Positions 1 to 64,000 of a DNA stretch of 64,000 bases are shown here, in pieces; the stretch's first letter is position 1, and every line of letters begins with the position of its first letter. The notes beneath the pieces were generated by a model. It worked only from the letters and a program-made list of their open reading frames with translations. It ran no database searches and was not told the origin of the DNA. The position numbers and the translations under genes are program-made. Location of the stretch: NCBI RefSeq assembly GCF_003667565.1, contig NZ_RCUX01000007.1, positions 62,001 through 126,000 of the forward strand. The letters are read 5' to 3'. This stretch comes from Mycetocola tolaasinivorans (GTDB taxonomy: Bacteria > Actinomycetota > Actinomycetes > Actinomycetales > Microbacteriaceae).

Positions 1-11
1 GGATCCGTGAA

Positions 12-42
12 CCGTGGCCGCCGGGATCGCCGGCGGCCACGG
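12..42 (-). terminator. Terminator-like hairpin after gcvH
   Basis: A perfect 13-bp inverted repeat with a 5-nt loop (GATCG) lies 8 bases beyond the gcvH stop codon on the minus strand. There is no strong U-tract after it, so termination is inferred from position and stem strength. Confidence 0.55.
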
Positions 43-49
43 AACCGCA

Positions 50-430
50 TTACGGTGCGGTGACGCCGTTTGCCGCGGCGTACTCCTCGGGGCTCAGCAG
101 CGGGCCCTCCTCGGTGACCCGTACGGTGAAGAGCCAGCCGGCACCGTAGGGGTCGCCGTTCACGAGGGCCGGGTCATCCAGAACGGTCTGGTTGATCGAG
201 ACAACCTCGCCGGTGACCGGTGCGTACAGGTCGGAGACCGACTTGGTGGACTCCACCTCGCCGCAGGTCTCCCCCGCGGTCACGGTGGAACCCACCTCGG
301 GGAGGCTCACGTAGACGATGTCACCGAGGGCCTCGGCGGCCACCGCGGTGATGCCCACGGTGGCGGGATCGCCGGCGGCGAGCCACTCGTGCTCGGCGGA
401 GTACTTCAGGTTGGGGGCAACGGTGCTCAT
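50..430 (-). CDS. gcvH: Glycine cleavage system H protein
   Basis: GcvH is the lipoyl carrier of the glycine cleavage system, passing the aminomethyl group from GcvP to GcvT in the cytoplasm. The 126-aa product has the usual length for the family. The lipoyl site is the [12 protein letters not shown] stretch, with Lys63 as the attachment residue. The C-terminal half shows the typical small-domain pattern, including [11 protein letters not shown]. It is the last gene of a minus-strand gcvP-gcvT-gcvH operon, 51 nt after gcvT, and is followed by a strong hairpin. Expression should be controlled by the glycine riboswitch ahead of gcvP. No lipoylation enzyme is visible in this window. Confidence 0.97.
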
Positions 431-481
431 GGGTACCTTTCGATGGTGCGGTGCGTGGGTGCGGTGGTTAGCGGATGCTGA

Positions 482-1587
482 TTAGCGGGTGCGCCGATAG
501 AACGGGGTGGCGGTCACGGTGAAGGCCTCGGGTTTGCCGCGGAGGTCGGCCTGGACCGGGGTGCCGGGGGTCGCGTATGCGGGGTCAATATAGGCGAACG
601 CGATCGGAAAGCCGAGGGTGGGGCTCGGCTGGCCCGAGGTCACGGTGCCCACGGCCTCGCCGTCGACCAGGATCGGGTAGCCGGCGCGGGCGGCCCGGCG
701 ACCCTCGCCGCGCAGGCCCACCAGGACCCGGCGAACACCGGTCGCGTGGGCGGCCTCGAGTGCGGCTCGGCCCACGAAGTCGTGGCCCTCATCGAGGTTC
801 ACCACGCGGTCAAAGCCCGCGTCGAACGGGGTGAGGGCGCTCGTGAGCTCGTTGCCGTAGAGCGGCATGCCCGCCTCGAGGCGCAGCGAGTCTCGGGCGG
901 CCAGCCCACAGGGAATCAGACCACGGGTGAGGCCCGCGGCGAGCAGGGTATCCCAGAGCCCGGGGGCCGCGGTGTCCGGGATGAACAGCTCAAAGCCATC
1001 CTCCCCGGTGTATCCGGTGCGGGCCACGAGTACCGGCTGATCGTCGATGCTGAACTCGTGAGCCGCGTAGTAGCGCAGTGCCGCCAGCGTCTCGTGCTCG
1101 GCCTCGGGCAGCAGACCGGTCAGGATCTCGGCGGCACGCGGGCCCTGCAGCGCGATCAGTGCGGTGTGTGCGCTCGCATCGGTGACGGTGGCGGTGAACC
1201 CGGCGGCACGCGTGGTCAGCTCGGTGAACACCAGCTCGGCGTTGCCCGCATTGGGCACCACGAGGAAGCGCTCGGGGGTAATGCGATAGACGATGAGGTC
1301 ATCAAGGATGCCGCCGTCCTGCGCCACGATCAGCGAGTACTTGGCCCGGCCCACGGCCAGGGGCTCAAACACCCCGACCAGTGCGTGGCTGAGCGCGGCC
1401 GCGGCATCCGGCCCCTGCACCCAGACCTCGCCCATGTGGGAGAGGTCAAACAGGCCGGCGGCGGTGCGCACGGCGGTGTGCTCGGCGAGCTCCGATCCGT
1501 AACGCAGCGGCATCTGCCACCCGCCGAAATCGGTGAAGTGCGCGCCGAGGGCCGCATGGGCCTCGTACAGGGCGGTGGTGCGTTCAC

Positions 1588-1591
<4 letters not shown>
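482..1591 (-). CDS. gcvT: Glycine cleavage system T protein (aminomethyltransferase)
   Basis: GcvT moves the one-carbon unit from aminomethyl-GcvH to tetrahydrofolate and releases ammonia. The 369-aa product matches family length. Visible family features are the N-terminal [10 protein letters not shown] and DLSHMGE segments, the folate-site ILDDLIVYR around residue 95, and the GYTGEDGFE motif around residue 195. The C-terminal barrel segment [11 protein letters not shown] is also present. Its ATG overlaps the gcvP stop as ATGA, which indicates translational coupling. It lies second in the riboswitch-controlled operon. Confidence 0.97.
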
Positions 1592-4527
<2,936 letters not shown>

Positions 4528-4573
4528 GGGAACTCCAAAATGGGTACCGGCGCACAGCACCGGAAACGATGGG

Positions 4574-4765
4574 TTCCTCCCCGCTCTGTAGCTGTACCTG
4601 AGAGATTTCGCGCGGGGATCCGCACCTGCACCGTCGGTGGATTCACGCGCGCACGCGTGAATCACTTTCCAGAGTTGCCGCACCACTGCGGTCCTTGGGC
4701 CTGAGAGATTCCCGGGGAGGGTTTGCTCCTACGGCGCCCAAACTTCGGGACTCTCCCGCGGTGGT
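4574..4765 (-). ncRNA. Tandem glycine riboswitch
   Basis: Read on the minus strand, this leader holds two glycine aptamers in series. The first has GCGGGAGAGTC, CGTAGGAGCAA and the AATCTCTCAGG strand, followed by CAAGGACCG. The second has AACTCTGGAAAGTG, ACCGACGGTGCAGG, then AAATCTCTCAGGTAC and TACAGAGCGGGGAGGA. These are the conserved blocks of the gcvT-type riboswitch family. The element ends about 45 nt before the gcvP GTG, so it should control the whole gcv operon, normally switching it on when glycine is high. Confidence 0.95.
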
Positions 4766-4772
4766 TTAGTGG

Positions 4773-4801
4773 CGTATGTGATTGTGGGTGTTCGGCATCA
4801 A
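4773..4801 (-). promoter_or_regulatory. Candidate promoter for the gcv operon
   Basis: On the minus strand TTGATG and CATACG are separated by exactly 17 nt, just upstream of the riboswitch. The -10 match is weak, so this is a positional inference. Confidence 0.35.
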
Positions 4802-4828
4802 TCTACACGGTTTTTGAGGCCGTGAATA

Positions 4829-5929
4829 CTATTCGGCGAGAGCCTGAACCACCTGCGCAGCCGTGGTGCGGGCCGAACGTGCGGCACCGATGGTGCTGGC
4901 CTGCGGGCCGTATCCGGCGAGGAACAGCCGGGGTTCATCGAGTGCGCGGCCGCGCTCCACCCGGATGGTGTGCCCGGGGGCGGCGAGACCGAGGGGTGCC
5001 AGGTGGTCCACTTCGCCGCGGAATCCGGCGGCCCAGATGATCGCGTCCACGTCCTCCGCGGTGCCGTCCGGCCAGATGACGCCGGTCTCGGTCATCGCGG
5101 TAAACAGGGGGCGTTCGAGCAGGATTCCGGCCTCGCGGGCCTGCCGCATCCGCCGGGTGAGGGGAACGCCGGTGCCGGAGACGATGCTCGGCAGGATCTC
5201 GCCCGCGCGGGCGGCCTCATCCTGCGCGGCCACGGCGGCGCGCGCGTGATCGCGGGCCAGGCCCACGGTCTCGCTAAAGTCCACCGGATGCCGGGTGGCC
5301 CACTGCACGCGGGCGGCCACCGGCGAGAGCTCCAGGACAAACCCGATCGCGCTGGTACCGCCGCCCACCACGATGACGTGCTGCCCGGCAAACTCCTCGG
5401 CCGCGACAAAGTCCGGGGTGCGCAGCTGGCGGCCGTGGAAAGTTTTCCGGCCGGGAACCTCGGGCTGGATCGGGCGGGCCCAGGTGCCCGAGGCGTTGAT
5501 CACGATGCGCGCGAGGATCGTGGCGTCGGGCGCATCGGTGACGGCGTTGCGGGTCGTGACCCGCAGGGTGTTCTCCGGGCCGTCCGCGGTCACCGCGACC
5601 GCCTCAACCGGCCGCCGAATGGGCAGGCCGTACGCGCGCTCATAGCGGGCATAGTAGTCGGCGACGATGTCGCGGGCGGGCTCATCCCCGGGGGCCGTGC
5701 GGAAGCTCAGACCGAGGGTGTCAAGGCCCGGAAGATCTTCGACCTGGTGGGCGTCATCGAGGCGCAGGGAGGCCCAGCGGTGCTGCCAGGCGCCGCCGGA
5801 CCCCGGCCCGCGATCGATCACCCGCAGGTTTGTGACCCCGCGGCGCTGAAGCTCCTGGGCGGTGGCCAGCCCAGCCTGACCCGCCCCGATCACCAGGACG
5901 TCTGTCCGGGTGATGTCCGGCACCGTCAC
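4829..5929 (-). CDS. FAD/NAD(P)-dependent oxidoreductase, flavin-containing-monooxygenase-like
   Basis: A 366-aa flavoprotein of the CzcO/flavin-monooxygenase-like group. The N-terminal FAD Rossmann motif VIGAGQAG is at residues 13-20 and the NAD(P) Rossmann motif VVGGGTSAIG around 187-196. The linker motif expected as FxGxxxH is FHGRQLR at residues 164-170, so Arg replaces the usual His. That makes a classical monooxygenase assignment uncertain; a reductase role is possible. It starts at GTG 5929, overlapping the stop of the upstream marR-like gene as GTGA. The two genes are therefore co-translated, and the MarR protein is the likely regulator. Substrate unknown. Confidence 0.8.
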   Translation of the reverse strand: MTVPDITRTDVLVIGAGQAGLATAQELQRRGVTNLRVIDRGPGSGGAWQHRWASLRLDDAHQVEDLPGLDTLGLSFRTAPGDEPARDIVADYYARYERAYGLPIRRPVEAVAVTADGPENTLRVTTRNAVTDAPDATILARIVINASGTWARPIQPEVPGRKTFHGRQLRTPDFVAAEEFAGQHVIVVGGGTSAIGFVLELSPVAARVQWATRHPVDFSETVGLARDHARAAVAAQDEAARAGEILPSIVSGTGVPLTRRMRQAREAGILLERPLFTAMTETGVIWPDGTAEDVDAIIWAAGFRGEVDHLAPLGLAAPGHTIRVERGRALDEPRLFLAGYGPQASTIGAARSARTTAAQVVQALAE

Positions 5930-6456
5930 GGGGCGATGTCCGTGGAAGGGGCCGCCGCCTCCGCGGCGCTCGCGGGCGGGGTCAGCGCGTGCAGACGATC
6001 CTGGGGGTCGAGGGTGCGCAGGATGCGCGTGCTGATGTCATCCAGGGAATCCACGAGGTCCGGCCCGATCGCATCAAACACGTGCTTACGGACGGTCTCC
6101 ACGTGGCCGGGCGCCGCGGCGACCACGACCTCCCAGCCCGCATCGGTGAGGCGAGCATTGGTGGCCCGGCGATCATCCACGCAGGGGAATCGTTCCACAA
6201 ACCCGCGCTCCTCGAGTCGGCGCACCACGTGGGACAGCCGGGGCAGGGTGGCATTGGTGGCATCCGACAGCGCGGTCATGCGCAGCGTACGCTCGGGGGC
6301 CTCGGAGAGCTTCGCCAGGGTGAAGTACTCGTAGTGGGTGAGACCGGCATCGGCCTGCAGCTCGGATTCGAGAGCTCCGGGCAGCAGCTGCACCACCGCG
6401 ATGAAGCGCAGCCAGGCGCGCATCTCCTCGTTGTCGAGCCAGGGAACCTCGGTCAT
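5926..6456 (-). CDS. MarR-family transcriptional regulator
   Basis: A 176-aa winged-helix regulator. The start is ATG 6456, with GGAGG 5 nt upstream (GGAGGAAAAATG); longer reading in this frame has no ribosome site. The DNA-binding part shows LTHYEYFTLAKLSEAP, then TNATLPRLSHVVRRLEERGF and the wing DDRRATNARLT, the usual MarR arrangement. It overlaps the flavoprotein gene by 4 nt, so it probably senses a ligand related to that enzyme and represses the pair. A short acidic and Ala-rich C-terminal tail follows the domain. Confidence 0.88.
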   Translation of the reverse strand: MTEVPWLDNEEMRAWLRFIAVVQLLPGALESELQADAGLTHYEYFTLAKLSEAPERTLRMTALSDATNATLPRLSHVVRRLEERGFVERFPCVDDRRATNARLTDAGWEVVVAAAPGHVETVRKHVFDAIGPDLVDSLDDISTRILRTLDPQDRLHALTPPASAAEAAAPSTDIAP

Positions 6457-6631
6457 TTTTCCTCCCAGAACGTGCCCGCTAACTATAACGCGGGTGCCCT
6501 GCTCGCGGGCACCGCGGGAGCCGGGCAGCCCGCGCAGAGGCCGTCGGAATGCGACGGTTCCGAGGGCGATCCTTACGCCGACGGCGGAATGCCCGGCGGA
6601 CGGCCGGGAACAACCCGCAAGATGGGAGTGT

Positions 6632-6651
6632 GGGGTGCAGGTGTGCACCCC
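6632..6651. promoter_or_regulatory. Perfect 8-bp palindrome, possible operator
   Basis: GGGGTGCA and TGCACCCC flank a 4-nt spacer in the 261-bp gap between the divergent marR-like and J-domain genes. It could be a regulator site or a leader hairpin of the J-domain gene; no preference is possible from sequence. Confidence 0.35.
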
Positions 6652-6717
6652 GCTACGTCTTTTCCTGCCTGGCCGGGTACCCTGGATCGACCCCGGCCGT
6701 TTGTTTCAAGGAGCACC

Positions 6718-7647
6718 ATGAGTCAGAGCCCCGCCGAGCGGACCCCGTATGAGGTCCTCGGGGTGGCCGGTAGCGCGAGTGAGGATGAGCTGCGCAAGGC
6801 CTATCGCCGCCGCGCCCGCGAAACCCATCCGGACACCGGAGGAAGCGCCGCGGCCTTCGACGAGGTTCAGCGCGCCTGGGAACTCCTCGGAACCGCGTCT
6901 GCCCGTGCGGCCTATGATCGCGGAACCCCCGCCTCCTCCTCCGCCTCCGCCTCCGATCCCGGCGCTACCTGGTCGGCGGCCCCGCGGCCCCCGCGGCAGG
7001 ACTCCCGGCCGAAGGCACGCACCTACGGTCACCCCGGTGGGCGTGCCCGCGAACGCTACCTGACCATGCTGCGCGAGTGGGTGGGGCGCGGGGTAGATAT
7101 CCCGGACCCGTACAACGCGAGCCTGGTGCGCACCGCTCCCCCGGAGATCCGGCGTGAGCTCGCGAAGGCGCTCGCCGAGGAGGCTACCGCCCGCCAGGTG
7201 ACCGACCTGGGGATGGGCTTCACGATGTGGAGCGAGGTGCTCGCCGGAAACGAGGGTGTGCTCGACCACGTGGTCCTCGGCCCCGCCGGGCTGTTCGCGA
7301 TCACCTCGGAGGACTGGGGCGGACGAATCCAGCTCAAGCGCGGCGAACTCATCGGCGAAAACATCGGCCCACTGGAACTCCCCGTGCGCCGCACCACCCG
7401 CGCCGCGCGCGCATTCGCAAAGGCCCTGCGCGTGAAATTCACCGGCGTGCTGATCGTGGTGCCGGATAACTCGATGGAGGACGGCATCGTCGCGGTCGGT
7501 CGCGGACGGCACGCAAGCACCCTGATCGTGCAGCGTTCGCTCCTCGGCCACGTCCTGCGCACCGGTATTCCCGGCATGGCCCACGGCAGCCTGAGCGACG
7601 TGTTTGAGCTGCGCAGCGTGCTGCAGGCGGGTATTCGTTTCCCCTAG
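6718..7647 (+). CDS. J-domain protein with NERD-like C-terminal region
   Basis: A 309-aa protein. Residues about 6-65 form a DnaJ J-domain with the HPD tripeptide in ETHPDTGG and the YRRRAR basic helix, so it should stimulate an Hsp70 partner. The middle (about 70-110) is low-complexity, rich in Ala/Ser/Pro. The C-terminal part carries a pattern resembling NERD/nuclease-related domains: LDHVVLGPAGLFAITSEDWGG, followed by a GVLIVVPD strand. It lacks the Gly/Phe and zinc-finger regions of DnaJ. The start ATG has AAGGAG 6 nt upstream. It is followed 26 nt later by clpS. Function is not established; J-domain assignment is firm, the C-terminal assignment is tentative. Confidence 0.78.
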   Translation: MSQSPAERTPYEVLGVAGSASEDELRKAYRRRARETHPDTGGSAAAFDEVQRAWELLGTASARAAYDRGTPASSSASASDPGATWSAAPRPPRQDSRPKARTYGHPGGRARERYLTMLREWVGRGVDIPDPYNASLVRTAPPEIRRELAKALAEEATARQVTDLGMGFTMWSEVLAGNEGVLDHVVLGPAGLFAITSEDWGGRIQLKRGELIGENIGPLELPVRRTTRAARAFAKALRVKFTGVLIVVPDNSMEDGIVAVGRGRHASTLIVQRSLLGHVLRTGIPGMAHGSLSDVFELRSVLQAGIRFP

Positions 7648-7661
7648 GTCACCGCGGTGCC

Positions 7662-7667
7662 TATCCT
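7662..7667 (+). promoter_or_regulatory. -10-like box before clpS (leaderless start)
   Basis: TATCCT ends 6 nt before GTG 7674. There is no Shine-Dalgarno sequence, so a leaderless clpS mRNA is plausible. No convincing -35 element is visible. Confidence 0.35.
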
Positions 7668-7673
7668 TAAGTG

Positions 7674-7982
7674 GTGAGCACCGGAACCCAGCAACTTCTT
7701 GACCGCGCGCCCGCGGCCCTCGCCGAGACGCCGTGGGAGGTCGTGGTGTGGGATGACCCGGTGAACCTCATGAGCTACGTCTCGTTCGTCTTTCGCAGCC
7801 ACTTCGGCATGAGCGCCGAGCGGGCCGAGGAGCGCATGCTCGCGGTGCACAACGACGGCAGCGCGGTGGTGGCGCAGGCGGGGCGCGAGGCCGCCGAAAT
7901 GCACGTGCAGGCATTGCACGGCTACGGTCTCTGGGCCACGGTACGGGCAGGGAATGCCGGAGATTCGGGGGCCGGCGCGTGA
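7674..7982 (+). CDS. clpS: ATP-dependent Clp protease adaptor ClpS
   Basis: ClpS binds the N-domain of the Clp unfoldase and delivers N-degron substrates. The 102-aa product contains the family core: WEVVVWDDPVNLMSYV, then the M-A-VH-G block MLAVHNDGSAVV and the terminal GLWATV strand. The NDG/DDPVN residues belong to the N-degron pocket region. Two consecutive GTG codons are available (7671, 7674); I use the second because it lies 6 nt from a TATCCT box. The end overlaps the next gene by 4 nt (GTGA). Confidence 0.95.
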   Translation: MSTGTQQLLDRAPAALAETPWEVVVWDDPVNLMSYVSFVFRSHFGMSAERAEERMLAVHNDGSAVVAQAGREAAEMHVQALHGYGLWATVRAGNAGDSGAGA

Positions 7983-8479
7983 GTGATTTTGGTGCCGTTC
8001 GGCTCGACGAACACGGCTTCAGTCTGCTCCTGGAGGAGCACGAGCGGGTGATCCTCGGTGATCTCGCCGCGCAGCTCATCCAGGTGCTCGAAGACCCCGA
8101 GGACCCGGTGGCCGAGCGTCTTTACCCCGATGCCTATCCGGATGATGCCGAGGCCTCCGCGGAGTTTCGTCGCCTCACCCGCGGCGACCTCGATGACGCG
8201 CGCATCGCGGGAGCGACGCTCCTGCTCGAAACCATTCCCGAAGACCAGGACGCTCCCATCCTGCCGCTTGATCGCGCGGGTGCCGAGCGTGTGATGCGCT
8301 CCCTCGGCGACCTGCGTCACGTGCTGGCGGAGCGGCTGGGCATCAGCGTCGCCTCTCCCGAGGGCGACCCCAACGATCAGTTCACCATGCTGTACGACTG
8401 GCTGGGTTACCTGCAGGAGTCGCTGGTCCTGGCGCTCGTGAGCGGGGACGAAGAGTCGGGGCGGCTCGCACGCGCCTAG
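7979..8479 (+). CDS. DUF2017 family protein
   Basis: A 166-aa acidic protein of the actinobacterial DUF2017 family, whose members are commonly encoded directly after clpS, as here. It shows the family pattern of an N-terminal helix LLLEEHERVILGDLAAQL and a C-terminal LYDWLGYLQESLVLAL segment. No catalytic motif is evident. The GTG start overlaps the clpS stop by 4 nt, so the two are translationally coupled. A role linked to Clp proteolysis is a guilt-by-association inference only. Confidence 0.85.
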   Translation: MSDFGAVRLDEHGFSLLLEEHERVILGDLAAQLIQVLEDPEDPVAERLYPDAYPDDAEASAEFRRLTRGDLDDARIAGATLLLETIPEDQDAPILPLDRAGAERVMRSLGDLRHVLAERLGISVASPEGDPNDQFTMLYDWLGYLQESLVLALVSGDEESGRLARA

Positions 8480-8877
8480 CGGGTACCCCTGCGGGAGAGG
8501 GCCAGGTCCAGGCCGGCGATCAGCACCGCGCCGAGCAGATACGCGAGAAGGTCCAGCGGGTTGAACGTGGTGCCCAGGAGGTAGCGCCAGCCGATCCACT
8601 GCCGGGCGAGTTCGAGCGGCAGCCCGGTGGCCTGAAGGAACTCGATTGCCCAGCACACGAGCGTGGTGAGGATCGCCAGTGGCGCCGGGCGCAGCCGTAC
8701 CCAGATCAGCGTGAATGCCAGATACGCGGCCACCGCATAGAGCGCATCACCGCAGAACCCGGCGAGCTCACCGGAACCCAGACGCGTCACGGCGATTCCC
8801 AGCGCTATGCAGGCGATGAGTGCCACGAGTGCTCGCGTTCGGCGGTGCGGTGCGGGTGAGTCGGTGGTGAGGCGCAC
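8476..8877 (-). CDS. DUF2809 family membrane protein
   Basis: A 133-aa protein with about four predicted membrane helices. It carries the DUF2809 signatures CGDALYAVAAYLAF near residue 42 and WAIEFLQ near residue 76, ending in a basic tail. Start is GTG 8877 with AAAGG about 5 nt upstream; an alternative start slightly inside the gene cannot be excluded. It converges with the DUF2017 gene and the two stop codons overlap by 4 nt, which leaves no room for a terminator. Function unknown. Confidence 0.75.
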   Translation of the reverse strand: MRLTTDSPAPHRRTRALVALIACIALGIAVTRLGSGELAGFCGDALYAVAAYLAFTLIWVRLRPAPLAILTTLVCWAIEFLQATGLPLELARQWIGWRYLLGTTFNPLDLLAYLLGAVLIAGLDLALSRRGTR

Positions 8878-8976
8878 GGCGACCTTTCATGGGTGAGACC
8901 CCAGGCTAACCCGCGCGGCGCGGGAAAAGCGTGTGTGCGCTCCCGTGCCGCGAGGATCAGTGATTGGATGGAGGGT

Positions 8977-10248
8977 ATGCAGAACATCGACGAGCTCATC
9001 GCGGACTTTGGCGGCTATATTCAGGACTCCCCCTCCTCCTATCACGCGGCTTCCGCGGGGGCCGCGCGCCTGGAGCGTGCCGGGTTCACCCGCCTCGATG
9101 AGGCCGAGGCCTGGCCCACCTCGGCCGGCCGCTACCTCGTGATTCGCGATGGCGCGCTGGTCGCCTGGGTGCAGCCCGCCGTCGCGACCGCGACCACCGG
9201 ATTCCGCATCCTCGGCGCCCACACCGACTCCCCCGGGTTCAAGCTCAAGCCGAAGCCCAGCATCGGATCCGACGGCTGGCTGCAGGCCGGTGTGGAGGTT
9301 TATGGTGGCCCGCTGCTGAACTCCTGGCTCGACCGCGAACTCGAACTCGCCGGCCGTCTCGTGCTGCGCGACGGCACCGAGCACCTCGTGCGCACCGGAC
9401 CGTACCTGCGCATCCCGCAGCTCGCGATCCACCTCGACCGCGAGGCCAACAACGGCCTCGCACTCAACCGCCAGCGCCAGACCCAGCCGGTTTACGGCGT
9501 GGGCGACCGCTCGAGCGCTGATCTCGTGGCCCACCTGGCCGCCCTCGCCGGTGTCGACGCCGCCGAGGTCGCCGGATACGACATCCTCACCGCCGACACC
9601 CAGGCTCCCGCCCGCTTCGGCCAGAACGGCGAGCTGTTCGCCGCCGGCCGGATGGACAACCTCACCTCGGTGTGGGCGGGCCTGCACGCCATCGAAACCC
9701 TCACCGCGGACCCCGAGCACATCGTGATGCTCGCGGCGTTTGATCATGAGGAGCTCGGCTCCGAAACCCGCTCGGGCGCGAGCGGCCCGCTGCTCGCTGA
9801 GATCACCGAGCGCATCTCCCTCGGCCTCGGTGCGGACGCGGCCGAGCGTGCCCGCGCCTACGCGGGCTCCTGGTGCCTCTCTGCCGACGCCGGCCACTCG
9901 GTGCACCCGAACTACGGCGAGATGCACGACCCCAACGTGCGCCCGCTCGCGGGATCCGGCCCGCTGCTGAAGATCAACGCCAACCAGCGCTACGCGACCG
10001 ACGCCCACGGGGCCGCCCTGTTCGCCCGCGCCTGCGAGGCGGCCGGGGTGCAGTACCAGGAGTTCGTCTCCAACAACACCGTGCCCTGCGGCTCGACCAT
10101 CGGCCCCCTCACCGCAACCCGCCTCGGCATCCGCACGGTGGACGTGGGTGTGCCCCTGCTCTCGATGCACTCCGCCCGCGAGCTCTGCCACGTCAACGAC
10201 CCGATCGCGCTCTCCGGCGCGATCAGCGCGTTCTTCGCGGGGGCGTAG
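8977..10248 (+). CDS. apeB: M18 family (aspartyl) aminopeptidase
   Basis: A 423-aa cytosolic metallo-aminopeptidase of family M18, which removes N-terminal acidic residues from peptides. Metal and catalytic motifs are all visible: GAHTDSPGFKLKP (His and Asp), GRMDNLTSVWAG (bridging Asp), FDHEELGSETRSGA (catalytic and metal Glu), SADAGHSVHPNY, and the C-terminal MHSARELCHVND (metal His). Start choice is between ATG 8968 and ATG 8977; GGAGGG sits very close to the latter, so the start is uncertain by three codons. The gene is monocistronic and ends 67 nt before a strong hairpin. Confidence 0.92.
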   Translation: MQNIDELIADFGGYIQDSPSSYHAASAGAARLERAGFTRLDEAEAWPTSAGRYLVIRDGALVAWVQPAVATATTGFRILGAHTDSPGFKLKPKPSIGSDGWLQAGVEVYGGPLLNSWLDRELELAGRLVLRDGTEHLVRTGPYLRIPQLAIHLDREANNGLALNRQRQTQPVYGVGDRSSADLVAHLAALAGVDAAEVAGYDILTADTQAPARFGQNGELFAAGRMDNLTSVWAGLHAIETLTADPEHIVMLAAFDHEELGSETRSGASGPLLAEITERISLGLGADAAERARAYAGSWCLSADAGHSVHPNYGEMHDPNVRPLAGSGPLLKINANQRYATDAHGAALFARACEAAGVQYQEFVSNNTVPCGSTIGPLTATRLGIRTVDVGVPLLSMHSARELCHVNDPIALSGAISAFFAGA

Positions 10249-10315
10249 CAGCAACGTCGACATCGTCACCTGGCAAACACCCCGAGTGGTCGTGCGCCAG
10301 GATGGGTTAAACGCC

Positions 10316-10349
10316 CGTCGCTCCCCGTCGTGAACGACGGGGAGCGACG
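10316..10349. terminator. Perfect 15-bp bidirectional hairpin
   Basis: Two 15-nt arms pair perfectly around a TGAA loop. The hairpin sits between the converging aminopeptidase gene and the 60-aa gene that ends at 10371, so it probably stops both transcripts. No U-tract follows. Confidence 0.7.
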
Positions 10350-10370
10350 CTGTGCCTCATACGTGGGGCG

Positions 10371-10553
10371 TTACGCGTAACGGCTCTTACCGATTCGCGA
10401 AGTCGTGCTGCGCATGACGGACGTCTTCGTCTCTGAGGGCTTTGATGGCGTTACGACCGTCGTGGCTTTTCCGCCTGCGAGAGACGATATCGTGCCGCCG
10501 TTAACAACGAAAAACGATGAGCGTGGTTCTTTCGGGTGCTTTCTGCCTGACAT
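10371..10553 (-). CDS. Small basic protein of unknown function
   Basis: A 60-aa, Lys/Arg/Ser/Thr-rich protein beginning MSGRKHPKEPRSS and ending GKSRYA. I do not recognise a family. The reason to call it a gene is the excellent ribosome-binding site, GGAGGTG placed 4 nt before the ATG, plus its position: it follows the 480-aa membrane protein gene by 46 nt on the same strand and ends 21 nt before a perfect terminator hairpin. The intergenic 46 nt contains TATGGT, which could be its own -10 box. No membrane helix or cysteine is present. Its function may be tied to the upstream membrane protein. Confidence 0.55.
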   Translation of the reverse strand: MSGRKHPKEPRSSFFVVNGGTISSLAGGKATTVVTPSKPSETKTSVMRSTTSRIGKSRYA

Positions 10554-10599
10554 CTTTCACCTCCGTTTTGGTGTTGCGACCATACCACCTCAGCCTAGG

Positions 10600-12042
10600 C
10601 TATGAGACGGTTTTCCGTGAGGATTTCCGTGCCCGTCGCGCGAGGTGCCACCTCCCGTAGCGGGTGGGAATGGAGGTAAACCATCGCGAGTAACGCACAC
10701 GGGTGATTGCCCTGATGCTGACGAGTGCCCCCGCTATCACACCGGAGATCCACGCCCCCGCGCACCACAGACTGGGGAGGTCCAACCGCTGTTGCCCGAT
10801 GACGATGCTGCCGGCCATCGCGAACAGCAGGAGAGCACAGACGATCAACATCGCGCGGAGAGGGTTGAGTACGCGGGAAGAAAAGGTGTGCTCGGTGCGG
10901 GCAACCAGGAAGCCAATAAACACCGCTGGTGCCGCCAGAAAAAGTGCCGCGGCGTTACCCCCTTCATCGGTCAACTTGGATATCGCTCCGTCCACGTTGA
11001 GCGCGAGTATGAAAACCGTTGTCGTGAGGAGTGCGGCGAGGACGGCAGACGTCCACAGCCCTCGCATGGGAACCCGCAGCTGAGCGTGGGCGTCTCCGGC
11101 GGGCACCCGTGTGTAGCTGTGATGGACGTGTGCGACGGGGATTCCGCTTGAATCAACGGAGGTTGTTGCGTTGTTGATTGCCGGATCTGCGGGGAGGCTG
11201 AGCGCTCTAATATCCAATTCCGGGGGCGTTTGGAATTCAAGGTGATACGACCGAGTGCCAGCGGGCATGTGCATCGGCAGCCCCACCTTGAGGTTTGCGA
11301 GTCCTACTGCCACACCGATGTCCATGATGAAGGTGGCCCATTTTCGCGGTGGGATTACCCAGTGATACGAGAACTTCAGAACCTGACGTCTCCCGGCGAG
11401 TTCCGCCGGAATCAGAGCGATCAGTACGAAATCGGTGGAGAGGTTCTGCAGAAATCGCTGCACGCTGTCTTCGAGTGGGAGACCTCTGTCCCAGATCTCG
11501 GTTTCCCCCCATTTACCCGACACGATGAGGTTCCGGGTTTTTTCCAGATTGGTCGTCCCCTCGTTGGCAACGAGTTCCTCTACAGCCGTGCGAAGAGCGC
11601 GTGAGTCTTTCACCCCTGACCTGTGCAGGACATGGAGGACAGCCTGGATGATCAGCGTTGATGTTTCACGAGAGCCCATCAGAGGGAGAGAACGCCCATC
11701 CGAATCGAAGGCATCCAGATGCCGCATCGGGCCCTTCACGATAAAAGCCAACGGAACCATCATGAGACCACGCACGCTCGTGATGCTTCGAACCCTTCGT
11801 TCAACCCTGTCATACGCAAGACGCGGGTCGATCAAGGGGTCGCAATCCATCGAGTGTTTGAGCCGCCCCCGCGACCCGACGAGGGGATGGACGCTATCAA
11901 CCCGTCGATAGACCCACTCACTCCAGCCATCAATCGCGTCGGCAAGAGCCTCCCCCGCGCGCTGATCCGCGCGGTCCTGGAACGCAAGTCGCCGCGTTGC
12001 GCCCCTTGCCTCTCGCCCGGTGCCTGCTGGATTCGAATTCAC
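10600..12042 (-). CDS. Uncharacterised protein: large cytosolic region plus four C-terminal membrane helices
   Basis: A 480-aa protein. Residues 1-325 look soluble; four hydrophobic segments follow at about 329-350, 363-381, 397-416 and 425-443, then a basic tail ending RKSSRKTVS. A recognisable block is VPLAFIVKGPMRHLDAFD around residue 96, followed by DGRSLPLMG, and later YHLEFQTPPELDI around residue 266. I recall similar arrangements in uncharacterised actinobacterial proteins, but no function is known to me. Start is GTG 12042 with a GGGGGG run 8 nt upstream. Base composition is visibly lower in G+C than the flanking core genes, suggesting acquisition. It is probably in one operon with the small protein gene downstream. 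Confidence 0.72.
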   Translation of the reverse strand: MNSNPAGTGREARGATRRLAFQDRADQRAGEALADAIDGWSEWVYRRVDSVHPLVGSRGRLKHSMDCDPLIDPRLAYDRVERRVRSITSVRGLMMVPLAFIVKGPMRHLDAFDSDGRSLPLMGSRETSTLIIQAVLHVLHRSGVKDSRALRTAVEELVANEGTTNLEKTRNLIVSGKWGETEIWDRGLPLEDSVQRFLQNLSTDFVLIALIPAELAGRRQVLKFSYHWVIPPRKWATFIMDIGVAVGLANLKVGLPMHMPAGTRSYHLEFQTPPELDIRALSLPADPAINNATTSVDSSGIPVAHVHHSYTRVPAGDAHAQLRVPMRGLWTSAVLAALLTTTVFILALNVDGAISKLTDEGGNAAALFLAAPAVFIGFLVARTEHTFSSRVLNPLRAMLIVCALLLFAMAGSIVIGQQRLDLPSLWCAGAWISGVIAGALVSIRAITRVRYSRWFTSIPTRYGRWHLARRARKSSRKTVS

Positions 12043-12427
12043 CTCGGTTGCCCCCCTTGCAATGATGTCGTTCCTACCCTCCGGGAGAACAGCCTAGGGC
12101 AACTGAAACCGGGAACTGTGGAACGCTGGTTCCGGGTCCACCGATAGTTTTTCGTTTGTGCGGGTGACGGTGACAGTAGGCGTAGAACAGGCGCTAGTGG
12201 AGAGGCGGTGCCTCGCTCGGATGAGGGGCTCGCGGACGACCTCTCGTGAGGACCGCCACGCCGTGATGCATAAACTTCAAAAGACGAATTTTTAAGGCCC
12301 GGAAACACCCCCGAAAACCCCGCCACGCCGGGGATTTCAAGGGTGTCACGGGAGGGTCAAAACACGCCCTCGGGAACGTTCATGTGACATTCACCAGAGC
12401 GTCACCGTCGGGGTGTGAAAATAAATC
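12043..12427. other. 385-bp divergent intergenic region
   Basis: This gap separates the 480-aa membrane protein gene (minus) from the acetyltransferase gene (plus), so it should hold both promoters. I see a GTGAC/GTCAC inverted repeat at 12384-12405 and an A/T-rich AAAATAAAT stretch directly before GTG 12428, possibly the -10 region of the acetyltransferase gene. No convincing small gene was found. Confidence 0.4.
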
Positions 12428-12910
12428 GTGAACTACGAGTTTGATTCCGATCCGTCGCGCCTGGACCTCGGCGCGATTTGGGAGTTTTTGTCTACCCAGG
12501 CACCCTGGCACCGGTGGCGTACCCGCGAGGACGTCGAGGCGCAGATTCGCGGCGCATGGCGCGTGGTGGGTGTGTATACCGAGCACGGCAACCAGATTGG
12601 TTTTGCCCGTGCCGTCTCCGATGGCGTCAACGATGCCTACCTTGCCGATGTCTACGTTCTTCCCGAACATCGCGGCCATAATCTGGGCCGACTGCTCGTC
12701 GAGGAAATGATTGAAAATGGCCCCGGCCGCGACTTCCGCTGGACCCTGTTTACCTCCAGCGCACACGGCCTGTATAGCAAGTTCGGATTTGTCGAACCGA
12801 GCCATACATCGATGGTGCGTCCCGGTCGTCGTGCCGAACGCATCATGGAGGCCGTCCCCGACCTCATCCCCGCTGAATCCAACGTCCTGACGATGGAGCC
12901 CGCCGCCTAG
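12428..12910 (+). CDS. GNAT family N-acetyltransferase
   Basis: A 160-aa acyl-CoA-dependent acetyltransferase. The acetyl-CoA binding motif A is clear: ADVYVLPEHRGHNLGRLLVEE around residues 72-92, with the R-G-x-x-L-G pyrophosphate loop. The C-terminal motif B region is SAHGLYSKFGFVEP. The length is typical of a single-domain GNAT. GTG 12428 has no ribosome site but follows an A/T-rich box, so it may be leaderless. The gene is monocistronic, ending before a very strong hairpin. Substrate cannot be predicted. Confidence 0.9.
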   Translation: MNYEFDSDPSRLDLGAIWEFLSTQAPWHRWRTREDVEAQIRGAWRVVGVYTEHGNQIGFARAVSDGVNDAYLADVYVLPEHRGHNLGRLLVEEMIENGPGRDFRWTLFTSSAHGLYSKFGFVEPSHTSMVRPGRRAERIMEAVPDLIPAESNVLTMEPAA

Positions 12911-12931
12911 ACCGCTCACCCACTCGGAACA

Positions 12932-12979
12932 CACAGAGCGGCGCCCAGGATCCTGAAGGATCCTGGGCGCCGCTCTGTG
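12932..12979. terminator. Perfect 22-bp hairpin terminator between convergent genes
   Basis: Two 22-nt arms pair without mismatch around a TGAA loop. It separates the acetyltransferase gene from the converging DUF5997 gene (stop 12989), so it should work in both directions. A short T-containing tail (CTATTTGG) follows on the plus strand. Confidence 0.8.
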
Positions 12980-12988
12980 CTATTTGGG

Positions 12989-13396
12989 CTACTTCTGCTC
13001 GTTAGCCGCGCGCTCCTCGGCGAGAATACGACGACCCTCGTTGCGCTCGTTGGTGCGCTGGTTGACGGCGCGCACCTCGGCCTGGGTGGCACGCTCGGTG
13101 ACCAGCCAGGTGGGCGGGTTGGTCAGCAGTTCCTTGATCTCGGCGGTGGTGAACGCGTTGTCGGCCTGCTCGGCACGGGCCAGACCGGACACCGAGATGC
13201 CCAGCTTCCGTGCCACCTCGGTGCGAGGGTGCGGTCCGTTCAGACGCAGCTCAACCAGCCACTCGGGCGGGGTCTGCTGGAGTGCGAGGAAGGCCTCGCG
13301 GGTGATCGGCTCGGCTTGGAACTCCTCCGGCGTGGCCGGGAGGTAGATTCCGAGCTTCTTTGCCGCGGTCGCGGGTTTCATGTTCTGCTCGCTCAT
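12989..13396 (-). CDS. DUF5997 family protein
   Basis: A 135-aa protein of the actinobacterial DUF5997 family, starting MSEQNMKPATAAKKLGIYLP. Start ATG 13396 is preceded by GGGAG. Two repeated proline-tryptophan elements are visible: QQTPPEWLVELR and LTNPPTWLVTER. Between them lies RTEVARKLGISVSGLARA, which reads like a helix-turn-helix. It is divergent from a gene for a LysR-type effector domain that has no DNA-binding domain, a pairing I also associate with this family elsewhere. A joint regulatory role is inference. Confidence 0.82.
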   Translation of the reverse strand: MSEQNMKPATAAKKLGIYLPATPEEFQAEPITREAFLALQQTPPEWLVELRLNGPHPRTEVARKLGISVSGLARAEQADNAFTTAEIKELLTNPPTWLVTERATQAEVRAVNQRTNERNEGRRILAEERAANEQK

Positions 13397-13509
13397 GCTC
13401 CCAGGGTAACCGGGATTGCGGCCTTCCCGAAATCTTTCCCGCGATCCCTGCCGTAGTCTGGATGTGGCACCTCGCCGTTTTGTGGGGCGCACAGACCCAG
13501 GGAGGCACC

Positions 13510-14310
13510 GTGACCGAGCACCAGAACCCGTCACCGGTACCGGAATCGGAATCGACCGATCCGGCCGATTTCCGGATTGCCTATGTCTCCGGCGTCTCGC
13601 TGGGTAAGTGGGGCACCGCGTGGACCGAACGCAACCCGCGCATCCGCACCTCCTTCACCATGGGCGAGCGGGACGTTCAACGCCGCGTGCTGACCGACCA
13701 CACCGCGGATGTCAGCTTCGTGCGGCTCCCCTTCGATCGTGGCGATGACCTGCACCTCATCAAGCTGTACGAGGAAACCCCGATGGTGGTGCTGCCCAAG
13801 GGCCACGAGCTCCTCGAGGCCGATGAGATCGCCCTCGCCGATCTGGCCGGCCTGCACCTGATTCAGGACCCCCGTGACGTTCCCGGCTGGTCCGAGATCG
13901 GCACCGAAATGATCGAGGGTACCCGCCCCGACCTCCCCGCCCCCGACCGGGTCGTCGACGCCATCGAACTCGTCGCCGCGGGCATCGGGTTCGTCATCGT
14001 TCCGCAGTCGCTGGCTCGCCTGCACGACCGCAAGGACGTCAAGCACCGCCGGGTGACCGGCGTCGAACCCACCGAGATCGGCATCGCTTGGCGCATCGAC
14101 GAGGACGACGCGGTGCGCGCAGAGCGCGTTGAAGACTTCATCGGGATCGTGCGTGGTCGCACCGCAAACAGCTCGCGTGGCCGCGCCGAAGCCGAGCCCG
14201 AGGCCCCCGCCAAGAAGAAGGGTCCGGCGCAGCAGCCGAGCAAGAAGCCCGCGCCGTTCCGCCCGCGTCAGCCGCGCAAGCCCGCGAGTAAGAAGCGCGG
14301 TCGGCGCTAA
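13510..14310 (+). CDS. LysR substrate-binding domain protein without HTH domain
   Basis: A 266-aa protein starting at GTG 13510 with GGAGG 4 nt upstream. Residues about 20-215 match the LysR co-inducer-binding domain: FRIAYVSGVSLGKW, SFVRLPFDRGDDLHLIKLYEE, PMVVLPKGHELLEADEIALADLAG and VAAGIGFVIVPQSLA. The N-terminal winged helix of normal LysR regulators is missing; the frame upstream of the start is not LysR-like. The last 55 residues are a Lys/Arg/Pro-rich tail ending PASKKRGRR, which could bind nucleic acid. It faces the DUF5997 gene across 113 bp. It may act with that protein as a two-piece regulator. Confidence 0.82.
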   Translation: MTEHQNPSPVPESESTDPADFRIAYVSGVSLGKWGTAWTERNPRIRTSFTMGERDVQRRVLTDHTADVSFVRLPFDRGDDLHLIKLYEETPMVVLPKGHELLEADEIALADLAGLHLIQDPRDVPGWSEIGTEMIEGTRPDLPAPDRVVDAIELVAAGIGFVIVPQSLARLHDRKDVKHRRVTGVEPTEIGIAWRIDEDDAVRAERVEDFIGIVRGRTANSSRGRAEAEPEAPAKKKGPAQQPSKKPAPFRPRQPRKPASKKRGRR

Positions 14311-14432
14311 CGGGCCGAGGGGCGATCGGGCGCAACGGCCCGTGCTCGCCCGTGCGCATCTGCCGTGTAACGGAGGTTCGTCCGCGGTGTCCGCCTGAGC
14401 GACGTCGCGCGGGTGCGTCGCCGCCCGCCTTG

Positions 14433-14438
14433 TAGAAT
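14433..14438 (+). promoter_or_regulatory. -10 box TAGAAT of cca (leaderless)
   Basis: TAGAAT ends 7 nt before ATG 14446 and no Shine-Dalgarno sequence is present, the pattern expected of a leaderless actinobacterial transcript. Confidence 0.55.
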
Positions 14439-14445
14439 CGGTTCC

Positions 14446-15873
14446 ATGGTGAGAATGGCTGAAGCCCTGGTACGGCTCGAAGAACTCGCCGCCTCCCCGA
14501 TCGTGTCGACCCTGTCGAACGCGTTTGCGGATGCGGGGTATGAGCTGGCGCTGGTGGGCGGTCCGGTACGCGACGCGATGCTCGGTCGCCCGGTTAACGA
14601 CTTCGACTTCACCACGAATGCCCGCCCGGACGACATCCTGCGCGTGGTCACCCCCATCTCCGACGCGCAGTGGGATATCGGCCGCGAGTTCGGCACCATC
14701 GGTGCGCGCATTCACGGCGAAACCGTCGAGATCACCACCTATCGTGCCGACACCTACGACGGCGTGACCCGCAAGCCCGTGGTCGCGTTTGGCGATACCC
14801 TCTCCGGTGACCTCAGCCGCCGTGACTTCACCGTCAACGCGATGGCGCTGCGCCTGCCCCAGGCCACCCTGGAAGACCCCACCGGCGGGGTGGACGACCT
14901 CATCGCAGCCACCCTGCGCACCCCGATCGAACCCGAGGTGAGCTTCGGCGACGACCCGCTGCGCATGATGCGGGCCGCCCGCTTCCAGGCCCAGCTGGGC
15001 TTCCACGTCGATGACGCCTCGCGCGATGCCATCGCCGCGATGACCGAGTCGATCACCCACGTCTCGGCCGAGCGCATCCAGGCCGAGCTCAGCAAGTTGC
15101 TGCTGACCGACCACCCGCGCCCGGGCATCGAGCTCCTGGTAGACAGCGGTCTCGCCGATATCGTGCTGCCCGAGCTCCCGGCACTGCGCCTGGAGGCCGA
15201 CGAGCATCACCACCACAAGGACGTCTACCAGCACTCCCTCACCGTGCTTGAGCAGGCCATCAGCTATGAAAAGGAACGCCACCCCGGTGCCGAACCCGAC
15301 CTCGTGCTGCGCTGGGCCGCCCTGCTGCACGATATCGGCAAGCCGGCCACGCGCAAGCTCGGCCCGGGCAACACCGTGACGTTCTACCACCACGATTTGA
15401 TTGGCTCCAAGCTCGCGAAGAAGCGTCTGGGTGCCCTGCGCTACGACACCGCCACGATCAAGGCCGTCGCAAGACTGGTCGAGCTGCACATGCGGTTCTT
15501 CGGTTACACGGAGGCCGCGTGGGCGGACTCCGCCGTGCGTCGATACGTGCGCGATGCGGGCGACCTCCTGGAACGCCTGCACATGCTCACCCGCGCCGAT
15601 GTCACCACCCGCAACCGCCGCAAGGCCGATCGCCTCGCGTTTGCCTATGACGACCTCGAGCACCGCATCGAGGAGCTTGCCGCGCAGGAGGAGCTTGACG
15701 CCGTGCGCCCGGATCTCGACGGAAACGAGATTCAGAAGCTACTCGGAATCGCACCCGGCCGCGAGGTGGGCGAGGCCTACCGCTGGCTGATGGAACTGCG
15801 TCTCGATGAGGGCCCGCTCGGCCCCGAGGAGGCCTCCGCACGCCTGGTGGAATGGTGGGGGCAGCGTTCGTAG
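14446..15873 (+). CDS. cca: CCA tRNA nucleotidyltransferase
   Basis: Adds or repairs the 3' CCA end of tRNA. The 475-aa product has the class II nucleotidyltransferase head: LVGGPVRDAMLGRPVNDFDF at residues 37-55, with the GG (38-39) and the metal-binding D52-x-D54 pair, then RRDFTVNAMAL. A C-terminal HD domain is also present, with HHHHKDVYQHS and LLHDIGKPATR (H295-D296), suggesting added phosphohydrolase activity. Start ATG 14446 follows a TAGAAT box by 7 nt; ATG 14455 is an alternative. The gene stands alone. Confidence 0.95.
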   Translation: MVRMAEALVRLEELAASPIVSTLSNAFADAGYELALVGGPVRDAMLGRPVNDFDFTTNARPDDILRVVTPISDAQWDIGREFGTIGARIHGETVEITTYRADTYDGVTRKPVVAFGDTLSGDLSRRDFTVNAMALRLPQATLEDPTGGVDDLIAATLRTPIEPEVSFGDDPLRMMRAARFQAQLGFHVDDASRDAIAAMTESITHVSAERIQAELSKLLLTDHPRPGIELLVDSGLADIVLPELPALRLEADEHHHHKDVYQHSLTVLEQAISYEKERHPGAEPDLVLRWAALLHDIGKPATRKLGPGNTVTFYHHDLIGSKLAKKRLGALRYDTATIKAVARLVELHMRFFGYTEAAWADSAVRRYVRDAGDLLERLHMLTRADVTTRNRRKADRLAFAYDDLEHRIEELAAQEELDAVRPDLDGNEIQKLLGIAPGREVGEAYRWLMELRLDEGPLGPEEASARLVEWWGQRS

Positions 15874-16216
15874 CGCGGTAGGCCTCGCGCATATGGCGCC
15901 ACCGGTTGTCGCTTTGTCCCGGTAGGGGCACCCGTCACGGCACCAATTTTCGACGCACAAATTCGACGGGTTTTTTCCCGTAATTGCACGGAGAATCCGT
16001 GTGCGTTCGGGCCGAATATTGGTCCTTCGCGTGGCAGGCTGCCTTGTGATCAGGGCGCAATCGATGAAATAGTTAACGAATCCGTTACGTTTTTCGTGAC
16101 CATGGTGACGATGTCAGGTGATCGTCACCATCTTTTTTATCGCCTTGTTTGCGGGCAGAGCCGGTGAAACCCGTGCCCCGCAGCGCACCTGGAACGAACG
16201 AAGGACGTAAACCTCC
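15874..16216. other. 343-bp intergenic region with several short hairpins
   Basis: No gene is apparent. The region holds ACGGG/CCCGT around a T6 run near 15964, a CACGG/CCGTG hairpin near 15989, a TAACG/CGTTA inverted repeat with 4-nt spacer near 16074, and the terminator-like hairpin listed separately. A TTGTGA about 18 nt ahead of AATAGT near 16046-16075 could be the promoter of the binding-protein gene at 16217. Confidence 0.4.
16102..16137 (+). terminator. Intrinsic terminator or attenuator upstream of the orphan binding-protein gene
   Basis: ATGGTGACGAT and ATCGTCACCAT pair perfectly (11 bp) around an 8-nt loop and are followed by CTTTTTTAT. This is a textbook rho-independent terminator on the plus strand. 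It lies 228 nt past cca and only 79 nt before the next start codon, so it may end cca transcripts or attenuate the binding-protein gene. Confidence 0.75.
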
Positions 16217-17563
16217 ATGATCCGTAAAAAGCTCTCCGCCGTGGCACTCCTCGGCGCGGCCACGCTGCTCCTGTCCGCGTGTTCCGGAACCGATGGTGGA
16301 GCCGCCAGCGACAGCCCCGCCTCGGGCACGACCGAGCTCACCGTTCGCGTGTGGGATGAGGCCGTCGCGGCATCCTATAAGGAGTCCTTCGCCGCGTTCG
16401 AGAAGCAGAACTCGGACATCACCGTCTCGGTGAACACCGTTCCCTGGTCGGAGTACTGGTCGGCCCTGCGCAAGGACGTTGCCGCAAAGTCCGCCGACGA
16501 CCTGTTCTGGGTCAACGCCTCGAGCTACCCGGCCTATGTCGACAGCGGAAACCTCGTCGACATCGGCGCGACCCTCGGCGATACCGCGAAGAACGCCTGG
16601 GAGCCCAGCGTGGTGGAGCAGTACACCCGCTCGGGCAAGCTCTGGGGCGTTCCCCAGCTCTACGATGCCGGCATCGCGGTCTACTACAACGCCGATCTCC
16701 TGAGCGCGGCCGGTGTCGAGCCCAAGACGCTGAACGACCTGACCTGGAACCCGGACGCCGAGAAGGACACCTACCTCAAGACGGCCAAGGCCCTGACCCG
16801 TGACGCCGCGGGCGTCGCGGTCGACGCCGAGGGGTTCGACGGCACGCCGGTCACCTACGGAACGAGCCTGAACAACGACGGTCAGGCCGTGATCCTGCCG
16901 TTTATCGGCTCCAACGGCGGGGTGTTCCAGGACGGTGATAACTTCGCGTTCGCAAACACCGAATCCGCCGAGGCCATCAAGTACGTCGTTGACGCCATCA
17001 ACACCTCCAAGGTGGCTCCGCCCGCCGCCGAAACGAACGAGAACAGCGACGTGGTGCGCGATCAGTTCGTCGAGGGCAAGCTCGCGACCTTCCAGTCCGG
17101 TATCTACAACCTGAAGACGGTGTCCGAGAAGGCCGGGTTCTCCTGGGGCGTGGCCATGCTGCCCGAGGGCCCCGAGGGCCGTGTCTCGGTGACCAACGGC
17201 ATCGCCGTGGCCGGGAACGCCGCCGCTGCCAAGGAGAAGCAGCCCGCGATCAAGAAGCTGCTGGCCTGGATGGGCTCAACCGAGGGGGCCGACTTCATCG
17301 GCCGTCAGGGCACTCACGTGCCCGCAGTGACCGATGCACAGAAGACCTTCTTCGACTATTGGAAGGGTAAGAAGACCAACGTCGACCCCTTCTTCGACGT
17401 GGTGAAGGACGGAAAGACGATTCCGCCGTTCCACGGTGGAAAGTTTGTTGCCGGGCAGGAGGCGTACGCACCCATCTTCAAGGAGATCTTCGCCGGAACC
17501 CTGGATGTCCGTGACGGCCTGAAGAAGGCGCAGGCCGCCGGAAACGTGGCGATGAACGGCTAG
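16217..17563 (+). CDS. ABC transporter substrate-binding lipoprotein, sugar type (orphan)
   Basis: A 448-aa family-1 extracellular solute-binding protein. The signal peptide ends in a lipobox LLLSAC, so Cys22 should be lipidated and the protein anchored outside the membrane. The mature part begins ELTVRVWDEAVAASYKESFAAFEKQ and includes the sugar-type features SEYWSALRKDVAAKSADDLFWVNA and GVPQLYDAGIAVYYNADLL. No permease or ATPase gene is adjacent, so it must use components encoded elsewhere. The gene is followed by a terminator hairpin. A terminator-like hairpin in its leader hints at conditional expression. Confidence 0.9.
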   Translation: MIRKKLSAVALLGAATLLLSACSGTDGGAASDSPASGTTELTVRVWDEAVAASYKESFAAFEKQNSDITVSVNTVPWSEYWSALRKDVAAKSADDLFWVNASSYPAYVDSGNLVDIGATLGDTAKNAWEPSVVEQYTRSGKLWGVPQLYDAGIAVYYNADLLSAAGVEPKTLNDLTWNPDAEKDTYLKTAKALTRDAAGVAVDAEGFDGTPVTYGTSLNNDGQAVILPFIGSNGGVFQDGDNFAFANTESAEAIKYVVDAINTSKVAPPAAETNENSDVVRDQFVEGKLATFQSGIYNLKTVSEKAGFSWGVAMLPEGPEGRVSVTNGIAVAGNAAAAKEKQPAIKKLLAWMGSTEGADFIGRQGTHVPAVTDAQKTFFDYWKGKKTNVDPFFDVVKDGKTIPPFHGGKFVAGQEAYAPIFKEIFAGTLDVRDGLKKAQAAGNVAMNG

Positions 17564-17578
17564 CGTTCGCGCGGTTCC

Positions 17579-17613
17579 CTCACCCCCGTCCCAACCTTGG
17601 GGGCGGGGGTGAG
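17579..17613 (+). terminator. Terminator after the binding-protein gene
   Basis: CTCACCCCCG and CGGGGGTGAG pair perfectly around a 15-nt partly self-complementary loop, 16 nt after the stop codon. Confidence 0.65.
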
Positions 17614-17649
17614 TAGTCCACAGAGGCGACACGCGAGGGAAAAATCAAG

Positions 17650-17763
17650 TATGCTGAGGAGGTTGTGTGTTTGAACCTCGACTCCGAGGGTCTCCGCACA
17701 ACGATGCAGAACCCTCCTGTCACAGAAATACTGTGGCCGTTCGAGTCCGAAGGAGGTGGGTTA
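17650..17763 (+). promoter_or_regulatory. Promoter and leader of the rpsF operon
   Basis: TATGCT at about 17650 is a likely -10 box, giving a leader of about 105 nt before rpsF. Leaders of rpsF in many bacteria bind S6:S18 for feedback; I could not trace the exact bulged CCG element here, so autoregulation is only a suggestion. Confidence 0.35.
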
Positions 17764-18147
17764 GTGACGCATCAGTATGAACTCATGGTTATTCTCGACC
17801 CGGAGATTGACGAGCGCACGGTTGCACCGAGCCTCGACAAGTTCCTGAACGTCATCCGCAACGATGGTGGAACCATCGAAAAGGTTGACATCTGGGGCCG
17901 TCGTCGTCTGGCGTACGAGATCAACAAGAAGGCCGAGGGCATCTACGCCGTCGTCGACTTCACCGCGACCGCTGCCGCGACCGCTGAGCTGGACCGTCAG
18001 CTCAAGCTGTCCGAGGCCGTCATGCGCACCAAGGTGCTGCGTGCCGAGGAAGCTATCGCTCAGGTTGCCGTGGAGGCCGAGCGCGCAAGCGCCAAGGCCG
18101 CACGTGTTGCTGCTAAGGCCCAGTCGGCCGAGGCGAAGGCCGAGTAG
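17764..18147 (+). CDS. rpsF: 30S ribosomal protein S6
   Basis: S6 binds 16S rRNA together with S18 in the 30S platform. The 127-aa product begins [20 protein letters not shown] and contains the family strands [19 protein letters not shown] and [11 protein letters not shown]. The C-terminus is extended by an Ala/Glu/Lys-rich tail of about 30 residues, common in actinobacteria. GTG 17764 is chosen because AAGGAGG lies about 7 nt upstream; upstream reading has no ribosome site. First gene of rpsF-ssb-rpsR-rplI. Confidence 0.96.
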
Positions 18148-18152
18148 TTTCG

Positions 18153-18674
18153 ATGGCTGGCGAAACGATCATCACCGTGGTGGGAAACCTCACCTCGGAC
18201 CCGGAGCTGCGCTACACGCAGTCCGGTCTGGCGGTCGCCAACTTCACGATCGCATCGACTCCGCGTAACTTTGACCGGCAGTCGAACGAGTGGAAGGACG
18301 GCGAAGCGCTGTTCCTCCGCGCGTCCGTCTGGCGCGAATTTGCCGAGCACGTCGCCGGATCGCTGAGCAAGGGAAGCCGTGTCATCGCGACCGGTCGCCT
18401 GAAGCAGCGTTCCTACGAGACGAAGGAAGGCGAAAAGCGCACCGCGATCGAGCTTGAGGTTGACGAGATCGGTCCGTCGCTGCGGTACGCAACCGCTCAG
18501 GTCAGCCGTGCACAGTCCTCCGGCGGTGGAGCTCGCTCCCCGCAGGGTGCCGTGTCGGATGAGCCGTGGGCAAGCGCCGCACCGTCGTACAACAACGCGC
18601 CGTCGAACAACGCGTCCTCTGGAGCAGATGCCTGGAACACTCCCGGCACCTTCGGGGACGACACTCCCTTCTAA
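18153..18674 (+). CDS. ssb: Single-stranded DNA-binding protein
   Basis: A 173-aa SSB. The OB fold occupies about residues 1-112, starting [20 protein letters not shown] and including [13 protein letters not shown] and [12 protein letters not shown] Gly/Ser/Asn/Ala-rich linker follows, and the protein ends in the acidic tip DDTPF that recruits replication and repair partners. It starts 5 nt after rpsF and precedes rpsR, the conserved bacterial order. Confidence 0.97.
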
Positions 18675-18723
18675 GAAATTTTCTTCGAGCCCCGGCTCGA
18701 GGTAGCACACAAAGGAAAAGATT

Positions 18724-18984
18724 ATGGCTGGAAAGTCTGGCGGCCCTGGCCGCAAGCCTGCCCGCGGTAAGGGCGCAAAGGTCGTCGCTCCCGCGAAGGC
18801 AATCCGCGTCGGCGTCATCGACTACAAGGATGTCGCAACCCTGCGCAAGTTCATCTCCGAGCGTGGAAAGATCCGCGCCCGTCGCATCACCGGTGTTTCC
18901 GTCCAGGAGCAGCGTCTCATCGCCCGTGCCGTCAAGAACGCACGTGAGATGGCGCTTCTCCCCTACGCCGGCTCCGGCCGCTAA
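18724..18984 (+). CDS. rpsR: 30S ribosomal protein S18 (zinc-free type)
   Basis: The 86-aa product contains the S18 core [25 protein letters not shown]. It has no cysteine at all, so it is the C-minus (non-zinc) type. The start ATG has AAAGGAAAAG upstream, the usual arrangement. It lies between ssb and rplI. Confidence 0.97.
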
Positions 18985-18995
18985 GGAGTAAGCAA

Positions 18996-19448
18996 ATGTC
19001 GAAGGTAATTCTGACCCACGAGGTCACCGGTCTCGGTGCCCCCGGGGACGTTATCGAGGTAAAGAACGGCTACGCCCGTAACTACCTCGTGCCCAAGGGC
19101 TTTGCTGTTGTCTGGACTCGCGGTGGCGAGAAGCAGGTTGAGCAGATCAAGGCGGCTCGCGCCGCTCGTGCGCTGCACACCCTCGAGGACGCTCAGGCGC
19201 TCAAGGCAAACCTGGAGCAGGGCAAGGTCAAGCTGACCGTTAAGGCCGGCCGCGAAGGCCGCCTGTTCGGTTCGGTGAAGACCACCGACATCGCCGCTGC
19301 CGTTTCGGCTGCGGGCGTTGGCGAGATCGACAAGCGTAAGGTCGAGATCCCCAACCCGATCAAGGCAACCGGTGACCACAAGGTTATCGTTCGTCTGCAC
19401 GACGAGGTTAGCGCGACCATCACCCTTCAGGTGGTAGCCGCCAAGTAG
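18996..19448 (+). CDS. rplI: 50S ribosomal protein L9
   Basis: A 150-aa L9 with the N-terminal domain [22 protein letters not shown], the conserved [15 protein letters not shown] and the long connecting helix, then the C-terminal rRNA-binding domain ending [16 protein letters not shown]. It starts 11 nt after rpsR with AAGGAG in between. Last gene of the ribosomal/ssb operon, followed by two hairpins. Confidence 0.97.
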
Positions 19449-19453
19449 GTTGT

Positions 19454-19520
19454 TCTCCCGGACTCGCTCCGGGAGACCCCACACATTCACGGCCCCGGAT
19501 CTTTGATCCGGGGCCGTTTT
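19454..19520 (+). terminator. Double hairpin terminator after rplI
   Basis: Two perfect hairpins lie in series: TCTCCCGGA/TCCGGGAGA (19454-19476) and a 13-bp stem, ACGGCCCCGGATC with its complement, at 19489-19517 with a TTT loop and a T4 tail. The second is a good intrinsic terminator. Confidence 0.8.
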
Positions 19521-19532
19521 GTGCACAGTCGG

Positions 19533-19716
19533 TGTGGATGACGGCAACGTTCATCCACCACTATAAAGAGTTTTTCCCCACAGCCTTGTGGAAGAATTAA
19601 AACCCAGGTGAGAGGGCATTTATTGTCCAAACTTTTCATGTTGTCCACAGGTGTTCACACAGGTTGTGCACACGCGTGAGCGAGTTTCCCGCAGATTTTC
19701 CACAGAGTTATCCACA
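19533..19716. other. Cluster of DnaA-box-like 9-mers upstream of dnaB
   Basis: Two perfect DnaA boxes are present: TTGTCCACA at 19641-19649 and TTATCCACA at 19708-19716. Close variants are TTTTCCACA (19696-19704), TTGTCCAAA (19623-19631), TTGTGCACA (19664-19672), TTCCCCACA (19574-19582) and, on the other strand, TGTGGATGA (19533-19541) and TGTGGAAGA (19587-19595). The stretch is richer in A+T than its surroundings. dnaA and dnaN are not in this window, so I call it a DnaA-binding region, not an origin. The remaining bases up to dnaB (19717-19889) show no gene. Confidence 0.6.
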
Positions 19717-19889
19717 GGTGCATTTGTGCATTCTGGGGGTGCTCCCGTAGCGTGGTCGAGGATCCCTCTCGCGGGCCACTATCTGCGGTTACGTCGAGGG
19801 AAGGTGTCAGTGGTTCATGGTGAACTGCGACTGCGCAAACCGAAGATGATCTCCTCGGGCAACGCGCGCGGCATAAAAGGAGTTTTTCG

Positions 19890-21263
19890 GTGTCAATTGC
19901 GGATCTAGGCCTCTCAGACCCCGGGCTGGGCGAGGGCTCGCGTGCGGAACGAACCCCGCCGCACGATCTGCTCGCCGAGCAGTCGGCCCTCGGCGGCATG
20001 CTCCTGTCAAAGGACGCCGTCGCCGACGTGGTCGAGACCGTCCGCGGTACCGACTTCTACGTGCCCAAGCACGAGATTATCTACGACGCCGTTCTCTCCC
20101 TGTACTCGCACGGCGAGCCCACCGACGTGATCGCGGTCACCGATGAACTCATCAAGCAGGGCGAGCTCTCCCGCGCCGGCGGCGCCGACTACCTGCACTC
20201 CCTCACCAGCCTCGTGCCCACCGCGGCCAACGCCGGCTACTACGCGAGCATCGTGGCCGAGCGCGCGCTGCTGCGCCGCCTGGTCGAGGCCGGCACCCGC
20301 ATCGTCCAGATGGGCTATCAGGGCGAGGGCGAGGCGCTTGATCTCGTCAATAACGCCCAGGCCGAAATCTATGCGGTGAACGGCAACGTCGACACCGAAG
20401 ACTACGTGCCCCTGGCGGATGCCCTGGGTGCGGCCATCGACGAGATGGAGGCCGCGGAGGGCAAGGACGGCCAGATGACCGGTGTGCCCACCGGTTTTGT
20501 CGAAATGGACGAACTCACCAACGGGTTCCACCCGGGCCAGCTGATCCTGGTTGCCGCGCGACCCGCGCTCGGTAAGTCCACCCTCGCACTCGACTTCGCG
20601 CGCGCCGCGGCCATTGGCCACAACATGCCCGCGATCTTCTTCTCCCTGGAAATGGGCCGCGCCGAGATCGCCATGCGTCTCATGGCCGCCGAGGCCTCGG
20701 TTCCCCTGCAGAACATGCGTAAGGGCACCGTTGATCAGCGCGACTGGACCAAGATCGCCTCCACGCGCGGCAAGATCAACGACGCCCCGCTCTACATCGA
20801 CGACAGCCCCAACATGACCCTCGTTGAGATCCGTGCCAAGTGCCGCCGACTCAAGCAGAAGGTGGGCCTCAAGCTCGTTGTGATCGACTACCTGCAGCTG
20901 ATGACCTCGGGCAAGCGCGTCGAGAGCCGTCAGCAGGAGGTCTCCGAGTTCTCGCGATCGCTCAAGCTGATGGCTAAGGAACTCCAGGTCCCGGTCATTG
21001 CGCTGTCGCAGCTGAACCGTGGGCCCGAGCAGCGTGCCGATAAGAAGCCCGCCATCTCCGACCTCCGTGAGTCCGGATCGCTCGAGCAGGACGCCGACAT
21101 GGTCATCCTGCTGCACCGTGAGAGCGCGTATGACCGCGACAGCCCCCGTGGTGGGGAGGCCGACCTCATCGTGGCCAAGCACCGTAACGGACCAACCCGA
21201 GATGTCGCCGTGGCCTTCCACGGCCACTTCTCCCGCTTCGCGGACCTGGCACCGGGTTCCTAG
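19890..21263 (+). CDS. dnaB: Replicative DNA helicase DnaB
   Basis: The hexameric helicase that unwinds DNA ahead of the replisome. The 457-aa product has the N-terminal DnaB domain (PPHDLLAEQSALGGMLLSKDAV) and the RecA-like C-terminal motor, with Walker A ARPALGKST near residue 225, the motif H1a FFSLEMGRAEI, Walker B LVVIDYLQLM and SDLRESGSLEQDAD. There is no intein. Start GTG 19890 has AAAGGAG about 8 nt upstream. It stands alone after a DnaA-box cluster, suggesting DnaA-linked control. Confidence 0.97.
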   Translation: MSIADLGLSDPGLGEGSRAERTPPHDLLAEQSALGGMLLSKDAVADVVETVRGTDFYVPKHEIIYDAVLSLYSHGEPTDVIAVTDELIKQGELSRAGGADYLHSLTSLVPTAANAGYYASIVAERALLRRLVEAGTRIVQMGYQGEGEALDLVNNAQAEIYAVNGNVDTEDYVPLADALGAAIDEMEAAEGKDGQMTGVPTGFVEMDELTNGFHPGQLILVAARPALGKSTLALDFARAAAIGHNMPAIFFSLEMGRAEIAMRLMAAEASVPLQNMRKGTVDQRDWTKIASTRGKINDAPLYIDDSPNMTLVEIRAKCRRLKQKVGLKLVVIDYLQLMTSGKRVESRQQEVSEFSRSLKLMAKELQVPVIALSQLNRGPEQRADKKPAISDLRESGSLEQDADMVILLHRESAYDRDSPRGGEADLIVAKHRNGPTRDVAVAFHGHFSRFADLAPGS

Positions 21264-21452
21264 CAGGGGCGTCGCCTCGGTTTTTCGCGGTATTTTTCCC
21301 CCGATTCGGGGGCTACTTCGCCATCATTGCGCGCTGCTACTCTGCGCTTGGCGATGGAAGCGGGTGCCGTGAACCGAGGGGCGTGACCCAGTGGTTTCGG
21401 GGTTTTTCTGCGGATGCGTCATCTCGATGTTCATCCGCTCAAAGGAACCGCC

Positions 21453-24400
21453 ATGGGCCCACGTTTACGCTCCCTCACCCTGGGCGGAGTTTCCGCCGCC
21501 GTCATCGTTGCCCTGCTCGCAACCCCGGTTTCGGCGCAGCCCCTGCCCGAACCCACCGCGCTGATTGCGCCGCAGTCAGAGAACACGGCCGATCCAGCCG
21601 TGACCCTGGAGCCGACCGTGACCTCGGAGCCCTCGGAGCCTTCGGATCCCAAGCTCGTCCTGCCCGGCCAGCCGCGTGCCGCCGTGGGGGCGGCCGCTGC
21701 CCCGGGGAGTGAGGTTCCCGCGGGGAAGTGGGCGACGCTGAGCGGGCAGATCATGCTGGGGGACGTACCCTTTGCGAACTCGCCGTTTACGCTCGTGAAC
21801 CACTGGGCGTTTGAGTCTGGGGAGACTACCCACTGGCGCACGGATGCGCAGGGTAAGTTCAGCGCACGCGTGAGCGCGGGGCTATACGCGGTAAATTACG
21901 AGCCGCCCGCCCCGTTCTATACCTCGGCGAACTATGAAGATGCTGTTGAGGTGCGCGCGGGTGCAACCGTTGCCCTGGGCAAGATTCAGGCGAAGCGCGG
22001 GGTCGAAATCGGCGGCACCATGACGCTGCCCCCGGGATTCAGCATCGGTGAGATATTCGAGCTCGGCGTTGAAAATGCTGCCGGCACCAATTCCTGGCGG
22101 ACCACCCAGAGCCGCGTCAACGCGACGACAGTGACCTGGCGTGCGACGGTACCCGCCGGCAAGTACCGCGTAGCGTTCTCACGGGGAGATCGTGATTTCG
22201 AACCGCAGTGGTGGAAAAACGCAAAGACCTCCGCGTCGGCAACGCTGGTCACCGTTGTGGCCGGGAAACCCCAGCTGGCGCTGAACGCCACGCTCGCGAC
22301 CAGAGGCAGCACCCTGAGCGGTCGAGTACTTGATAGCTCCGGGAAACCCGTCGCCGGAGCAGAGGTCTCCGCCAGCGGACCGAACGGAGCAAGTTCCACG
22401 GCGCAAACCACCGGAAGTACGGGGGCGTTTATGCTCGCCGGGCTGAGTGCCGGAGCGTGGACCGTGAGCGTGCGAGCGCCATACACCCAGGGCGCATGGT
22501 TATCTCGCCCGCAGTGGTACAGCGGGGCCGCGTTCGAAAAGGACGCCACCAAGATTGTCATCGCGAGCGGTGCCCCCACACATCGCACGGGAATTGACAT
22601 CAAGATGCTCGCTACGGGCAGCGTCTCGGGCACGGTGAGTGTCCGCGGGACCGGCGGGCTGGTTCGTACCCACCTCATCCCGGTCGGCGTTGAACCCGAG
22701 CGTGATAACAACTGGGACACCGCAAACTACGGCACCTCGTTCCTGGCGGAGGGGCTCGTGCCGGGCAAATACAACGTGTATTTCTCCGGACCAACGGGGC
22801 GGCTTCAGCCGGTACCAGCAACAGATGGCAACCCGCGCACCGTCACGGTCGTGGCGGGAAAGACGGTCTCGCTCAACCTCGTCCTGCGGTTCGGCGGGTT
22901 CATCATCGATAGCGGGAATGGTGCGCTGGAGTTTGTCGATGCCGATACGGGTGCGATCGTCGACCGCGCATACATGGACGGCAAGTACGTTTCCGGCACC
23001 GTGCTCGCGGGGTCACGAGTAAAGATCCGAGATCGCGACGGTGAACCACGCTACGTTCCGGGCAATACTACCGCCGCGAACGCACGGATATTTACGGTGA
23101 CCGAGGGCAGTTACCAGCCCGTAAACATTAACAATTCGACTCGCACCTCAATATCCGGCCGGGTGACCGATGCCGGTGGTGCGGCAGTCTCGGGTGCCCA
23201 GGTGGAGCTGCACGTGTACCAGGAGTGGGGCGGATACACCACGGAGTTCGCCGCCTACACAGGCCCGGACGGGCGCTATTCGTTCACCGGGCTGCGGGTC
23301 ACTACCCAGTATCAGGTATTCGTGAGGTCGGAGAACCCGTTGCGTGAGTCGCGCTGGTACGGCGGCAACGGAGGAAACGACGGCTATACCGGAGCCACCG
23401 CACTCTGGCCCGCGGATACAACTCCGATCACCGGCGTGAACATCGTGCTGGGTGCCGTGGGTGCGGCGCGCGGCAGCATCAGCGGGTCCGGCAGCGTGGA
23501 GGATAGCTATCGCATCTCGGCCGTAGCGGTTGACGGCTCTGGTCGCACCTACTCCACCTGGAGCCCGAGGGTCAAGGATGCGAGCTGGACCCTACCCGGC
23601 CTACGACCCGGCGATTACACGCTGCGCATCGAACGGCGGATCCGCGAGGTGACCAGCGTGGTTCTGGAACGAAAGATCACCGTGAAGGCGGGTGCCTGGA
23701 CGGACACGGGGCAGCTCAGTGAGACCAAACCGGCCATTACCGCGCAGCCGAAGGCCGTGAGCGCCGCGGTGGGGGCTCGCGCCACGCTGAGCGTCACCGC
23801 CTCGGGCCCGTCACTGAGTTACCGTTGGCAGCAGCGCGCGGCGGGCAGCTCGGGCTCTGGCGGCTGGAGCGATGTGGCCTACGCCACAGCGCCGACCCTC
23901 ACCGTGACGCCGAAGAGCGTGGCCGCGGATAACAAGCGCGAGTATCGGGTGATCATCTTCAACGCCGTCGGTTCGGTCACCTCGGCGACCGCGATCCTGA
24001 CCGTGCCCAAGGCCAAATCCGGGGCAATCACCGTGAAGGCTCCGGCGAAGGCGACGTATGGTTCGCCGGTCGCGGTGCCGGTACAGGTGGCTCGTGCTGC
24101 GGGGGCGAAGGCGGATGCCACCGGTACGGTACGCGCCTATTCGGGCACGGCGGAGGTGGCCAAGGCGACCCTCTCCGGCGGAAAGGCCACGCTGAGCGTG
24201 CCCGTCAGCGCGCTCGGCGTGGGCACCCGTGCGCTGCGCTTTGCCTACGCCGGCACGGCCGAGGTGGACGGCGTGAGCACCAACGCCTCGATCGTCGTGG
24301 CGAAGGCCACCGCGACGGTCACGGGAACGGTACCCGCCACGATCAAGCCGAAGGCACGCCCCGTCATTCCCGTCTCAGTGACCGCGGGGAAGACGCCCGC

Positions 24401-24599
24401 CACCGGAAAGGTCACCGTGACGTTTGCGCGGAACGGTTCGAAGCCGGTCACCGTCACCGCGAACCTCAGCGCGGGGAAGGCCCAGATCACCACACCGTCT
24501 CTCGCCGCCACCGGGAGCTACACGGTCACCGTCGCGTACGCGGGTTCGGGCAACGTGAGCGCGAAAACCCAGCGGGTGGGAACCTTTAGCCTGCGCTAG
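21453..24599 (+). CDS. Large secreted multi-domain protein with carboxypeptidase-regulatory-like and Ig-like repeats
   Basis: A 1048-aa exported protein. ATG 21453 has AAAGGA 7 nt upstream. A Sec signal peptide occupies residues 1-28, with cleavage expected after VSA. An acidic Pro/Thr/Glu linker follows. The body contains repeated carboxypeptidase-regulatory-like beta domains, for example LSGRVLDSSGKPVAGAEV and ISGRVTDAGGAAVSGAQVEL with DGRYSFTGLR. Later comes an Ig-like domain starting ITAQPKAVSAAVGARATL, then two C-terminal beta domains (TVKAPAKATYGSPVAVPVQV and ARPVIPVSVTAGKTPATGKV) of the Ig-like 'bacterial repeat' kind. No catalytic residues, LPXTG motif or membrane anchor was seen. Likely a cell-surface or matrix protein; function unknown. 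Confidence 0.85.
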   Translation: MGPRLRSLTLGGVSAAVIVALLATPVSAQPLPEPTALIAPQSENTADPAVTLEPTVTSEPSEPSDPKLVLPGQPRAAVGAAAAPGSEVPAGKWATLSGQIMLGDVPFANSPFTLVNHWAFESGETTHWRTDAQGKFSARVSAGLYAVNYEPPAPFYTSANYEDAVEVRAGATVALGKIQAKRGVEIGGTMTLPPGFSIGEIFELGVENAAGTNSWRTTQSRVNATTVTWRATVPAGKYRVAFSRGDRDFEPQWWKNAKTSASATLVTVVAGKPQLALNATLATRGSTLSGRVLDSSGKPVAGAEVSASGPNGASSTAQTTGSTGAFMLAGLSAGAWTVSVRAPYTQGAWLSRPQWYSGAAFEKDATKIVIASGAPTHRTGIDIKMLATGSVSGTVSVRGTGGLVRTHLIPVGVEPERDNNWDTANYGTSFLAEGLVPGKYNVYFSGPTGRLQPVPATDGNPRTVTVVAGKTVSLNLVLRFGGFIIDSGNGALEFVDADTGAIVDRAYMDGKYVSGTVLAGSRVKIRDRDGEPRYVPGNTTAANARIFTVTEGSYQPVNINNSTRTSISGRVTDAGGAAVSGAQVELHVYQEWGGYTTEFAAYTGPDGRYSFTGLRVTTQYQVFVRSENPLRESRWYGGNGGNDGYTGATALWPADTTPITGVNIVLGAVGAARGSISGSGSVEDSYRISAVAVDGSGRTYSTWSPRVKDASWTLPGLRPGDYTLRIERRIREVTSVVLERKITVKAGAWTDTGQLSETKPAITAQPKAVSAAVGARATLSVTASGPSLSYRWQQRAAGSSGSGGWSDVAYATAPTLTVTPKSVAADNKREYRVIIFNAVGSVTSATAILTVPKAKSGAITVKAPAKATYGSPVAVPVQVARAAGAKADATGTVRAYSGTAEVAKATLSGGKATLSVPVSALGVGTRALRFAYAGTAEVDGVSTNASIVVAKATATVTGTVPATIKPKARPVIPVSVTAGKTPATGKVTVTFARNGSKPVTVTANLSAGKAQITTPSLAATGSYTVTVAYAGSGNVSAKTQRVGTFSLR

Positions 24600-24611
24600 C
24601 GAGAACACCCT

Positions 24612-24651
24612 ACACACGGCGTCCGGAGCCTCCGCTTCGGGCGCCGTGTGT
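24612..24651 (+). terminator. Terminator after the secreted protein gene
   Basis: ACACACGGCG and CGCCGTGTGT pair perfectly around an inner partially paired loop, followed by CTCTT, 13 nt after the stop. Confidence 0.7.
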
Positions 24652-24710
24652 CTCTTCCGGCTGGCGTAGACTGGGTGGGATTGTGTTCATCCTGGAAAAG
24701 AGGATAATTC

Positions 24711-25385
24711 GTGGCCACGCCCGCAGCCATTCACCCCCGTGAAACCCCGCCCGCTCTGCCTTCCGGAAGCTGGCTGGTGCCGCTTTCCCGGGCGGTTATC
24801 GCGGCCGTGGTGGCGCTCGTGATCACCTTTTCCAGCGACCACTCCCCCAGCCTCGGCCTCACGGCCTTCGCCGCGTACGCGCTGATCGAGGGTGCGATCC
24901 AGCTCGTCTGGGGTGCCCGCAACGTTCCCGCCCGCTTCGGCCGCGGGGCCACTCGCGCACAGGGCGCGATCGGCGTGATCGCCGGTATCCTCGCGCTCAT
25001 CGTGCTGCTCGCCATCCCGAGCGCGCACCTCGTGGGCCTGCTCGCCCTGGTTGGCGGCTGGGCCCTCATCACCGGTGTGCTGGAGCTCGTGGGCGGCCTG
25101 CGTGCGCGTGGCCGGCTGGGCAATGCGCGGGACTGGATCGCCGTGGGCGGGTTTACCCTGCTGCTCGCGATCGCCGTGCTGCTCGTGCGCCCCGAGTTCG
25201 TGCACAACTTCGGTGGCGACGGCAAGGTGCCCCCGGGCGTGCTGAACGCCTCCATCATGACCGTCGGCCTCTTCGGCGCCTACGCCGCCATCGTTGCGGC
25301 CTACCAGGCCATCGCCGCCCTCTCGCTGAAGTGGGCCCCGACCGAGAAATCGGTCCCCGCAGTTTCCGTCTCGAAAGGCGAATAG
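24711..25385 (+). CDS. DUF308/HdeD-like membrane protein
   Basis: A 224-aa integral membrane protein with about six hydrophobic helices in three pairs, the DUF308 pattern, for example LTAFAAYALIEGAIQLVWGA and LLALVGGWALITGVLELVGG. Start GTG 24711 has AGAGGA 7 nt upstream. The next membrane-protein gene begins 3 nt after its stop, so the two are co-transcribed. Function unknown; HdeD-like proteins have been linked to acid stress elsewhere, but nothing here shows that. Confidence 0.75.
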   Translation: MATPAAIHPRETPPALPSGSWLVPLSRAVIAAVVALVITFSSDHSPSLGLTAFAAYALIEGAIQLVWGARNVPARFGRGATRAQGAIGVIAGILALIVLLAIPSAHLVGLLALVGGWALITGVLELVGGLRARGRLGNARDWIAVGGFTLLLAIAVLLVRPEFVHNFGGDGKVPPGVLNASIMTVGLFGAYAAIVAAYQAIAALSLKWAPTEKSVPAVSVSKGE

Positions 25386-25388
25386 ATC

Positions 25389-25817
25389 ATGACCTCCGCA
25401 GCCGATCAGGAACCCGAAGTCACCCCCACCGCTGACGCCTCGGCAGCCTCCGCCTCCGTAGACCCGGCCGCGATCGCCGCGGGCCTCGCCTCGGCGGATG
25501 CCGAGAGCACCGACCCCGCGGTCGTGGCCGCGGCGGCCGCAGCGGCTGCCGCAGCCGCACGGGTGCCCACCCGGCGCGAGATCCTGCGCCCGGTAGAGCT
25601 CCTGGTCATCGCCCTCATCTTCGGTGTGTTCACCGGTCTGATCGCGCTGATGGGTTCGCGCGAACCCATGCTCGGGCTCATCCTCGGCGGCGTCGCCTTC
25701 ATCGTGGGCCTGATCGGTATTGCGATGTTTTCCCTCGCAATCAAGCCGGACGACTTTGAGGCGCGCGATATCCACGCCCAGAACACCGAGGGACGGCAGG
25801 GCCCGAAGGCCCACTAG
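25389..25817 (+). CDS. Ala-rich two-helix membrane protein of unknown function
   Basis: A 142-aa protein. The first 60 residues are an Ala/Ser/Glu-rich low-complexity region that includes an A10-like run; two membrane helices follow at about residues 70-90 and 96-117. The C-terminal tail is charged (DDFEARDIHAQNTEGRQG). It begins 3 nt after the DUF308 gene, so they probably act together or at least are co-expressed. I do not recognise a family with a known function. Confidence 0.7.
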   Translation: MTSAADQEPEVTPTADASAASASVDPAAIAAGLASADAESTDPAVVAAAAAAAAAAARVPTRREILRPVELLVIALIFGVFTGLIALMGSREPMLGLILGGVAFIVGLIGIAMFSLAIKPDDFEARDIHAQNTEGRQGPKAH

Positions 25818-25836
25818 TCCTTCGCGCTGCACGCCC

Positions 25837-25867
25837 GATAGCCCCGAAACCTTCGTTCGGGGCTATC
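25837..25867 (+). terminator. Terminator after the two-membrane-protein operon
   Basis: GATAGCCCCGAA and TTCGGGGCTATC form a perfect 12-bp stem with a 7-nt loop, 19 nt after the stop. A 16-nt near-repeat (25862-25877 and 25879-25894, one mismatch) overlaps its 3' arm. Confidence 0.75.
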
Positions 25868-25934
25868 GCTGTTTCTGCGCTATCGCCGTTTCTGGGCCTG
25901 GTCGCGGCACCGACCGCGCGCTACGCTTGCAGCG

Positions 25935-26999
25935 ATGACCGAGCAGATCAGAACACAGGGCACCACGGCTCACCGCGCACGCACGAGACTGCGCCGGGTG
26001 TGTGCGGGCGTACTGCTCGCGCTCGGTGCGCTCGTCGCTCCGGTGGCGATCGTGGCGAGCTGGACGGCCACCCAGACCGCGAGCACCGACGCCTTCGTGG
26101 ATACCTTCGCGCCGCTGCTGGAAACCCCCGAGGTACGGGCGGTGATTTCCGCCGAGGTGAGTTCTGCGGTGGTCGAGGCCGCCGACATCCCGGGGCTCAC
26201 CGCTCAGGCCTTCGAGGGGGTCGAATCCCTCGGCCTGCCGCCGCGTGCGACCTCCGCACTCGGGGCGCTGCAGGGGGCCGCGGTGGAGGGCATCACCGGG
26301 CTGATCGAGCGCACGGTGGATGACGTGATCAACTCCCCCGGCTATGACCGCCTCATCACCGCGGTGCTCAAGAACTCGCACCGTGAGATCGTTGCGGCGC
26401 TCTCCGGCAGCGAGAACTCGCTTCTCGCACTGGGGCCGGACGGCAGCCTCGGGGTGCGGCTGGGGCCGATCATCGATTCGGTGCGCGAACGCCTCGTGGA
26501 TCGCGGCCTGAGCTTCGCCTCGGCCATTCCCAGCGTGGATCGCACCATTGTGCTCGTACAGGCCGATGAGCTCGCCAAGCTCAAGCCCGCCTACGCGGCC
26601 CTGCAGGCCGTGGGAGCGTGGCTGGCACCCGTTGCCGCTCTCCTGCTGGTTGCGGGCGTCCTGCTGGCCCCCAGACGCCGTGTGGCGATGCTCTGGGCAG
26701 CCGGTGCACTGGCCGGCATCCTTCTTCTCGTAGTGCTCGCGCTGCGTATTGGGGTGGGAACGATTGTTCCGGGCCTGGGCGAAAGCCTCGGATCGGAACC
26801 CGCCGCCCGCGAGATCCTGGCCACCCTGACCGAATACATTCGCACCATCTCCGTGACCGTCGCGATCCTGGCGATCGTCACGGGCATCGTGACCTGGGTG
26901 ACCGGGCCCTGGTCGCCGCCGCGGAGGTTCCGTGCGGCCTGTGCCCGAGGCTTCGCCCGGCTGCGACCAAAGCCGCGCGAGGGTGCGAGCATCAGTTAG
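25935..26999 (+). CDS. Uncharacterised membrane protein with a large extracytoplasmic loop
   Basis: A 354-aa protein with one N-terminal helix (about residues 22-45), a long soluble part rich in Val/Ala/Glu helices (about 46-225), then three helices (about 226-246, 250-272 and 294-318) and a basic Arg/Pro tail. The soluble part has LDDVINSPGYDRL-like and LLALGPDGSLGVRL segments. The family is unknown to me. TACGCT ends 7 nt before ATG 25935 and no ribosome site is present, suggesting a leaderless mRNA. It converges with purB, separated by a strong bidirectional hairpin. Confidence 0.7.
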   Translation: MTEQIRTQGTTAHRARTRLRRVCAGVLLALGALVAPVAIVASWTATQTASTDAFVDTFAPLLETPEVRAVISAEVSSAVVEAADIPGLTAQAFEGVESLGLPPRATSALGALQGAAVEGITGLIERTVDDVINSPGYDRLITAVLKNSHREIVAALSGSENSLLALGPDGSLGVRLGPIIDSVRERLVDRGLSFASAIPSVDRTIVLVQADELAKLKPAYAALQAVGAWLAPVAALLLVAGVLLAPRRRVAMLWAAGALAGILLLVVLALRIGVGTIVPGLGESLGSEPAAREILATLTEYIRTISVTVAILAIVTGIVTWVTGPWSPPRRFRAACARGFARLRPKPREGASIS

Positions 27000-27026
27000 C
27001 ACGCTCACACGCGCACGGCACAAAAA

Positions 27027-27059
27027 TACGGCCCCGGAACGAGGCGTTCCGGGGCCGTA
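27027..27059. terminator. Bidirectional terminator between convergent genes
   Basis: TACGGCCCCGGAAC and GTTCCGGGGCCGTA form a perfect 14-bp stem. An A5 run on its left gives a U-tract for the minus-strand purB transcript; CCTTTG follows on the plus strand. Confidence 0.85.
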
Positions 27060-27072
27060 CCTTTGTGACCGA

Positions 27073-28455
27073 CTACGGCAGGTAGTCCACCAGGTCGGAG
27101 GACAGACCCACGTAGGTGGCCGGGGTCAGCTCGAGCAGGCGGGCCTTTGCCTCATCGCCGATTTCGAGTTCCTGCACAAACGCGATCAGGTCGGCCTGAC
27201 CAATGCGCTTGCCGCGGGTGAGCTCCTTGAGGAGTGCGTACGGGTCCTCGATCGAGGAGCGGCCGGCGGCCACCTCGGCGCGAATCACGGTCTGGATGGC
27301 CTCGCCCAGGATCTCCCAGTTGGAGTCAAGGTCGGCCAGCAGCGCCTCGCGGTTCAGCGAGATCTCGCGCAGGCCGCGGGCCAGGTTGTCGAGGGCGAGC
27401 AGCGAGTGGCCGAAGCCCACACCGATGTTGCGCTGCGCGCTCGAGTCGGTGAGGTCGCGCTGCATGCGCGAGGTCACCAGGGTCGCGGCCAGCGAGTCGA
27501 GGATTGCGCTCGAAAGCTCGAGGTTGGCCTCGGCGTTCTCGAAGCGGATCGGGTTGATCTTGTGCGGCATAGTCGAGGAGCCGGTGGCTCCGGCCTGCGG
27601 GATCTGGGTGAAGTAGCCCATCGAGATGTAGGTCCAGATGTCCGTCGCGAGGTTGTGCAGCACGCGGTTGGCGTGAGACACCTTGCCGTACAGCTCGGCC
27701 TGCCAGTCGTGCGACTCGATCTGGGTGGTCAGCGGGTTCCAGGTGAGGCCGAGGCCCTCCACGAACTCCTTCGACAGCGCCGGCCAGTTGGCCTCGGGCT
27801 CGGCCACCACGTGGGCGGAGAAGGTGCCGGTGGCACCCGAGAACTTACCGAGGTACTCGGTCTGCTGCACCTGGGTCACGATGCGCTCCAGACGCCAGGC
27901 GGTCACGGCGAGCTCGCGGCCCATGGTGCTCGGGGTCGCCGGCTGACCGTGGGTGTGCGAGAGCATCGCGGCATCGCGGTGCTCGTGGGCCAGATCGCGC
28001 AGGATGTCGATCACGCGGCGCAGCGCGGGCAGCCAGACCTCCTGCACGGCGGCCGACACGGTGAGCGCGTAGGAGAGGTTGTTGATGTCCTCGCTGGTGC
28101 AGGCGAAGTGGGTCAGCTCGGCGATGGCGTCGAGGCCCAGCTCGCTCAGGCGGTGACGCACCAGGTACTCCACGGCCTTGACGTCGTGACGGGTCACGGC
28201 CTCCTTCTCGGCGAGCCAGTCGATGTCGGCCTGCGAGAACTCGGAGTACAGGGCGCGCAGCGAGCGGGTCTGGTCGTCGGTCAGCGGGGCGGTACCAAAC
28301 GCGCCACGGCCGGTCAGGGCGATCAGCCACTCGACCTCAACCTGCACGCGGGCACGGTTCAAACCGGCCTCGCTCAGGTATTCACCGAGACCACTCACGG
28401 CGGCCTGGTAGCGGCCATCGAGCGGGCTCAGGGGCTGGATCGGAAGAGAGGTCAT
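27073..28455 (-). CDS. purB: Adenylosuccinate lyase
   Basis: PurB cleaves SAICAR and adenylosuccinate in purine synthesis. The 460-aa product begins MTSLPIQPLSPLDGRY and carries the superfamily signature GSSTMPHKINPIRFENAE around residue 290. Catalytic-region histidines are in THFACTSEDINN and SHTHGQPATP. Start ATG 28455 has AGGAG 7 nt upstream and overlaps the stop of the upstream phosphatase gene as ATGA. It is the last gene of a three-gene minus-strand operon. Confidence 0.97.
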   Translation of the reverse strand: MTSLPIQPLSPLDGRYQAAVSGLGEYLSEAGLNRARVQVEVEWLIALTGRGAFGTAPLTDDQTRSLRALYSEFSQADIDWLAEKEAVTRHDVKAVEYLVRHRLSELGLDAIAELTHFACTSEDINNLSYALTVSAAVQEVWLPALRRVIDILRDLAHEHRDAAMLSHTHGQPATPSTMGRELAVTAWRLERIVTQVQQTEYLGKFSGATGTFSAHVVAEPEANWPALSKEFVEGLGLTWNPLTTQIESHDWQAELYGKVSHANRVLHNLATDIWTYISMGYFTQIPQAGATGSSTMPHKINPIRFENAEANLELSSAILDSLAATLVTSRMQRDLTDSSAQRNIGVGFGHSLLALDNLARGLREISLNREALLADLDSNWEILGEAIQTVIRAEVAAGRSSIEDPYALLKELTRGKRIGQADLIAFVQELEIGDEAKARLLELTPATYVGLSSDLVDYLP

Positions 28456-28973
28456 CGGGAGGCTCCTGATCGGATTGCGGGTTGTATTTGGCGAAAGAGT
28501 TGTTCGCACGCCTTCCTAATCATGACAAAAACCGCGTCAAACACCGCATCGTCCGCATAGTAGGGGTCGGGAACATCGCGCAAATGTGCCTGCGCGGGAT
28601 CAAAACTCAGCAGGAGAGACACCCGGTCGGCGTCCTCATCGGTGGTCGCGCCGGCGCGCAAAACGCGCTCATGGCTGCGATCCAGGGCCACCAAAAGGTC
28701 GAATTCCTCGTAGTGTTCGGGCTGAAACTTGCGGGCGCGGTGGGCGCTGCCGTCAAAACCGTGCCGCGCGAGCGCCGCCGTGGTGCGCGGATCGGCGTGC
28801 TCGCCGACGTGCCAGTCCCCGGTGCCGGTTGAAATTATGCGCAGCGAGGAACCGAGCCCCGCCTCCTCCGCGAGGGAGCGCATGATGACCTCGGCCATCG
28901 GGGAACGGCAAATATTTCCCGAACACACAAAGTTGATCGCATACGGCTGCGCGACGGTGTCCGGGGTGTCCAC
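28452..28973 (-). CDS. Low-molecular-weight protein-tyrosine phosphatase
   Basis: A 173-aa cytosolic phosphatase. The P-loop VCSGNICRSP gives the nucleophile Cys17 and Arg23 of the C-x5-R motif, and the general-acid Asp lies in DVPDPYY. The length is slightly above the usual 150-160. It overlaps purB by 4 nt and starts 3 nt after a small membrane-protein gene, so all three are translationally linked. Its substrate is not evident; in actinobacteria such enzymes act on tyrosine-phosphorylated proteins or envelope regulators. Confidence 0.92.
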   Translation of the reverse strand: MDTPDTVAQPYAINFVCSGNICRSPMAEVIMRSLAEEAGLGSSLRIISTGTGDWHVGEHADPRTTAALARHGFDGSAHRARKFQPEHYEEFDLLVALDRSHERVLRAGATTDEDADRVSLLLSFDPAQAHLRDVPDPYYADDAVFDAVFVMIRKACEQLFRQIQPAIRSGASR

Positions 28974-28976
28974 GGT

Positions 28977-29372
28977 CTAGCGGCGTCCGAGCTGGGGGCG
29001 CAGAATGGCGCCGATGATGGCGTTGATGATCGAGATCACCACGGCACCGAGAATGGCCCAGCCGAGGTTTTCGACGCGCAGTCCGAATCCGAACCACTCG
29101 GTGACCGATGCCACCACGAGCAGGAGAGCGCCGTTGATCACAAACGAAATCAACCCGAGGGTGAGCACGTAGAGCGGGATCGCGACGATTTTCACGATGG
29201 TGCCGAGGATGCCGTTGACGAGCGCAAAGACGAACGCAACCGCCAGATAGCTGAGCCCGATCTGCCACCACTCGTCATCGGCGAAGGGGCGCACGGTAAC
29301 CCCGCTCAGGAGCAGAGTGGTGAGCCAGATCGCGATCGCGTTGGAAATAAGACGCAGGAAAAACTTACCCAT
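28977..29372 (-). CDS. Phage-holin-family (type 4) small membrane protein
   Basis: A 131-aa protein with four membrane helices, matching the 'phage holin family 4' group of small chromosomal membrane proteins: MGKFFLRLISNAIAIWLTTLLL, then VAFVFALVNGILGTIVKIVAIP, LISFVINGALLLVVAS and WAILGAVVISIINAIIGAIL. It has no prophage context, so it is a housekeeping membrane protein despite the family name. It heads the operon with the phosphatase and purB genes. Function unknown. Confidence 0.85.
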   Translation of the reverse strand: MGKFFLRLISNAIAIWLTTLLLSGVTVRPFADDEWWQIGLSYLAVAFVFALVNGILGTIVKIVAIPLYVLTLGLISFVINGALLLVVASVTEWFGFGLRVENLGWAILGAVVISIINAIIGAILRPQLGRR

Positions 29373-29438
29373 ACGCTCCACTATCGCAGTTCTTTCGGCG
29401 CGTCGCACTACATTCCAGCGGCGGTATCGGCGGATGCA

Positions 29439-29444
29439 TAGACT
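29439..29444 (+). promoter_or_regulatory. -10 box TAGACT before hisC
   Basis: TAGACT ends 6 nt before GTG 29451 with no ribosome-binding site between, a leaderless-type start. Confidence 0.45.
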
Positions 29445-29450
29445 TTGGTG

Positions 29451-30551
29451 GTGGATACCGTACAACGAACATCTGTGAAGCTGAGGCCGGAGATCCTGGC
29501 CTCGCCGGTTTACCGGCAGGGGCGCGCCGCCGGCGCGGACGCCTTTAAGCTTTCCAGCAACGAAAATCCCTTCCCGCCGCTGCCCGCCGTTCTGGCGGCG
29601 ATCACGGCCGAGTTGGAGATCAACCGCTACCCCGACGCCACCGCCGCCGCGCTGCGCGGCACGCTGGCCGCGCGACTCGGGACCACCGCGGACGAGGTCA
29701 TCATCGGCTCCGGCTCGGTGGCGCTCCTGCAGCAGTTCATCCTCGCGGCCGCGGGCCCGGGCGATGAGGTGGCCTACTCCTGGCGCTCGTTCGAGGCCTA
29801 CCCGACCATGGTGACCGTGGCCGGTGCCACCTCGGTGCCGGTGCCGAACCGCGCCGATGGCGGGCACGATCTGCCCGCGCTGGCCGACGCGATCACACCG
29901 CGCACCCGCGTCGTGATCGTCTGCAGCCCCAACAACCCCACCGGCGTCACCGTGACCGCGGAGGAGTTCACCGCGTTCATGGAGACCGTGCCGAGCGACC
30001 TGCTCGTGCTGCTGGACGAGGCCTACGCCGAGTTCGTGCGCGAGCCCGAGGCCGTCGACGGCCGCGAGCTGATCGGCCGCTACCCGAACCTCGTGATCCT
30101 GCGCACCTTCTCCAAGGCCTACGGCCTGGCGGGTCTGCGCGTGGGCTGGGCCACCGGCCCCGAGGCCATCCTCGATGCCGCCCGCGCGACCGCGATCCCG
30201 CTGTCCGTGACCGGGCTCGCCCAGGTGGCCGCTGAGGCCTCCCTCGAGGCAGAGGCCGAGCTGCTGGAGCGCGTGGAGAAGATCACCGTGCGCCGCACCG
30301 CGTTTATTGACGCGCTACGTGCCCAGGGCTGGAACATCCCCGCGAGCGAGTCGAACTTCATCTGGCTGGCACTCGGCGACCACACCCTGCGTGCGGCCGA
30401 GCGTTTCTTCGACGCCGGCCTGGTCACCCGCCCCTTCGCCGGCGACGGCGTGCGCATCAGCATCGGCGAGGAGGAGTCCCTCACCCCGCTCCTCACCGTC
30501 GCGCAGGAAATTCTGACCGAGCTGCCCACCGGGCACCCGGCACGAGCATAG
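29451..30551 (+). CDS. hisC: Histidinol-phosphate (or aromatic amino acid) aminotransferase
   Basis: A 366-aa PLP-dependent class I/II aminotransferase. Family features are [13 protein letters not shown] near the N-terminus, [22 protein letters not shown] and the PLP-lysine block [18 protein letters not shown]. Sequence alone does not separate HisC from the related aromatic aminotransferase of actinobacteria, and no other his genes are near. Start is uncertain among TTG 29445, GTG 29448 and GTG 29451; the last fits a leaderless start. pdhA follows 10 nt later, so they may be co-transcribed. Confidence 0.88.
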
Positions 30552-30561
30552 GGAGAACCCC

Positions 30562-31698
30562 ATGACACTTCACATCGATTCGGCCGAAGAGCCGGTCCGC
30601 TTCCTCAGCCCCGATGGCACGTTCGCGCCGACCCCGGCCGCCGAACCCTTCCTCGCGCGCCTGGACGCCCTGAGTGACGCCGACCACGAGCGCTTCTACC
30701 GCGACATGGTCTCGGTGCGCGCATTCGACCGCGAGGCCACCAACCTGCAGCGTCAGGGCGAGATGGCCCTGTTCCCGCCGAGCGAGGGCCAGGAGGGTGC
30801 GCAGGTCGGTTCGGCCCACGCCGCCCGCCCGCAGGACCACATCTTCCCCTCCTACCGCGAGCACGTCGTGGGCATGATCCGCGGGGTTGACCCGGTGGGC
30901 ATCCTCAGCCTGATGCGTGGCGTGACCCTCGGCGGCTGGGATCCCACCGACCCGAAGAACGGCAACTTCCACCTCTACACGCTGGTGCTCGGCTCGCAGA
31001 CCCTGCACGCCACCGGCTACGCGATGGGCCAGCTCTTCGACGGTGCCAGCGGCACCGGCAACGTCGAAACCGATGAGGCCACCATGGTTTACTTCGGCGA
31101 CGGCTCGACCTCGGAGGGTGACGTCAGCGAGGCGCTCGTGTTTGCCGCGAGCCACCAGACCCCGCAGGTCTTCTTCCTGCAGAACAACCAGTGGGCCATC
31201 TCGGTGCCGGTTTCGGTGCAGTCGCGCACCCCGCTGTACAAGCGCGGTGCGGGCTTCGGTCTGCCCAGCGTGCAGATCGACGGAAACGACGTACTCGCAA
31301 GCTATGCGGTTACCTCACAGTTCCTCGACGAGGCCCGCACGGGCCAGGGCCCGCGCTTCATCGAGGCACTGACCTACCGCATGGGTGCCCACACCACGAG
31401 CGATGACCCCACCAAGTACCGCACCGATCAGGAGCGGGCCGAGTGGGGCACGCGCGACCCGATTATTCGGTTCGAGGCCTACCTGCGTGCCCGCGGTGCC
31501 GCCGAATCGCTGTTCACCAGCGCCGCCGAGGATGCCCGCGATCTCTGCGCCGACGTGCGCACCCGCACCCTCGCGCTGGAAGCACCGGATAAGAACACCA
31601 TTTTTGACCACGTCTACACGGACGAACATCCGCGCATGCAGGAGCAGTCCGACTGGCTGAACCGGTATGAGGAATCGATGACGGAGGAAGCCCGATGA
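30562..31698 (+). CDS. pdhA: 2-oxoacid dehydrogenase E1 component, alpha subunit
   Basis: The thiamine-diphosphate subunit of a pyruvate or branched-chain 2-oxoacid dehydrogenase. The 378-aa protein has the ThDP motif YFGDGSTSEGDVSEALVFAA ending at the N-N of LQNNQWAIS, and the phosphorylation-loop-like region GAHTTSDDPTKYR. ATG 30562 has GGGAGAA upstream. Its stop overlaps the beta subunit start as ATGA. The complex could be PDH or BKDH; actinobacterial homologues of this operon (such as mycobacterial bkdABC) act on branched-chain substrates. Confidence 0.93.
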   Translation: MTLHIDSAEEPVRFLSPDGTFAPTPAAEPFLARLDALSDADHERFYRDMVSVRAFDREATNLQRQGEMALFPPSEGQEGAQVGSAHAARPQDHIFPSYREHVVGMIRGVDPVGILSLMRGVTLGGWDPTDPKNGNFHLYTLVLGSQTLHATGYAMGQLFDGASGTGNVETDEATMVYFGDGSTSEGDVSEALVFAASHQTPQVFFLQNNQWAISVPVSVQSRTPLYKRGAGFGLPSVQIDGNDVLASYAVTSQFLDEARTGQGPRFIEALTYRMGAHTTSDDPTKYRTDQERAEWGTRDPIIRFEAYLRARGAAESLFTSAAEDARDLCADVRTRTLALEAPDKNTIFDHVYTDEHPRMQEQSDWLNRYEESMTEEAR

Positions 31699-32678
31699 GC
31701 GAGCTCGTAACCATGCCGATGGCGAAGGCCCTGAACGCGGGCCTGCGCGCGGCGCTCGCCGCGGACGAGAAGGTCCTGCTGATGGGCGAGGACATCGGCC
31801 CGCTCGGCGGCGTCTTCCGCATCACCGAGGGCCTGCAGGCCGAGTTCGGGCCGCGCCGGGTGCAGGACACCCCGCTGGCCGAGTCTGGCATCGTGGGGAC
31901 CGCGATCGGCCTCGCGATGCGCGGCTACCGCCCGGTGTGCGAGATCCAGTTCGACGGCTTCATCTACCCGGCCTTCGACCAGATCGTCTCGCAGCTGGCC
32001 AAGCAGACCAACCGTCACGGCGGCGCCGTGTCGATGCCGGTCGTGATCCGGGTGCCCTACGGCGGGCACATCGGCGCCGTGGAGCACCACCAGGAGAGCC
32101 CGGAGGCGTACTTCGCGCACACCGCCGGCCTGCGCGTGGTCAGCCCGTCTACCCCGAACGATGCCTACTGGATGATCCAGGAGGCAATTCAGAGCAACGA
32201 CCCGGTGCTGTTCTTCGAGCCCAAGAGCCGCTACTGGCCCAAGGGCGAGGTGAACCTCTCCGAGTCGCAGCTGGGGCTGCACCAGAGCCGGATCGCCCGC
32301 GAGGGTACCGACGTGACCCTGATCGGTCACGGTGCCATGGTGTCCACCCTGCTGCAGGCAGCCGAGGTGGCCGCCGGCGAGGGCATCAGTATCGAGGTTG
32401 TGGACCTCCGCTCGATCTCCCCGATCGACTATGCGCCCCTACTGGACAGCGCCCGCAAGACCGGCCGCGTCGTGGTGGCCCAGGAGGCCCCCGAAAACGC
32501 CTCGGTGGGCTCGGAGATCGCCGCAACCCTGGCCGAGAAGGCGTTCTACTCGCTCGAGGCCCCCGTGCTGCGGGTGTCGGGGTTTGATACCCCGTTCCCT
32601 GCTGCGAAACTTGAAGGACTGTACCTGCCCGATGCCGACCGCGTACTCGACGCGGTGGACCGGGCCCTGGCGTACTAG
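31695..32678 (+). CDS. pdhB: 2-oxoacid dehydrogenase E1 component, beta subunit
   Basis: The 327-aa transketolase-like partner of E1 alpha. Recognisable blocks are [20 protein letters not shown], the ThDP-contact region [35 protein letters not shown] and the C-terminal [13 protein letters not shown]. Its ATG overlaps the alpha-subunit stop by 4 nt, so equal synthesis of the two subunits is expected. The E2 gene follows 11 nt downstream. Confidence 0.95.
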
Positions 32679-32689
32679 AAGGAGACGAG

Positions 32690-34006
32690 ATGAGCGAGCA
32701 GAGCTTTCCCCTGCCGGACGTAGGCGAGGGCCTCACCGAGGCCGAGATCGTCTCCTGGAAGGTTGCCCCGGGCGACCGCGTGGAGATCAACGACACCCTG
32801 GTTGAAATCGAGACCGCGAAGTCCCTGGTTGAGCTGCCCTCCCCGTTTGCGGGCACCGTCACCGAGATCCTGGTGGCCGAGGGCACCACGGTGGATGTGG
32901 GCACCCCGATCGTGACCGTGACCGACGGTGCGGCCGCCCCCGTGGCCGCTCCCGCACCGGCCACCGATGACGCGGTGGCCGAGGCCGCCGCCGACACCCA
33001 GGCCACCATCGCGGCCGAGCCCGAGGGCTCGGGTTCGGTACTGGTGGGCTATGGATCGGCCGGCGCCGTGAAGTCGCGTCGCCGCGGCCGCCCGACCCCG
33101 TCCTCGGCCCCGGTACCGCCGCCGAGCGTGCCCGCGGCCGCCGCCAGCCCGATCATCGCGAAGCCGCCGATTCGGAAGCTCGCGAAGGACCTCGGCGTGG
33201 ACCTCTCCGCGGTCCAGGGCACCGGACTGGTGGGCGAGATCACCCGCGATGATGTGGTGCGCTCGGCCGGTCAGGCCAGCGTGTTCCGCAACATCGAGAC
33301 GCCCGCCTGGGCCCCCGAGCGCGAGGAGCGCATCCCGGTCAAGGGCATGCGTAAGGCCATCGCGCAGGCGATGGTGCAGAGCGCGTTCACGGCGCCGCAC
33401 GTGAGCGTGTTCGTGGACGTGGACGCCACCCGCACGATGGAGTTCGTGAAGCGCCTGAAGGCCTCCCCCGACTTTGCCGGTGTGAAGGTCTCTCCGCTGC
33501 TGATCATGGCCCGCGCCATCATCTGGGCCGTGCGCCGCAACCCGATGGTCAACGCCACCTGGACCGAGAACGAGATCATCGTCCGCCACTACGTGAACCT
33601 CGGCATCGCCGCGGCCACCCCGCGCGGTCTGATCGTTCCGAACGTCAAGGAGGCACAGGGGATGTCGCTGCTCGAGCTCGCCAAGTCGCTCGAACAGCTC
33701 ACCCTGACCGCGCGTGACGGCAAGACCACCCCGGCGGACATGCAGGACGGCACGATTACGATCACCAACATCGGCGTGTTTGGCATGGACACCGGAACCC
33801 CGATCCTGAACCCGGGCGAGGTCGGCATCGTTGCGCTCGGCACGATCAAGCAGAAGCCCTGGGTTGTGGATGGCGAGGTGCGTCCGCGCTTCGTGACCAC
33901 CATCGGTGGCTCCTTCGATCACCGCGTGGTGGATGGCGACGTTGTCTCCCGGTTCATCGCCGACGTGGCCTCGATTATCGAGGAGCCCGCGCTGCTGCTC
34001 GACTAG
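32690..34006 (+). CDS. 2-oxoacid dehydrogenase E2 component (dihydrolipoamide acyltransferase)
   Basis: A 438-aa E2 with one lipoyl domain (residues about 3-80; lipoyl Lys44 in [12 protein letters not shown]), an Ala/Pro linker, a peripheral-subunit-binding domain around 160-198 ([20 protein letters not shown]), and the acyltransferase core ending with the catalytic [15 protein letters not shown]. One lipoyl domain is typical of the branched-chain type. RBS AAGGAGA is clear. No E3 (lipoamide dehydrogenase) gene is adjacent, so the complex uses one encoded elsewhere. A strong terminator follows. Confidence 0.94.
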
Positions 34007-34020
34007 GGTTTCCCACCCGC

Positions 34021-34061
34021 ACACCCCCGGGTTGTCTGTGAGACAACATGCCCGGGGGTGT
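34021..34061 (+). terminator. Terminator after the 2-oxoacid dehydrogenase operon
   Basis: ACACCCCCGGG and CCCGGGGGTGT enclose a second stem TTGTCT/AGACAA with a GTG loop, 15 nt after the stop codon. Confidence 0.8.
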
Positions 34062-34482
34062 GTGCGTTTGGCGGCACTTGTATGGATGTGATGTAACGTT
34101 CCGGTAACGGTCCGATTATTGTGCCTTCACCTGGACTTTCATTCACGGGTTCTCGGCTCAGTGTGGCGTTTGCGGCGTGATCTAAGGGTTCTCGATTGGC
34201 AACTCGCGCCCGAGGTTGTTAGCGTTGATGACGGACAAAGAGTCCGCAACGAGCCCGCGACCGGTAGACACTTTCTGTGGAGGTGTGAGCCGGGCGTATG
34301 GTCAGTCGCGCCGGAGGCGGTCCCATGATCGCTCCGGGTATGCCACCCTTCGCCACCCGAAAACCACCGATGTTCGGGGAGGCTTGAGTACGGGGGTATG
34401 CCGGGCGTGGAAGACCCGGACGTAAGAGCGAGTGTCACCTGGCCGCTGGCGGAAACGTCGCCCGGGTGACCGGAAAACTGCT
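34062..34482 (+). promoter_or_regulatory. Long non-coding leader of the glycine-betaine transporter operon
   Basis: About 420 nt without a convincing gene lie between the terminator and opuAA. TTGGCA (34196-34201) and TAGCGT (34220-34225) are 18 nt apart and could be the promoter, which would leave a leader of about 250 nt. Direct GTAACG repeats occur near 34092 and 34103. I looked for the ydaO-type c-di-AMP riboswitch core and did not find it. The remaining sequence is GC-rich with many short stems and may be a structured regulatory RNA of unknown type. Confidence 0.4.
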
Positions 34483-35826
34483 GTGTCACATAACTTTGCC
34501 GTGGAGGCATCGAGCCTCTACAAAATCTTTGGAAAAAAGCCGCGCGAAGCCCTGAACCGGATGCGTTCCGGGGCGTCCCGCGACGAGATCGCCGCGCTGG
34601 GAACCGCGGCCGTGATCGACGCCTCGTTCGAGGTGCTGCCCGGAGAGATCTTCGTGGTGATGGGCCTCAGTGGTTCGGGGAAATCCACCCTGATCCGTAT
34701 GCTGAACGGCCTCTTGGAGCCCACCTCGGGTTCCGTACGGGTCATGGGTAGTGAGATTGCCGGAATTCCGGCACCCAAACTGCGCGATATTCGGCGAAAG
34801 TCGGTCTCCATGGTCTTTCAGCACTTCGCGCTGCTGCCCCACCGCACGGTGCTCGATAACGCCGCCTACGCGCTGGAGATCCAGGGCATGCCCGCCGCGG
34901 AGCGCCGAGAGCGCACCATGAAGATCCTCGATCGGGTGGGTCTTGCGGGCTGGGAGCACAAGCTCCCCGGTCAGCTCTCGGGCGGAATGCAGCAGCGAGT
35001 GGGCCTCGCCCGCGCACTCGCCGCCGACACCGACGTGCTGCTGATGGACGAGGCTTTTTCGGCCCTCGACCCGCTGATCCGCCGAGAAATGCAGGAGCAG
35101 CTCGTTGACCTCCAGCGCGAGCTTGGCAAGACCATCATCTTCATCACCCACGACCTGAACGAGGCCATGTTCCTCGGTGACCGCATCGCCGTGATGCGCG
35201 ACGGTCGCATCGTGCAGGTCGGCACCCCGGATGAGATCCTGACCGACCCCGCCAACGACTACGTCGCGCAGTTCGTGCACGACGTAGACCGCGCCCGGGT
35301 GCTCACCGCCGAGGGCGTGATGGAGGCCCCGCACGCGGTGGTCCAGCTCTCCGCCGGCCCCCGAGCCGCGCTCCGCGTGATGCGGGATGCCCAGACCTCC
35401 ACCGTGTTTGTGCTCGGCCCGGGACGCACCCTGCTCGGTGTCGTGCGCGATGCCGACGTGCTGAACCTCGTACGCTCGGGCGCGCGGGACCTCTCCCCCG
35501 CCCTGCAGCAGGCCGCGGCCACGGTGACCCGTGACGCGCTGCTGATTGACCTCTTCGAGCCCGCCGCCGAGAGTCCGCTGCCGGTCGCGGTGGTTGATGA
35601 TCAGAATCGCCTGGTCGGTACCGTCCCGAGGGTCACGCTGCTCGCAGCGCTCGCAAACGTCCAGCCGGTGATCACCGCGGAAAACGCGATTATTGCCCCG
35701 GCCACCGTGCCCGTTGAGGTCATTACCGAGACCCTGCGCGCCACCGGCGGGCCGGATAATGTCCCCACAAGAACCCCGGGTGATGCGCCCGGATCCGCAC
35801 GCACGAACACGGGAGGTCGCGCATGA
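34483..35826 (+). CDS. opuAA: Glycine betaine/proline ABC transporter, ATP-binding protein with CBS domains
   Basis: The 447-aa ATPase of an osmoprotectant importer. Walker A GLSGSGKST, signature LSGGMQQRVG and Walker B VLLMDEAFSALDP are intact, and the family-specific N-terminal YKIFGKKP segment is present. Residues after about 265 form a CBS-domain pair (for example RTLLGVVRDADVLNLV), the ionic-strength sensor region in OpuA. GTG 34483 fits the family N-terminus; its ribosome site is weak, so a start at GTG 34432 is possible. It overlaps the permease gene by 4 nt. Confidence 0.93.
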   Translation: MSHNFAVEASSLYKIFGKKPREALNRMRSGASRDEIAALGTAAVIDASFEVLPGEIFVVMGLSGSGKSTLIRMLNGLLEPTSGSVRVMGSEIAGIPAPKLRDIRRKSVSMVFQHFALLPHRTVLDNAAYALEIQGMPAAERRERTMKILDRVGLAGWEHKLPGQLSGGMQQRVGLARALAADTDVLLMDEAFSALDPLIRREMQEQLVDLQRELGKTIIFITHDLNEAMFLGDRIAVMRDGRIVQVGTPDEILTDPANDYVAQFVHDVDRARVLTAEGVMEAPHAVVQLSAGPRAALRVMRDAQTSTVFVLGPGRTLLGVVRDADVLNLVRSGARDLSPALQQAAATVTRDALLIDLFEPAAESPLPVAVVDDQNRLVGTVPRVTLLAALANVQPVITAENAIIAPATVPVEVITETLRATGGPDNVPTRTPGDAPGSARTNTGGRA

Positions 35827-36731
35827 TCGCCGTGATGAACGCGGGCTGGGACCGCTTCCTCGACACCGGCCGCATTCCGCTGGGTAAGTGGGTGGAGTCC
35901 GTAGAGACCTTCGTCACCACGAACCTCTCGGGCCTGTTTGACGTGATTCGCGCGGTGTTCAAGGGCCTGTACGACGCCGTGGACACCGTGTTTGCGGGGC
36001 CGCCCTTCTGGGTCATGATCCTGATCCTCGTGCTCGCGGGCCTCTGGGTGCGCGGCTGGAAGTTTGCCCTCGGAACCCTCGCCGGGCTCCTGCTCGTGGT
36101 GGGTGTCTCGCAGTGGGAAAACGCGATGCACACGCTCGCGCTCGTCATCGTGGCGAGCCTCATCGCGCTGATCATCGCGCTGCCGCTGGGTATCCTGACC
36201 GCCCGTTCGGATACCGCCTCGGCGATCGTCCGCCCGGTGTTGGACTTCCTCCAGACCATGCCCGCGTTCGTGTACCTGATCCCCGCCCTCGTGCTGTTCC
36301 GGGTGGGTGTGGTGCCGGGAATCGTCGCCACCATCATGTTTGCGCTGGCCCCGGGGGTGCGCTTCACCGAGCTGGGTATTCGTGGCGTGGACCGCGAGGT
36401 GGTCGAGGCCGGCCACGCCTTCGGTGCCTCCCCCGGACGCATCCTGCGCCAGATTCAGCTGCCGCTCGCGATGCCGACCATCATGGCCGGCGTGAACCAG
36501 GTCATCATGCTCTCGCTCTCGATGGTGGTGATCGCCGGGATGGTGGGGGCCGAGGGCCTCGGCACCGACGTGGTTTCGGGCCTGACCCAGCTCAATACGG
36601 GGCTCGGCGTCGAGGCGGGTATCAGCGTCGTGATTCTCGCCGTCTATCTCGACCGGATGACCGCCGCACTGGCGAAGCCCCGGCAGCGCCGATTCCTCGC
36701 GAAGCGCACAGCGGCGGCCTCCGCCGCCTAG
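35823..36731 (+). CDS. opuAB: Glycine betaine/proline ABC transporter, permease
   Basis: A 302-aa permease with about six to seven membrane helices and the binding-protein-dependent transport signature around EAGHAFGASPGRILRQIQLP (EAA loop). Helices include PPFWVMILILVLAGLWV and ALVIVASLIALIIALPLGI. The N-terminal 60 residues match OpuAB/ProW. The ATG overlaps the ATPase stop. It should import glycine betaine or proline betaine for osmoprotection. Confidence 0.93.
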   Translation: MIAVMNAGWDRFLDTGRIPLGKWVESVETFVTTNLSGLFDVIRAVFKGLYDAVDTVFAGPPFWVMILILVLAGLWVRGWKFALGTLAGLLLVVGVSQWENAMHTLALVIVASLIALIIALPLGILTARSDTASAIVRPVLDFLQTMPAFVYLIPALVLFRVGVVPGIVATIMFALAPGVRFTELGIRGVDREVVEAGHAFGASPGRILRQIQLPLAMPTIMAGVNQVIMLSLSMVVIAGMVGAEGLGTDVVSGLTQLNTGLGVEAGISVVILAVYLDRMTAALAKPRQRRFLAKRTAAASAA

Positions 36732-36810
36732 ATCGCAACACAGCAACAGCGCAACAACTCATTTCGATACGTGAGCGGTGACCGAGACGTCGCCGCCGAA
36801 GGGAACGATT

Positions 36811-37719
36811 ATGTCCAAGATTCGAAACACCGCACCCCGTCGCCTGCTCACCGCGGGCGCCCTCCTCACCGCCGGCGCCCTGACGCTCGCGGGCTGCTCC
36901 TCGAGCGCCACCCCCGCCGAAACGCTCGATAACGGCGACCAGAAGACCCTCAACGTTGCCGTATTCAATGGCTGGGATGAGGGGATTGCCGCGAGTGAGC
37001 TGTGGAAGGCCGTGCTGGAGGATGAGGGCTACAGCGTCAAGCTGACCTACGCCGACGTGGCTCCGGTCTACACCGGTATCTCCGATGGCGACTACGATCT
37101 GCTGCTCGACAGCTGGCTGCCGACCACCCACAAGGACCAGTTCGATCGGTTCGGCGATAGGCTCGTGGATCTCGGCTCCTGGTACGACAACGCGAAGCTC
37201 ACGATCGCGGTAAATGAGGACGCCCCGATTACCACGATCGAGGAGCTCAAGGAGAATGCCGATAAGTTCGGCAACCGCATCGTCGGTATCGAGGCCGGGG
37301 CCGGCCTGACCAAGCAGGTGCAGAACAATGTGTTCCCCGACTATGAGATTGGCGACGAGCTCAAGCTCGTGACCTCCTCGACCCCGGCGATGCTGGGTGA
37401 GCTGAAGGCGGCCACGGCCAAGGGCGAGAACATCGCCGTGACCCTGTGGCAGCCGCACTGGGCGTATGACGCCTTCCCGGTGCGCGACCTTGAGGATCCG
37501 AAGAACTCGCTCGGCACGGCCGAGAGCGTGCACTCGGTGGGAAGCACCACGTTTAAGGAGAAGTTCCCGTCGCTTGAGAAGCGGATTCGCGCCTTCTCGA
37601 TGGATGACGAGACCCTCGCCTCGCTCGAGAACGCACTCTTCAACGATCGCGATGGCGACCTGCAGGAGCTCGTGCGCTCGTGGATGGCCGACAACAAGGA
37701 GTATGTGGACTCCCTGTAG
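36811..37719 (+). CDS. opuAC: Glycine betaine ABC transporter, substrate-binding lipoprotein
   Basis: A 302-aa OpuAC-type binding protein. The signal peptide ends with the lipobox LAGC (Cys29). The mature domain has the family markers LNVAVFNGWDEGIAASELWKAVL, YDLLLDSWLPTTHKDQF and TLWQPHWAYDAFPVRDLEDP; the tryptophans here usually form the betaine-binding aromatic box. ATG 36811 has GAAGGGAA upstream. It lies 79 nt after the permease gene and completes the transporter. A terminator with a T5 tail follows. Confidence 0.93.
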   Translation: MSKIRNTAPRRLLTAGALLTAGALTLAGCSSSATPAETLDNGDQKTLNVAVFNGWDEGIAASELWKAVLEDEGYSVKLTYADVAPVYTGISDGDYDLLLDSWLPTTHKDQFDRFGDRLVDLGSWYDNAKLTIAVNEDAPITTIEELKENADKFGNRIVGIEAGAGLTKQVQNNVFPDYEIGDELKLVTSSTPAMLGELKAATAKGENIAVTLWQPHWAYDAFPVRDLEDPKNSLGTAESVHSVGSTTFKEKFPSLEKRIRAFSMDDETLASLENALFNDRDGDLQELVRSWMADNKEYVDSL

Positions 37720-37755
37720 CCTCCGCGCGAGAATTTCGGTTTTCGCCCGTAAATT

Positions 37756-37799
37756 CGCCGTGCGTGCCCCGGAATTTCGGTGGTGCGCACGGCGTTTTT
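37756..37799 (+). terminator. Intrinsic terminator after opuAC
   Basis: CGCCGTGCG and CGCACGGCG pair perfectly and are followed by TTTTTG. It separates the betaine operon from the zinc operon. Confidence 0.8.
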
Positions 37800-37830
37800 G
37801 GTGGAGGAAACGCGTCCAGAATCGCCCGTG

Positions 37831-37865
37831 TTGAGAACGGTTATCATTACTGATAACGTTTCTCA
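37831..37865 (+). promoter_or_regulatory. Zur-controlled leaderless promoter of the zinc operon
   Basis: Two 15-bp sites match the actinobacterial Zur box (TGAnAAnnnTTnTCA type): TGAGAACGGTTATCA (37832-37846) and TGATAACGTTTCTCA (37851-37865), 4 bp apart. They cover a promoter with -35 TTGAGA (37831-37836), a 17-nt spacer and -10 TAACGT (37854-37859). The -10 box ends 7 nt before ATG 37867, so the mRNA is probably leaderless and fully blocked by zinc-loaded Zur. Confidence 0.82.
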
Positions 37866-37866
37866 T

Positions 37867-38874
37867 ATGAAGAAACGACTCCTCGCCCCCCTCGTCGCGC
37901 TGCCGGCGCTCGCCCTGGTCCTCAGCGGCTGCTCCGCCCCGGGCAACGCCGAAGCCTCCGGTGACTCCACCGCACCGCTCACGGTCGTGGCCAGCACTAG
38001 CGTGTACGGCTCGATCGCCCAGGCGATCCTCGGCGATCACGGCACCGTGACCAGCCTGATCAGCTCCGTTGCGCAGGACCCGCACAGCTATGAGGCCACC
38101 GCGCAGGACTCCCTCGCAATCTCGAAGGCCGACGTCGTGATCAAGAACGGCGGCGGATACGACGACTTCATGAACACCCTGCTGGATGCCCACAAGGGCA
38201 ACGGCCCGAAGGTCGTCGACGCGGCCGAGGCCTCCGGCCTGCTGCCCGGTCACGAGGCGCACGATCACGACCACGACGCCGAGACGGCCGCCCCCGATGA
38301 CTCCTCGAAGGAGGCCGCGAAGGACCACGACGAGCACAACCACGTCGAGGGCTTCAACGAGCACGTCTGGTACAGCTTTGAGGGCGTCAAGAACGTCGCC
38401 CACGACCTGACCCACGTCCTCGGCGACGCCCGCCCGGCCGAGGCCGACGCCTTCCACAAGAACTACGACACCTTCGCCGCAAAGCTCGATGAGCTCACCA
38501 CGCGCGTGGAGGCCCTGAAGCCCGAGCTGAACGGCAAAAACGCCGCGATCACCGAGCCCGTGCCGATGTACCTGCTGGATGCCGCGGGTATGAACAACGT
38601 GACCCCCGCCGAGTACAGCGAGGCCATCGAGGAGGGTACCGACGTGTCACCCGCCGTCATGCAGGCCACGCTCCAGGCGGTCGGTGCGGGGGATGTGCTC
38701 CTGCTCGCCTACAATGATCAGACCAGTGGCCCCGAGACCGAACAGGTCCGTAAGGCCGCCGAGGCCGCGGGCGTCGCGGTGGTGGACTTCACCGAGACCC
38801 TGCCCAACAACAAGGACTACGTGAGCTGGATGCAGGACAACATCGACAACCTCGCAAAGGTCGCCAAGAAGTGA
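37867..38874 (+). CDS. znuA: Zinc ABC transporter, substrate-binding lipoprotein
   Basis: A 335-aa cluster-9 metal-binding protein. The lipobox LSGC places the lipid on Cys22. Metal ligands are visible at DPHSYE (His73) and NEHVWYSF (His166), and a His/Asp-rich loop spans about residues 129-159 (HDHDHD and DHDEHNH). Such loops are typical of zinc, rather than manganese, binding proteins. The gene has no ribosome site; its ATG lies at the expected transcription start. It overlaps znuC by 4 nt. Zur boxes and the downstream zur gene support zinc uptake. Confidence 0.94.
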   Translation: MKKRLLAPLVALPALALVLSGCSAPGNAEASGDSTAPLTVVASTSVYGSIAQAILGDHGTVTSLISSVAQDPHSYEATAQDSLAISKADVVIKNGGGYDDFMNTLLDAHKGNGPKVVDAAEASGLLPGHEAHDHDHDAETAAPDDSSKEAAKDHDEHNHVEGFNEHVWYSFEGVKNVAHDLTHVLGDARPAEADAFHKNYDTFAAKLDELTTRVEALKPELNGKNAAITEPVPMYLLDAAGMNNVTPAEYSEAIEEGTDVSPAVMQATLQAVGAGDVLLLAYNDQTSGPETEQVRKAAEAAGVAVVDFTETLPNNKDYVSWMQDNIDNLAKVAKK

Positions 38875-39731
38875 CCGGCGCACCGGACGCATCCGCGGCC
38901 GCACACGAACACGGCCACCCGGATGCTCCGGTGCTCCGCCTGCGCGACGCCCGCCTCGGTTTTGGCGGGCGTACGCTCTGGGATCACCTCTCCCTCGACG
39001 TGTGCCGCGGTGAGTTCCTCGCGGTTCTCGGGCCCAACGGCTCGGGGAAGTCGAGCCTGCTGCGCACGATTCTCGGCCAGCAGGATCTCACCGCCGGCAC
39101 CATCGAGTTCCGCGGCGATGACGTGCGCCGCGGTGACCGCCGCATCGGCTACATTCCGCAGCAGAAGATGATTCCGCCGGGCACCCCGATGCGGGCGCGT
39201 GATCTCGTGGCTCTCGGCGTCAACGGGCACCGTTTTGGGCTGCCCCTCCCCCGCCGCGGAGAACGCGAGCGGGTGGACGAGCTGCTCGAGTCCGTGGGGG
39301 CCTCGCACTACGCGAATGCCCCGGTGGGGACGCTCTCCGGCGGCGAGCAGCAGCGACTCCGGGTGGGCCAGGCGCTCGCCGGAGACCCGGATCTCCTGCT
39401 CTGCGATGAGCCCCTGCTGAGCCTCGACCTCAACCATCAGCGCGAGGTCTCCGAACTCATTGACCGGCGCCGCCGCACCCACGGCACCCCCGTGGTGTTT
39501 GTGACCCACGATGTGAACCCCGTGCTCGGCATGGTGGATCGCATCCTCTACCTCGCGGGTGGGCAGTTCCGCGAGGGCACCCCGGATGAGGTGCTGCGCA
39601 GCGACGTGCTGAGCGAGCTGTACCAGACCCCGGTGGAGGTGTTCCGCTCCCGTGGCCGCGTCGTGGTGATGGGCCTGCCGGACACCCACGACCACCACCC
39701 GCACGACGACACGACCGAGGCTTCCCGATGA
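38871..39731 (+). CDS. znuC: Zinc ABC transporter, ATP-binding protein
   Basis: A 286-aa ATPase. Walker A GPNGSGKSS, signature LSGGEQQRLRVG and Walker B LLLCDEPLLSLD are all intact, followed by the switch His in VTHDVNPV. The C-terminal tail is unusually His/Asp-rich (DTHDHHPHDDT), as is an N-terminal AAHEHGHPD, which may buffer zinc. GTG 38871 overlaps the znuA stop; the end overlaps znuB. It energises zinc import with ZnuB. Confidence 0.94.
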   Translation: MTGAPDASAAAHEHGHPDAPVLRLRDARLGFGGRTLWDHLSLDVCRGEFLAVLGPNGSGKSSLLRTILGQQDLTAGTIEFRGDDVRRGDRRIGYIPQQKMIPPGTPMRARDLVALGVNGHRFGLPLPRRGERERVDELLESVGASHYANAPVGTLSGGEQQRLRVGQALAGDPDLLLCDEPLLSLDLNHQREVSELIDRRRRTHGTPVVFVTHDVNPVLGMVDRILYLAGGQFREGTPDEVLRSDVLSELYQTPVEVFRSRGRVVVMGLPDTHDHHPHDDTTEASR

Positions 39732-40657
39732 CCACCGCGCTCGCCCCCCTGATTTTGACCGCCGCGGCCGGCGGCGGGGATGACCTCTGGTCGCGGATGT
39801 TCTCCTTTGCGAACTACGGCGAACTCCTCCAGCTGGTGCAGAACTCCGTCATCGCCGGTGCCGTGCTCGGTATCGTTGGCGGCCTGATCGGTGTCTTTGT
39901 GATGCAGCGCGATATGGCCTTCGCGGTGCACGGCATCAGTGAGCTCTCGTTCGCCGGGGCCGCGGCCGCCCTGCTGCTGGGCGTCAACGTGGTGGCGGGT
40001 TCGCTCGTGGGCTCGCTCATCGCGGCCATCATCATCGGCGTGATGGGTTCCCGGGCGCGCGATCGCAACTCGATCATCGGCGTCCTGATGCCGTTTGGTC
40101 TGGGTCTTGGAATCCTGTTCCTCGCGCTCTACCAGGGGCGCACGGCCAATAAGTTTGGTCTGCTCACCGGGCAGATCGTCTCGGTGGATGACCCGCAGCT
40201 GCTCTGGCTGATCGTGATCAGCCTCGTGGTGCTGCTGGGCCTCGGCCTCATCTGGCGCCCGCTGAGCTTTGACTCGCTGGATGCCGACGTGGCCGCCGCG
40301 CGCGGGGTGCCCACTCGGGCCGTCTCGCTGGTGTTCATGGTGCTGCTCGGCCTGATGGTTGCAGTTTCGGTGCAGATTATTGGTGCGCTGCTGGTGCTCG
40401 CGCTGCTGGTGACCCCGGCGGCGGCCGCGATGCGGGTGTCGGCATCACCCATTCTCGTGCCGATTCTGAGCATGCTGTTTGGCTTTGTCTCGGCCGTAGG
40501 GGGTATCCTGCTGGCACTGGGTGGTTCGCTTCCGATCAGCCCGTACATCACCACGATTTCGTTCGCGATCTACCTGGTGTGTCGGATTATCGAGGCGCGC
40601 CGCACGCGGACACGGTCGTTCCGCAGCGCCGGCACTACTGCCGGAGTGGCGGCCTAA
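39728..40657 (+). CDS. znuB: Zinc ABC transporter, permease
   Basis: A 309-aa ABC-3 family permease with about eight membrane helices, including NSVIAGAVLGIVGGLIGVFV, GISELSFAGAAAALLLGVN and the long C-terminal pair. The family motif around the second helix (HGISELSFAGAA) is clear. The ATG overlaps the znuC stop by 4 nt. It is followed 49 nt later by zur. Confidence 0.94.
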   Translation: MTTALAPLILTAAAGGGDDLWSRMFSFANYGELLQLVQNSVIAGAVLGIVGGLIGVFVMQRDMAFAVHGISELSFAGAAAALLLGVNVVAGSLVGSLIAAIIIGVMGSRARDRNSIIGVLMPFGLGLGILFLALYQGRTANKFGLLTGQIVSVDDPQLLWLIVISLVVLLGLGLIWRPLSFDSLDADVAAARGVPTRAVSLVFMVLLGLMVAVSVQIIGALLVLALLVTPAAAAMRVSASPILVPILSMLFGFVSAVGGILLALGGSLPISPYITTISFAIYLVCRIIEARRTRTRSFRSAGTTAGVAA

Positions 40658-40706
40658 CGGGGTCGCTGGAAGGCGTCCGAACGGACGCAGACAGGTGAGG
40701 GAAAGC

Positions 40707-41111
40707 ATGGCAATTCGGCGAAATACCTGGCAGCGTGAGGCTGTGCGGGAGGCGCTTGAACGCTCCGAAGGCTTTATCAGCGCGCAGGCGCTGCACACCG
40801 AGCTGCACCGTACCGGCTCCCCCATTGGCCTGGCCACCGTCTATCGCGCCCTCGCGGATCTCAGCACCGAGGGCGAGGCGGATTCCCTCCAGTCCCCGGA
40901 GGGTGAGGCCATCTACCGCTCCTGCGCGAGCATCGATCATCACCACCACCTGATCTGCCGCCAGTGCGGTACCACCGCCGAGATCGAGGCCACCGAGGTC
41001 GAGGCGTGGGCCTCCCGCGTGGCCGCCGAACACGGCTTCACCGAGGCGCGTCACGTCGTCGACATCTTCGGCCTATGCGCCGACTGCACCGCCGCGGCGG
41101 CGCGCGCCTAG
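40707..41111 (+). CDS. zur: Fur-family zinc uptake regulator Zur
   Basis: A 134-aa Fur-family repressor. The N-terminal winged helix shows RNTWQREAVREALERSEGFISAQ and GLATVYRALADLS. Metal sites are visible: four histidines at 78-81, the structural zinc pair C84-x2-C87 and the C-terminal C124-x2-C127. ATG 40707 has GTGAGGG 6 nt upstream. Being the last gene of the zinc operon, it is under its own Zur boxes, so it autoregulates. Fur-family proteins differ in metal choice; the operon context fixes the zinc assignment. Confidence 0.94.
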   Translation: MAIRRNTWQREAVREALERSEGFISAQALHTELHRTGSPIGLATVYRALADLSTEGEADSLQSPEGEAIYRSCASIDHHHHLICRQCGTTAEIEATEVEAWASRVAAEHGFTEARHVVDIFGLCADCTAAAARA

Positions 41112-41128
41112 CGCTCCCCGCACACACG

Positions 41129-41163
41129 AGTGGGCACCCGGCCGGTTGGCGCGGGTGCCCACT
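41129..41163 (+). terminator. Terminator after zur
   Basis: AGTGGGCACCCG and CGGGTGCCCACT form a perfect 12-bp stem; flanking CACACA/TGTGTG extends it, and a T6 run follows at about 41172. Confidence 0.8.
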
Positions 41164-41181
41164 GTTGTGTGTTTTTTCCGT

Positions 41182-41340
41182 GGTTACTCGTCGATCCAGG
41201 CGGCTCCGAAGATCGCCCGCCCCTCTATGTACGTGCGGTGGAGGTTACTGGTCGATCCAGGCGGCTCCGAAGATCGCCCGCCCCTCTATGTACGTGCGGT
41301 GGAGGTTACTGGTCGATCCAGGCGGCTCCGAAGATCGCCC
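41182..41340. repeat. 61-bp tandem repeat duplicating the 3' end of a binding-protein gene
   Basis: Units start at 41182, 41243 and 41304, a period of exactly 61 bp. Units one and two are full length and differ by one base; the third is the real gene end and matches for 37 nt before diverging at 41341. Each unit contains the codons for the terminal AIFGAAWID and a stop. The two outer copies lie beyond the functional stop, so they are untranslated leftovers of a tandem duplication. Confidence 0.9.
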
Positions 41341-42907
41341 ACCACTGCGCGGTGAATGCTACGTCGTGCACCTTCTTATCGGTGACGATCACCGAGACCG
41401 CCTCGTGCAGCGGGATGCTGATCGCGTGGTCGATCAGGCCCGCCTGAATGTCGGCGGACTGCTTTGCCCGGCTCGCGGCGTCTACGTTGACCGACTGGTC
41501 CTTGATGAGCTGGGTCAGCTCGGGTGTGACGTCCGCGCGGGCGAGGTTGGAGTACTCGGGCACGAAGTTGACCAGGAAGGCGTCCGGGTCGGGGCGGGTG
41601 AAGTTACCAAATGCGAACGCGTAGTCGCCCGACTTTAGGCTGGCCTGGAGCTCCGCACCGGTGACCTGGCGGAGGTCGAGCTCGATGCCGTTGGCCTTGA
41701 GCTGCTGCTGGATGAGTTCGAACAGCGCCTTGTTTTCGCTGCTTTCAAACGGCAGGCTCAGCGCGAGGCGCTGGCCGTTTTTGGCCCAGATGCCGTCGGA
41801 TCCGATGGCCCAGCCGTCCGCAGTGAGGATCTTCTTGACCTCGTCGGGGTTGTAGCTGAGCTTGTCGCTGAGATCGGTGTAGGTCGGGAAGACGGCCGAG
41901 ACCACGCTGGTTGCGGGCTGGATGGTCTTATCGAGCAGTACCGACTTGATCTCCTGACGGTTGATCGCGCGCTGCACGGCTCGGCGCGGTGCCTCCTGGG
42001 AGAGGATTGGGTCCGCGGTGTTGGGGTAGAGCGAGTAGACGATGCCTGCGGAGGGGCGCGAGTAGACGCTGTACTCGCTGTCGACCTCGTCGATGTTGTT
42101 CGAGGAGGGCCACTGGATGGCGTCCACCGAACCGCTGGTGAGCGCGCCGATGCGGGCCGAGGACTCGGGGATGACGAGGTAGGTGAGGGTGTCGATGTGC
42201 GGCGCACTGGCGTTCTTTCGCGCCGTGGAACCCCACTCATAGTCCTTCCGGGCACTCAGCACGAGACGCTCGTCCTTCACGACGTCCTTGATGACGAATG
42301 GACCGGTGCCGATCACGCCGTTTGCGCGCTCCTCGATGGTCTGCTTGGTGGTGGAGGGCGAGACGAAACCGAGCGGGGCCTCGGACGCGGCCTGCAGGAA
42401 GCCGGCCTTGGGCGCGTCGAAGGAGATCGCGACGGTGTACGGATCGATCACCTCGGTGCCGGTGTACCCGCGCAGGTAGGCGTTGGCCTGACCCGCGGTG
42501 CCCTGCTTGCCCAGCTCGATAATCGAGTCGAAGTTGAGCTTTACGGCCTCGGCATCGAACTTCTCGCCGTTGCTGAAGGTCACGTCATCGCGCAGCTTAA
42601 ACACGTAGCGCGCGCCATCGTTTTCGATCTCCCAGCTGCTGGCGAGCCAGGGCACGATCTTGCCGGTGTCCGGGTCCTGATCCACGAGCGAGTCGGTGAC
42701 CTGGATGTTGGTGAAGGTGCGGCTGGAGGACTGCTGGCGATCCAGCGGGCCGATCCAGGCGACGACGCCCACCGTGAGGTTGCCGCCGACCACCGGGCCG
42801 GAGGTTGCGGGCTTCTCGGCCTCGCCCGCGGCGGCTCCGCCCGCGCAACCGCTGAGTGCGAGTGCGGCGGTGAGTAGCGCCCCGATCAGGACGGGTCTCT
42901 TCTTCAT
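41306..42907 (-). CDS. ABC transporter substrate-binding lipoprotein, peptide/nickel type
   Basis: A 533-aa family-5 extracellular binding protein. The lipobox LSGC places the lipid on Cys21. Typical motifs are WLASSWEIENDGARYVFKLRDDVTF and GTGPFVIKDVV. ATG 42907 has GAGAGGAA upstream. It is the last gene of the minus-strand importer operon (permease, permease, double ATPase, binding protein), 69 nt after the ATPase gene. The family covers peptides, nickel and diverse small compounds; linkage to flavin monooxygenases suggests an organic sulfur or nitrogen compound. Its terminal codons are duplicated in tandem downstream. Confidence 0.92.
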   Translation of the reverse strand: MKKRPVLIGALLTAALALSGCAGGAAAGEAEKPATSGPVVGGNLTVGVVAWIGPLDRQQSSSRTFTNIQVTDSLVDQDPDTGKIVPWLASSWEIENDGARYVFKLRDDVTFSNGEKFDAEAVKLNFDSIIELGKQGTAGQANAYLRGYTGTEVIDPYTVAISFDAPKAGFLQAASEAPLGFVSPSTTKQTIEERANGVIGTGPFVIKDVVKDERLVLSARKDYEWGSTARKNASAPHIDTLTYLVIPESSARIGALTSGSVDAIQWPSSNNIDEVDSEYSVYSRPSAGIVYSLYPNTADPILSQEAPRRAVQRAINRQEIKSVLLDKTIQPATSVVSAVFPTYTDLSDKLSYNPDEVKKILTADGWAIGSDGIWAKNGQRLALSLPFESSENKALFELIQQQLKANGIELDLRQVTGAELQASLKSGDYAFAFGNFTRPDPDAFLVNFVPEYSNLARADVTPELTQLIKDQSVNVDAASRAKQSADIQAGLIDHAISIPLHEAVSVIVTDKKVHDVAFTAQWWAIFGAAWIDQ

Positions 42908-42976
42908 GGTGTTCCTCTCGTGGTGCTCCCGGGTGGAGGAGCGAATGGGGGTGTGGATGGGGTGGTGCGGGTGGGG

Positions 42977-44626
42977 CTAGGGGGAAACCTGGTGGCGGCT
43001 GCCGGGAATCGCGTCGATCAGGCGGCGCGTATACGGGTGTGTGGCACGCTCGAAGACGTCCGCGGTCGGGCCAGACTCGACGATCTCGCCGGCCTGCATC
43101 ACCGCGACCTCGTGTGCGATCAGGCGCACCACGGCCAGGTCGTGCGAGATCAGGAGGTAGGTGACCCCGGTCTCGCGCTGGATTTCATTCAGGACGTCGA
43201 GGATCTGCTTCTGGACCGAAACGTCGAGTGCCGAGACCGGCTCATCCAGCACCACGAAGTCTGGGGCCGCGGCGAGGGCCCGGGCGATGGCGATGCGCTG
43301 ACGCTGACCGCCGGAGAGCTCCCCCGGGCGCCGGCCGGCGAAGCTGCGGGGTAGGCGTACCTGATCCAGAAGCTCCAGCACGCGCGGTGTGCGGGCGGAC
43401 CGTGACGCCCCGAAGGCTCGCAACGGTTCCCCGATGATCTCCGCGAGGGTGAAGCGCGGGTCCAGCGAGGAAAACGGGTTTTGCTGCACCAGCTGAATGC
43501 GCCGGGAGAGCTGCCGCCGGGTGCGGGCGCTCGCGCCGTGGAGGTCAACGCCGTCGAAGTCGAGCGTGCCCGAGGTTGCGGTTTCGAGGCCGGTGATGAT
43601 GCGGGCGGTGGTGGACTTCCCCGAGCCCGACTCCCCCACGATGGCCAGGGTCGTCCCCCGCTTCACCTCGAGTGAAATACCATTCACGGCGGCCACCGCT
43701 CCCTGCCCGTGGCCGTAGGTCTTGTGGAGGTCGGTGATCCGCAGCAGCGTGGGGGCTTCGACCAGGACGTCCGGGCGTGCTGCCGGAACCGCCGTGAGCG
43801 AGGGGGCGGCCTCCAGCAGCGCGCGCGTGTACGGGTGCGTGGGGTTGCCCAGCACCTCGTCCCGGGTGCCCTGCTCGACGATGCGGCCCTTTTCGAGCAC
43901 GATGATGCGGTCGGCGCGATCGGCGGCGACAGCCAGGTCGTGGGTGATCAGCAGGATGCCGGTCTCGTGCTCGGCGCGAAGCTGATCGATCTGATCCAGC
44001 ACCCGCTTCTGCACGGTCACATCGAGCCCCGAGGTGGGTTCATCGGCGATGCAGATCGAGGGATTGTTGGCAATCGCGATGGCGATCAGGACCCGCTGCC
44101 GTTGCCCACCGGAGAGCTGGTGCGGAAACTGATCGGCACGCTGCTCGGGCCGGTCGATGCCCACCTGACGCAGCAGCTCCAGCACGCGCTCGCGGCGCAG
44201 CGCCCGCGGTACGGTGCCGTGAATGGCGAGCACCTCGGCGATCTGCCGCCCGATCGGGTAGACCGGGTCAAGACTCACGGTGGGGTCCTGCGGGATCAGG
44301 CTGATCGACGCACCGCGCTTGCGTGCCCAGGTGCGCTCCGATGCCCCGGCCACGTCGATGCCGTCGATCAGAATCTCCCCGGCGGTTACCGAGGCGGCCC
44401 GCGGCAGGAGGCCGAGTGTGCTCAGCGCGATCGTCGACTTGCCCGAGCCGGAGCCGCCCACGAGGGCCACCGTCTCCCCCTTCTGCACGTGCAGGGAGAC
44501 GCCGCGCACGGCCTCCACGCGTCGCCCGGCACCGGCGGAGTAGGCGATGCTGAGATCGGAGATGCGCAGGACCGAATCGGTGTGATCAACGGCCGGGGTT
44601 GCGACAGCGGGGTCGGTGAGGGTCAT
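42977..44626 (-). CDS. ABC transporter, fused double ATP-binding protein (DppD-DppF type)
   Basis: A 549-aa protein with two complete ATPase halves. Half one has [20 protein letters not shown] and [11 protein letters not shown]; half two has [20 protein letters not shown] and [11 protein letters not shown]. Each half ends in the oligopeptide-transporter C-terminal HPYTR motif ([16 protein letters not shown] and [17 protein letters not shown]). Start ATG 44626 has TGGAGAA upstream and overlaps the permease stop by 4 nt. Fusion of both ATPases in one chain is common in importers such as GsiA. Confidence 0.94.
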
Positions 44627-45588
44627 CGTCGGTTCTCCAGGGTTCGGCCGATATAGGCGGCGGCGAGAACAACCACGGCGATTACGAGGCCGGGCAGCGT
44701 GGTCATCCACCAGGCCGAGGCGAGGTGGGAGCGGCCATCGGCCACCAGGGTGCCCCATTCGGGCGTGGGCGGTTTCGCGCCGTAGCCGAGGAAGTTGAGG
44801 GCTGAAATGGCGAGGATAGCCGCGCCAAATTCGAGCGCCACGAGGCCCAGGATCGGGGTCGCGGCGTGCGGGAACACGTGTCGGATCAGGATCGACCACC
44901 AGCGCACCCCGGACACCTTCGCCGCCTCGACGAACGCCGAGGTGCGCACCTTCAGTACCTCGGAGCGCAGCACCCGCGAAAAGGCCGCGACCGACCCGAT
45001 TCCCACCGCGATGGCGACGTTCATCGTGCCGAAGCCGAGGGCGGTGATCAGGATGAGCGAGAGCAGCAGCGAGGGGATCGAGAGCAGCACGTCGATGATG
45101 CGCATGAGCACCTCATCCACCCAGCCGCCCACGTATCCCGAGAGCAGACCGATCACGGCACTGACCACAAACGCGATCGCGATGGCGAGGGCCGTGGCCT
45201 GGAGTGACAGCGCCGATCCGTGCACCACTCGGGCGAAGATATCGCGCCCGATAGCGTCGGTGCCAAACGGGTGCGCGCCGCTCGGCGGCTGCTTGGCATC
45301 CGCCCCCACCCCGAGAATCGGATCGTAGGGCGTGAACCAGCTGGGCACCAGCGCCCACAGCAGGACGAGCACCACCACGGCCACCGAGATGACCAGGCCG
45401 TAGTCGATGCGGCGCAGGCGTGCGCCCAGCTTTTCCCGGTGGGGCTCCGCCTCGGCCACGTCGAGTGCGCCGGCGATGTCGGTTTCGCGCGGTGCCACCG
45501 TGTCGCCCGGGGCGGGCCACTCCCCCGCAACCGCGGCCGCGCTCGCCGCGGTATCGCGGTCAATCAGGGTGTCTGAACCGTGTGCCAT
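44623..45588 (-). CDS. ABC transporter permease, DppC type
   Basis: A 321-aa permease. A cytosolic N-terminal region of about 60 residues precedes six membrane helices. The DppC-type features are GAHPFGTDAIGRDIFARVVHG and the EAA-loop EAAKVSGVRWWSILIRHVFP. ATG 45588 has GGAAGG 7 nt upstream. It lies 4 nt after the partner permease gene and overlaps the ATPase gene. Confidence 0.93.
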   Translation of the reverse strand: MAHGSDTLIDRDTAASAAAVAGEWPAPGDTVAPRETDIAGALDVAEAEPHREKLGARLRRIDYGLVISVAVVVLVLLWALVPSWFTPYDPILGVGADAKQPPSGAHPFGTDAIGRDIFARVVHGSALSLQATALAIAIAFVVSAVIGLLSGYVGGWVDEVLMRIIDVLLSIPSLLLSLILITALGFGTMNVAIAVGIGSVAAFSRVLRSEVLKVRTSAFVEAAKVSGVRWWSILIRHVFPHAATPILGLVALEFGAAILAISALNFLGYGAKPPTPEWGTLVADGRSHLASAWWMTTLPGLVIAVVVLAAAYIGRTLENRR

Positions 45589-45592
45589 GGTG

Positions 45593-46543
45593 TTACCTTC
45601 CCGCGCGCGCAATGCGCGGATCGAGGAGCGGATAAATGAGGTCTACCGCGAGGTTCGCGACGGCGAAGGCCACCGCGGAGAGGATCACCAGGGTCTGCAC
45701 CAGGGGAATATCCTGCGCGTCGACCGCCCCCTGCAGGAGTCGGCCGAGCCCGCGGCGAGAAAAAACCGTCTCGGTGACCACTGCGCCGGCGAGGATTCCG
45801 CCGATCGTGATGCCGAGGATCGTGAGCGCAGGCAGCATGGCGTTTCGGAACGCGTGAACGAGCTGCACGCGCGCCCGGGACGCCCCCTTGGCCCGCACGA
45901 TATCGATGTAGGGGGCGTGTAGCTCCTTCGCCATCCCCCGCCCGAGAATCTGGGCGTAGGTCGCGGCGGCCGGAATGGCGAGGGTCAGCGCGGGCAGCAC
46001 CAGCGCCGGGAAGCCGTTGTTGCCCAGCGCCGGAAACCACTTCAGCTGGTAGGAGAAGAACTGGAGGAGCAGCAGGCCGATCCAGAACGCCGGGAGTGAC
46101 GCGGCCACCGGCGGGAGCGAAAACAGGATGCTGCGCACCGGGTTTGAGCGGCTGAAATTGGCCAGCAGTGCGATTCCCACACCGATGATGAGTGAGAACA
46201 GCAGGGCCAGTCCGGCGAGCTGCAGGGTCTGCGGTGCGGTGCTCACGATGAGCTCGGTGATCGGTGTCTTGTGCTGCAGCGAGTCGCCAAAGTTTCCGGT
46301 GAGTGCGCGGCCCAGCAGCATCAGGTACTGAATGATGAACGGCTGATCGAATCCGTACTTGGCGGTCAGTGCCGCTCGCGCCTCATCGGACACCTTCAGC
46401 GAGCTCTCCCCCGCCCCCGTGGTGGTCAGCATGAGCTCGACCGGATCGCTGGGCAGAAGATAAAGCAACACAAAAGTCACCGTGTATGCGGCCCACACTA
46501 CGAACAGCGCATAGCCGATTCGGCGCAGAATATAGGGCGTCAC
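45593..46543 (-). CDS. ABC transporter permease, DppB type
   Basis: A 316-aa permease, first gene of the importer operon. It begins with the family-typical TPYILRRIGYALFVVWAAYTV and contains LLPSDPVELM, LTGNFGDSLQHKTPI and the EAA loop YIDIVRAKGASRARVQLVHAFRN. GTG 46543 is chosen because GGAAGGAAG lies 6 nt upstream and the DppB N-terminus normally starts this way; the frame continues upstream without a site. It is divergent from the monooxygenase genes across 172 bp. Confidence 0.92.
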   Translation of the reverse strand: MTPYILRRIGYALFVVWAAYTVTFVLLYLLPSDPVELMLTTTGAGESSLKVSDEARAALTAKYGFDQPFIIQYLMLLGRALTGNFGDSLQHKTPITELIVSTAPQTLQLAGLALLFSLIIGVGIALLANFSRSNPVRSILFSLPPVAASLPAFWIGLLLLQFFSYQLKWFPALGNNGFPALVLPALTLAIPAAATYAQILGRGMAKELHAPYIDIVRAKGASRARVQLVHAFRNAMLPALTILGITIGGILAGAVVTETVFSRRGLGRLLQGAVDAQDIPLVQTLVILSAVAFAVANLAVDLIYPLLDPRIARAGR

Positions 46544-46715
46544 GTGGGCTTCCTTCCGAGAATCTGGGGACGCGGCGCGCCCGGGGTGAGCCCCATACTC
46601 GCTACAAAAGAACCACACACATAATTTGTTACGAAATAAAGAGACATACTCGCACACATGATTCCGACGGTTATATCGTGACTGCTGACCGAGACAATCG
46701 AGTGAGGGGCAGGAC
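46544..46715. promoter_or_regulatory. Divergent A+T-rich promoter region of the importer and monooxygenase genes
   Basis: This 172-bp gap is clearly lower in G+C than its neighbours and must hold both promoters. TTATAT near 46672 is a possible -10 box for the plus-strand gene. No clear palindrome was found. Confidence 0.4.
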
Positions 46716-47816
46716 ATGACAGAACTGGTAATCGGGATCGAGCTGGATCTCGTGGGCAGCCATCGAGCGGCGTGGAGGTTTGCCACGCATCCGCCGCACG
46801 TCGCCCTGAACCCGGAGCACATCGCGGGGCAGGCGCGGCACCTGGACGAGGCCGGATACGACTTCCTGAGCCTGCGCACGCCGCCGGAACCGGGGGAGTT
46901 TCCCACCCGGAATCCGCTGATTCGCCTGAGCGCCACCGAACTTGCGGGCTTCCTCGCCGGGCACACCCACAACATCGGCATCGTGGTGGACACCAACACC
47001 ATCCGCGCGGAGGCCTTCCATCTGGCCAACCAGCTCGCGAGCGTCGACTGGACCTCGGGAGGCTGGGCGGGCTGGATCCCCACGATCGATGAGACCCCGG
47101 CGATCGCGGCGTCCTTCAACGAGGAGGAGATCACCGATACCGACCGTCTGCACCGCGAGGCGGTCGAGGTTGTGACCGCCGTGCGCCGCATCTGGGACAC
47201 CTGGGAGGACGGCGCGATCCTCGCCGATCAGAGCATTCCGCGATTCTTCAACCTCGAGCGCTGGCACAATACCGACTTTGTGGGGGAGTTCTTTACCGTC
47301 GAAGGGCCGAGTATTGTTGCCCGCCCGCCGCAGGGTCAGCTCGTTGTGTTCGGCTATGCGGGGGATAACCTCGGCGAGGGTGTGGACGTCGTGTTCCTCG
47401 ACGCACGCGGCCCGCAGGAGGTGTCGGCCCGCGCGGCGGCGGCCCGTGCCGCCGGGGCGCGCTCGGTGATCCAGGATGTCCGGGTTGTCCTTGCCGCCGA
47501 TTCGGACGCCGCCGCCCGCCGCCTGGCCGAGCTCGAGGCCGCGGGGGAGTGGAACGAGGACCGCCCGGCCCTACTCTTTGCCGGCACCCCGGCAGCCCTC
47601 ACCGAGCTTCTCGCCGGTATTGCCGATCACGTGGACGGGGTTCGCCTCCTTCCCGCGGTCAACGACGTGGACATTCCGCTGCTCTCCCAGGCCGTATTGC
47701 CGGCCCTGGCCGAGCGCGGCGTGCACGAGCGGGCGACTATCGCCCGTACCCTCACGGAGCGATTAGCCCTCGCCCCGCGTCAGAACGTCTTCGCCCTCGA
47801 GCGCGCCGCGCGCTGA
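46716..47816 (+). CDS. LLM-class flavin-dependent oxidoreductase (first)
   Basis: A 366-aa luciferase-like monooxygenase domain protein. Family features: GIVVDTNTIRAEAFHLANQLAS followed by VDWTSGGWAGWIPTI, the position where related enzymes have SGGRxGWN, and a C-terminal LPALAERGVHER. It is shorter than NtaA/SnaA-type enzymes and has a less canonical flavin segment, so it may be a distinct subfamily or a partner subunit. ATG has GAGGGGCAGG upstream. It is co-directional with a second LLM gene 14 nt downstream. Confidence 0.82.
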   Translation: MTELVIGIELDLVGSHRAAWRFATHPPHVALNPEHIAGQARHLDEAGYDFLSLRTPPEPGEFPTRNPLIRLSATELAGFLAGHTHNIGIVVDTNTIRAEAFHLANQLASVDWTSGGWAGWIPTIDETPAIAASFNEEEITDTDRLHREAVEVVTAVRRIWDTWEDGAILADQSIPRFFNLERWHNTDFVGEFFTVEGPSIVARPPQGQLVVFGYAGDNLGEGVDVVFLDARGPQEVSARAAAARAAGARSVIQDVRVVLAADSDAAARRLAELEAAGEWNEDRPALLFAGTPAALTELLAGIADHVDGVRLLPAVNDVDIPLLSQAVLPALAERGVHERATIARTLTERLALAPRQNVFALERAAR

Positions 47817-47830
47817 ATCAGGAGAGAATC

Positions 47831-49303
47831 ATGAGTTCAACACCCGACTACCCCCGCCCGAACGCCCGCTTCCACCTCTCCCTGTTCCTGGGATTTGGCG
47901 GTCAGTATGAGTGGGCAAAAACCGAGGATCACCGCGACTACTTCGACCCGGAAATCACGCTGAAGTTTGTGCAGGACGCCGAGCGTGGGCTGTTCAGCAC
48001 CGTGCTGTTCGGCGAGGCGCAGCGCCACTTCGAGCACCTCGGAAAACTGAACGATATTCGCTTTACCGGGCGTCAGGATGCCCTGGTGCACTTCGCGTTT
48101 CTCGCCGCCCGCACCAAAAACATCGGCCTGGCCGCAACCCTGAACACCACCTACTCGAAGCCGGTGGAGCTGGCGCGACGCCTAGCCACCGTGGATCTCC
48201 TGAGCGGAGGCCGCGGAGCGTGGAACGTGATCACCACCGAAAACCCCTGGATCGGCGGAAACTTCCGCAAGCCCGGCTGGCTGCCGAACTCCGCTCGCTA
48301 CACAAATGCCGAGGAATACGTCAACGGGGTGCAGGCGCTGTGGGAGGCCTGGCCCACCGACGCGGTCGCGCACTCCACCGAGGCCGAGGCCTGGTCGGAG
48401 GGTATCGGCCTGGTCGAGAGCCACGGCGAGTATCAGCGCTTCCGCGCGGTACCGAGCGTTCCGCCGAGCCCGCAGCCGTATCCGGTGTACTTCCAGGCCG
48501 GAAACTCGGCCGAGGGGCGCGACTTTGCGGCCCGTCACGCCGAGGCGCTCTACACGTTCCAGATCGACTTCGATGACGCGGTGGCGTACTCCGCGGATAT
48601 CCGGGCTCGCGCGCGCAGCTACGGTCGCCCGGGCGACGACATCAAGGTGCTACCCGGCGCGAGCGTGATCCTGGGGGACACCGAGGCCGAAGCGCAGGAG
48701 CGCGCCGAACATCAGCAGCGGCTGCACCTGCTGAATGACCGCTCGATCCGCCAGCAGGTCGAGGACGTCTGGGGTATTGAGCTTCCGGACCTGGACCTCG
48801 ATGGCCCGCTGCCCGAGACCGAGCCGGTGATCACCAAGCAGAACCTTGGTCACGGCATCGTCCACACCGGAAACGACCCGCAGTCGGTGGCCCGCGGCTG
48901 GCGGCAGCGCTTCGAGGAGCGCGGTCACCGCTCGGTGCGCGAGCTGGTGGCCGGGTTCCACAGCCCGCGGGCCTTCATCGGAACCCCCGGACAGGTCGCG
49001 GACAAGCTGGTGCACTACCTGAAGTCGGACGCCCTGGACGGCATCAACTACTACCCCAGCGACTTCCCGAACGGCGTGGCCGAGATCACCGATCGCCTGG
49101 TCCCCGAGCTGCAGGAGCGCGGCGTCTACCCGGACTCCTACGCGGGCACCACGCTGCGCGAGAATTTCGGCCTCCCGGCGGTGCCCGCGCACATTCGGGT
49201 TCGGGAGGAGCTCGCGCGCCGTGCGGGGAGCGAAAACCCGGCGGCCATCGATGCCGCCGAGAGCATCTCGATCGATGATCGGGTGCTCCAGCGCACCGAG
49301 TAG
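47831..49303 (+). CDS. NtaA/SnaA/DszA-type flavin-dependent monooxygenase
   Basis: A 490-aa FMNH2-dependent monooxygenase. It carries the family blocks LSGGRGAWNVITTENPWIGG, NAEEYVNGVQALWEAW, PQPYPVYFQAGNSAEGRDFA and the C-terminal FIGTPGQVADKLVHYL. Members cleave C-S or C-N bonds of sulfones, thioethers, nitrilotriacetate and similar compounds, using reduced flavin from a separate reductase. ATG 47831 has GGAGAGA 5 nt upstream. Here the nearby nitroreductase could supply FMNH2 and the divergent ABC system could import the substrate. Confidence 0.9.
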   Translation: MSSTPDYPRPNARFHLSLFLGFGGQYEWAKTEDHRDYFDPEITLKFVQDAERGLFSTVLFGEAQRHFEHLGKLNDIRFTGRQDALVHFAFLAARTKNIGLAATLNTTYSKPVELARRLATVDLLSGGRGAWNVITTENPWIGGNFRKPGWLPNSARYTNAEEYVNGVQALWEAWPTDAVAHSTEAEAWSEGIGLVESHGEYQRFRAVPSVPPSPQPYPVYFQAGNSAEGRDFAARHAEALYTFQIDFDDAVAYSADIRARARSYGRPGDDIKVLPGASVILGDTEAEAQERAEHQQRLHLLNDRSIRQQVEDVWGIELPDLDLDGPLPETEPVITKQNLGHGIVHTGNDPQSVARGWRQRFEERGHRSVRELVAGFHSPRAFIGTPGQVADKLVHYLKSDALDGINYYPSDFPNGVAEITDRLVPELQERGVYPDSYAGTTLRENFGLPAVPAHIRVREELARRAGSENPAAIDAAESISIDDRVLQRTE

Positions 49304-49351
49304 CACCACTCCATTTGCGCGCCGAACATCGCGAAACATTCGAGCCGCAAA

Positions 49352-49376
49352 GTTCCGTATGATATGAGTTCGGAAC
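49352..49376. promoter_or_regulatory. Inverted repeat around the mocR-like -10 box
   Basis: GTTCCG and CGGAAC flank a 13-bp spacer that starts with TATGAT, a good -10 box. Autoregulation by the adjacent MocR-type protein is plausible. Confidence 0.45.
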
Positions 49377-49391
49377 CTAAGGGGCAGAGAT

Positions 49392-50744
49392 ATGTATGGA
49401 GACAGTGGGCCCGGGCCGTTCGATGGACGAGCCGGGACGATTCGCAACGCGCGTCAGCTGCACAACCACGTAGCCGAGCTCATCGGTTCGGGGGAGCTGG
49501 CCGTGGGCGACCGTCTGCCGACGATTCGCGAGGTGGCTACGGTGCTGGAGCTGAGCCCCAGTACCGTGGCCGCCGCCTGGGCGCTGCTGCGCGAGTCCGA
49601 CCTGGTGGAAACCAAGCGTCGCGGTGGCACCACGATCGCTGATACCCGCAAGGGCAAAACCCGAACGGTTCAGTGGAGCGAGATCGATCTGTCCTGGGGA
49701 TATCCGCAGTACGACCTGCATCCGGCCCTCGGCCGAATCCTGGTGGATGCCCTGCGCGAGGAGTCGCTCAACGTGGTGGGGCGCGAGTACATCCTGCCTC
49801 GGTTGCAGCGGCAGCTCGAGCCCGGCTGGCCGTTTGTTCCACCCGCCTGGACGACGGCGGGCGGTGGCACCGAGGCGATGTACCTCGCCCTGAACGCGAT
49901 CGCGCGTGAGGGTGGGCCGATCGGCGTCGAGGTGCCGGCCGCGCCCGGTGCCCTCGATATGCTGCGCGAGCTGGACGTGGCCGCGGTCACGATCCACGCC
50001 GATGAGCAGGGCCCACTGGTCGATTCGGTCCGGGCGGCCCTCGCCCAGGGCGTGTCCGGCATTGTCCTCCAGCCCACGGGCTCGTATGCCAGGTTTGGTC
50101 GACTCTCCCGGCAGCGCATGGGGGAGCTCGCGGCGGTGCTGCGCGAGGCACCGGCCGTCTGGATCGTGGAGGATGACACGATCGGGCCGCTGGGCCCGAC
50201 CGCTCGCGTATCGCTGGGGGAGGAACTTGCGGACCGCGTGCTGCACGTACGCTGCTTCTGCAAGGCCTACGGCGTGGATATTCGCACCGCCGTCCTCGCC
50301 GGCTCGGCCGAGCTGGTTGAGCGCGTCAACCAAGCGCGCAGCAACGGGTATGCCTCCAACAGCCGCATTCTTCAAAACGCGCTCGCGGGTCTCATTCGGG
50401 ACCAGGGGGCCGCCCACAGTGTGTCCCTCGCCACCGCGGCCTATGCGCGGCACCGCACCCTCCTCCTTGAGGAGCTGCGCGATGCCGGGCTGACCGCGCG
50501 GGCCGGGGCCGACAGCCTCGTGGTCTGGGTGGACATCCCGGACGAGGCCGTCGCCCTGATCAACCTTGCCCGCTCCGGCATCGATGTCGGTTCGGGTCGT
50601 ACGTCCTATCCCGGTGATGAGCGGCACACCCCGTGTCTGCGCATCGCCGTCACGCAGCTTCCCGATGACCGACGACTCATCCGAGAGCTCGTGGATCACA
50701 TCAGTCACGCCGCCGTTCCCGAACTTCGAGAATTGGCGCACTAA
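49392..50744 (+). CDS. MocR-type GntR regulator with aminotransferase-like domain
   Basis: A 450-aa regulator. Residues about 15-85 form a GntR winged helix (QLHNHVAELIGSGELAVGDRLPT, then TVLELSPSTVAAAWALLRESDLV). The remainder is a fold-type I aminotransferase-like domain. The PLP-lysine candidate lies in RCFCKAYGVDIRT and the ring-binding Asp in IVEDDTIGP, so it may bind PLP, as MocR/PdxR proteins do. It follows the LLM genes by 88 nt and has a palindrome around its -10 box. It is the likely regulator of the locus, perhaps sensing an amino-acid-like ligand. Confidence 0.88.
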   Translation: MYGDSGPGPFDGRAGTIRNARQLHNHVAELIGSGELAVGDRLPTIREVATVLELSPSTVAAAWALLRESDLVETKRRGGTTIADTRKGKTRTVQWSEIDLSWGYPQYDLHPALGRILVDALREESLNVVGREYILPRLQRQLEPGWPFVPPAWTTAGGGTEAMYLALNAIAREGGPIGVEVPAAPGALDMLRELDVAAVTIHADEQGPLVDSVRAALAQGVSGIVLQPTGSYARFGRLSRQRMGELAAVLREAPAVWIVEDDTIGPLGPTARVSLGEELADRVLHVRCFCKAYGVDIRTAVLAGSAELVERVNQARSNGYASNSRILQNALAGLIRDQGAAHSVSLATAAYARHRTLLLEELRDAGLTARAGADSLVVWVDIPDEAVALINLARSGIDVGSGRTSYPGDERHTPCLRIAVTQLPDDRRLIRELVDHISHAAVPELRELAH

Positions 50745-50770
50745 CGCACCACTCCCGAAAGGAAACACCC

Positions 50771-51661
50771 GTGTCGAATTCCCTGTCCTCGGTGTCCGCC
50801 GAGACCACCCCCGATCAGTTTGTCCGCAGCGATGAGGTTGAGGCGGGTGGCGCCGGCAGAAGTGAGGCGTTCCGTCGCCGGTTCGGCGAGCGGGTGGATG
50901 CCGGTTCGGGGGAGTGGAACGCGGTACTGGAGCGCCAGTTTGCGCACCGATCCGTGCGACGGTTTCTCGAGCGAGAGGTGGGCGACCCCGAGCTGCTGAC
51001 CATTGTTGCGGCCGCGCAGTCGGCGGCGACCTCCTCAAACCTGCAGAGCTGGAGTGTCGTATCGGTGCGCGATCGTGCGCGGCTCACCCGGCTCGCGGCC
51101 GCCGCGCGTCAGCCCTTTATTAGCGCGGCACCCCTCCTGCTGGTGTGGGTGGCCGACTATCACCGCGCGGGTGTGGTGGCCACGGATCAGGGCGGGGACA
51201 TTTCGACGGTGAGCTATCTCGAGCAGACCCTGACCGGATTTGTGGATGCGGCCATTGCCGCGCAGAACGCCGTGCTGGCGGCGGAATCCCTGGGGCTCGG
51301 CACGGTGATCATCGGGTCGATTCGCAACGATCCCGAAACCGTGCAGGCCGAGCTCGGGCTGCCTCGGCACACGTTCCCGGTGATCGCGGTGGCCCTCGGC
51401 TACCCGGATCCGGAGGACACCGCGGGCATCAAGCCACGGCTCGCCCCGACGGCCGTGCACCACGCCGAGCGCTATCGAGACGCCGACACCCTGGAGGAGG
51501 TGCGCCGCTACCAGGAGGTCATCGCCGATTACTACCGCACCCAGGGCAGCGAGTACGACTGGCCGGCCCAGGTCGCGGCGCGCGTGGGAGACATTGCGGC
51601 GCTCAGCGGGCGCGAGGGGATCCGCGGCTGGCTGACCGATCAGGGGTTCGATTCCCACTAG
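50771..51661 (+). CDS. NfsA/FRP-type nitroreductase (NADPH-flavin oxidoreductase)
   Basis: A 296-aa FMN enzyme. Features are RSVRRFLEREV, AAQSAATSSNLQSWSVVSV (FMN contact), then SLGLGTVIIGSIRNDPE and VIAVALGYPDPED, ending with a YRTQGSEYDW region, all typical of the NfsA/FRP subgroup. The first 55 residues are an extra polar segment. GTG 50771 has AAAGGAA 7 nt upstream. It follows the mocR gene by 26 nt. FRP of Vibrio harveyi supplies FMNH2 to luciferase, so this protein could feed the two LLM enzymes here. Confidence 0.87.
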   Translation: MSNSLSSVSAETTPDQFVRSDEVEAGGAGRSEAFRRRFGERVDAGSGEWNAVLERQFAHRSVRRFLEREVGDPELLTIVAAAQSAATSSNLQSWSVVSVRDRARLTRLAAAARQPFISAAPLLLVWVADYHRAGVVATDQGGDISTVSYLEQTLTGFVDAAIAAQNAVLAAESLGLGTVIIGSIRNDPETVQAELGLPRHTFPVIAVALGYPDPEDTAGIKPRLAPTAVHHAERYRDADTLEEVRRYQEVIADYYRTQGSEYDWPAQVAARVGDIAALSGREGIRGWLTDQGFDSH

Positions 51662-51680
51662 TAAGTGGGTGCGACGAAAA

Positions 51681-51722
51681 CGCCTCGGGCGGTCAGGGCA
51701 TTTGCCGTGACCGCCCGAGGCG
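51681..51722. terminator. Strong terminator between the nitroreductase and TetR genes
   Basis: CGCCTCGGGCGGTCA pairs perfectly with TGACCGCCCGAGGCG (15 bp). It lies 19 nt after the nitroreductase stop and 15 nt from the end of the converging TetR gene, so it can serve both. Confidence 0.85.
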
Positions 51723-51737
51723 CGTGTACGTAGGGGG

Positions 51738-52328
51738 CTATGCCGTGGCGGCGTCTACCTGGCCGATCGTGGTGGCGAGGGCGATGTCGAAGACGTCGAT
51801 GGTGGCCTCACGGTCGCCCGTGATGAGGTAGCCGAACTGGGTGCCGAACAGGCAGTTTGTGATGTGCACCGCGAGGCGATCGATCTCGGCCGTCGCCACG
51901 CCCTGACGGCGCAGCCACTCGCCAAAGAGGGCGCGCCAGACCCCGTAAGAATCGGTAATTCGGGTGCCGATATCCGGGTCGATCCGCTCGAGCGAACCTG
52001 CCTCGAACTGGATGCGAATTCCCGGAAGGTGCCGCGGCTCGAGCGAGGCGATGAAGGCTTCGCGCATCCAGACGAGCATTTCCTCACGGCTGAATGAGGC
52101 CACGTCGAGCCCGTCGAGGGCCTCGCGGCGCATGCGCACGCTCTCGTCCAGGATGGCGTCGATGAGCTCCTTGCGGGAGCCGAAATGGTAGACCAGCACG
52201 TAGGTGCTGACACCCAGCGCGGAAGCGAGGCTGCGGAACGTGACGCGCGAGAGCGACGATGATGCCACGTACTCCAGAATCTGCGCGAGCAGCTCTGGCC
52301 TGCGGTTTGGATTTGCCGGACGGCCCAC
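51738..52328 (-). CDS. TetR-family regulator (first of a divergent paralogous pair)
   Basis: A 196-aa TetR protein. The N-terminal HTH reads LSRVTFRSLASALGVSTYVLVYHFGSRKEL, a clear TetR signature with the terminal FGSRKEL helix. The ligand domain is unassigned. GTG 52328 has GGAAGGGG upstream. It is homologous to the divergent TetR gene at 52509 over the DNA-binding part, with near-identical phrase ALGVST and LVYHFG. The pair presumably shares operator DNA in the 180-bp gap. Confidence 0.9.
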   Translation of the reverse strand: MGRPANPNRRPELLAQILEYVASSSLSRVTFRSLASALGVSTYVLVYHFGSRKELIDAILDESVRMRREALDGLDVASFSREEMLVWMREAFIASLEPRHLPGIRIQFEAGSLERIDPDIGTRITDSYGVWRALFGEWLRRQGVATAEIDRLAVHITNCLFGTQFGYLITGDREATIDVFDIALATTIGQVDAATA

Positions 52329-52417
52329 GCGGTCCCCTTCCTAGATAACAATCGGAAGGATAACACCTGGATTGCGACACGGCGACGTTCGATCCCCCGG
52401 ACTCCCAGCCTGTTTTC

Positions 52418-52437
52418 AGAACAAGCGTTCTTATAAT
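52418..52437 (+). promoter_or_regulatory. TetR-type operator overlapping a consensus -10 box
   Basis: AGAAC/GTTCT with a 4-bp spacer (52418-52431) abuts a perfect TATAAT (52432-52437) ahead of the plus-strand tetR gene. Repression by either neighbouring TetR protein is plausible. The other gene has a direct GTTATC repeat upstream. Confidence 0.55.
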
Positions 52438-52508
52438 GCGAGCACCGCGGAAAATACCGCAGACGAGTACGCACCGCAGCGGGCTCGGATCGTTGTTTGG
52501 GGGAAAAC

Positions 52509-53111
52509 ATGGCACGGACCGGAAATCCGGAACGGAAGACGGAGCTGCTCGATCAGATACTCGAGTATCTCGTCGACGTTCCGCTCGCGCAGGCGTCGTT
52601 CCGCTCGCTCGCCGATGCGCTCGGCGTGAGCACGTTCGCACTCGTCTATCACTTTGGAAATAGGGAACAGCTCGACCAGGAGATCCTCGGGGTCGTGCGC
52701 GACCGGCAGGCGAACGAGATCACGGGGGTGGATCCGCTCTCGCTGAGTGGGGAAGACCTGATCGAGCGCGGGCTCCGCGTGTGGGCGGAAGGTCTGACGC
52801 GGCGCGGGTTGCTTGCCAGCCGGTTGGCGTTTGAGGCCGGGGTGACCGAGCGGCTGCACTCTCCCGAGGGCGGGATCCTCGCGCAGGCGCACGAAAAGTG
52901 GTGCCGGGTTGTCGGGTCCTGGGCCATTGCGCACGGCGCGACCCAGGAGACCGCCGAGCTCGAGTCGGGCCTGCTGCTGGCCGGGTTTACCGGCATGAAC
53001 TACAGGGTGCACGTGTGGGGTCCTGCCGCGGTGCCCACCGCGCACGTTGAGGCACTGCTGCGTCGCTTTGTCTCCCAGGTTGCCCCGGCCGAGGCGGTGG
53101 CCGCGCGGTAG
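52509..53111 (+). CDS. TetR-family regulator (second of a divergent paralogous pair)
   Basis: A 200-aa TetR protein starting [21 protein letters not shown]. The HTH is [32 protein letters not shown] 52509 has GGGGGA about 4 nt upstream and a perfect TATAAT about 70 nt upstream. It is related to the divergent TetR at 51738-52328. The C-terminal domain differs more, so the two may sense different ligands. No other target gene is adjacent besides the nitroreductase locus. Confidence 0.9.
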
Positions 53112-53147
53112 CGGTCACGACCATTCGGCCGAGGGCTCATTTCGGGT

Positions 53148-53176
53148 TTGCCGGGCGCGTCGGAATGAGATAAGCT
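53148..53176 (+). promoter_or_regulatory. Promoter of the rpmB-rpmG-rpsN operon
   Basis: TTGCCG (-35) and TAAGCT (-10) are 17 nt apart, giving a leader of about 125 nt. That leader contains a perfect GCGAAACC/GGTTTCGC hairpin at 53269-53287, just before the ribosome site. No Zur box was seen here. Confidence 0.6.
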
Positions 53177-53307
53177 TGACCCTTGGCCGGACGGACTCCC
53201 CCGTTCGGATCGTACGAAAACCTCGCTCTCTCGGGCGCGAGTCACTTCGTGCCGACAAGAGATCTTGGGCGAAACCATCGGTTTCGCGGTATTCAAGGAG
53301 ATTCACA

Positions 53308-53544
53308 ATGGCATCAGTGTGCCAGGTGACCGGCGCCGTACCCGGCTTCGGACACAACATTTCACACTCGCACCGTCGCACCAAGCGTCGGTTTGACCCC
53401 AACGTTCAGAAGAAGACGTACTACGTACCCTCGCTTCGTCGCAACGTTACCCTGACCCTGAGCGCTAAGGGCATCAAGGTTATTGACGCTCGCGGCATCG
53501 AGTCCGTCGTCAAGGACATCCTGGCTCGTGGAGGCAAGATTTAA
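53308..53544 (+). CDS. rpmB: 50S ribosomal protein L28 (zinc-free type)
   Basis: A 78-aa L28 starting [20 protein letters not shown]. Only one cysteine remains (Cys5); the CxxC pairs of the zinc type are absent. ATG has AAGGAG 8 nt upstream. First gene of rpmB-rpmG-rpsN. Confidence 0.96.
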
Positions 53545-53546
53545 TC

Positions 53547-53714
53547 ATGGCTAAGCACCAGGACGTACGTCCCATCATCAAGCTCCGTTCCACCGCGGGC
53601 ACCGGTTACACCTACGTAACCCGCAAGAACCGCCGGAACAACCCCGACCGCATCGTGCTCAAGAAGTACGACCCCGTAGTGCGCAAGCACGTTGAATTCC
53701 GAGAGGAGCGCTAA
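53547..53714 (+). CDS. rpmG: 50S ribosomal protein L33 (zinc-free type)
   Basis: A 55-aa L33, [18 protein letters not shown] onward, with the family segment [22 protein letters not shown]. It has no cysteine, so it is the C-minus type. It begins 2 nt after rpmB and ends 2 nt before rpsN. Confidence 0.96.
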
Positions 53715-53716
53715 AC

Positions 53717-54022
53717 ATGGCTAAGAAGAGCATGATCGCGAAGAACGAGCAGCGCAAGGTCATCGTCGAGCGCTACGCAGAAAAGCGTCTCGAGCTGAAG
53801 AAGGCCCTCGTTAACCCCAACTCGACCCCCGCCGAGCGCGAAGCCGCTCGCCTGGGTCTGCAGAAGCTGCCCCGCAACGCTTCGCCGGTGCGCGTGCGCA
53901 ACCGCGACGCCGTTGACGGTCGCCCCCGTGGAATCCTGACCAAGTTCGGTGTTTCCCGTGTGCGCTTCCGCGACATGGCTCACCGCGGTGAGCTGCCGGG
54001 TATCACCAAGTCGAGCTGGTAG
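53717..54022 (+). CDS. rpsN: 30S ribosomal protein S14 (zinc-free type)
   Basis: A 101-aa S14 of the long, cysteine-free class; zinc-type S14 is only about 61 aa. The C-terminal core [34 protein letters not shown] matches the family (only its start and end are diagnostic). GAGGAG precedes the start. Last gene of the operon. Confidence 0.97.
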
Positions 54023-54059
54023 GTTCTCCTTCCACCTCACCACACGGTGAAGTTCTTGT

Positions 54060-54093
54060 CCTCAGGGCGTCCGTTTCGACGGGCGCCCTGAGG
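54060..54093 (+). terminator. Terminator after rpsN
   Basis: CCTCAGGGCG and CGCCCTGAGG enclose an inner CCGT/ACGG stem with a TTCG tetraloop, followed by CGTTTAA. Confidence 0.85.
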
Positions 54094-54304
54094 CGTTTAA
54101 CCCGCCAAAATAGGGCGCAGACTGTGAACAAAATCAAAGAATCCGGCGACACGCGGGCATTTTCGGCCGCATTGGCGTGAATATCCGCGAAAACATGCGG
54201 ATTTCTGGTACATTCAAGGCGGTCCTCGTGGACCAGCTGCGAACTCAGGCGAGCTCGTGGAACGTACCAGTTACAGACTGCAAGAAAGTCCGAGGAGGAC
54301 ACTC

Positions 54305-54592
54305 ATGGCTGATAAGACTCTTAACAAGACCGAGCTCGTTGCGAAGATCGCTTCCGAGTCCGGCCAGAGCCAGGCTGCTGTCGGCGGCGTGCTCGATGCC
54401 CTGTTCAACGTTCTGGCCGAGTCGGTTGCAAACGACGTCAAGGTCACCATCCCGGGTTGGCTCGCTGTAGAGCGCACCGCTCGTGCCGCTCGCACCGGCC
54501 GCAACCCGCAGACCGGCGCCGAGATCCAGATCCCGGCCGGTCACTCGGTGAAGGTTTCGGCTGGTTCGAAGCTCAAGGCTGCCGCTAAGTAA
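54305..54592 (+). CDS. hup: HU-family DNA-binding protein
   Basis: A 95-aa HU homologue starting MADKTLNKTELVAKIASESG. The beta-arm region contains RTARAARTGRNPQTGAEIQIPAGH, matching the GRNPxTGxxxxIPA signature. It lacks the long Lys/Ala tail of mycobacterial or streptomycete HupS-type proteins. GAGGAGG lies 6 nt upstream. The 280-bp upstream gap contains a TCCGC/GCGGA hairpin (54184-54201) and TGGTACATT, an extended -10-like element. Monocistronic, with a strong terminator. Confidence 0.95.
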   Translation: MADKTLNKTELVAKIASESGQSQAAVGGVLDALFNVLAESVANDVKVTIPGWLAVERTARAARTGRNPQTGAEIQIPAGHSVKVSAGSKLKAAAK

Positions 54593-54624
54593 TTTTGCTT
54601 TTTGGCATCTAGCTTCACAGCGTG

Positions 54625-54659
54625 AGCAGAGGCAGACCCCGCGTGGGTCTGCCTCTGCT
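54625..54659 (+). terminator. Terminator after hup
   Basis: A perfect 15-bp stem (AGCAGAGGCAGACCC with its complement) around a 5-nt loop, followed by GCGTTTAA. Confidence 0.85.
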
Positions 54660-54696
54660 GCGTTTAACCGTGCACGTACTCGCGTAGGCTGGAGCG

Positions 54697-56667
54697 GTGT
54701 CACGAGTAACCCGCATCATCGCCCCGGCAGTTCTGCTGCTCACTGCCGTCCTGGCGCTCTTCGTAGCGCTTGCCATCGGTGGGGGTGCTCAGGCGCAGCA
54801 GCTTAGTGATCCGGGTGCCGGGGTGCGCTACGGACTGCCCATCGCCAAGATGGTGGTCAACATTTCCGCGGCCGGCATGATCGGTGCCCTCACGCTGGTG
54901 CTGTTTGCCCTGACGCCGCAGCGTCGCGAGTATGGCGCGGCCCTGGATGTCGCCTCCGCGAGCGCCGCCGTGTTCACGGTGGCCTCGGGTACAACCGGGG
55001 TCTTGACCTTCCTCAACGTTTCGGGTGTGCCGTTCCAGCTCACCGCCGAGTTTGGGTCGAAGATCGGGGTGTTCTTCACCGATGTCGAGGCCGGACGGGC
55101 GTGGTTGATCACCACGCTGATCGCCGCGGCCGTCACGGTGCTGTGCTTCTCCGTGCGCAACCAGACCCTGGTGTTTTTCGTGGGCGTCCTCGCGGCCTTC
55201 TCCCTCCTGCCGATGGCGCAGCAGGGGCATGCGGCCGGCACCTCGGGTCACGGCCAGGCCGTGACCGCCCTCGGCCTGCACCTGCTGTTCGCGGGTGTCT
55301 GGCTCGGTGGCCTGCTCACCCTCGTCTTTATTCGACAGCATCTTGAGCGTGGCCGACTCCCGATCGTGCTGGCCCGCTATTCAACGCTTGCGCTGGTCTG
55401 TTTTGTGGTCGTCGCCATTTCGGGCTATGCGAGCGCTGCGCTGCGCGTGGGATCCCTCGAGCAGCTGACGACCCCGTACGGCCTCCTGGTGGTCCTCAAG
55501 GGCCTCTCGCTGGTTATTCTGGGCCTGTTTGGTGCCTCGTATCGCCTGCGCATGATCGATCGCCTGGAAAAGCGTGGAAAGAACTCGACGTTCTGGTGGA
55601 TCGTGGTGGCCGAGTTGGCCTTCATGGGTATCGCCTCGGGTGTGGCCGCGGCCCTCGGGCGCACCGCGACCCCGGTGGTCGAGGACCTTCTGCCCACGCG
55701 CACCCCGGCCGAGCTTCTGACCGGCGATAAGCTGCCGCCCGAGCTCACCCCGTGGCGCCTGTTCACGATGTGGGAGATCGACCTCATCTGGCTGCTGGTG
55801 GGCGCATTCGGTATCTTCTTCTACATCATGGGCATGTATCGCCTGCATAAGCGTGGCGACAAGTGGCCGGTACTGCGTGCGGTGTCCTGGATCGCGGGGC
55901 TCCTGCTGCTGATGTGGATCACCAGCGGCGGTATCAACGTCTACCAGCGCTTCCTGTTCTCGACCCACATGCTGGGCCACATGGCCCTCACCATGGCGGT
56001 ACCGGTGCTGCTGGTGCCCGGTGCCCCGGTGACCCTCGCCATGCGGGCGATCCGCAAGCGACAGGACGGCTCTCGCGGGGCGCGCGAGTGGATCCTCACC
56101 GCCGTGCACTCGCGCTTTGCGACGCTGATCACCAACCCGGTGTTCACCGCGGTGATGTTTGCCGGCTCGCTCTGGGTGTTCTACTACACCGATATCTTCC
56201 GCTGGTCGATGGTGGACCACATCGGTCACGAGTGGATGATCATTCACTTCGTGATCACCGGCTACCTGTTTGTGCAGTCGCTTATCGGAATCGATCCGGT
56301 GCCGCACCGCCTCTCGTATCCGATGCGCCTCATCCTGCTGATCGCGACGATGGCGTTCCACGCGTTCTTTGGCCTCGCGATCATGTCCAATACGGGGCTG
56401 TTTGTGGCCGACTGGTTCGGCGCGACCGGCCGCACCTGGGGAGATCTCCCCATGGACGATCAGCGTGTGGGCGGCGGCATCACCTGGAGCATCGGGGAGA
56501 TCCCCACCGTGGCCCTCGCGATCGCCGTGGCCGTGCAGTGGAGCCGAAACGACGTTAAGGAACAGCGTCGTTCGGACCGCCGAGCCGACCGCACAAACGA
56601 TGCCGAACTTCGGGCTTACAACGAGCGCCTGGCCAAGATGGCCGAGCGCGATAACGCCCAGAAATAG
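54697..56667 (+). CDS. CopD-CtaG fusion: copper transport / cytochrome c oxidase assembly protein
   Basis: A 656-aa polytopic membrane protein with more than a dozen helices. The N-terminal half is CopD-like, with LGLHLLFAGVWLGGLLTLVF (conserved His) and SGYASAALRVGSLEQLTTPYG. The C-terminal half is a CtaG/caa3-assembly domain, with FSTHMLGHMALTMAVPVLLVPGAP, DHIGHEWMIIHFVITGY and MAFHAFFGLAIM containing many His/Met residues that may bind copper. Such fusions are usual in actinobacteria and serve copper delivery to the oxidase. TAGGCT ends 6 nt before GTG 54697, suggesting a leaderless mRNA. The C-terminus is a charged cytosolic tail. Confidence 0.9.
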   Translation: MSRVTRIIAPAVLLLTAVLALFVALAIGGGAQAQQLSDPGAGVRYGLPIAKMVVNISAAGMIGALTLVLFALTPQRREYGAALDVASASAAVFTVASGTTGVLTFLNVSGVPFQLTAEFGSKIGVFFTDVEAGRAWLITTLIAAAVTVLCFSVRNQTLVFFVGVLAAFSLLPMAQQGHAAGTSGHGQAVTALGLHLLFAGVWLGGLLTLVFIRQHLERGRLPIVLARYSTLALVCFVVVAISGYASAALRVGSLEQLTTPYGLLVVLKGLSLVILGLFGASYRLRMIDRLEKRGKNSTFWWIVVAELAFMGIASGVAAALGRTATPVVEDLLPTRTPAELLTGDKLPPELTPWRLFTMWEIDLIWLLVGAFGIFFYIMGMYRLHKRGDKWPVLRAVSWIAGLLLLMWITSGGINVYQRFLFSTHMLGHMALTMAVPVLLVPGAPVTLAMRAIRKRQDGSRGAREWILTAVHSRFATLITNPVFTAVMFAGSLWVFYYTDIFRWSMVDHIGHEWMIIHFVITGYLFVQSLIGIDPVPHRLSYPMRLILLIATMAFHAFFGLAIMSNTGLFVADWFGATGRTWGDLPMDDQRVGGGITWSIGEIPTVALAIAVAVQWSRNDVKEQRRSDRRADRTNDAELRAYNERLAKMAERDNAQK

Positions 56668-56675
56668 CCTTCCGA

Positions 56676-56709
56676 GCGGTGGGCCGACCCCGAGGGGCCG
56701 ACCCACCGC
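56676..56709. terminator. Terminator between convergent ctaG-like and small-protein genes
   Basis: GCGGTGGG and CCCACCGC enclose a central CCCC/GGGG pair. It lies 8 nt after the copper-protein gene and 3 nt from the end of the minus-strand small gene. Confidence 0.65.
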
Positions 56710-56712
56710 AGC

Positions 56713-56868
56713 TCAGCGCGCCCTAGACGGATGCCCCGGGGTGCGCGCCTCGGCCAGGGTGTCGAGCCAGGGTGCGATGTCTACGGGAATCGAGTAGATC
56801 GCGGGCGGGTGGTGCAGACGGGTCTCGGCATCGGTGTCGGATGCCGGGCGGGTAACGCGGTCGTTCAT
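56713..56868 (-). CDS. Small protein of unknown function at the end of the PadR operon
   Basis: A 51-aa protein, MNDRVTRPASDTDAETRLHH to a GHPSRAR end. ATG 56868 has GGAGAAC placed 3-4 nt upstream, a good ribosome site. It follows the HAAS membrane-protein gene by 43 nt on the same strand and is followed by a terminator hairpin. A central hydrophobic patch (PAIYSIPVDIAPWLDTLAEA) is too short and interrupted for a membrane helix. No family recognised. Confidence 0.5.
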   Translation of the reverse strand: MNDRVTRPASDTDAETRLHHPPAIYSIPVDIAPWLDTLAEARTPGHPSRAR

Positions 56869-56911
56869 GATGTTCTCCGATGGTGGGGTGTGCCGGAAGG
56901 TGGCGTGGCGC

Positions 56912-58054
56912 CTACGGTGCGGGCGTCGGGTCGGTGGTGGGCGAGTTCTCGGTGCCGGGAGTGTCCTCGATGGCAGGAGCGTTCGCAGCTCCCTGGGTGT
57001 CTTCAGTGGGCGGGTTCTCGTCGGCGGGGGCACCCTCGACGGGGAGCGCGCAGCCGGGAAGGGCGCGTGCGTTCTCGAACGGGAACGAGACGCCCAGAGC
57101 GGCTGCGGATCCGGCCCCGGAGGACGGTGCGGGGCTCGGATCGGGGGTGGGCGTCGGAGCCGGCAAACCCGAGGTGGTGCCCACGACCTCGAGCGGGAAG
57201 GCGTTGGTGATGGGGCCCTGGCTGGTATCGGTGCGGGTCTGCAGCTCGATGTCGGTATCCGATACCGAATCCCAGCGGCGAATGATTCCCTCGCTATCGG
57301 CGGGCTCCAGTGTGAGCGGCGTGCCCGCGGAGTCGAAGAGTTGAACGCGGTCGAGGGGGAGACCCGCGCAGTCGTAGGCGAAGATGTTCTTGACGTTCTC
57401 ACCGTTCATGGTGAGCCCCGGGGGTGCCTCCCACGTGTCCGAGTCGGACCCCTGAGAGCCGTACTCATCGTAGGAGAGCCCGTGAATCGCGGTGGGAACC
57501 ATGAACAGCAGGGCGATGACCGCGACGATGCTGACGATGACCTTGAGCACCCGCAGGAGGGTGGAGCCGAGCCAGGCACCGCGTCCCCACTGAACGCTCA
57601 GAACGATGGCGGCGGCCAAGAGGAGCCACCCCAGGAAATCGGCCGGCAGAAGCCAGTTGAGGCGCACCCCGACCGCACCGGTGCAGATAAACAGCGCCCA
57701 TCCGCGAGCGACCCACCAGACGGGTCGCAGCGACACCACAAACCGCCAGAGGGGGGCGACGCGGCGGTGCTGGGTCAGGGCGATGGCGCGGTCGCGGCGC
57801 GCCGCCCAGCGTTCACGGGCATCGGGCCGCGGGGGCACGTGGGTGCCCACCGCGGGCAGCCCGGCGGACTCCCGCAGCTCCTGCGCGTAGGCTGCCGGGT
57901 CGCCGAGGTCATCGGTGTCGGCCAGGCGTTCGGCGAGGTCGGCCTCCAGGCCCTCGGTGAGTTCCGTGATCTCCTCGGTCCCCAGATCGGCGAGGCGTGC
58001 GCGCACCTCGGCGGCGAAGGCGGTGGCGCGCGGGTCGGTCGAGATGCCGGTCAT
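56912..58054 (-). CDS. HAAS-domain membrane protein (PadR partner)
   Basis: A 380-aa protein. The N-terminal 70 residues match the HAAS (DUF1700-like) domain: FAAEVRARLADLGTEEITELTEG and DDLGDPAAYAQELRESAGLP. Three or four membrane helices follow (about residues 115-185), then an extracytoplasmic part with one Cys pair and a low-complexity Pro/Thr/Glu/Ala C-terminus. HAAS proteins are usually encoded beside PadR regulators, as here, with a 4-nt overlap. They are thought to link membrane signals to PadR; the details are unknown. GGAGGAA precedes the ATG. Confidence 0.82.
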   Translation of the reverse strand: MTGISTDPRATAFAAEVRARLADLGTEEITELTEGLEADLAERLADTDDLGDPAAYAQELRESAGLPAVGTHVPPRPDARERWAARRDRAIALTQHRRVAPLWRFVVSLRPVWWVARGWALFICTGAVGVRLNWLLPADFLGWLLLAAAIVLSVQWGRGAWLGSTLLRVLKVIVSIVAVIALLFMVPTAIHGLSYDEYGSQGSDSDTWEAPPGLTMNGENVKNIFAYDCAGLPLDRVQLFDSAGTPLTLEPADSEGIIRRWDSVSDTDIELQTRTDTSQGPITNAFPLEVVGTTSGLPAPTPTPDPSPAPSSGAGSAAALGVSFPFENARALPGCALPVEGAPADENPPTEDTQGAANAPAIEDTPGTENSPTTDPTPAP

Positions 58055-58404
58055 TTGGTTCCTCCCGGGGTGGTGGCGGGGTCTGATTCGGGGTTGATGA
58101 GTGCGCCCAGACGCTCGGCAAACGCGCTCCAGGTGCGGCTATCGGCCTCCAGGGTGGCGCGTCCCTGATCGTTGATGCCGTAGTACTTGCGATGTGGGCC
58201 GCCCTCGGAGGGCACCACGTAGGTGGACAGTAGCCCGGCGGCATAGAGCCGGCGGAGGGTGCCGTATACCGAGGCGTCCCCGACGTCCTCGAGGCCCGCG
58301 GCGCGCAGGCGACGGACGATGTCGTACCCGTAGCCATCCTCGTCACGGATCACCGCGAGCACCGCGATGTCCAGGACGCCCTTCAGTAGCTGTGTAGTAT
58401 CCAC
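58051..58404 (-). CDS. PadR-family transcriptional regulator
   Basis: A 117-aa PadR protein of the short type. GTG 58404 has AGGAGAA 5 nt upstream. The winged helix reads LLKGVLDIAVLAVIRDEDGYGYDIVRRLR and SVYGTLRRLYAAGLLSTYVVPSEGGPHRKYYGI (shown in part). It overlaps the HAAS gene by 4 nt. A promoter with TTGACT and TAGTGT, 16 nt apart, lies just upstream and is probably its own target. Confidence 0.9.
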   Translation of the reverse strand: MDTTQLLKGVLDIAVLAVIRDEDGYGYDIVRRLRAAGLEDVGDASVYGTLRRLYAAGLLSTYVVPSEGGPHRKYYGINDQGRATLEADSRTWSAFAERLGALINPESDPATTPGGTK

Positions 58405-58427
58405 GCGTTCTCCTATCAACACACTGC

Positions 58428-58455
58428 ACACTACTACGGAATGCGTAATAGTCAA
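58428..58455 (-). promoter_or_regulatory. Promoter of the PadR operon
   Basis: On the minus strand TTGACT and TAGTGT are 16 nt apart, 24 nt before the padR start. AGTGTG repeats around the -10 box could be PadR operator sequence. Confidence 0.6.
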
Positions 58456-58526
58456 GCGATTGTGTCCGATGTGTGTCGAACTGCGGGGTATCCTGGGATC
58501 TGTCGATTTCGAAATGAGGGGTCCGC

Positions 58527-59852
58527 GTGGCATCGTCCTCACCCGCGCTCAGTAGTGAGCAGCAGGCCGTGTTTGACCTCATCGAGGGCACCCGCGAGCA
58601 CCTGTTTGTGACCGGTCGTGCGGGTACCGGAAAGTCGACCCTGCTCAACCACCTCTCGTGGAACACCAGCAAGACAATCGTTATCTGTGCCCCCACCGGT
58701 GTCGCCGCGCTCAACGTGGGCGGCCAGACGATCCACTCGCTCTTTCGGCTGCCGATCGGCCTGATCGCCGATCAGGAAATCGAGCAGAACGACCAGACCA
58801 AAAAGCTCCTCAACACCATCGATACGCTGGTGATTGACGAGATCTCGATGGTGAACGCCGACCTCATGGACGCCATGGATCGCAGCCTGCGCCAGGCGCG
58901 GCAGCGTCGCCACGAGCCGTTCGGCGGTGTCCAGGTTGTCCTCTTTGGCGACCCGTATCAGCTCGCGCCGGTGCCCGGTCACGGCGAGGAGCGCGACTAT
59001 ATCGCCGACACCTACCGCTCGTTCTGGTTCTTCGATGCGAAGGTGTGGCAGGAAGCACCGCTGCGCGTGATCGAGCTCGTTCAGATTCATCGGCAGGCAG
59101 ACAACGACTTCCGCCGCATGCTCACCGCCGTGCGCCACGGCACCGTGGACGCCGAAATTGGCGGTCGCCTCAACGCGGCGGGGGAGCGTCCGCTGCCCGA
59201 GGACGGCGACACCATCATCACCCTCGCCGCCCGCAATGACGCGGTGACCCGGATCAACGCGGCGGCGCTCAAGAAGCTGCCCGGCCGCCTGCTCACCGCC
59301 CGCGCCGAGGTGACCGGCGAGTTCGGGAAGTCGGCGTTTCCGGCCGATGACAAGCTTGAACTCAAGGTTGGCGCGCAGGTGATGTTCCTGCGCAACGACG
59401 CCGCGGGGCCGGATGGTCAGCGCTGGGTCAATGGCACCATCGGCACCGTCACGCGCATCGATACCAACGTGTTTGTGGAGGTCGACGGCGAGGTCCACGA
59501 GGTCGAGCCGGCCATCTGGGAGAAGTATAAGTACAGCTACTCGCCGCTGACCAAGCAGCTCAAGCGCGATATCGTGGCGGAGTTTACCCAGTTCCCGCTC
59601 CGGTTGGCCTGGGCCGTGACGATTCACAAGTCCCAGGGGCAGACCTACGATCGCGCGATTGTGGACCTCGGTCCGCGCGCGTTCAGCCCCGGTCAGACCT
59701 ACGTCGCGCTCAGCCGCCTCACGAGCCTCGACGGGCTCTATCTCGCGCGCCCGCTGCGCCCGAGTGACGTGATCGTGGATGAGGACGTCGTGCGCTTCAT
59801 GAGCGGCCGCGAGTCCGTGGGGCCCGACGCCGCACCTCCGGCATTCTCCTAG
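58527..59852 (+). CDS. PIF1/RecD-like helicase or AAA-family ATPase
   Basis: A 441-aa superfamily 1B helicase. Motifs: Walker A VTGRAGTGKST near residues 28-38, TSKTIVICAPTGVAALN (motif Ia), DTLVIDEISMVNADLMD (Walker B, DE), VVLFGDPYQLAPV (motif III) and the C-terminal LAWAVTIHKSQGQTYDRAIVD (motif V/VI region). This is the PIF1/Dda-like set. GTG 58527 has GAGGGG 5 nt upstream. The gene stands alone and is divergent from padR. A role in DNA repair or replication is inferred from the family. Confidence 0.9.
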   Translation: MASSSPALSSEQQAVFDLIEGTREHLFVTGRAGTGKSTLLNHLSWNTSKTIVICAPTGVAALNVGGQTIHSLFRLPIGLIADQEIEQNDQTKKLLNTIDTLVIDEISMVNADLMDAMDRSLRQARQRRHEPFGGVQVVLFGDPYQLAPVPGHGEERDYIADTYRSFWFFDAKVWQEAPLRVIELVQIHRQADNDFRRMLTAVRHGTVDAEIGGRLNAAGERPLPEDGDTIITLAARNDAVTRINAAALKKLPGRLLTARAEVTGEFGKSAFPADDKLELKVGAQVMFLRNDAAGPDGQRWVNGTIGTVTRIDTNVFVEVDGEVHEVEPAIWEKYKYSYSPLTKQLKRDIVAEFTQFPLRLAWAVTIHKSQGQTYDRAIVDLGPRAFSPGQTYVALSRLTSLDGLYLARPLRPSDVIVDEDVVRFMSGRESVGPDAAPPAFS

Positions 59853-59893
59853 CGCTCGGCCTGAGCCGCACCGCCTGCGCGACCGCACGCAAA

Positions 59894-59925
59894 AACGCGG
59901 GCACCTCCGAGGAGGTACCCGCGTT
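59894..59925. terminator. Terminator between convergent helicase and heme oxygenase genes
   Basis: A 15-bp stem with one mismatch and a 2-nt apex (effectively a 4-nt loop) lies 14 nt after the heme oxygenase stop; the A5 run on its left provides a U-tract for that minus-strand transcript. Confidence 0.75.
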
Positions 59926-59939
59926 CACACACCCCGTGG

Positions 59940-60593
59940 CTACGCGGCCGCGGCGGCCTTCGCGGCGGTGAGGTCCACAAAAAGCTCGGTGTTGTAGGCG
60001 TAGGCGCGCACGATCTCTTCGATGACGCGCTCGCGCTCGGCGTCGTCCAGCTCCAGGCCGTCGAGCAGGGCGCGGTAGGCGTCCTTGAAGGCGGCGGCAT
60101 CTTCGATCTCGGGGAACGCGTAGAACTCGATGCCGCGCTCATCCAGCTCAAACTGACGCTTCATCAGGCGGGCGATGTACTGGCCGCCGGAGAGGTCGCC
60201 GAGGTAGCGGGTGTAGTGGTGGGCGATCAGGCCGCCGGCCCAGCTGGGGCCGACCTCGTTGATGCGTGCCACGTAGTTCACGGTGGTGGGCAGCGGGGCG
60301 ATCTGCTCGCGCCAGCCGTCACCGAGCAGGAATTCCAGGTCGCGCTCCAGCGAGGGCAGGCGGCGCAGCGACTCGAACACGAACGCGCCGGCCACCGGGT
60401 CGTTTGCCTGAGCGTCTGCGGCGGCCTCGAGGGCCTCGTAGATGAAGAAGTGCTGGGCGGTGAGGGCGGCGTAGTCCTCGCGGGTGCCGCGGCCGCGCAT
60501 CAGGTCGGCCATGAAGTCCGCACCCTCACTCGAGGAGTGATCGGTGGCGGTGCGCTCGCGAACCTGGGTGGAGAAGGGGGTGACATCGGTCAT
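59940..60593 (-). CDS. hmuO: Heme oxygenase (biliverdin-producing)
   Basis: A 217-aa heme oxygenase of the HmuO/HO-1 fold. The proximal heme ligand is His19 (RTATDHSSSEGADFM) and the distal helix has the diagnostic YLGDLSGGQYIARLM at residues 130-144. ATG 60593 has GGAGCG upstream. It releases iron from heme, with electrons supplied by a reductase not encoded here. A DtxR-like box lies in its promoter, so iron repression is likely. It follows a DUF2470 gene on the same strand by 134 bp. Confidence 0.93.
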   Translation of the reverse strand: MTDVTPFSTQVRERTATDHSSSEGADFMADLMRGRGTREDYAALTAQHFFIYEALEAAADAQANDPVAGAFVFESLRRLPSLERDLEFLLGDGWREQIAPLPTTVNYVARINEVGPSWAGGLIAHHYTRYLGDLSGGQYIARLMKRQFELDERGIEFYAFPEIEDAAAFKDAYRALLDGLELDDAERERVIEEIVRAYAYNTELFVDLTAAKAAAAA

Positions 60594-60652
60594 GAGACGC
60601 TCCGGACGTGCGGGGAAAATGGGGAAGGGGTGGGCACCGAGGGCCCGTTTAC

Positions 60653-60671
60653 TTAGGTTACCCATACCGGC
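60653..60671 (-). promoter_or_regulatory. DtxR/IdeR-like iron box upstream of heme oxygenase
   Basis: TTAGGTTACCCATACCGGC matches 13 of 19 positions of the DtxR consensus, including the full left half TTAGGTTA. It lies 60 bp upstream of the heme oxygenase start. Confidence 0.55.
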
Positions 60672-60727
60672 ACCGTGTCGGCAAGATGCTGGGCGATTTC
60701 TCGGCCGTTTTTCGGCCGGGTGTCGAA

Positions 60728-61033
60728 CTAGGCGTGCGGGCGCGGTTCGAGGCCCAGCTCGGCGCAGGCGCGGTCGTACAGCACCACGATCTCGCGACGG
60801 ATTTCGGGACGCTCGGTGATCGAGGTGCTCCACTCCACGCGCAGGTCGCGTGCCGCGTCGCCCACGGTGATGCTCCAGGTGCCGCCCTCGCCGTCCAGTG
60901 CGGTCATGACCGCGGTGGTGGCGTCGCGGTCACCGAAGGCGCGCGCAATCAGGAGGTTGTCATCGTTGTGGTCGTCGTTCATGTGGTGCAGGACGCCCGC
61001 AACGATCTCCGGGGCAAAAACAAAGGCGCTCAT
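60728..61033 (-). CDS. DUF2470 domain protein
   Basis: A 101-aa protein of the DUF2470 family, related to the C-terminal domain of HugZ-type heme-degrading proteins. The diagnostic start is FAPEIVAGVLHHMNDDHNDDNLLIARAFG, where the HMNDDH segment carries the conserved histidines. ATG 61033 has AAGGA 6 nt upstream. It is encoded just ahead of heme oxygenase on the same strand and has its own DtxR-like sequence upstream. A heme-handling role next to heme oxygenase is inferred. Confidence 0.85.
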   Translation of the reverse strand: MSAFVFAPEIVAGVLHHMNDDHNDDNLLIARAFGDRDATTAVMTALDGEGGTWSITVGDAARDLRVEWSTSITERPEIRREIVVLYDRACAELGLEPRPHA

Positions 61034-61046
61034 GGGGATCCTTCGA

Positions 61047-61065
61047 AAGAGTAAGGGTTACCTAA
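61047..61065 (-). promoter_or_regulatory. DtxR-like iron box upstream of the DUF2470 gene
   Basis: On the minus strand a TTAGGTAACCCTTAC core matches about 12 of 19 consensus positions. A second TTAGG half-site (61070-61074) overlaps in register, suggesting two bound dimers. Confidence 0.5.
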
Positions 61066-61125
61066 GTAGCCTAATGGATTTTTGGGAGACCCGCGTACAC
61101 CGCTAAAACGTGGGGCTAATTCGCA

Positions 61126-64000
61126 TCAGACTGTTCGGGTGCGAACCGGCAAAACACCCGGCTGCGCGACGCGGGCCAGCGCGTCGAGGGCGCGCTCGCG
61201 CGGCTCCGGCGGCAGCTGCGGGAGCAGGGCGCGGAGTTTTTCCTGCGCGGCGTCTGCCGCCGGCGCAGACGCGGTGGAGAGCCGGCCGAGGGTGTCCACC
61301 GCGACGATGAGTTCGGCCGCGTCGGCAGAGGCTGTGACCAGGGCGTCGACGAGTTCCCACACTCGGGAGGGCGTTTCGGCGAGGTGTTGCGCAGTGAACC
61401 CCGTGGTGGTCTCGGCGGCCACCGATCCGCGACCGGCGAGTGCGGCGCGAAGAACGGGCACAAGTTGGGCGGGTGGAACGTCACTCACCGAGAACAGTGA
61501 GTAGGCGAGCCGGGCTGAGATCCTTGCGTGCTCACCGGTGGTCGCGAGGTCTTCGGCCACGAAGCGGAGAGCCTCGGCCGACTCGGGCGGAAGCCTGCGC
61601 CCGGCCAGCAGGTGTTCGGCATCCAGGATGGTGCCCAGGGTGTGGCGCGCGAGGGGAGCGAGGGAGAGCGCGTGGATCGCCTCACGAGCGCCCAGCACGT
61701 GACCCTCGGCCAGGATGGCCGCGACGAGACGGCCGGTTCCCGGCGAGCAGTGCTCGGGGGCGGCGGCCAGGGCGTGCCACACCTCGGCCGCGAGCTCGGG
61801 AGCGCCGCTCACCCAGCCGTGGACGAGTGGCACTGCGGCGTCGGAGAGCGCGCCCGCCGCGGAAACCACGGCGGTGATCGCGCGGGTGGCATCCGATCGT
61901 GCCGCGGGCGAGAGGCTTCCGGGGTGTATGCGCGCGAGGAGCGATCCCGCACGCAGCGCATCTTCCTCGGTGAGCCCCGCGGCAAACTCGGCGCGGATGA
62001 ACGCCCGTTCCGTGGCGGCCTCGGCTCGCCCCAGGGCGAGTCCGATGGCGGTCCAGACAACGTCTGGATGCGGGTCAGCCCCCAGGATGAGCAGGCGGCG
62101 TGCGGCGTGATCGATCGGGGCGGCGCGATCCACGGCGGCCAGGGCGAGACGACGCGCGGATACGGTGTTGGTGGCCGCAGCTATGCGGTCCAGCAGGGCG
62201 GCGGAGTCCGCGGCGGCGAGGGTGCCCGCACGGCGAACCAGTGCGGCTCCGGCCACGCGGCGCAGCGGGCCGATGGCGGGGTCGGCGGCGGAGGTAAGGA
62301 TCGTGCACAGGTCGGTATCGGCGGCCGCATCCTCCGGACGCGCGCCGAGTAGCGCGGTCGCTCGCGCACGCAGGCGTGCGGCGGACGGGTCTGCATCCGG
62401 CGAATCGGCCGCTGCCTCATCCGGCGCGAGGGCCAGGTCCCGCAGCACGTCGAGTCCATATCCGGGAATGCGCGCGAGCGCTCCCAGCGCCTCACGGGCG
62501 GCGTATTCATCATCGGTAGATGCCCGGAGTAGCTCGCCATACGCCGCGGCGACCAGCGCGCGGGTTCCGGCACCCCAGGAGGCGGAGCGAGCGGTCTCGG
62601 GCAGGAGCCCCGCGTCGCTCAGCCCCGCGGTAGCCAACGCCTGGGCGATCAGATCGCTCGCGGCATGGGCGAGGGTTGCGCGCACCGCGGGGGAGGCGAG
62701 GGCCGCGGGGAGCGGCGAGGCTGCGCTCAGCAGCGCGCGGACGCGAGCGGTGCGGGTATCGCGGTCGCGCAGCCAGGCGGTGAGGAGCGCTTCGGCGGCG
62801 GCGTCATCGTCCGGGCCGAGCTGCGCGATGCGGCGCTCCAGCTCGTTCGTGACCCCGGGGTGTTTCGGATCCATCCAGCTGAGCTGGGCCAGCGCCTCGG
62901 TCGTATGGGCGTGGGGCAGCAGCCGATCGATCACGAGGGCCCGCAGCTCGTCGGGGATCACTCGCAGGTTCCACACGATGGTGGTGATCGGGGCGACCGC
63001 GTCCAGGATGCGCCAGCCCAGCGGGTCATCCCCGCGGGAGGCGGTGAGCAGGCGCAGGGCGATGCGGGAGAGGGCGTAGAGGGTTCCCAGATCGCGATCG
63101 GGCGCGGATAGCGCCGCCCGAAGGAGCGGGAGGAAGGCGTCGGCGGTCAGGGTGGAGAGCGCCCGGGAGGGGAGATCCGCGAGTGTGGTGAGGGCCGCGC
63201 CGCGAACCGAGCCGCGCTCGCCGAGGAGTGCGGTGTGGCGGGTGAGGAGGGCCGGGAGGCCCGCCTGGGAGTCGAGCCCCGCCGCCGTAATCAGCGTCTG
63301 ATAGCCGCGCGCACGTCGGAGGGGATCGGCGTCGGTGAGGAGCGGCGCGAGGAACGGTTCGGCCTCGCTGAGCGGCAGCCAGCCCGCGGATTCCTCGCCG
63401 GGAGAGAGCAGTGCCGCGGTGTTCCGGGCGATCTCCGGCAGCAGGTCGTCGCCATCCCAGCGGCCCGTGTGAACGCGTACTCCGCGATCGATGAGCGTGG
63501 CCAGGAGCAGCCGGGCATCCGCCGGTGCGGCCGAGGTTAGTATCCGGGTGGCCAGCAGAGAGGGGTAGTCGTCCTGAAGGTGCGCGCTGAGGAGATCGAG
63601 CAGCGCGGCCGGGGCCTGCGCGGCGAGGAATCGGGCGGTTCCGCGGGAAAGGAAGAGGTCCTGGCGGAGGTTCAACCGGGTGGAGATCAGCTCCCGCGTG
63701 GCGGCCTCGGGGTTCGCCCGCACCAGGGCATCCCACAGCGGGCCGTGGTCGTACTCCCAGCCCTCGGCCGGCGGGCACTCCCGAGCGGAGATGCGCACCG
63801 CCTCATCCTCCCCGGTGGCCGCAATCGCGAGGCCGAGGGCCGGCTGAATGCGGGTCCAGACGGCGGCGCGCTCGGCCGGCGCACTCACCCGCACCGATGC
63901 GAGCAGCACGGGAATCGAGGGCCCGGGGTGGGCGCGGACGATGTGTTCCGGATGCTCCGCACCGGGAATGAGCGTGCCGAGGTGTTCGGCGGCGAGATCG
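61126..64000 (-). CDS. HEAT-repeat-like protein, 5' end outside the window
   Basis: At least 957 aa. The frame stays open to the right edge (reading DLAAEHLGTLIPGAEHPE at the edge), so the true start lies beyond base 64000. The protein is almost entirely Ala/Leu/Arg-rich helical repeats of about 35-40 residues, such as ALLTRHTALLGERGSVRGAA and LVAAAYGELLRASTDDEY, the look of HEAT/armadillo solenoids. No catalytic motif, signal peptide or membrane helix is visible in this part. The stop is 93 bp before the DUF2470 gene on the same strand. Function unknown; a scaffold role is only a structural guess. Confidence 0.75.
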   Translation of the reverse strand, partial: DLAAEHLGTLIPGAEHPEHIVRAHPGPSIPVLLASVRVSAPAERAAVWTRIQPALGLAIAATGEDEAVRISARECPPAEGWEYDHGPLWDALVRANPEAATRELISTRLNLRQDLFLSRGTARFLAAQAPAALLDLLSAHLQDDYPSLLATRILTSAAPADARLLLATLIDRGVRVHTGRWDGDDLLPEIARNTAALLSPGEESAGWLPLSEAEPFLAPLLTDADPLRRARGYQTLITAAGLDSQAGLPALLTRHTALLGERGSVRGAALTTLADLPSRALSTLTADAFLPLLRAALSAPDRDLGTLYALSRIALRLLTASRGDDPLGWRILDAVAPITTIVWNLRVIPDELRALVIDRLLPHAHTTEALAQLSWMDPKHPGVTNELERRIAQLGPDDDAAAEALLTAWLRDRDTRTARVRALLSAASPLPAALASPAVRATLAHAASDLIAQALATAGLSDAGLLPETARSASWGAGTRALVAAAYGELLRASTDDEYAAREALGALARIPGYGLDVLRDLALAPDEAAADSPDADPSAARLRARATALLGARPEDAAADTDLCTILTSAADPAIGPLRRVAGAALVRRAGTLAAADSAALLDRIAAATNTVSARRLALAAVDRAAPIDHAARRLLILGADPHPDVVWTAIGLALGRAEAATERAFIRAEFAAGLTEEDALRAGSLLARIHPGSLSPAARSDATRAITAVVSAAGALSDAAVPLVHGWVSGAPELAAEVWHALAAAPEHCSPGTGRLVAAILAEGHVLGAREAIHALSLAPLARHTLGTILDAEHLLAGRRLPPESAEALRFVAEDLATTGEHARISARLAYSLFSVSDVPPAQLVPVLRAALAGRGSVAAETTTGFTAQHLAETPSRVWELVDALVTASADAAELIVAVDTLGRLSTASAPAADAAQEKLRALLPQLPPEPRERALDALARVAQPGVLPVRTRTV

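Follow-up and report, generated by a model that had tools for sequence, protein, structure and literature searches.

DnaA is already known to act upstream of dnaB, the gene for the replicative helicase, in mycobacteria. In vitro, DnaA of M. tuberculosis enriched five genomic regions, including one upstream of dnaB, and ChIP-seq in M. smegmatis recovered the homologues of the same five regions (PMC7738170; here and below, papers are cited for the excerpts that we used). A mycobacterial DnaA mutant that binds less upstream of dnaB under-expresses dnaB (PMC7738170). In Caulobacter, dnaB belongs to the DnaA regulon (Hottes 2005, via PMC8203912 and PMC7738170). At nrdAB, a target in E. coli, DnaA may act either as activator or as repressor (PMC8203912). 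E. coli DnaA prefers or needs pairs of boxes 2-3 bp apart (PMC11317965). The excerpts of PMC13270200 and PMC6478999 contain nothing on DnaA control of dnaB, and a search confined to the open-licence literature turned up no article dealing with how dnaB boxes are spaced or conserved across the class, which is a weak negative.

The locus described here resembles the M. tuberculosis and M. smegmatis dnaB sites in that DnaA boxes lie upstream of dnaB, in the vicinity of oriC (PMC7738170), but it belongs to another family and has a different box layout, a comparison drawn from part of PMC7738170. In particular, a double box flush with the -35 is a feature of our locus that is not among the mycobacterial features described in that part (PMC7738170). 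The likeness to Caulobacter dnaB lies in predicted upstream DnaA boxes and a response to DnaA (PMC8203912, PMC7738170), although Caulobacter belongs to another phylum. With the E. coli double boxes our locus shares two same-strand boxes separated by a 2-3 bp gap, whereas the targets named in the excerpt are other genes, dnaB not among them (PMC11317965). To the known presence of DnaA upstream of mycobacterial dnaB, which ranks among five strong sites there, our analysis adds a fixed geometry and class-wide conservation, the boxes recurring in nearly every family of the class that we sampled.

DnaA boxes in the rplI-dnaB gap

We analyzed a 64-kb stretch of DNA (hereafter the window; C1:62001-126000) from a genome of 3.44 Mb in 21 contigs. 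The original prediction for this window was of a DnaA-box cluster between rplI and dnaB, with two perfect boxes and at least six near matches in an A+T-enriched gap. Pfam confirms both genes, and the two perfect boxes lie where they had been placed and are the only two in the window (Table 1). Positions 19533-19716 hold 2 perfect, 4 one-mismatch and 6 two-mismatch boxes, some of them overlapping; the claim of at least six near matches therefore stands if two mismatches are allowed and fails at one mismatch, where there are four. The cluster itself was confirmed, its counts being unmatched by chance: across 2000 dinucleotide shuffles of this 184-bp sequence, 2 perfect boxes, 6 boxes at ≤1 mismatch or 12 at ≤2 were never reached. 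Outside the gap, no 185-bp stretch held more than 2 boxes at ≤1 mismatch (window sampled every 5 bp). The predicted A+T enrichment was likewise found, with a GC content of 46.7% in 19533-19716 vs 66.8% across the window. All boxes from position 19623 onward point in the same direction.

Table 1. Features of the rplI-dnaB region, with positions counted from the first nucleotide of the window
Feature	Position	Strand	Basis
rplI (ribosomal protein L9), upstream neighbour	18996..19448	+	ORF, Pfam
Hairpin with a 13-bp stem and trailing TTTT, probable rplI terminator	19489..19517	+	Fold -27.5 kcal/mol, z -6.3
DnaA box TTGTGCACA, one mismatch, lying beyond the originally predicted cluster	19519..19527	+	
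DnaA box TCATCCACA, one mismatch	19533..19541	-	
DnaA box TTGTCCAAA, one mismatch	19623..19631	+	
DnaA box TTGTCCACA, perfect	19641..19649	+	
DnaA box TTGTGCACA, one mismatch	19664..19672	+	
14-bp stretch, degenerate copy of the family-conserved cGgcgTTtc.cgCa	19680..19693	+	Anchored alignment, 68-locus consensus
DnaA box TTTTCCACA, one mismatch, upstream half of the double box	19696..19704	+	
DnaA box TTATCCACA, perfect, downstream half of the double box, 3 bp from its partner	19708..19716	+	
Predicted -35, TTGTGC, 7 bp past the proximal box	19724..19729	+	Conserved spacing
Predicted -10, TAGCGT, 18-bp spacer	19748..19753	+	Conserved spacing
dnaB, replicative helicase, GTG start	19890..21263	+	ORF; Pfam DnaB, DnaB_C

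The promoter elements were judged from conserved spacing, and an E. coli-type consensus promoter scan gave no match at the predicted dnaB promoter. A consensus terminator scan found none, and the rplI terminator was judged from folding. As a separate observation, the 14-bp stretch between the boxes could represent weak DnaA sites in register or the site of another protein. An RNA element in the dnaB leader was considered and rejected: the sole Rfam match was a plant-type snoRNA on the opposite strand, far under the cut-off, and the leader folded no better than its shuffles (z 0.33).

Genome-wide there are 30 perfect DnaA boxes, and groups of at least 2 perfect boxes within 200 bp occur only at oriC and at the dnaB site. 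A looser pattern, TTNTNCACA, matches the genome 132 times (positions are for the first 100 of the 132 matches). The original prediction had noted the absence of dnaA from the window and expected the origin beside dnaA, not at the cluster, and both points hold. On the same contig as the dnaB cluster, dnaA occupies about C1:38050-39486 on the minus strand; the oriC box cluster (C1:37608-37835, with n = 3 perfect boxes at C1:37608, 37788 and 37827) is flanked by dnaA and dnaN, and further boxes precede dnaA. The dnaB cluster lies ~44 kb from oriC.

Conservation and spacing of the boxes upstream of dnaB

Among the best 80 of 587 relatives, the dnaB closest to that of this genome is from Leifsonia sp. 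Leaf264 (86%), with Labedella and Cryobacterium also near, which places the genome in the Microbacteriaceae. These 80, nearly all Microbacteriaceae together with three Arthrobacter, formed our set of relatives; one locus (L068) was dropped with its dnaB start missing from the contig, leaving 79 usable loci, to which the geometry counts add the window to give 80. Kinship inflates these within-family counts. Within the 500 bp before dnaB, a perfect box was present in 75/79 loci and a box at ≤1 mismatch in 79/79. The relatives carry 125 perfect boxes there, vs a mean of 0.3 (maximum 4) for permuted patterns (n = 60), and 0 perfect boxes in 500 bp of dnaB coding sequence. A tblastn search for rplI upstream of dnaB gave no hit in 22 loci, each of which still carries a perfect box within 800 bp (one of them, L036, offers only ~830 bp of upstream sequence); the boxes therefore follow dnaB, not rplI. 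The boxes are thus kept in all 79 usable loci, these 22 included, and no usable locus kept the dnaB context and lost the boxes.

For a wider set within the class, we chose 60 genomes by hand out of 194 that had a dnaB match, covering 25 of 37 families and leaving out the window's own family, split (probably intein) matches, contig ends and a few available families. Here a perfect box lay within 500 bp before dnaB in 40/60 genomes and a box at ≤1 mismatch in 58/60, the two genomes with no such box in that interval being L102 and L150. The total of 66 perfect boxes compares with a mean of 0.2 (maximum 4) for permuted patterns (n = 60). In 20 hand-picked genomes from the phylum outside the class, we found 2 perfect boxes vs 0 for the reversed pattern and 20 vs 4 at one mismatch, and 9/20 had no box upstream of dnaB. 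This signal is weak, and a phylum-wide feature was rejected; a strong box signal at dnaB is, on the genomes compared, a feature of the class Actinomycetes.

Anchored on the last perfect box, the family plan has TTnTCCACA ~57 bp upstream, TTGTGCACA ~45 bp upstream, the 14-bp conserved stretch, a weaker box 12 bp upstream, TTATCCACA itself, TTG 7-8 bp on, and then TAnnnT. A box followed by TTG within 10 bp and by TAnnnT 16-20 bp further on was found in 59/80 loci, the window included, vs 2.9 loci on average (maximum 9) when the 60 bp after each box were shuffled; the promoter-like motif was absent at that distance from the other 21/80. The gap between box and TTG is 7 bp in 50 loci and 8 bp in 8 (58 forward boxes), with one inverted box at 5 bp. 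By contrast, the dnaB start lies anywhere between 85 and 300 bp beyond the last perfect box (the relatives' starts being approximate, as extrapolated from protein matches). This near-constant distance from box to promoter, combined with a variable distance from box to start, argues for a promoter role over titration alone. In the wider set, box and promoter-like motif occurred together in 15/58 box-bearing genomes, vs a shuffle mean of 1.2 and maximum of 5, and the motif was absent at that distance from 43/58. Two families of this set are positive through an inverted proximal box at a gap of 4-5 bp (f19, 6/6 genomes; f20, 5/5 genomes), and the polymerase contact would therefore not be identical everywhere.

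A perfect box has a same-strand partner (≤2 mismatches) at exactly 3 bp in 69/80 loci and at 2 or 3 bp in 72/80, and no other same-strand gap from 0 to 15 bp exceeds 16/80 loci; a partner at 2 or 3 bp was found in 19/60 genomes of the wider set. The window has an E. coli-type double box of this kind in the same-strand pair 19696-19704 and 19708-19716. Over distances of up to 150 bp, same-strand boxes show a preferred period close to 11 bp in each of the two sets, although these distances are not independent counts because of shared ancestry.

A strict form of the double box (TTNTCCACA, 2-3 bp, TTRTCCACA) occurs in this genome only at dnaB and at C9:44348-44368. Across 36 genomes there were at least 16 matches among those listed, vs 0 for the reversed pattern, and 26 genomes had none. 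Among the matches listed, the strict form lies at dnaB in 2/36 genomes (G000 and G174); it is therefore no class signature, the partner in the pair usually being weaker. Separately, we note that the double box at C9:44348-44368 (L084) sits between uncharacterised ORFs.

Proposed control of dnaB by DnaA and alternative readings

We consider it probable that the rplI-dnaB gap is the dnaB promoter with a DnaA-binding array, and that this promoter is controlled, most likely activated, by DnaA. The boxes, their spacing and their conservation were computed here, whereas a dnaB promoter, its activation and any cell-cycle timing are what we infer. In the proposed mechanism, a DnaA dimer would form on the promoter-proximal double box (19696-19716), and DnaA would spread across further boxes that lie mostly on one strand and about one helical turn, or multiples of it, apart. 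Because 7 bp separate the end of the proximal box from the predicted -35, the bound DnaA would stand beside RNA polymerase and would set dnaB transcription, most likely upward, so that the supply of helicase would track how much DnaA is present. That the effect is most likely activation is taken, by analogy, from a single DnaA mutant from another family. Regulation of dnaB, which the original prediction had raised along with titration and reactivation, is well supported by the dnaB-linked boxes, the fixed distance to the promoter motif and the mycobacterial binding and expression effect (PMC7738170). If this is true, the replication initiator would directly set the supply of its own helicase across a large bacterial class, and the spacing rules predict which bases are important at the dnaB promoter.

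We regard as fairly unlikely the alternative that the array serves chiefly to sequester DnaA shortly after initiation and has little effect on dnaB expression. Its location would suit titration, as the array is only ~44 kb from oriC and the 214-kb oriC contig, ~6% of the genome, carries 9/30 of the perfect boxes. Boxes in E. coli cluster near oriC and titrate DnaA (PMC12371093), and the DnaA-box clusters of Streptomyces coelicolor, which may resemble ours in lying near the origin, are stated to restrain initiation (PMC5742627). Yet of the nine boxes on the contig, 3 belong to oriC, 1 to the dnaA promoter and 2 to the dnaB site, and titration needs no fixed distance to a promoter motif, whereas this distance is 7-8 bp in 58/80 loci. 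Titration may occur alongside regulation.

An opposite sign of control, in which DnaA beside the -35 would hinder polymerase and lower dnaB transcription at high DnaA, strikes us as distinctly unlikely. A gap of 4-8 bp separates the proximal box from the predicted -35, and E. coli nrdAB is repressed by high DnaA-ATP (PMC8203912). This box overlaps neither the predicted -35 nor the predicted -10, however, and reduced binding in M. tuberculosis was accompanied by a fall in dnaB expression and not by a rise (PMC7738170). Activation by DnaA, the direction of that mycobacterial effect, is the reading that we carry forward.

The original prediction had also offered DnaA reactivation as a role, and this is disfavoured in our genome. 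As a dense cluster outside oriC, the array recalls both the DnaA-reactivating DARS sites and the DnaA-inactivating datA. It shares with datA, whose essential boxes have a common direction, a position near the origin (PMC5742627), and with DARS1 and DARS2 a tight group of boxes outside oriC and two same-strand boxes spaced by 12 bp (PMC5742627; K-12 sequence). In both DARS cores of E. coli K-12, however, an opposed box lies 14 bp from the second box and a third lies 12 bp on, and the window has no opposed box at that 14-bp spacing. Only 2/80 loci of the window's set have an opposed pair and 0/80 the triple, and the cluster was rejected as a DARS, its core geometry being absent. The known sites work with IHF, which datA requires, and DARS2 also with Fis (PMC5742627). 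It is very improbable that the site is DARS-like or datA-like, and reactivation at this genome's dnaB is judged unlikely on its box geometry.

Other families differ in this respect. An opposed pair at 14-15 bp lies upstream of dnaB in 18/60 genomes of the wider set, vs 0.0 in shuffles: 6/6 in f19 (L103-L108), 5/5 in f26 (L131-L135), 4/5 in f20 (L110-L113), 2/6 in f18 (L119, L120) and 1/1 in f37 (L146). A third box at 11-13 bp is present in 8 of these genomes (f19, 6; f18, 2), again vs 0.0 in shuffles.

A second replication origin at the dnaB cluster, to which an A+T-enriched gap with a dense box array could point, has the slimmest of chances and was rejected because dnaA, dnaN and a box cluster with 3 perfect boxes are on the same contig; moreover, GC skew (in 2-kb steps) makes no marked switch at the cluster.

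A second box cluster downstream of crgA

A second DnaA-box cluster was observed at C1:25011-25160 (L086:3012-3161), with 1 perfect box and several near matches. Flanking it are crgA and a rhomboid gene in convergent orientation, and farther out a cyclophilin gene, the last named by eye. Among 30 crgA loci of the class, the best-scoring of 115 matching genomes and with this genome included, 36 perfect boxes fall in the 500 bp after crgA vs 2 for the reversed pattern, and 89 vs 11 at one mismatch; 25/30 loci have at least one box. A DARS geometry was rejected here, as the usual separation of opposed boxes is 10 or 23 bp instead of 14. The cluster is a probable counterpart of the mycobacterial Rv0010c-Rv0011c DnaA site, Rv0011c being presumably crgA. 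Its conservation would give the mycobacterial site probable relatives among harmless bacteria, whereas the authors who described that site saw no obvious correspondence elsewhere (PMC7738170).

Two places in the genome carry the palindrome TTACAYNNRTGTAA, C1:25048-25061 (L086) and C9:44322-44335 (L084), both beside DnaA boxes. As a tentative reading, which we consider possible but less likely than not, the dnaB array and the crgA 3' cluster could be two stations of a class-wide, non-oriC control of DnaA. The dnaB station would serve helicase supply, and the crgA element, in many genomes joined to TTACA-N4-TGTAA for a putative partner, would adjust how much DnaA is free or active; where a family has DARS-like geometry, its dnaB promoter may recharge DnaA as well. 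Counting against the palindrome's link to the boxes, the strict palindrome was found in 10/28 relatives, 7 of which have no box within 120 bp of it; 2 carry it at crgA and 1 more beside boxes. At ≤2 mismatches, it lies within 250 bp after crgA in 18/30 loci, vs 1.4 by shuffling.
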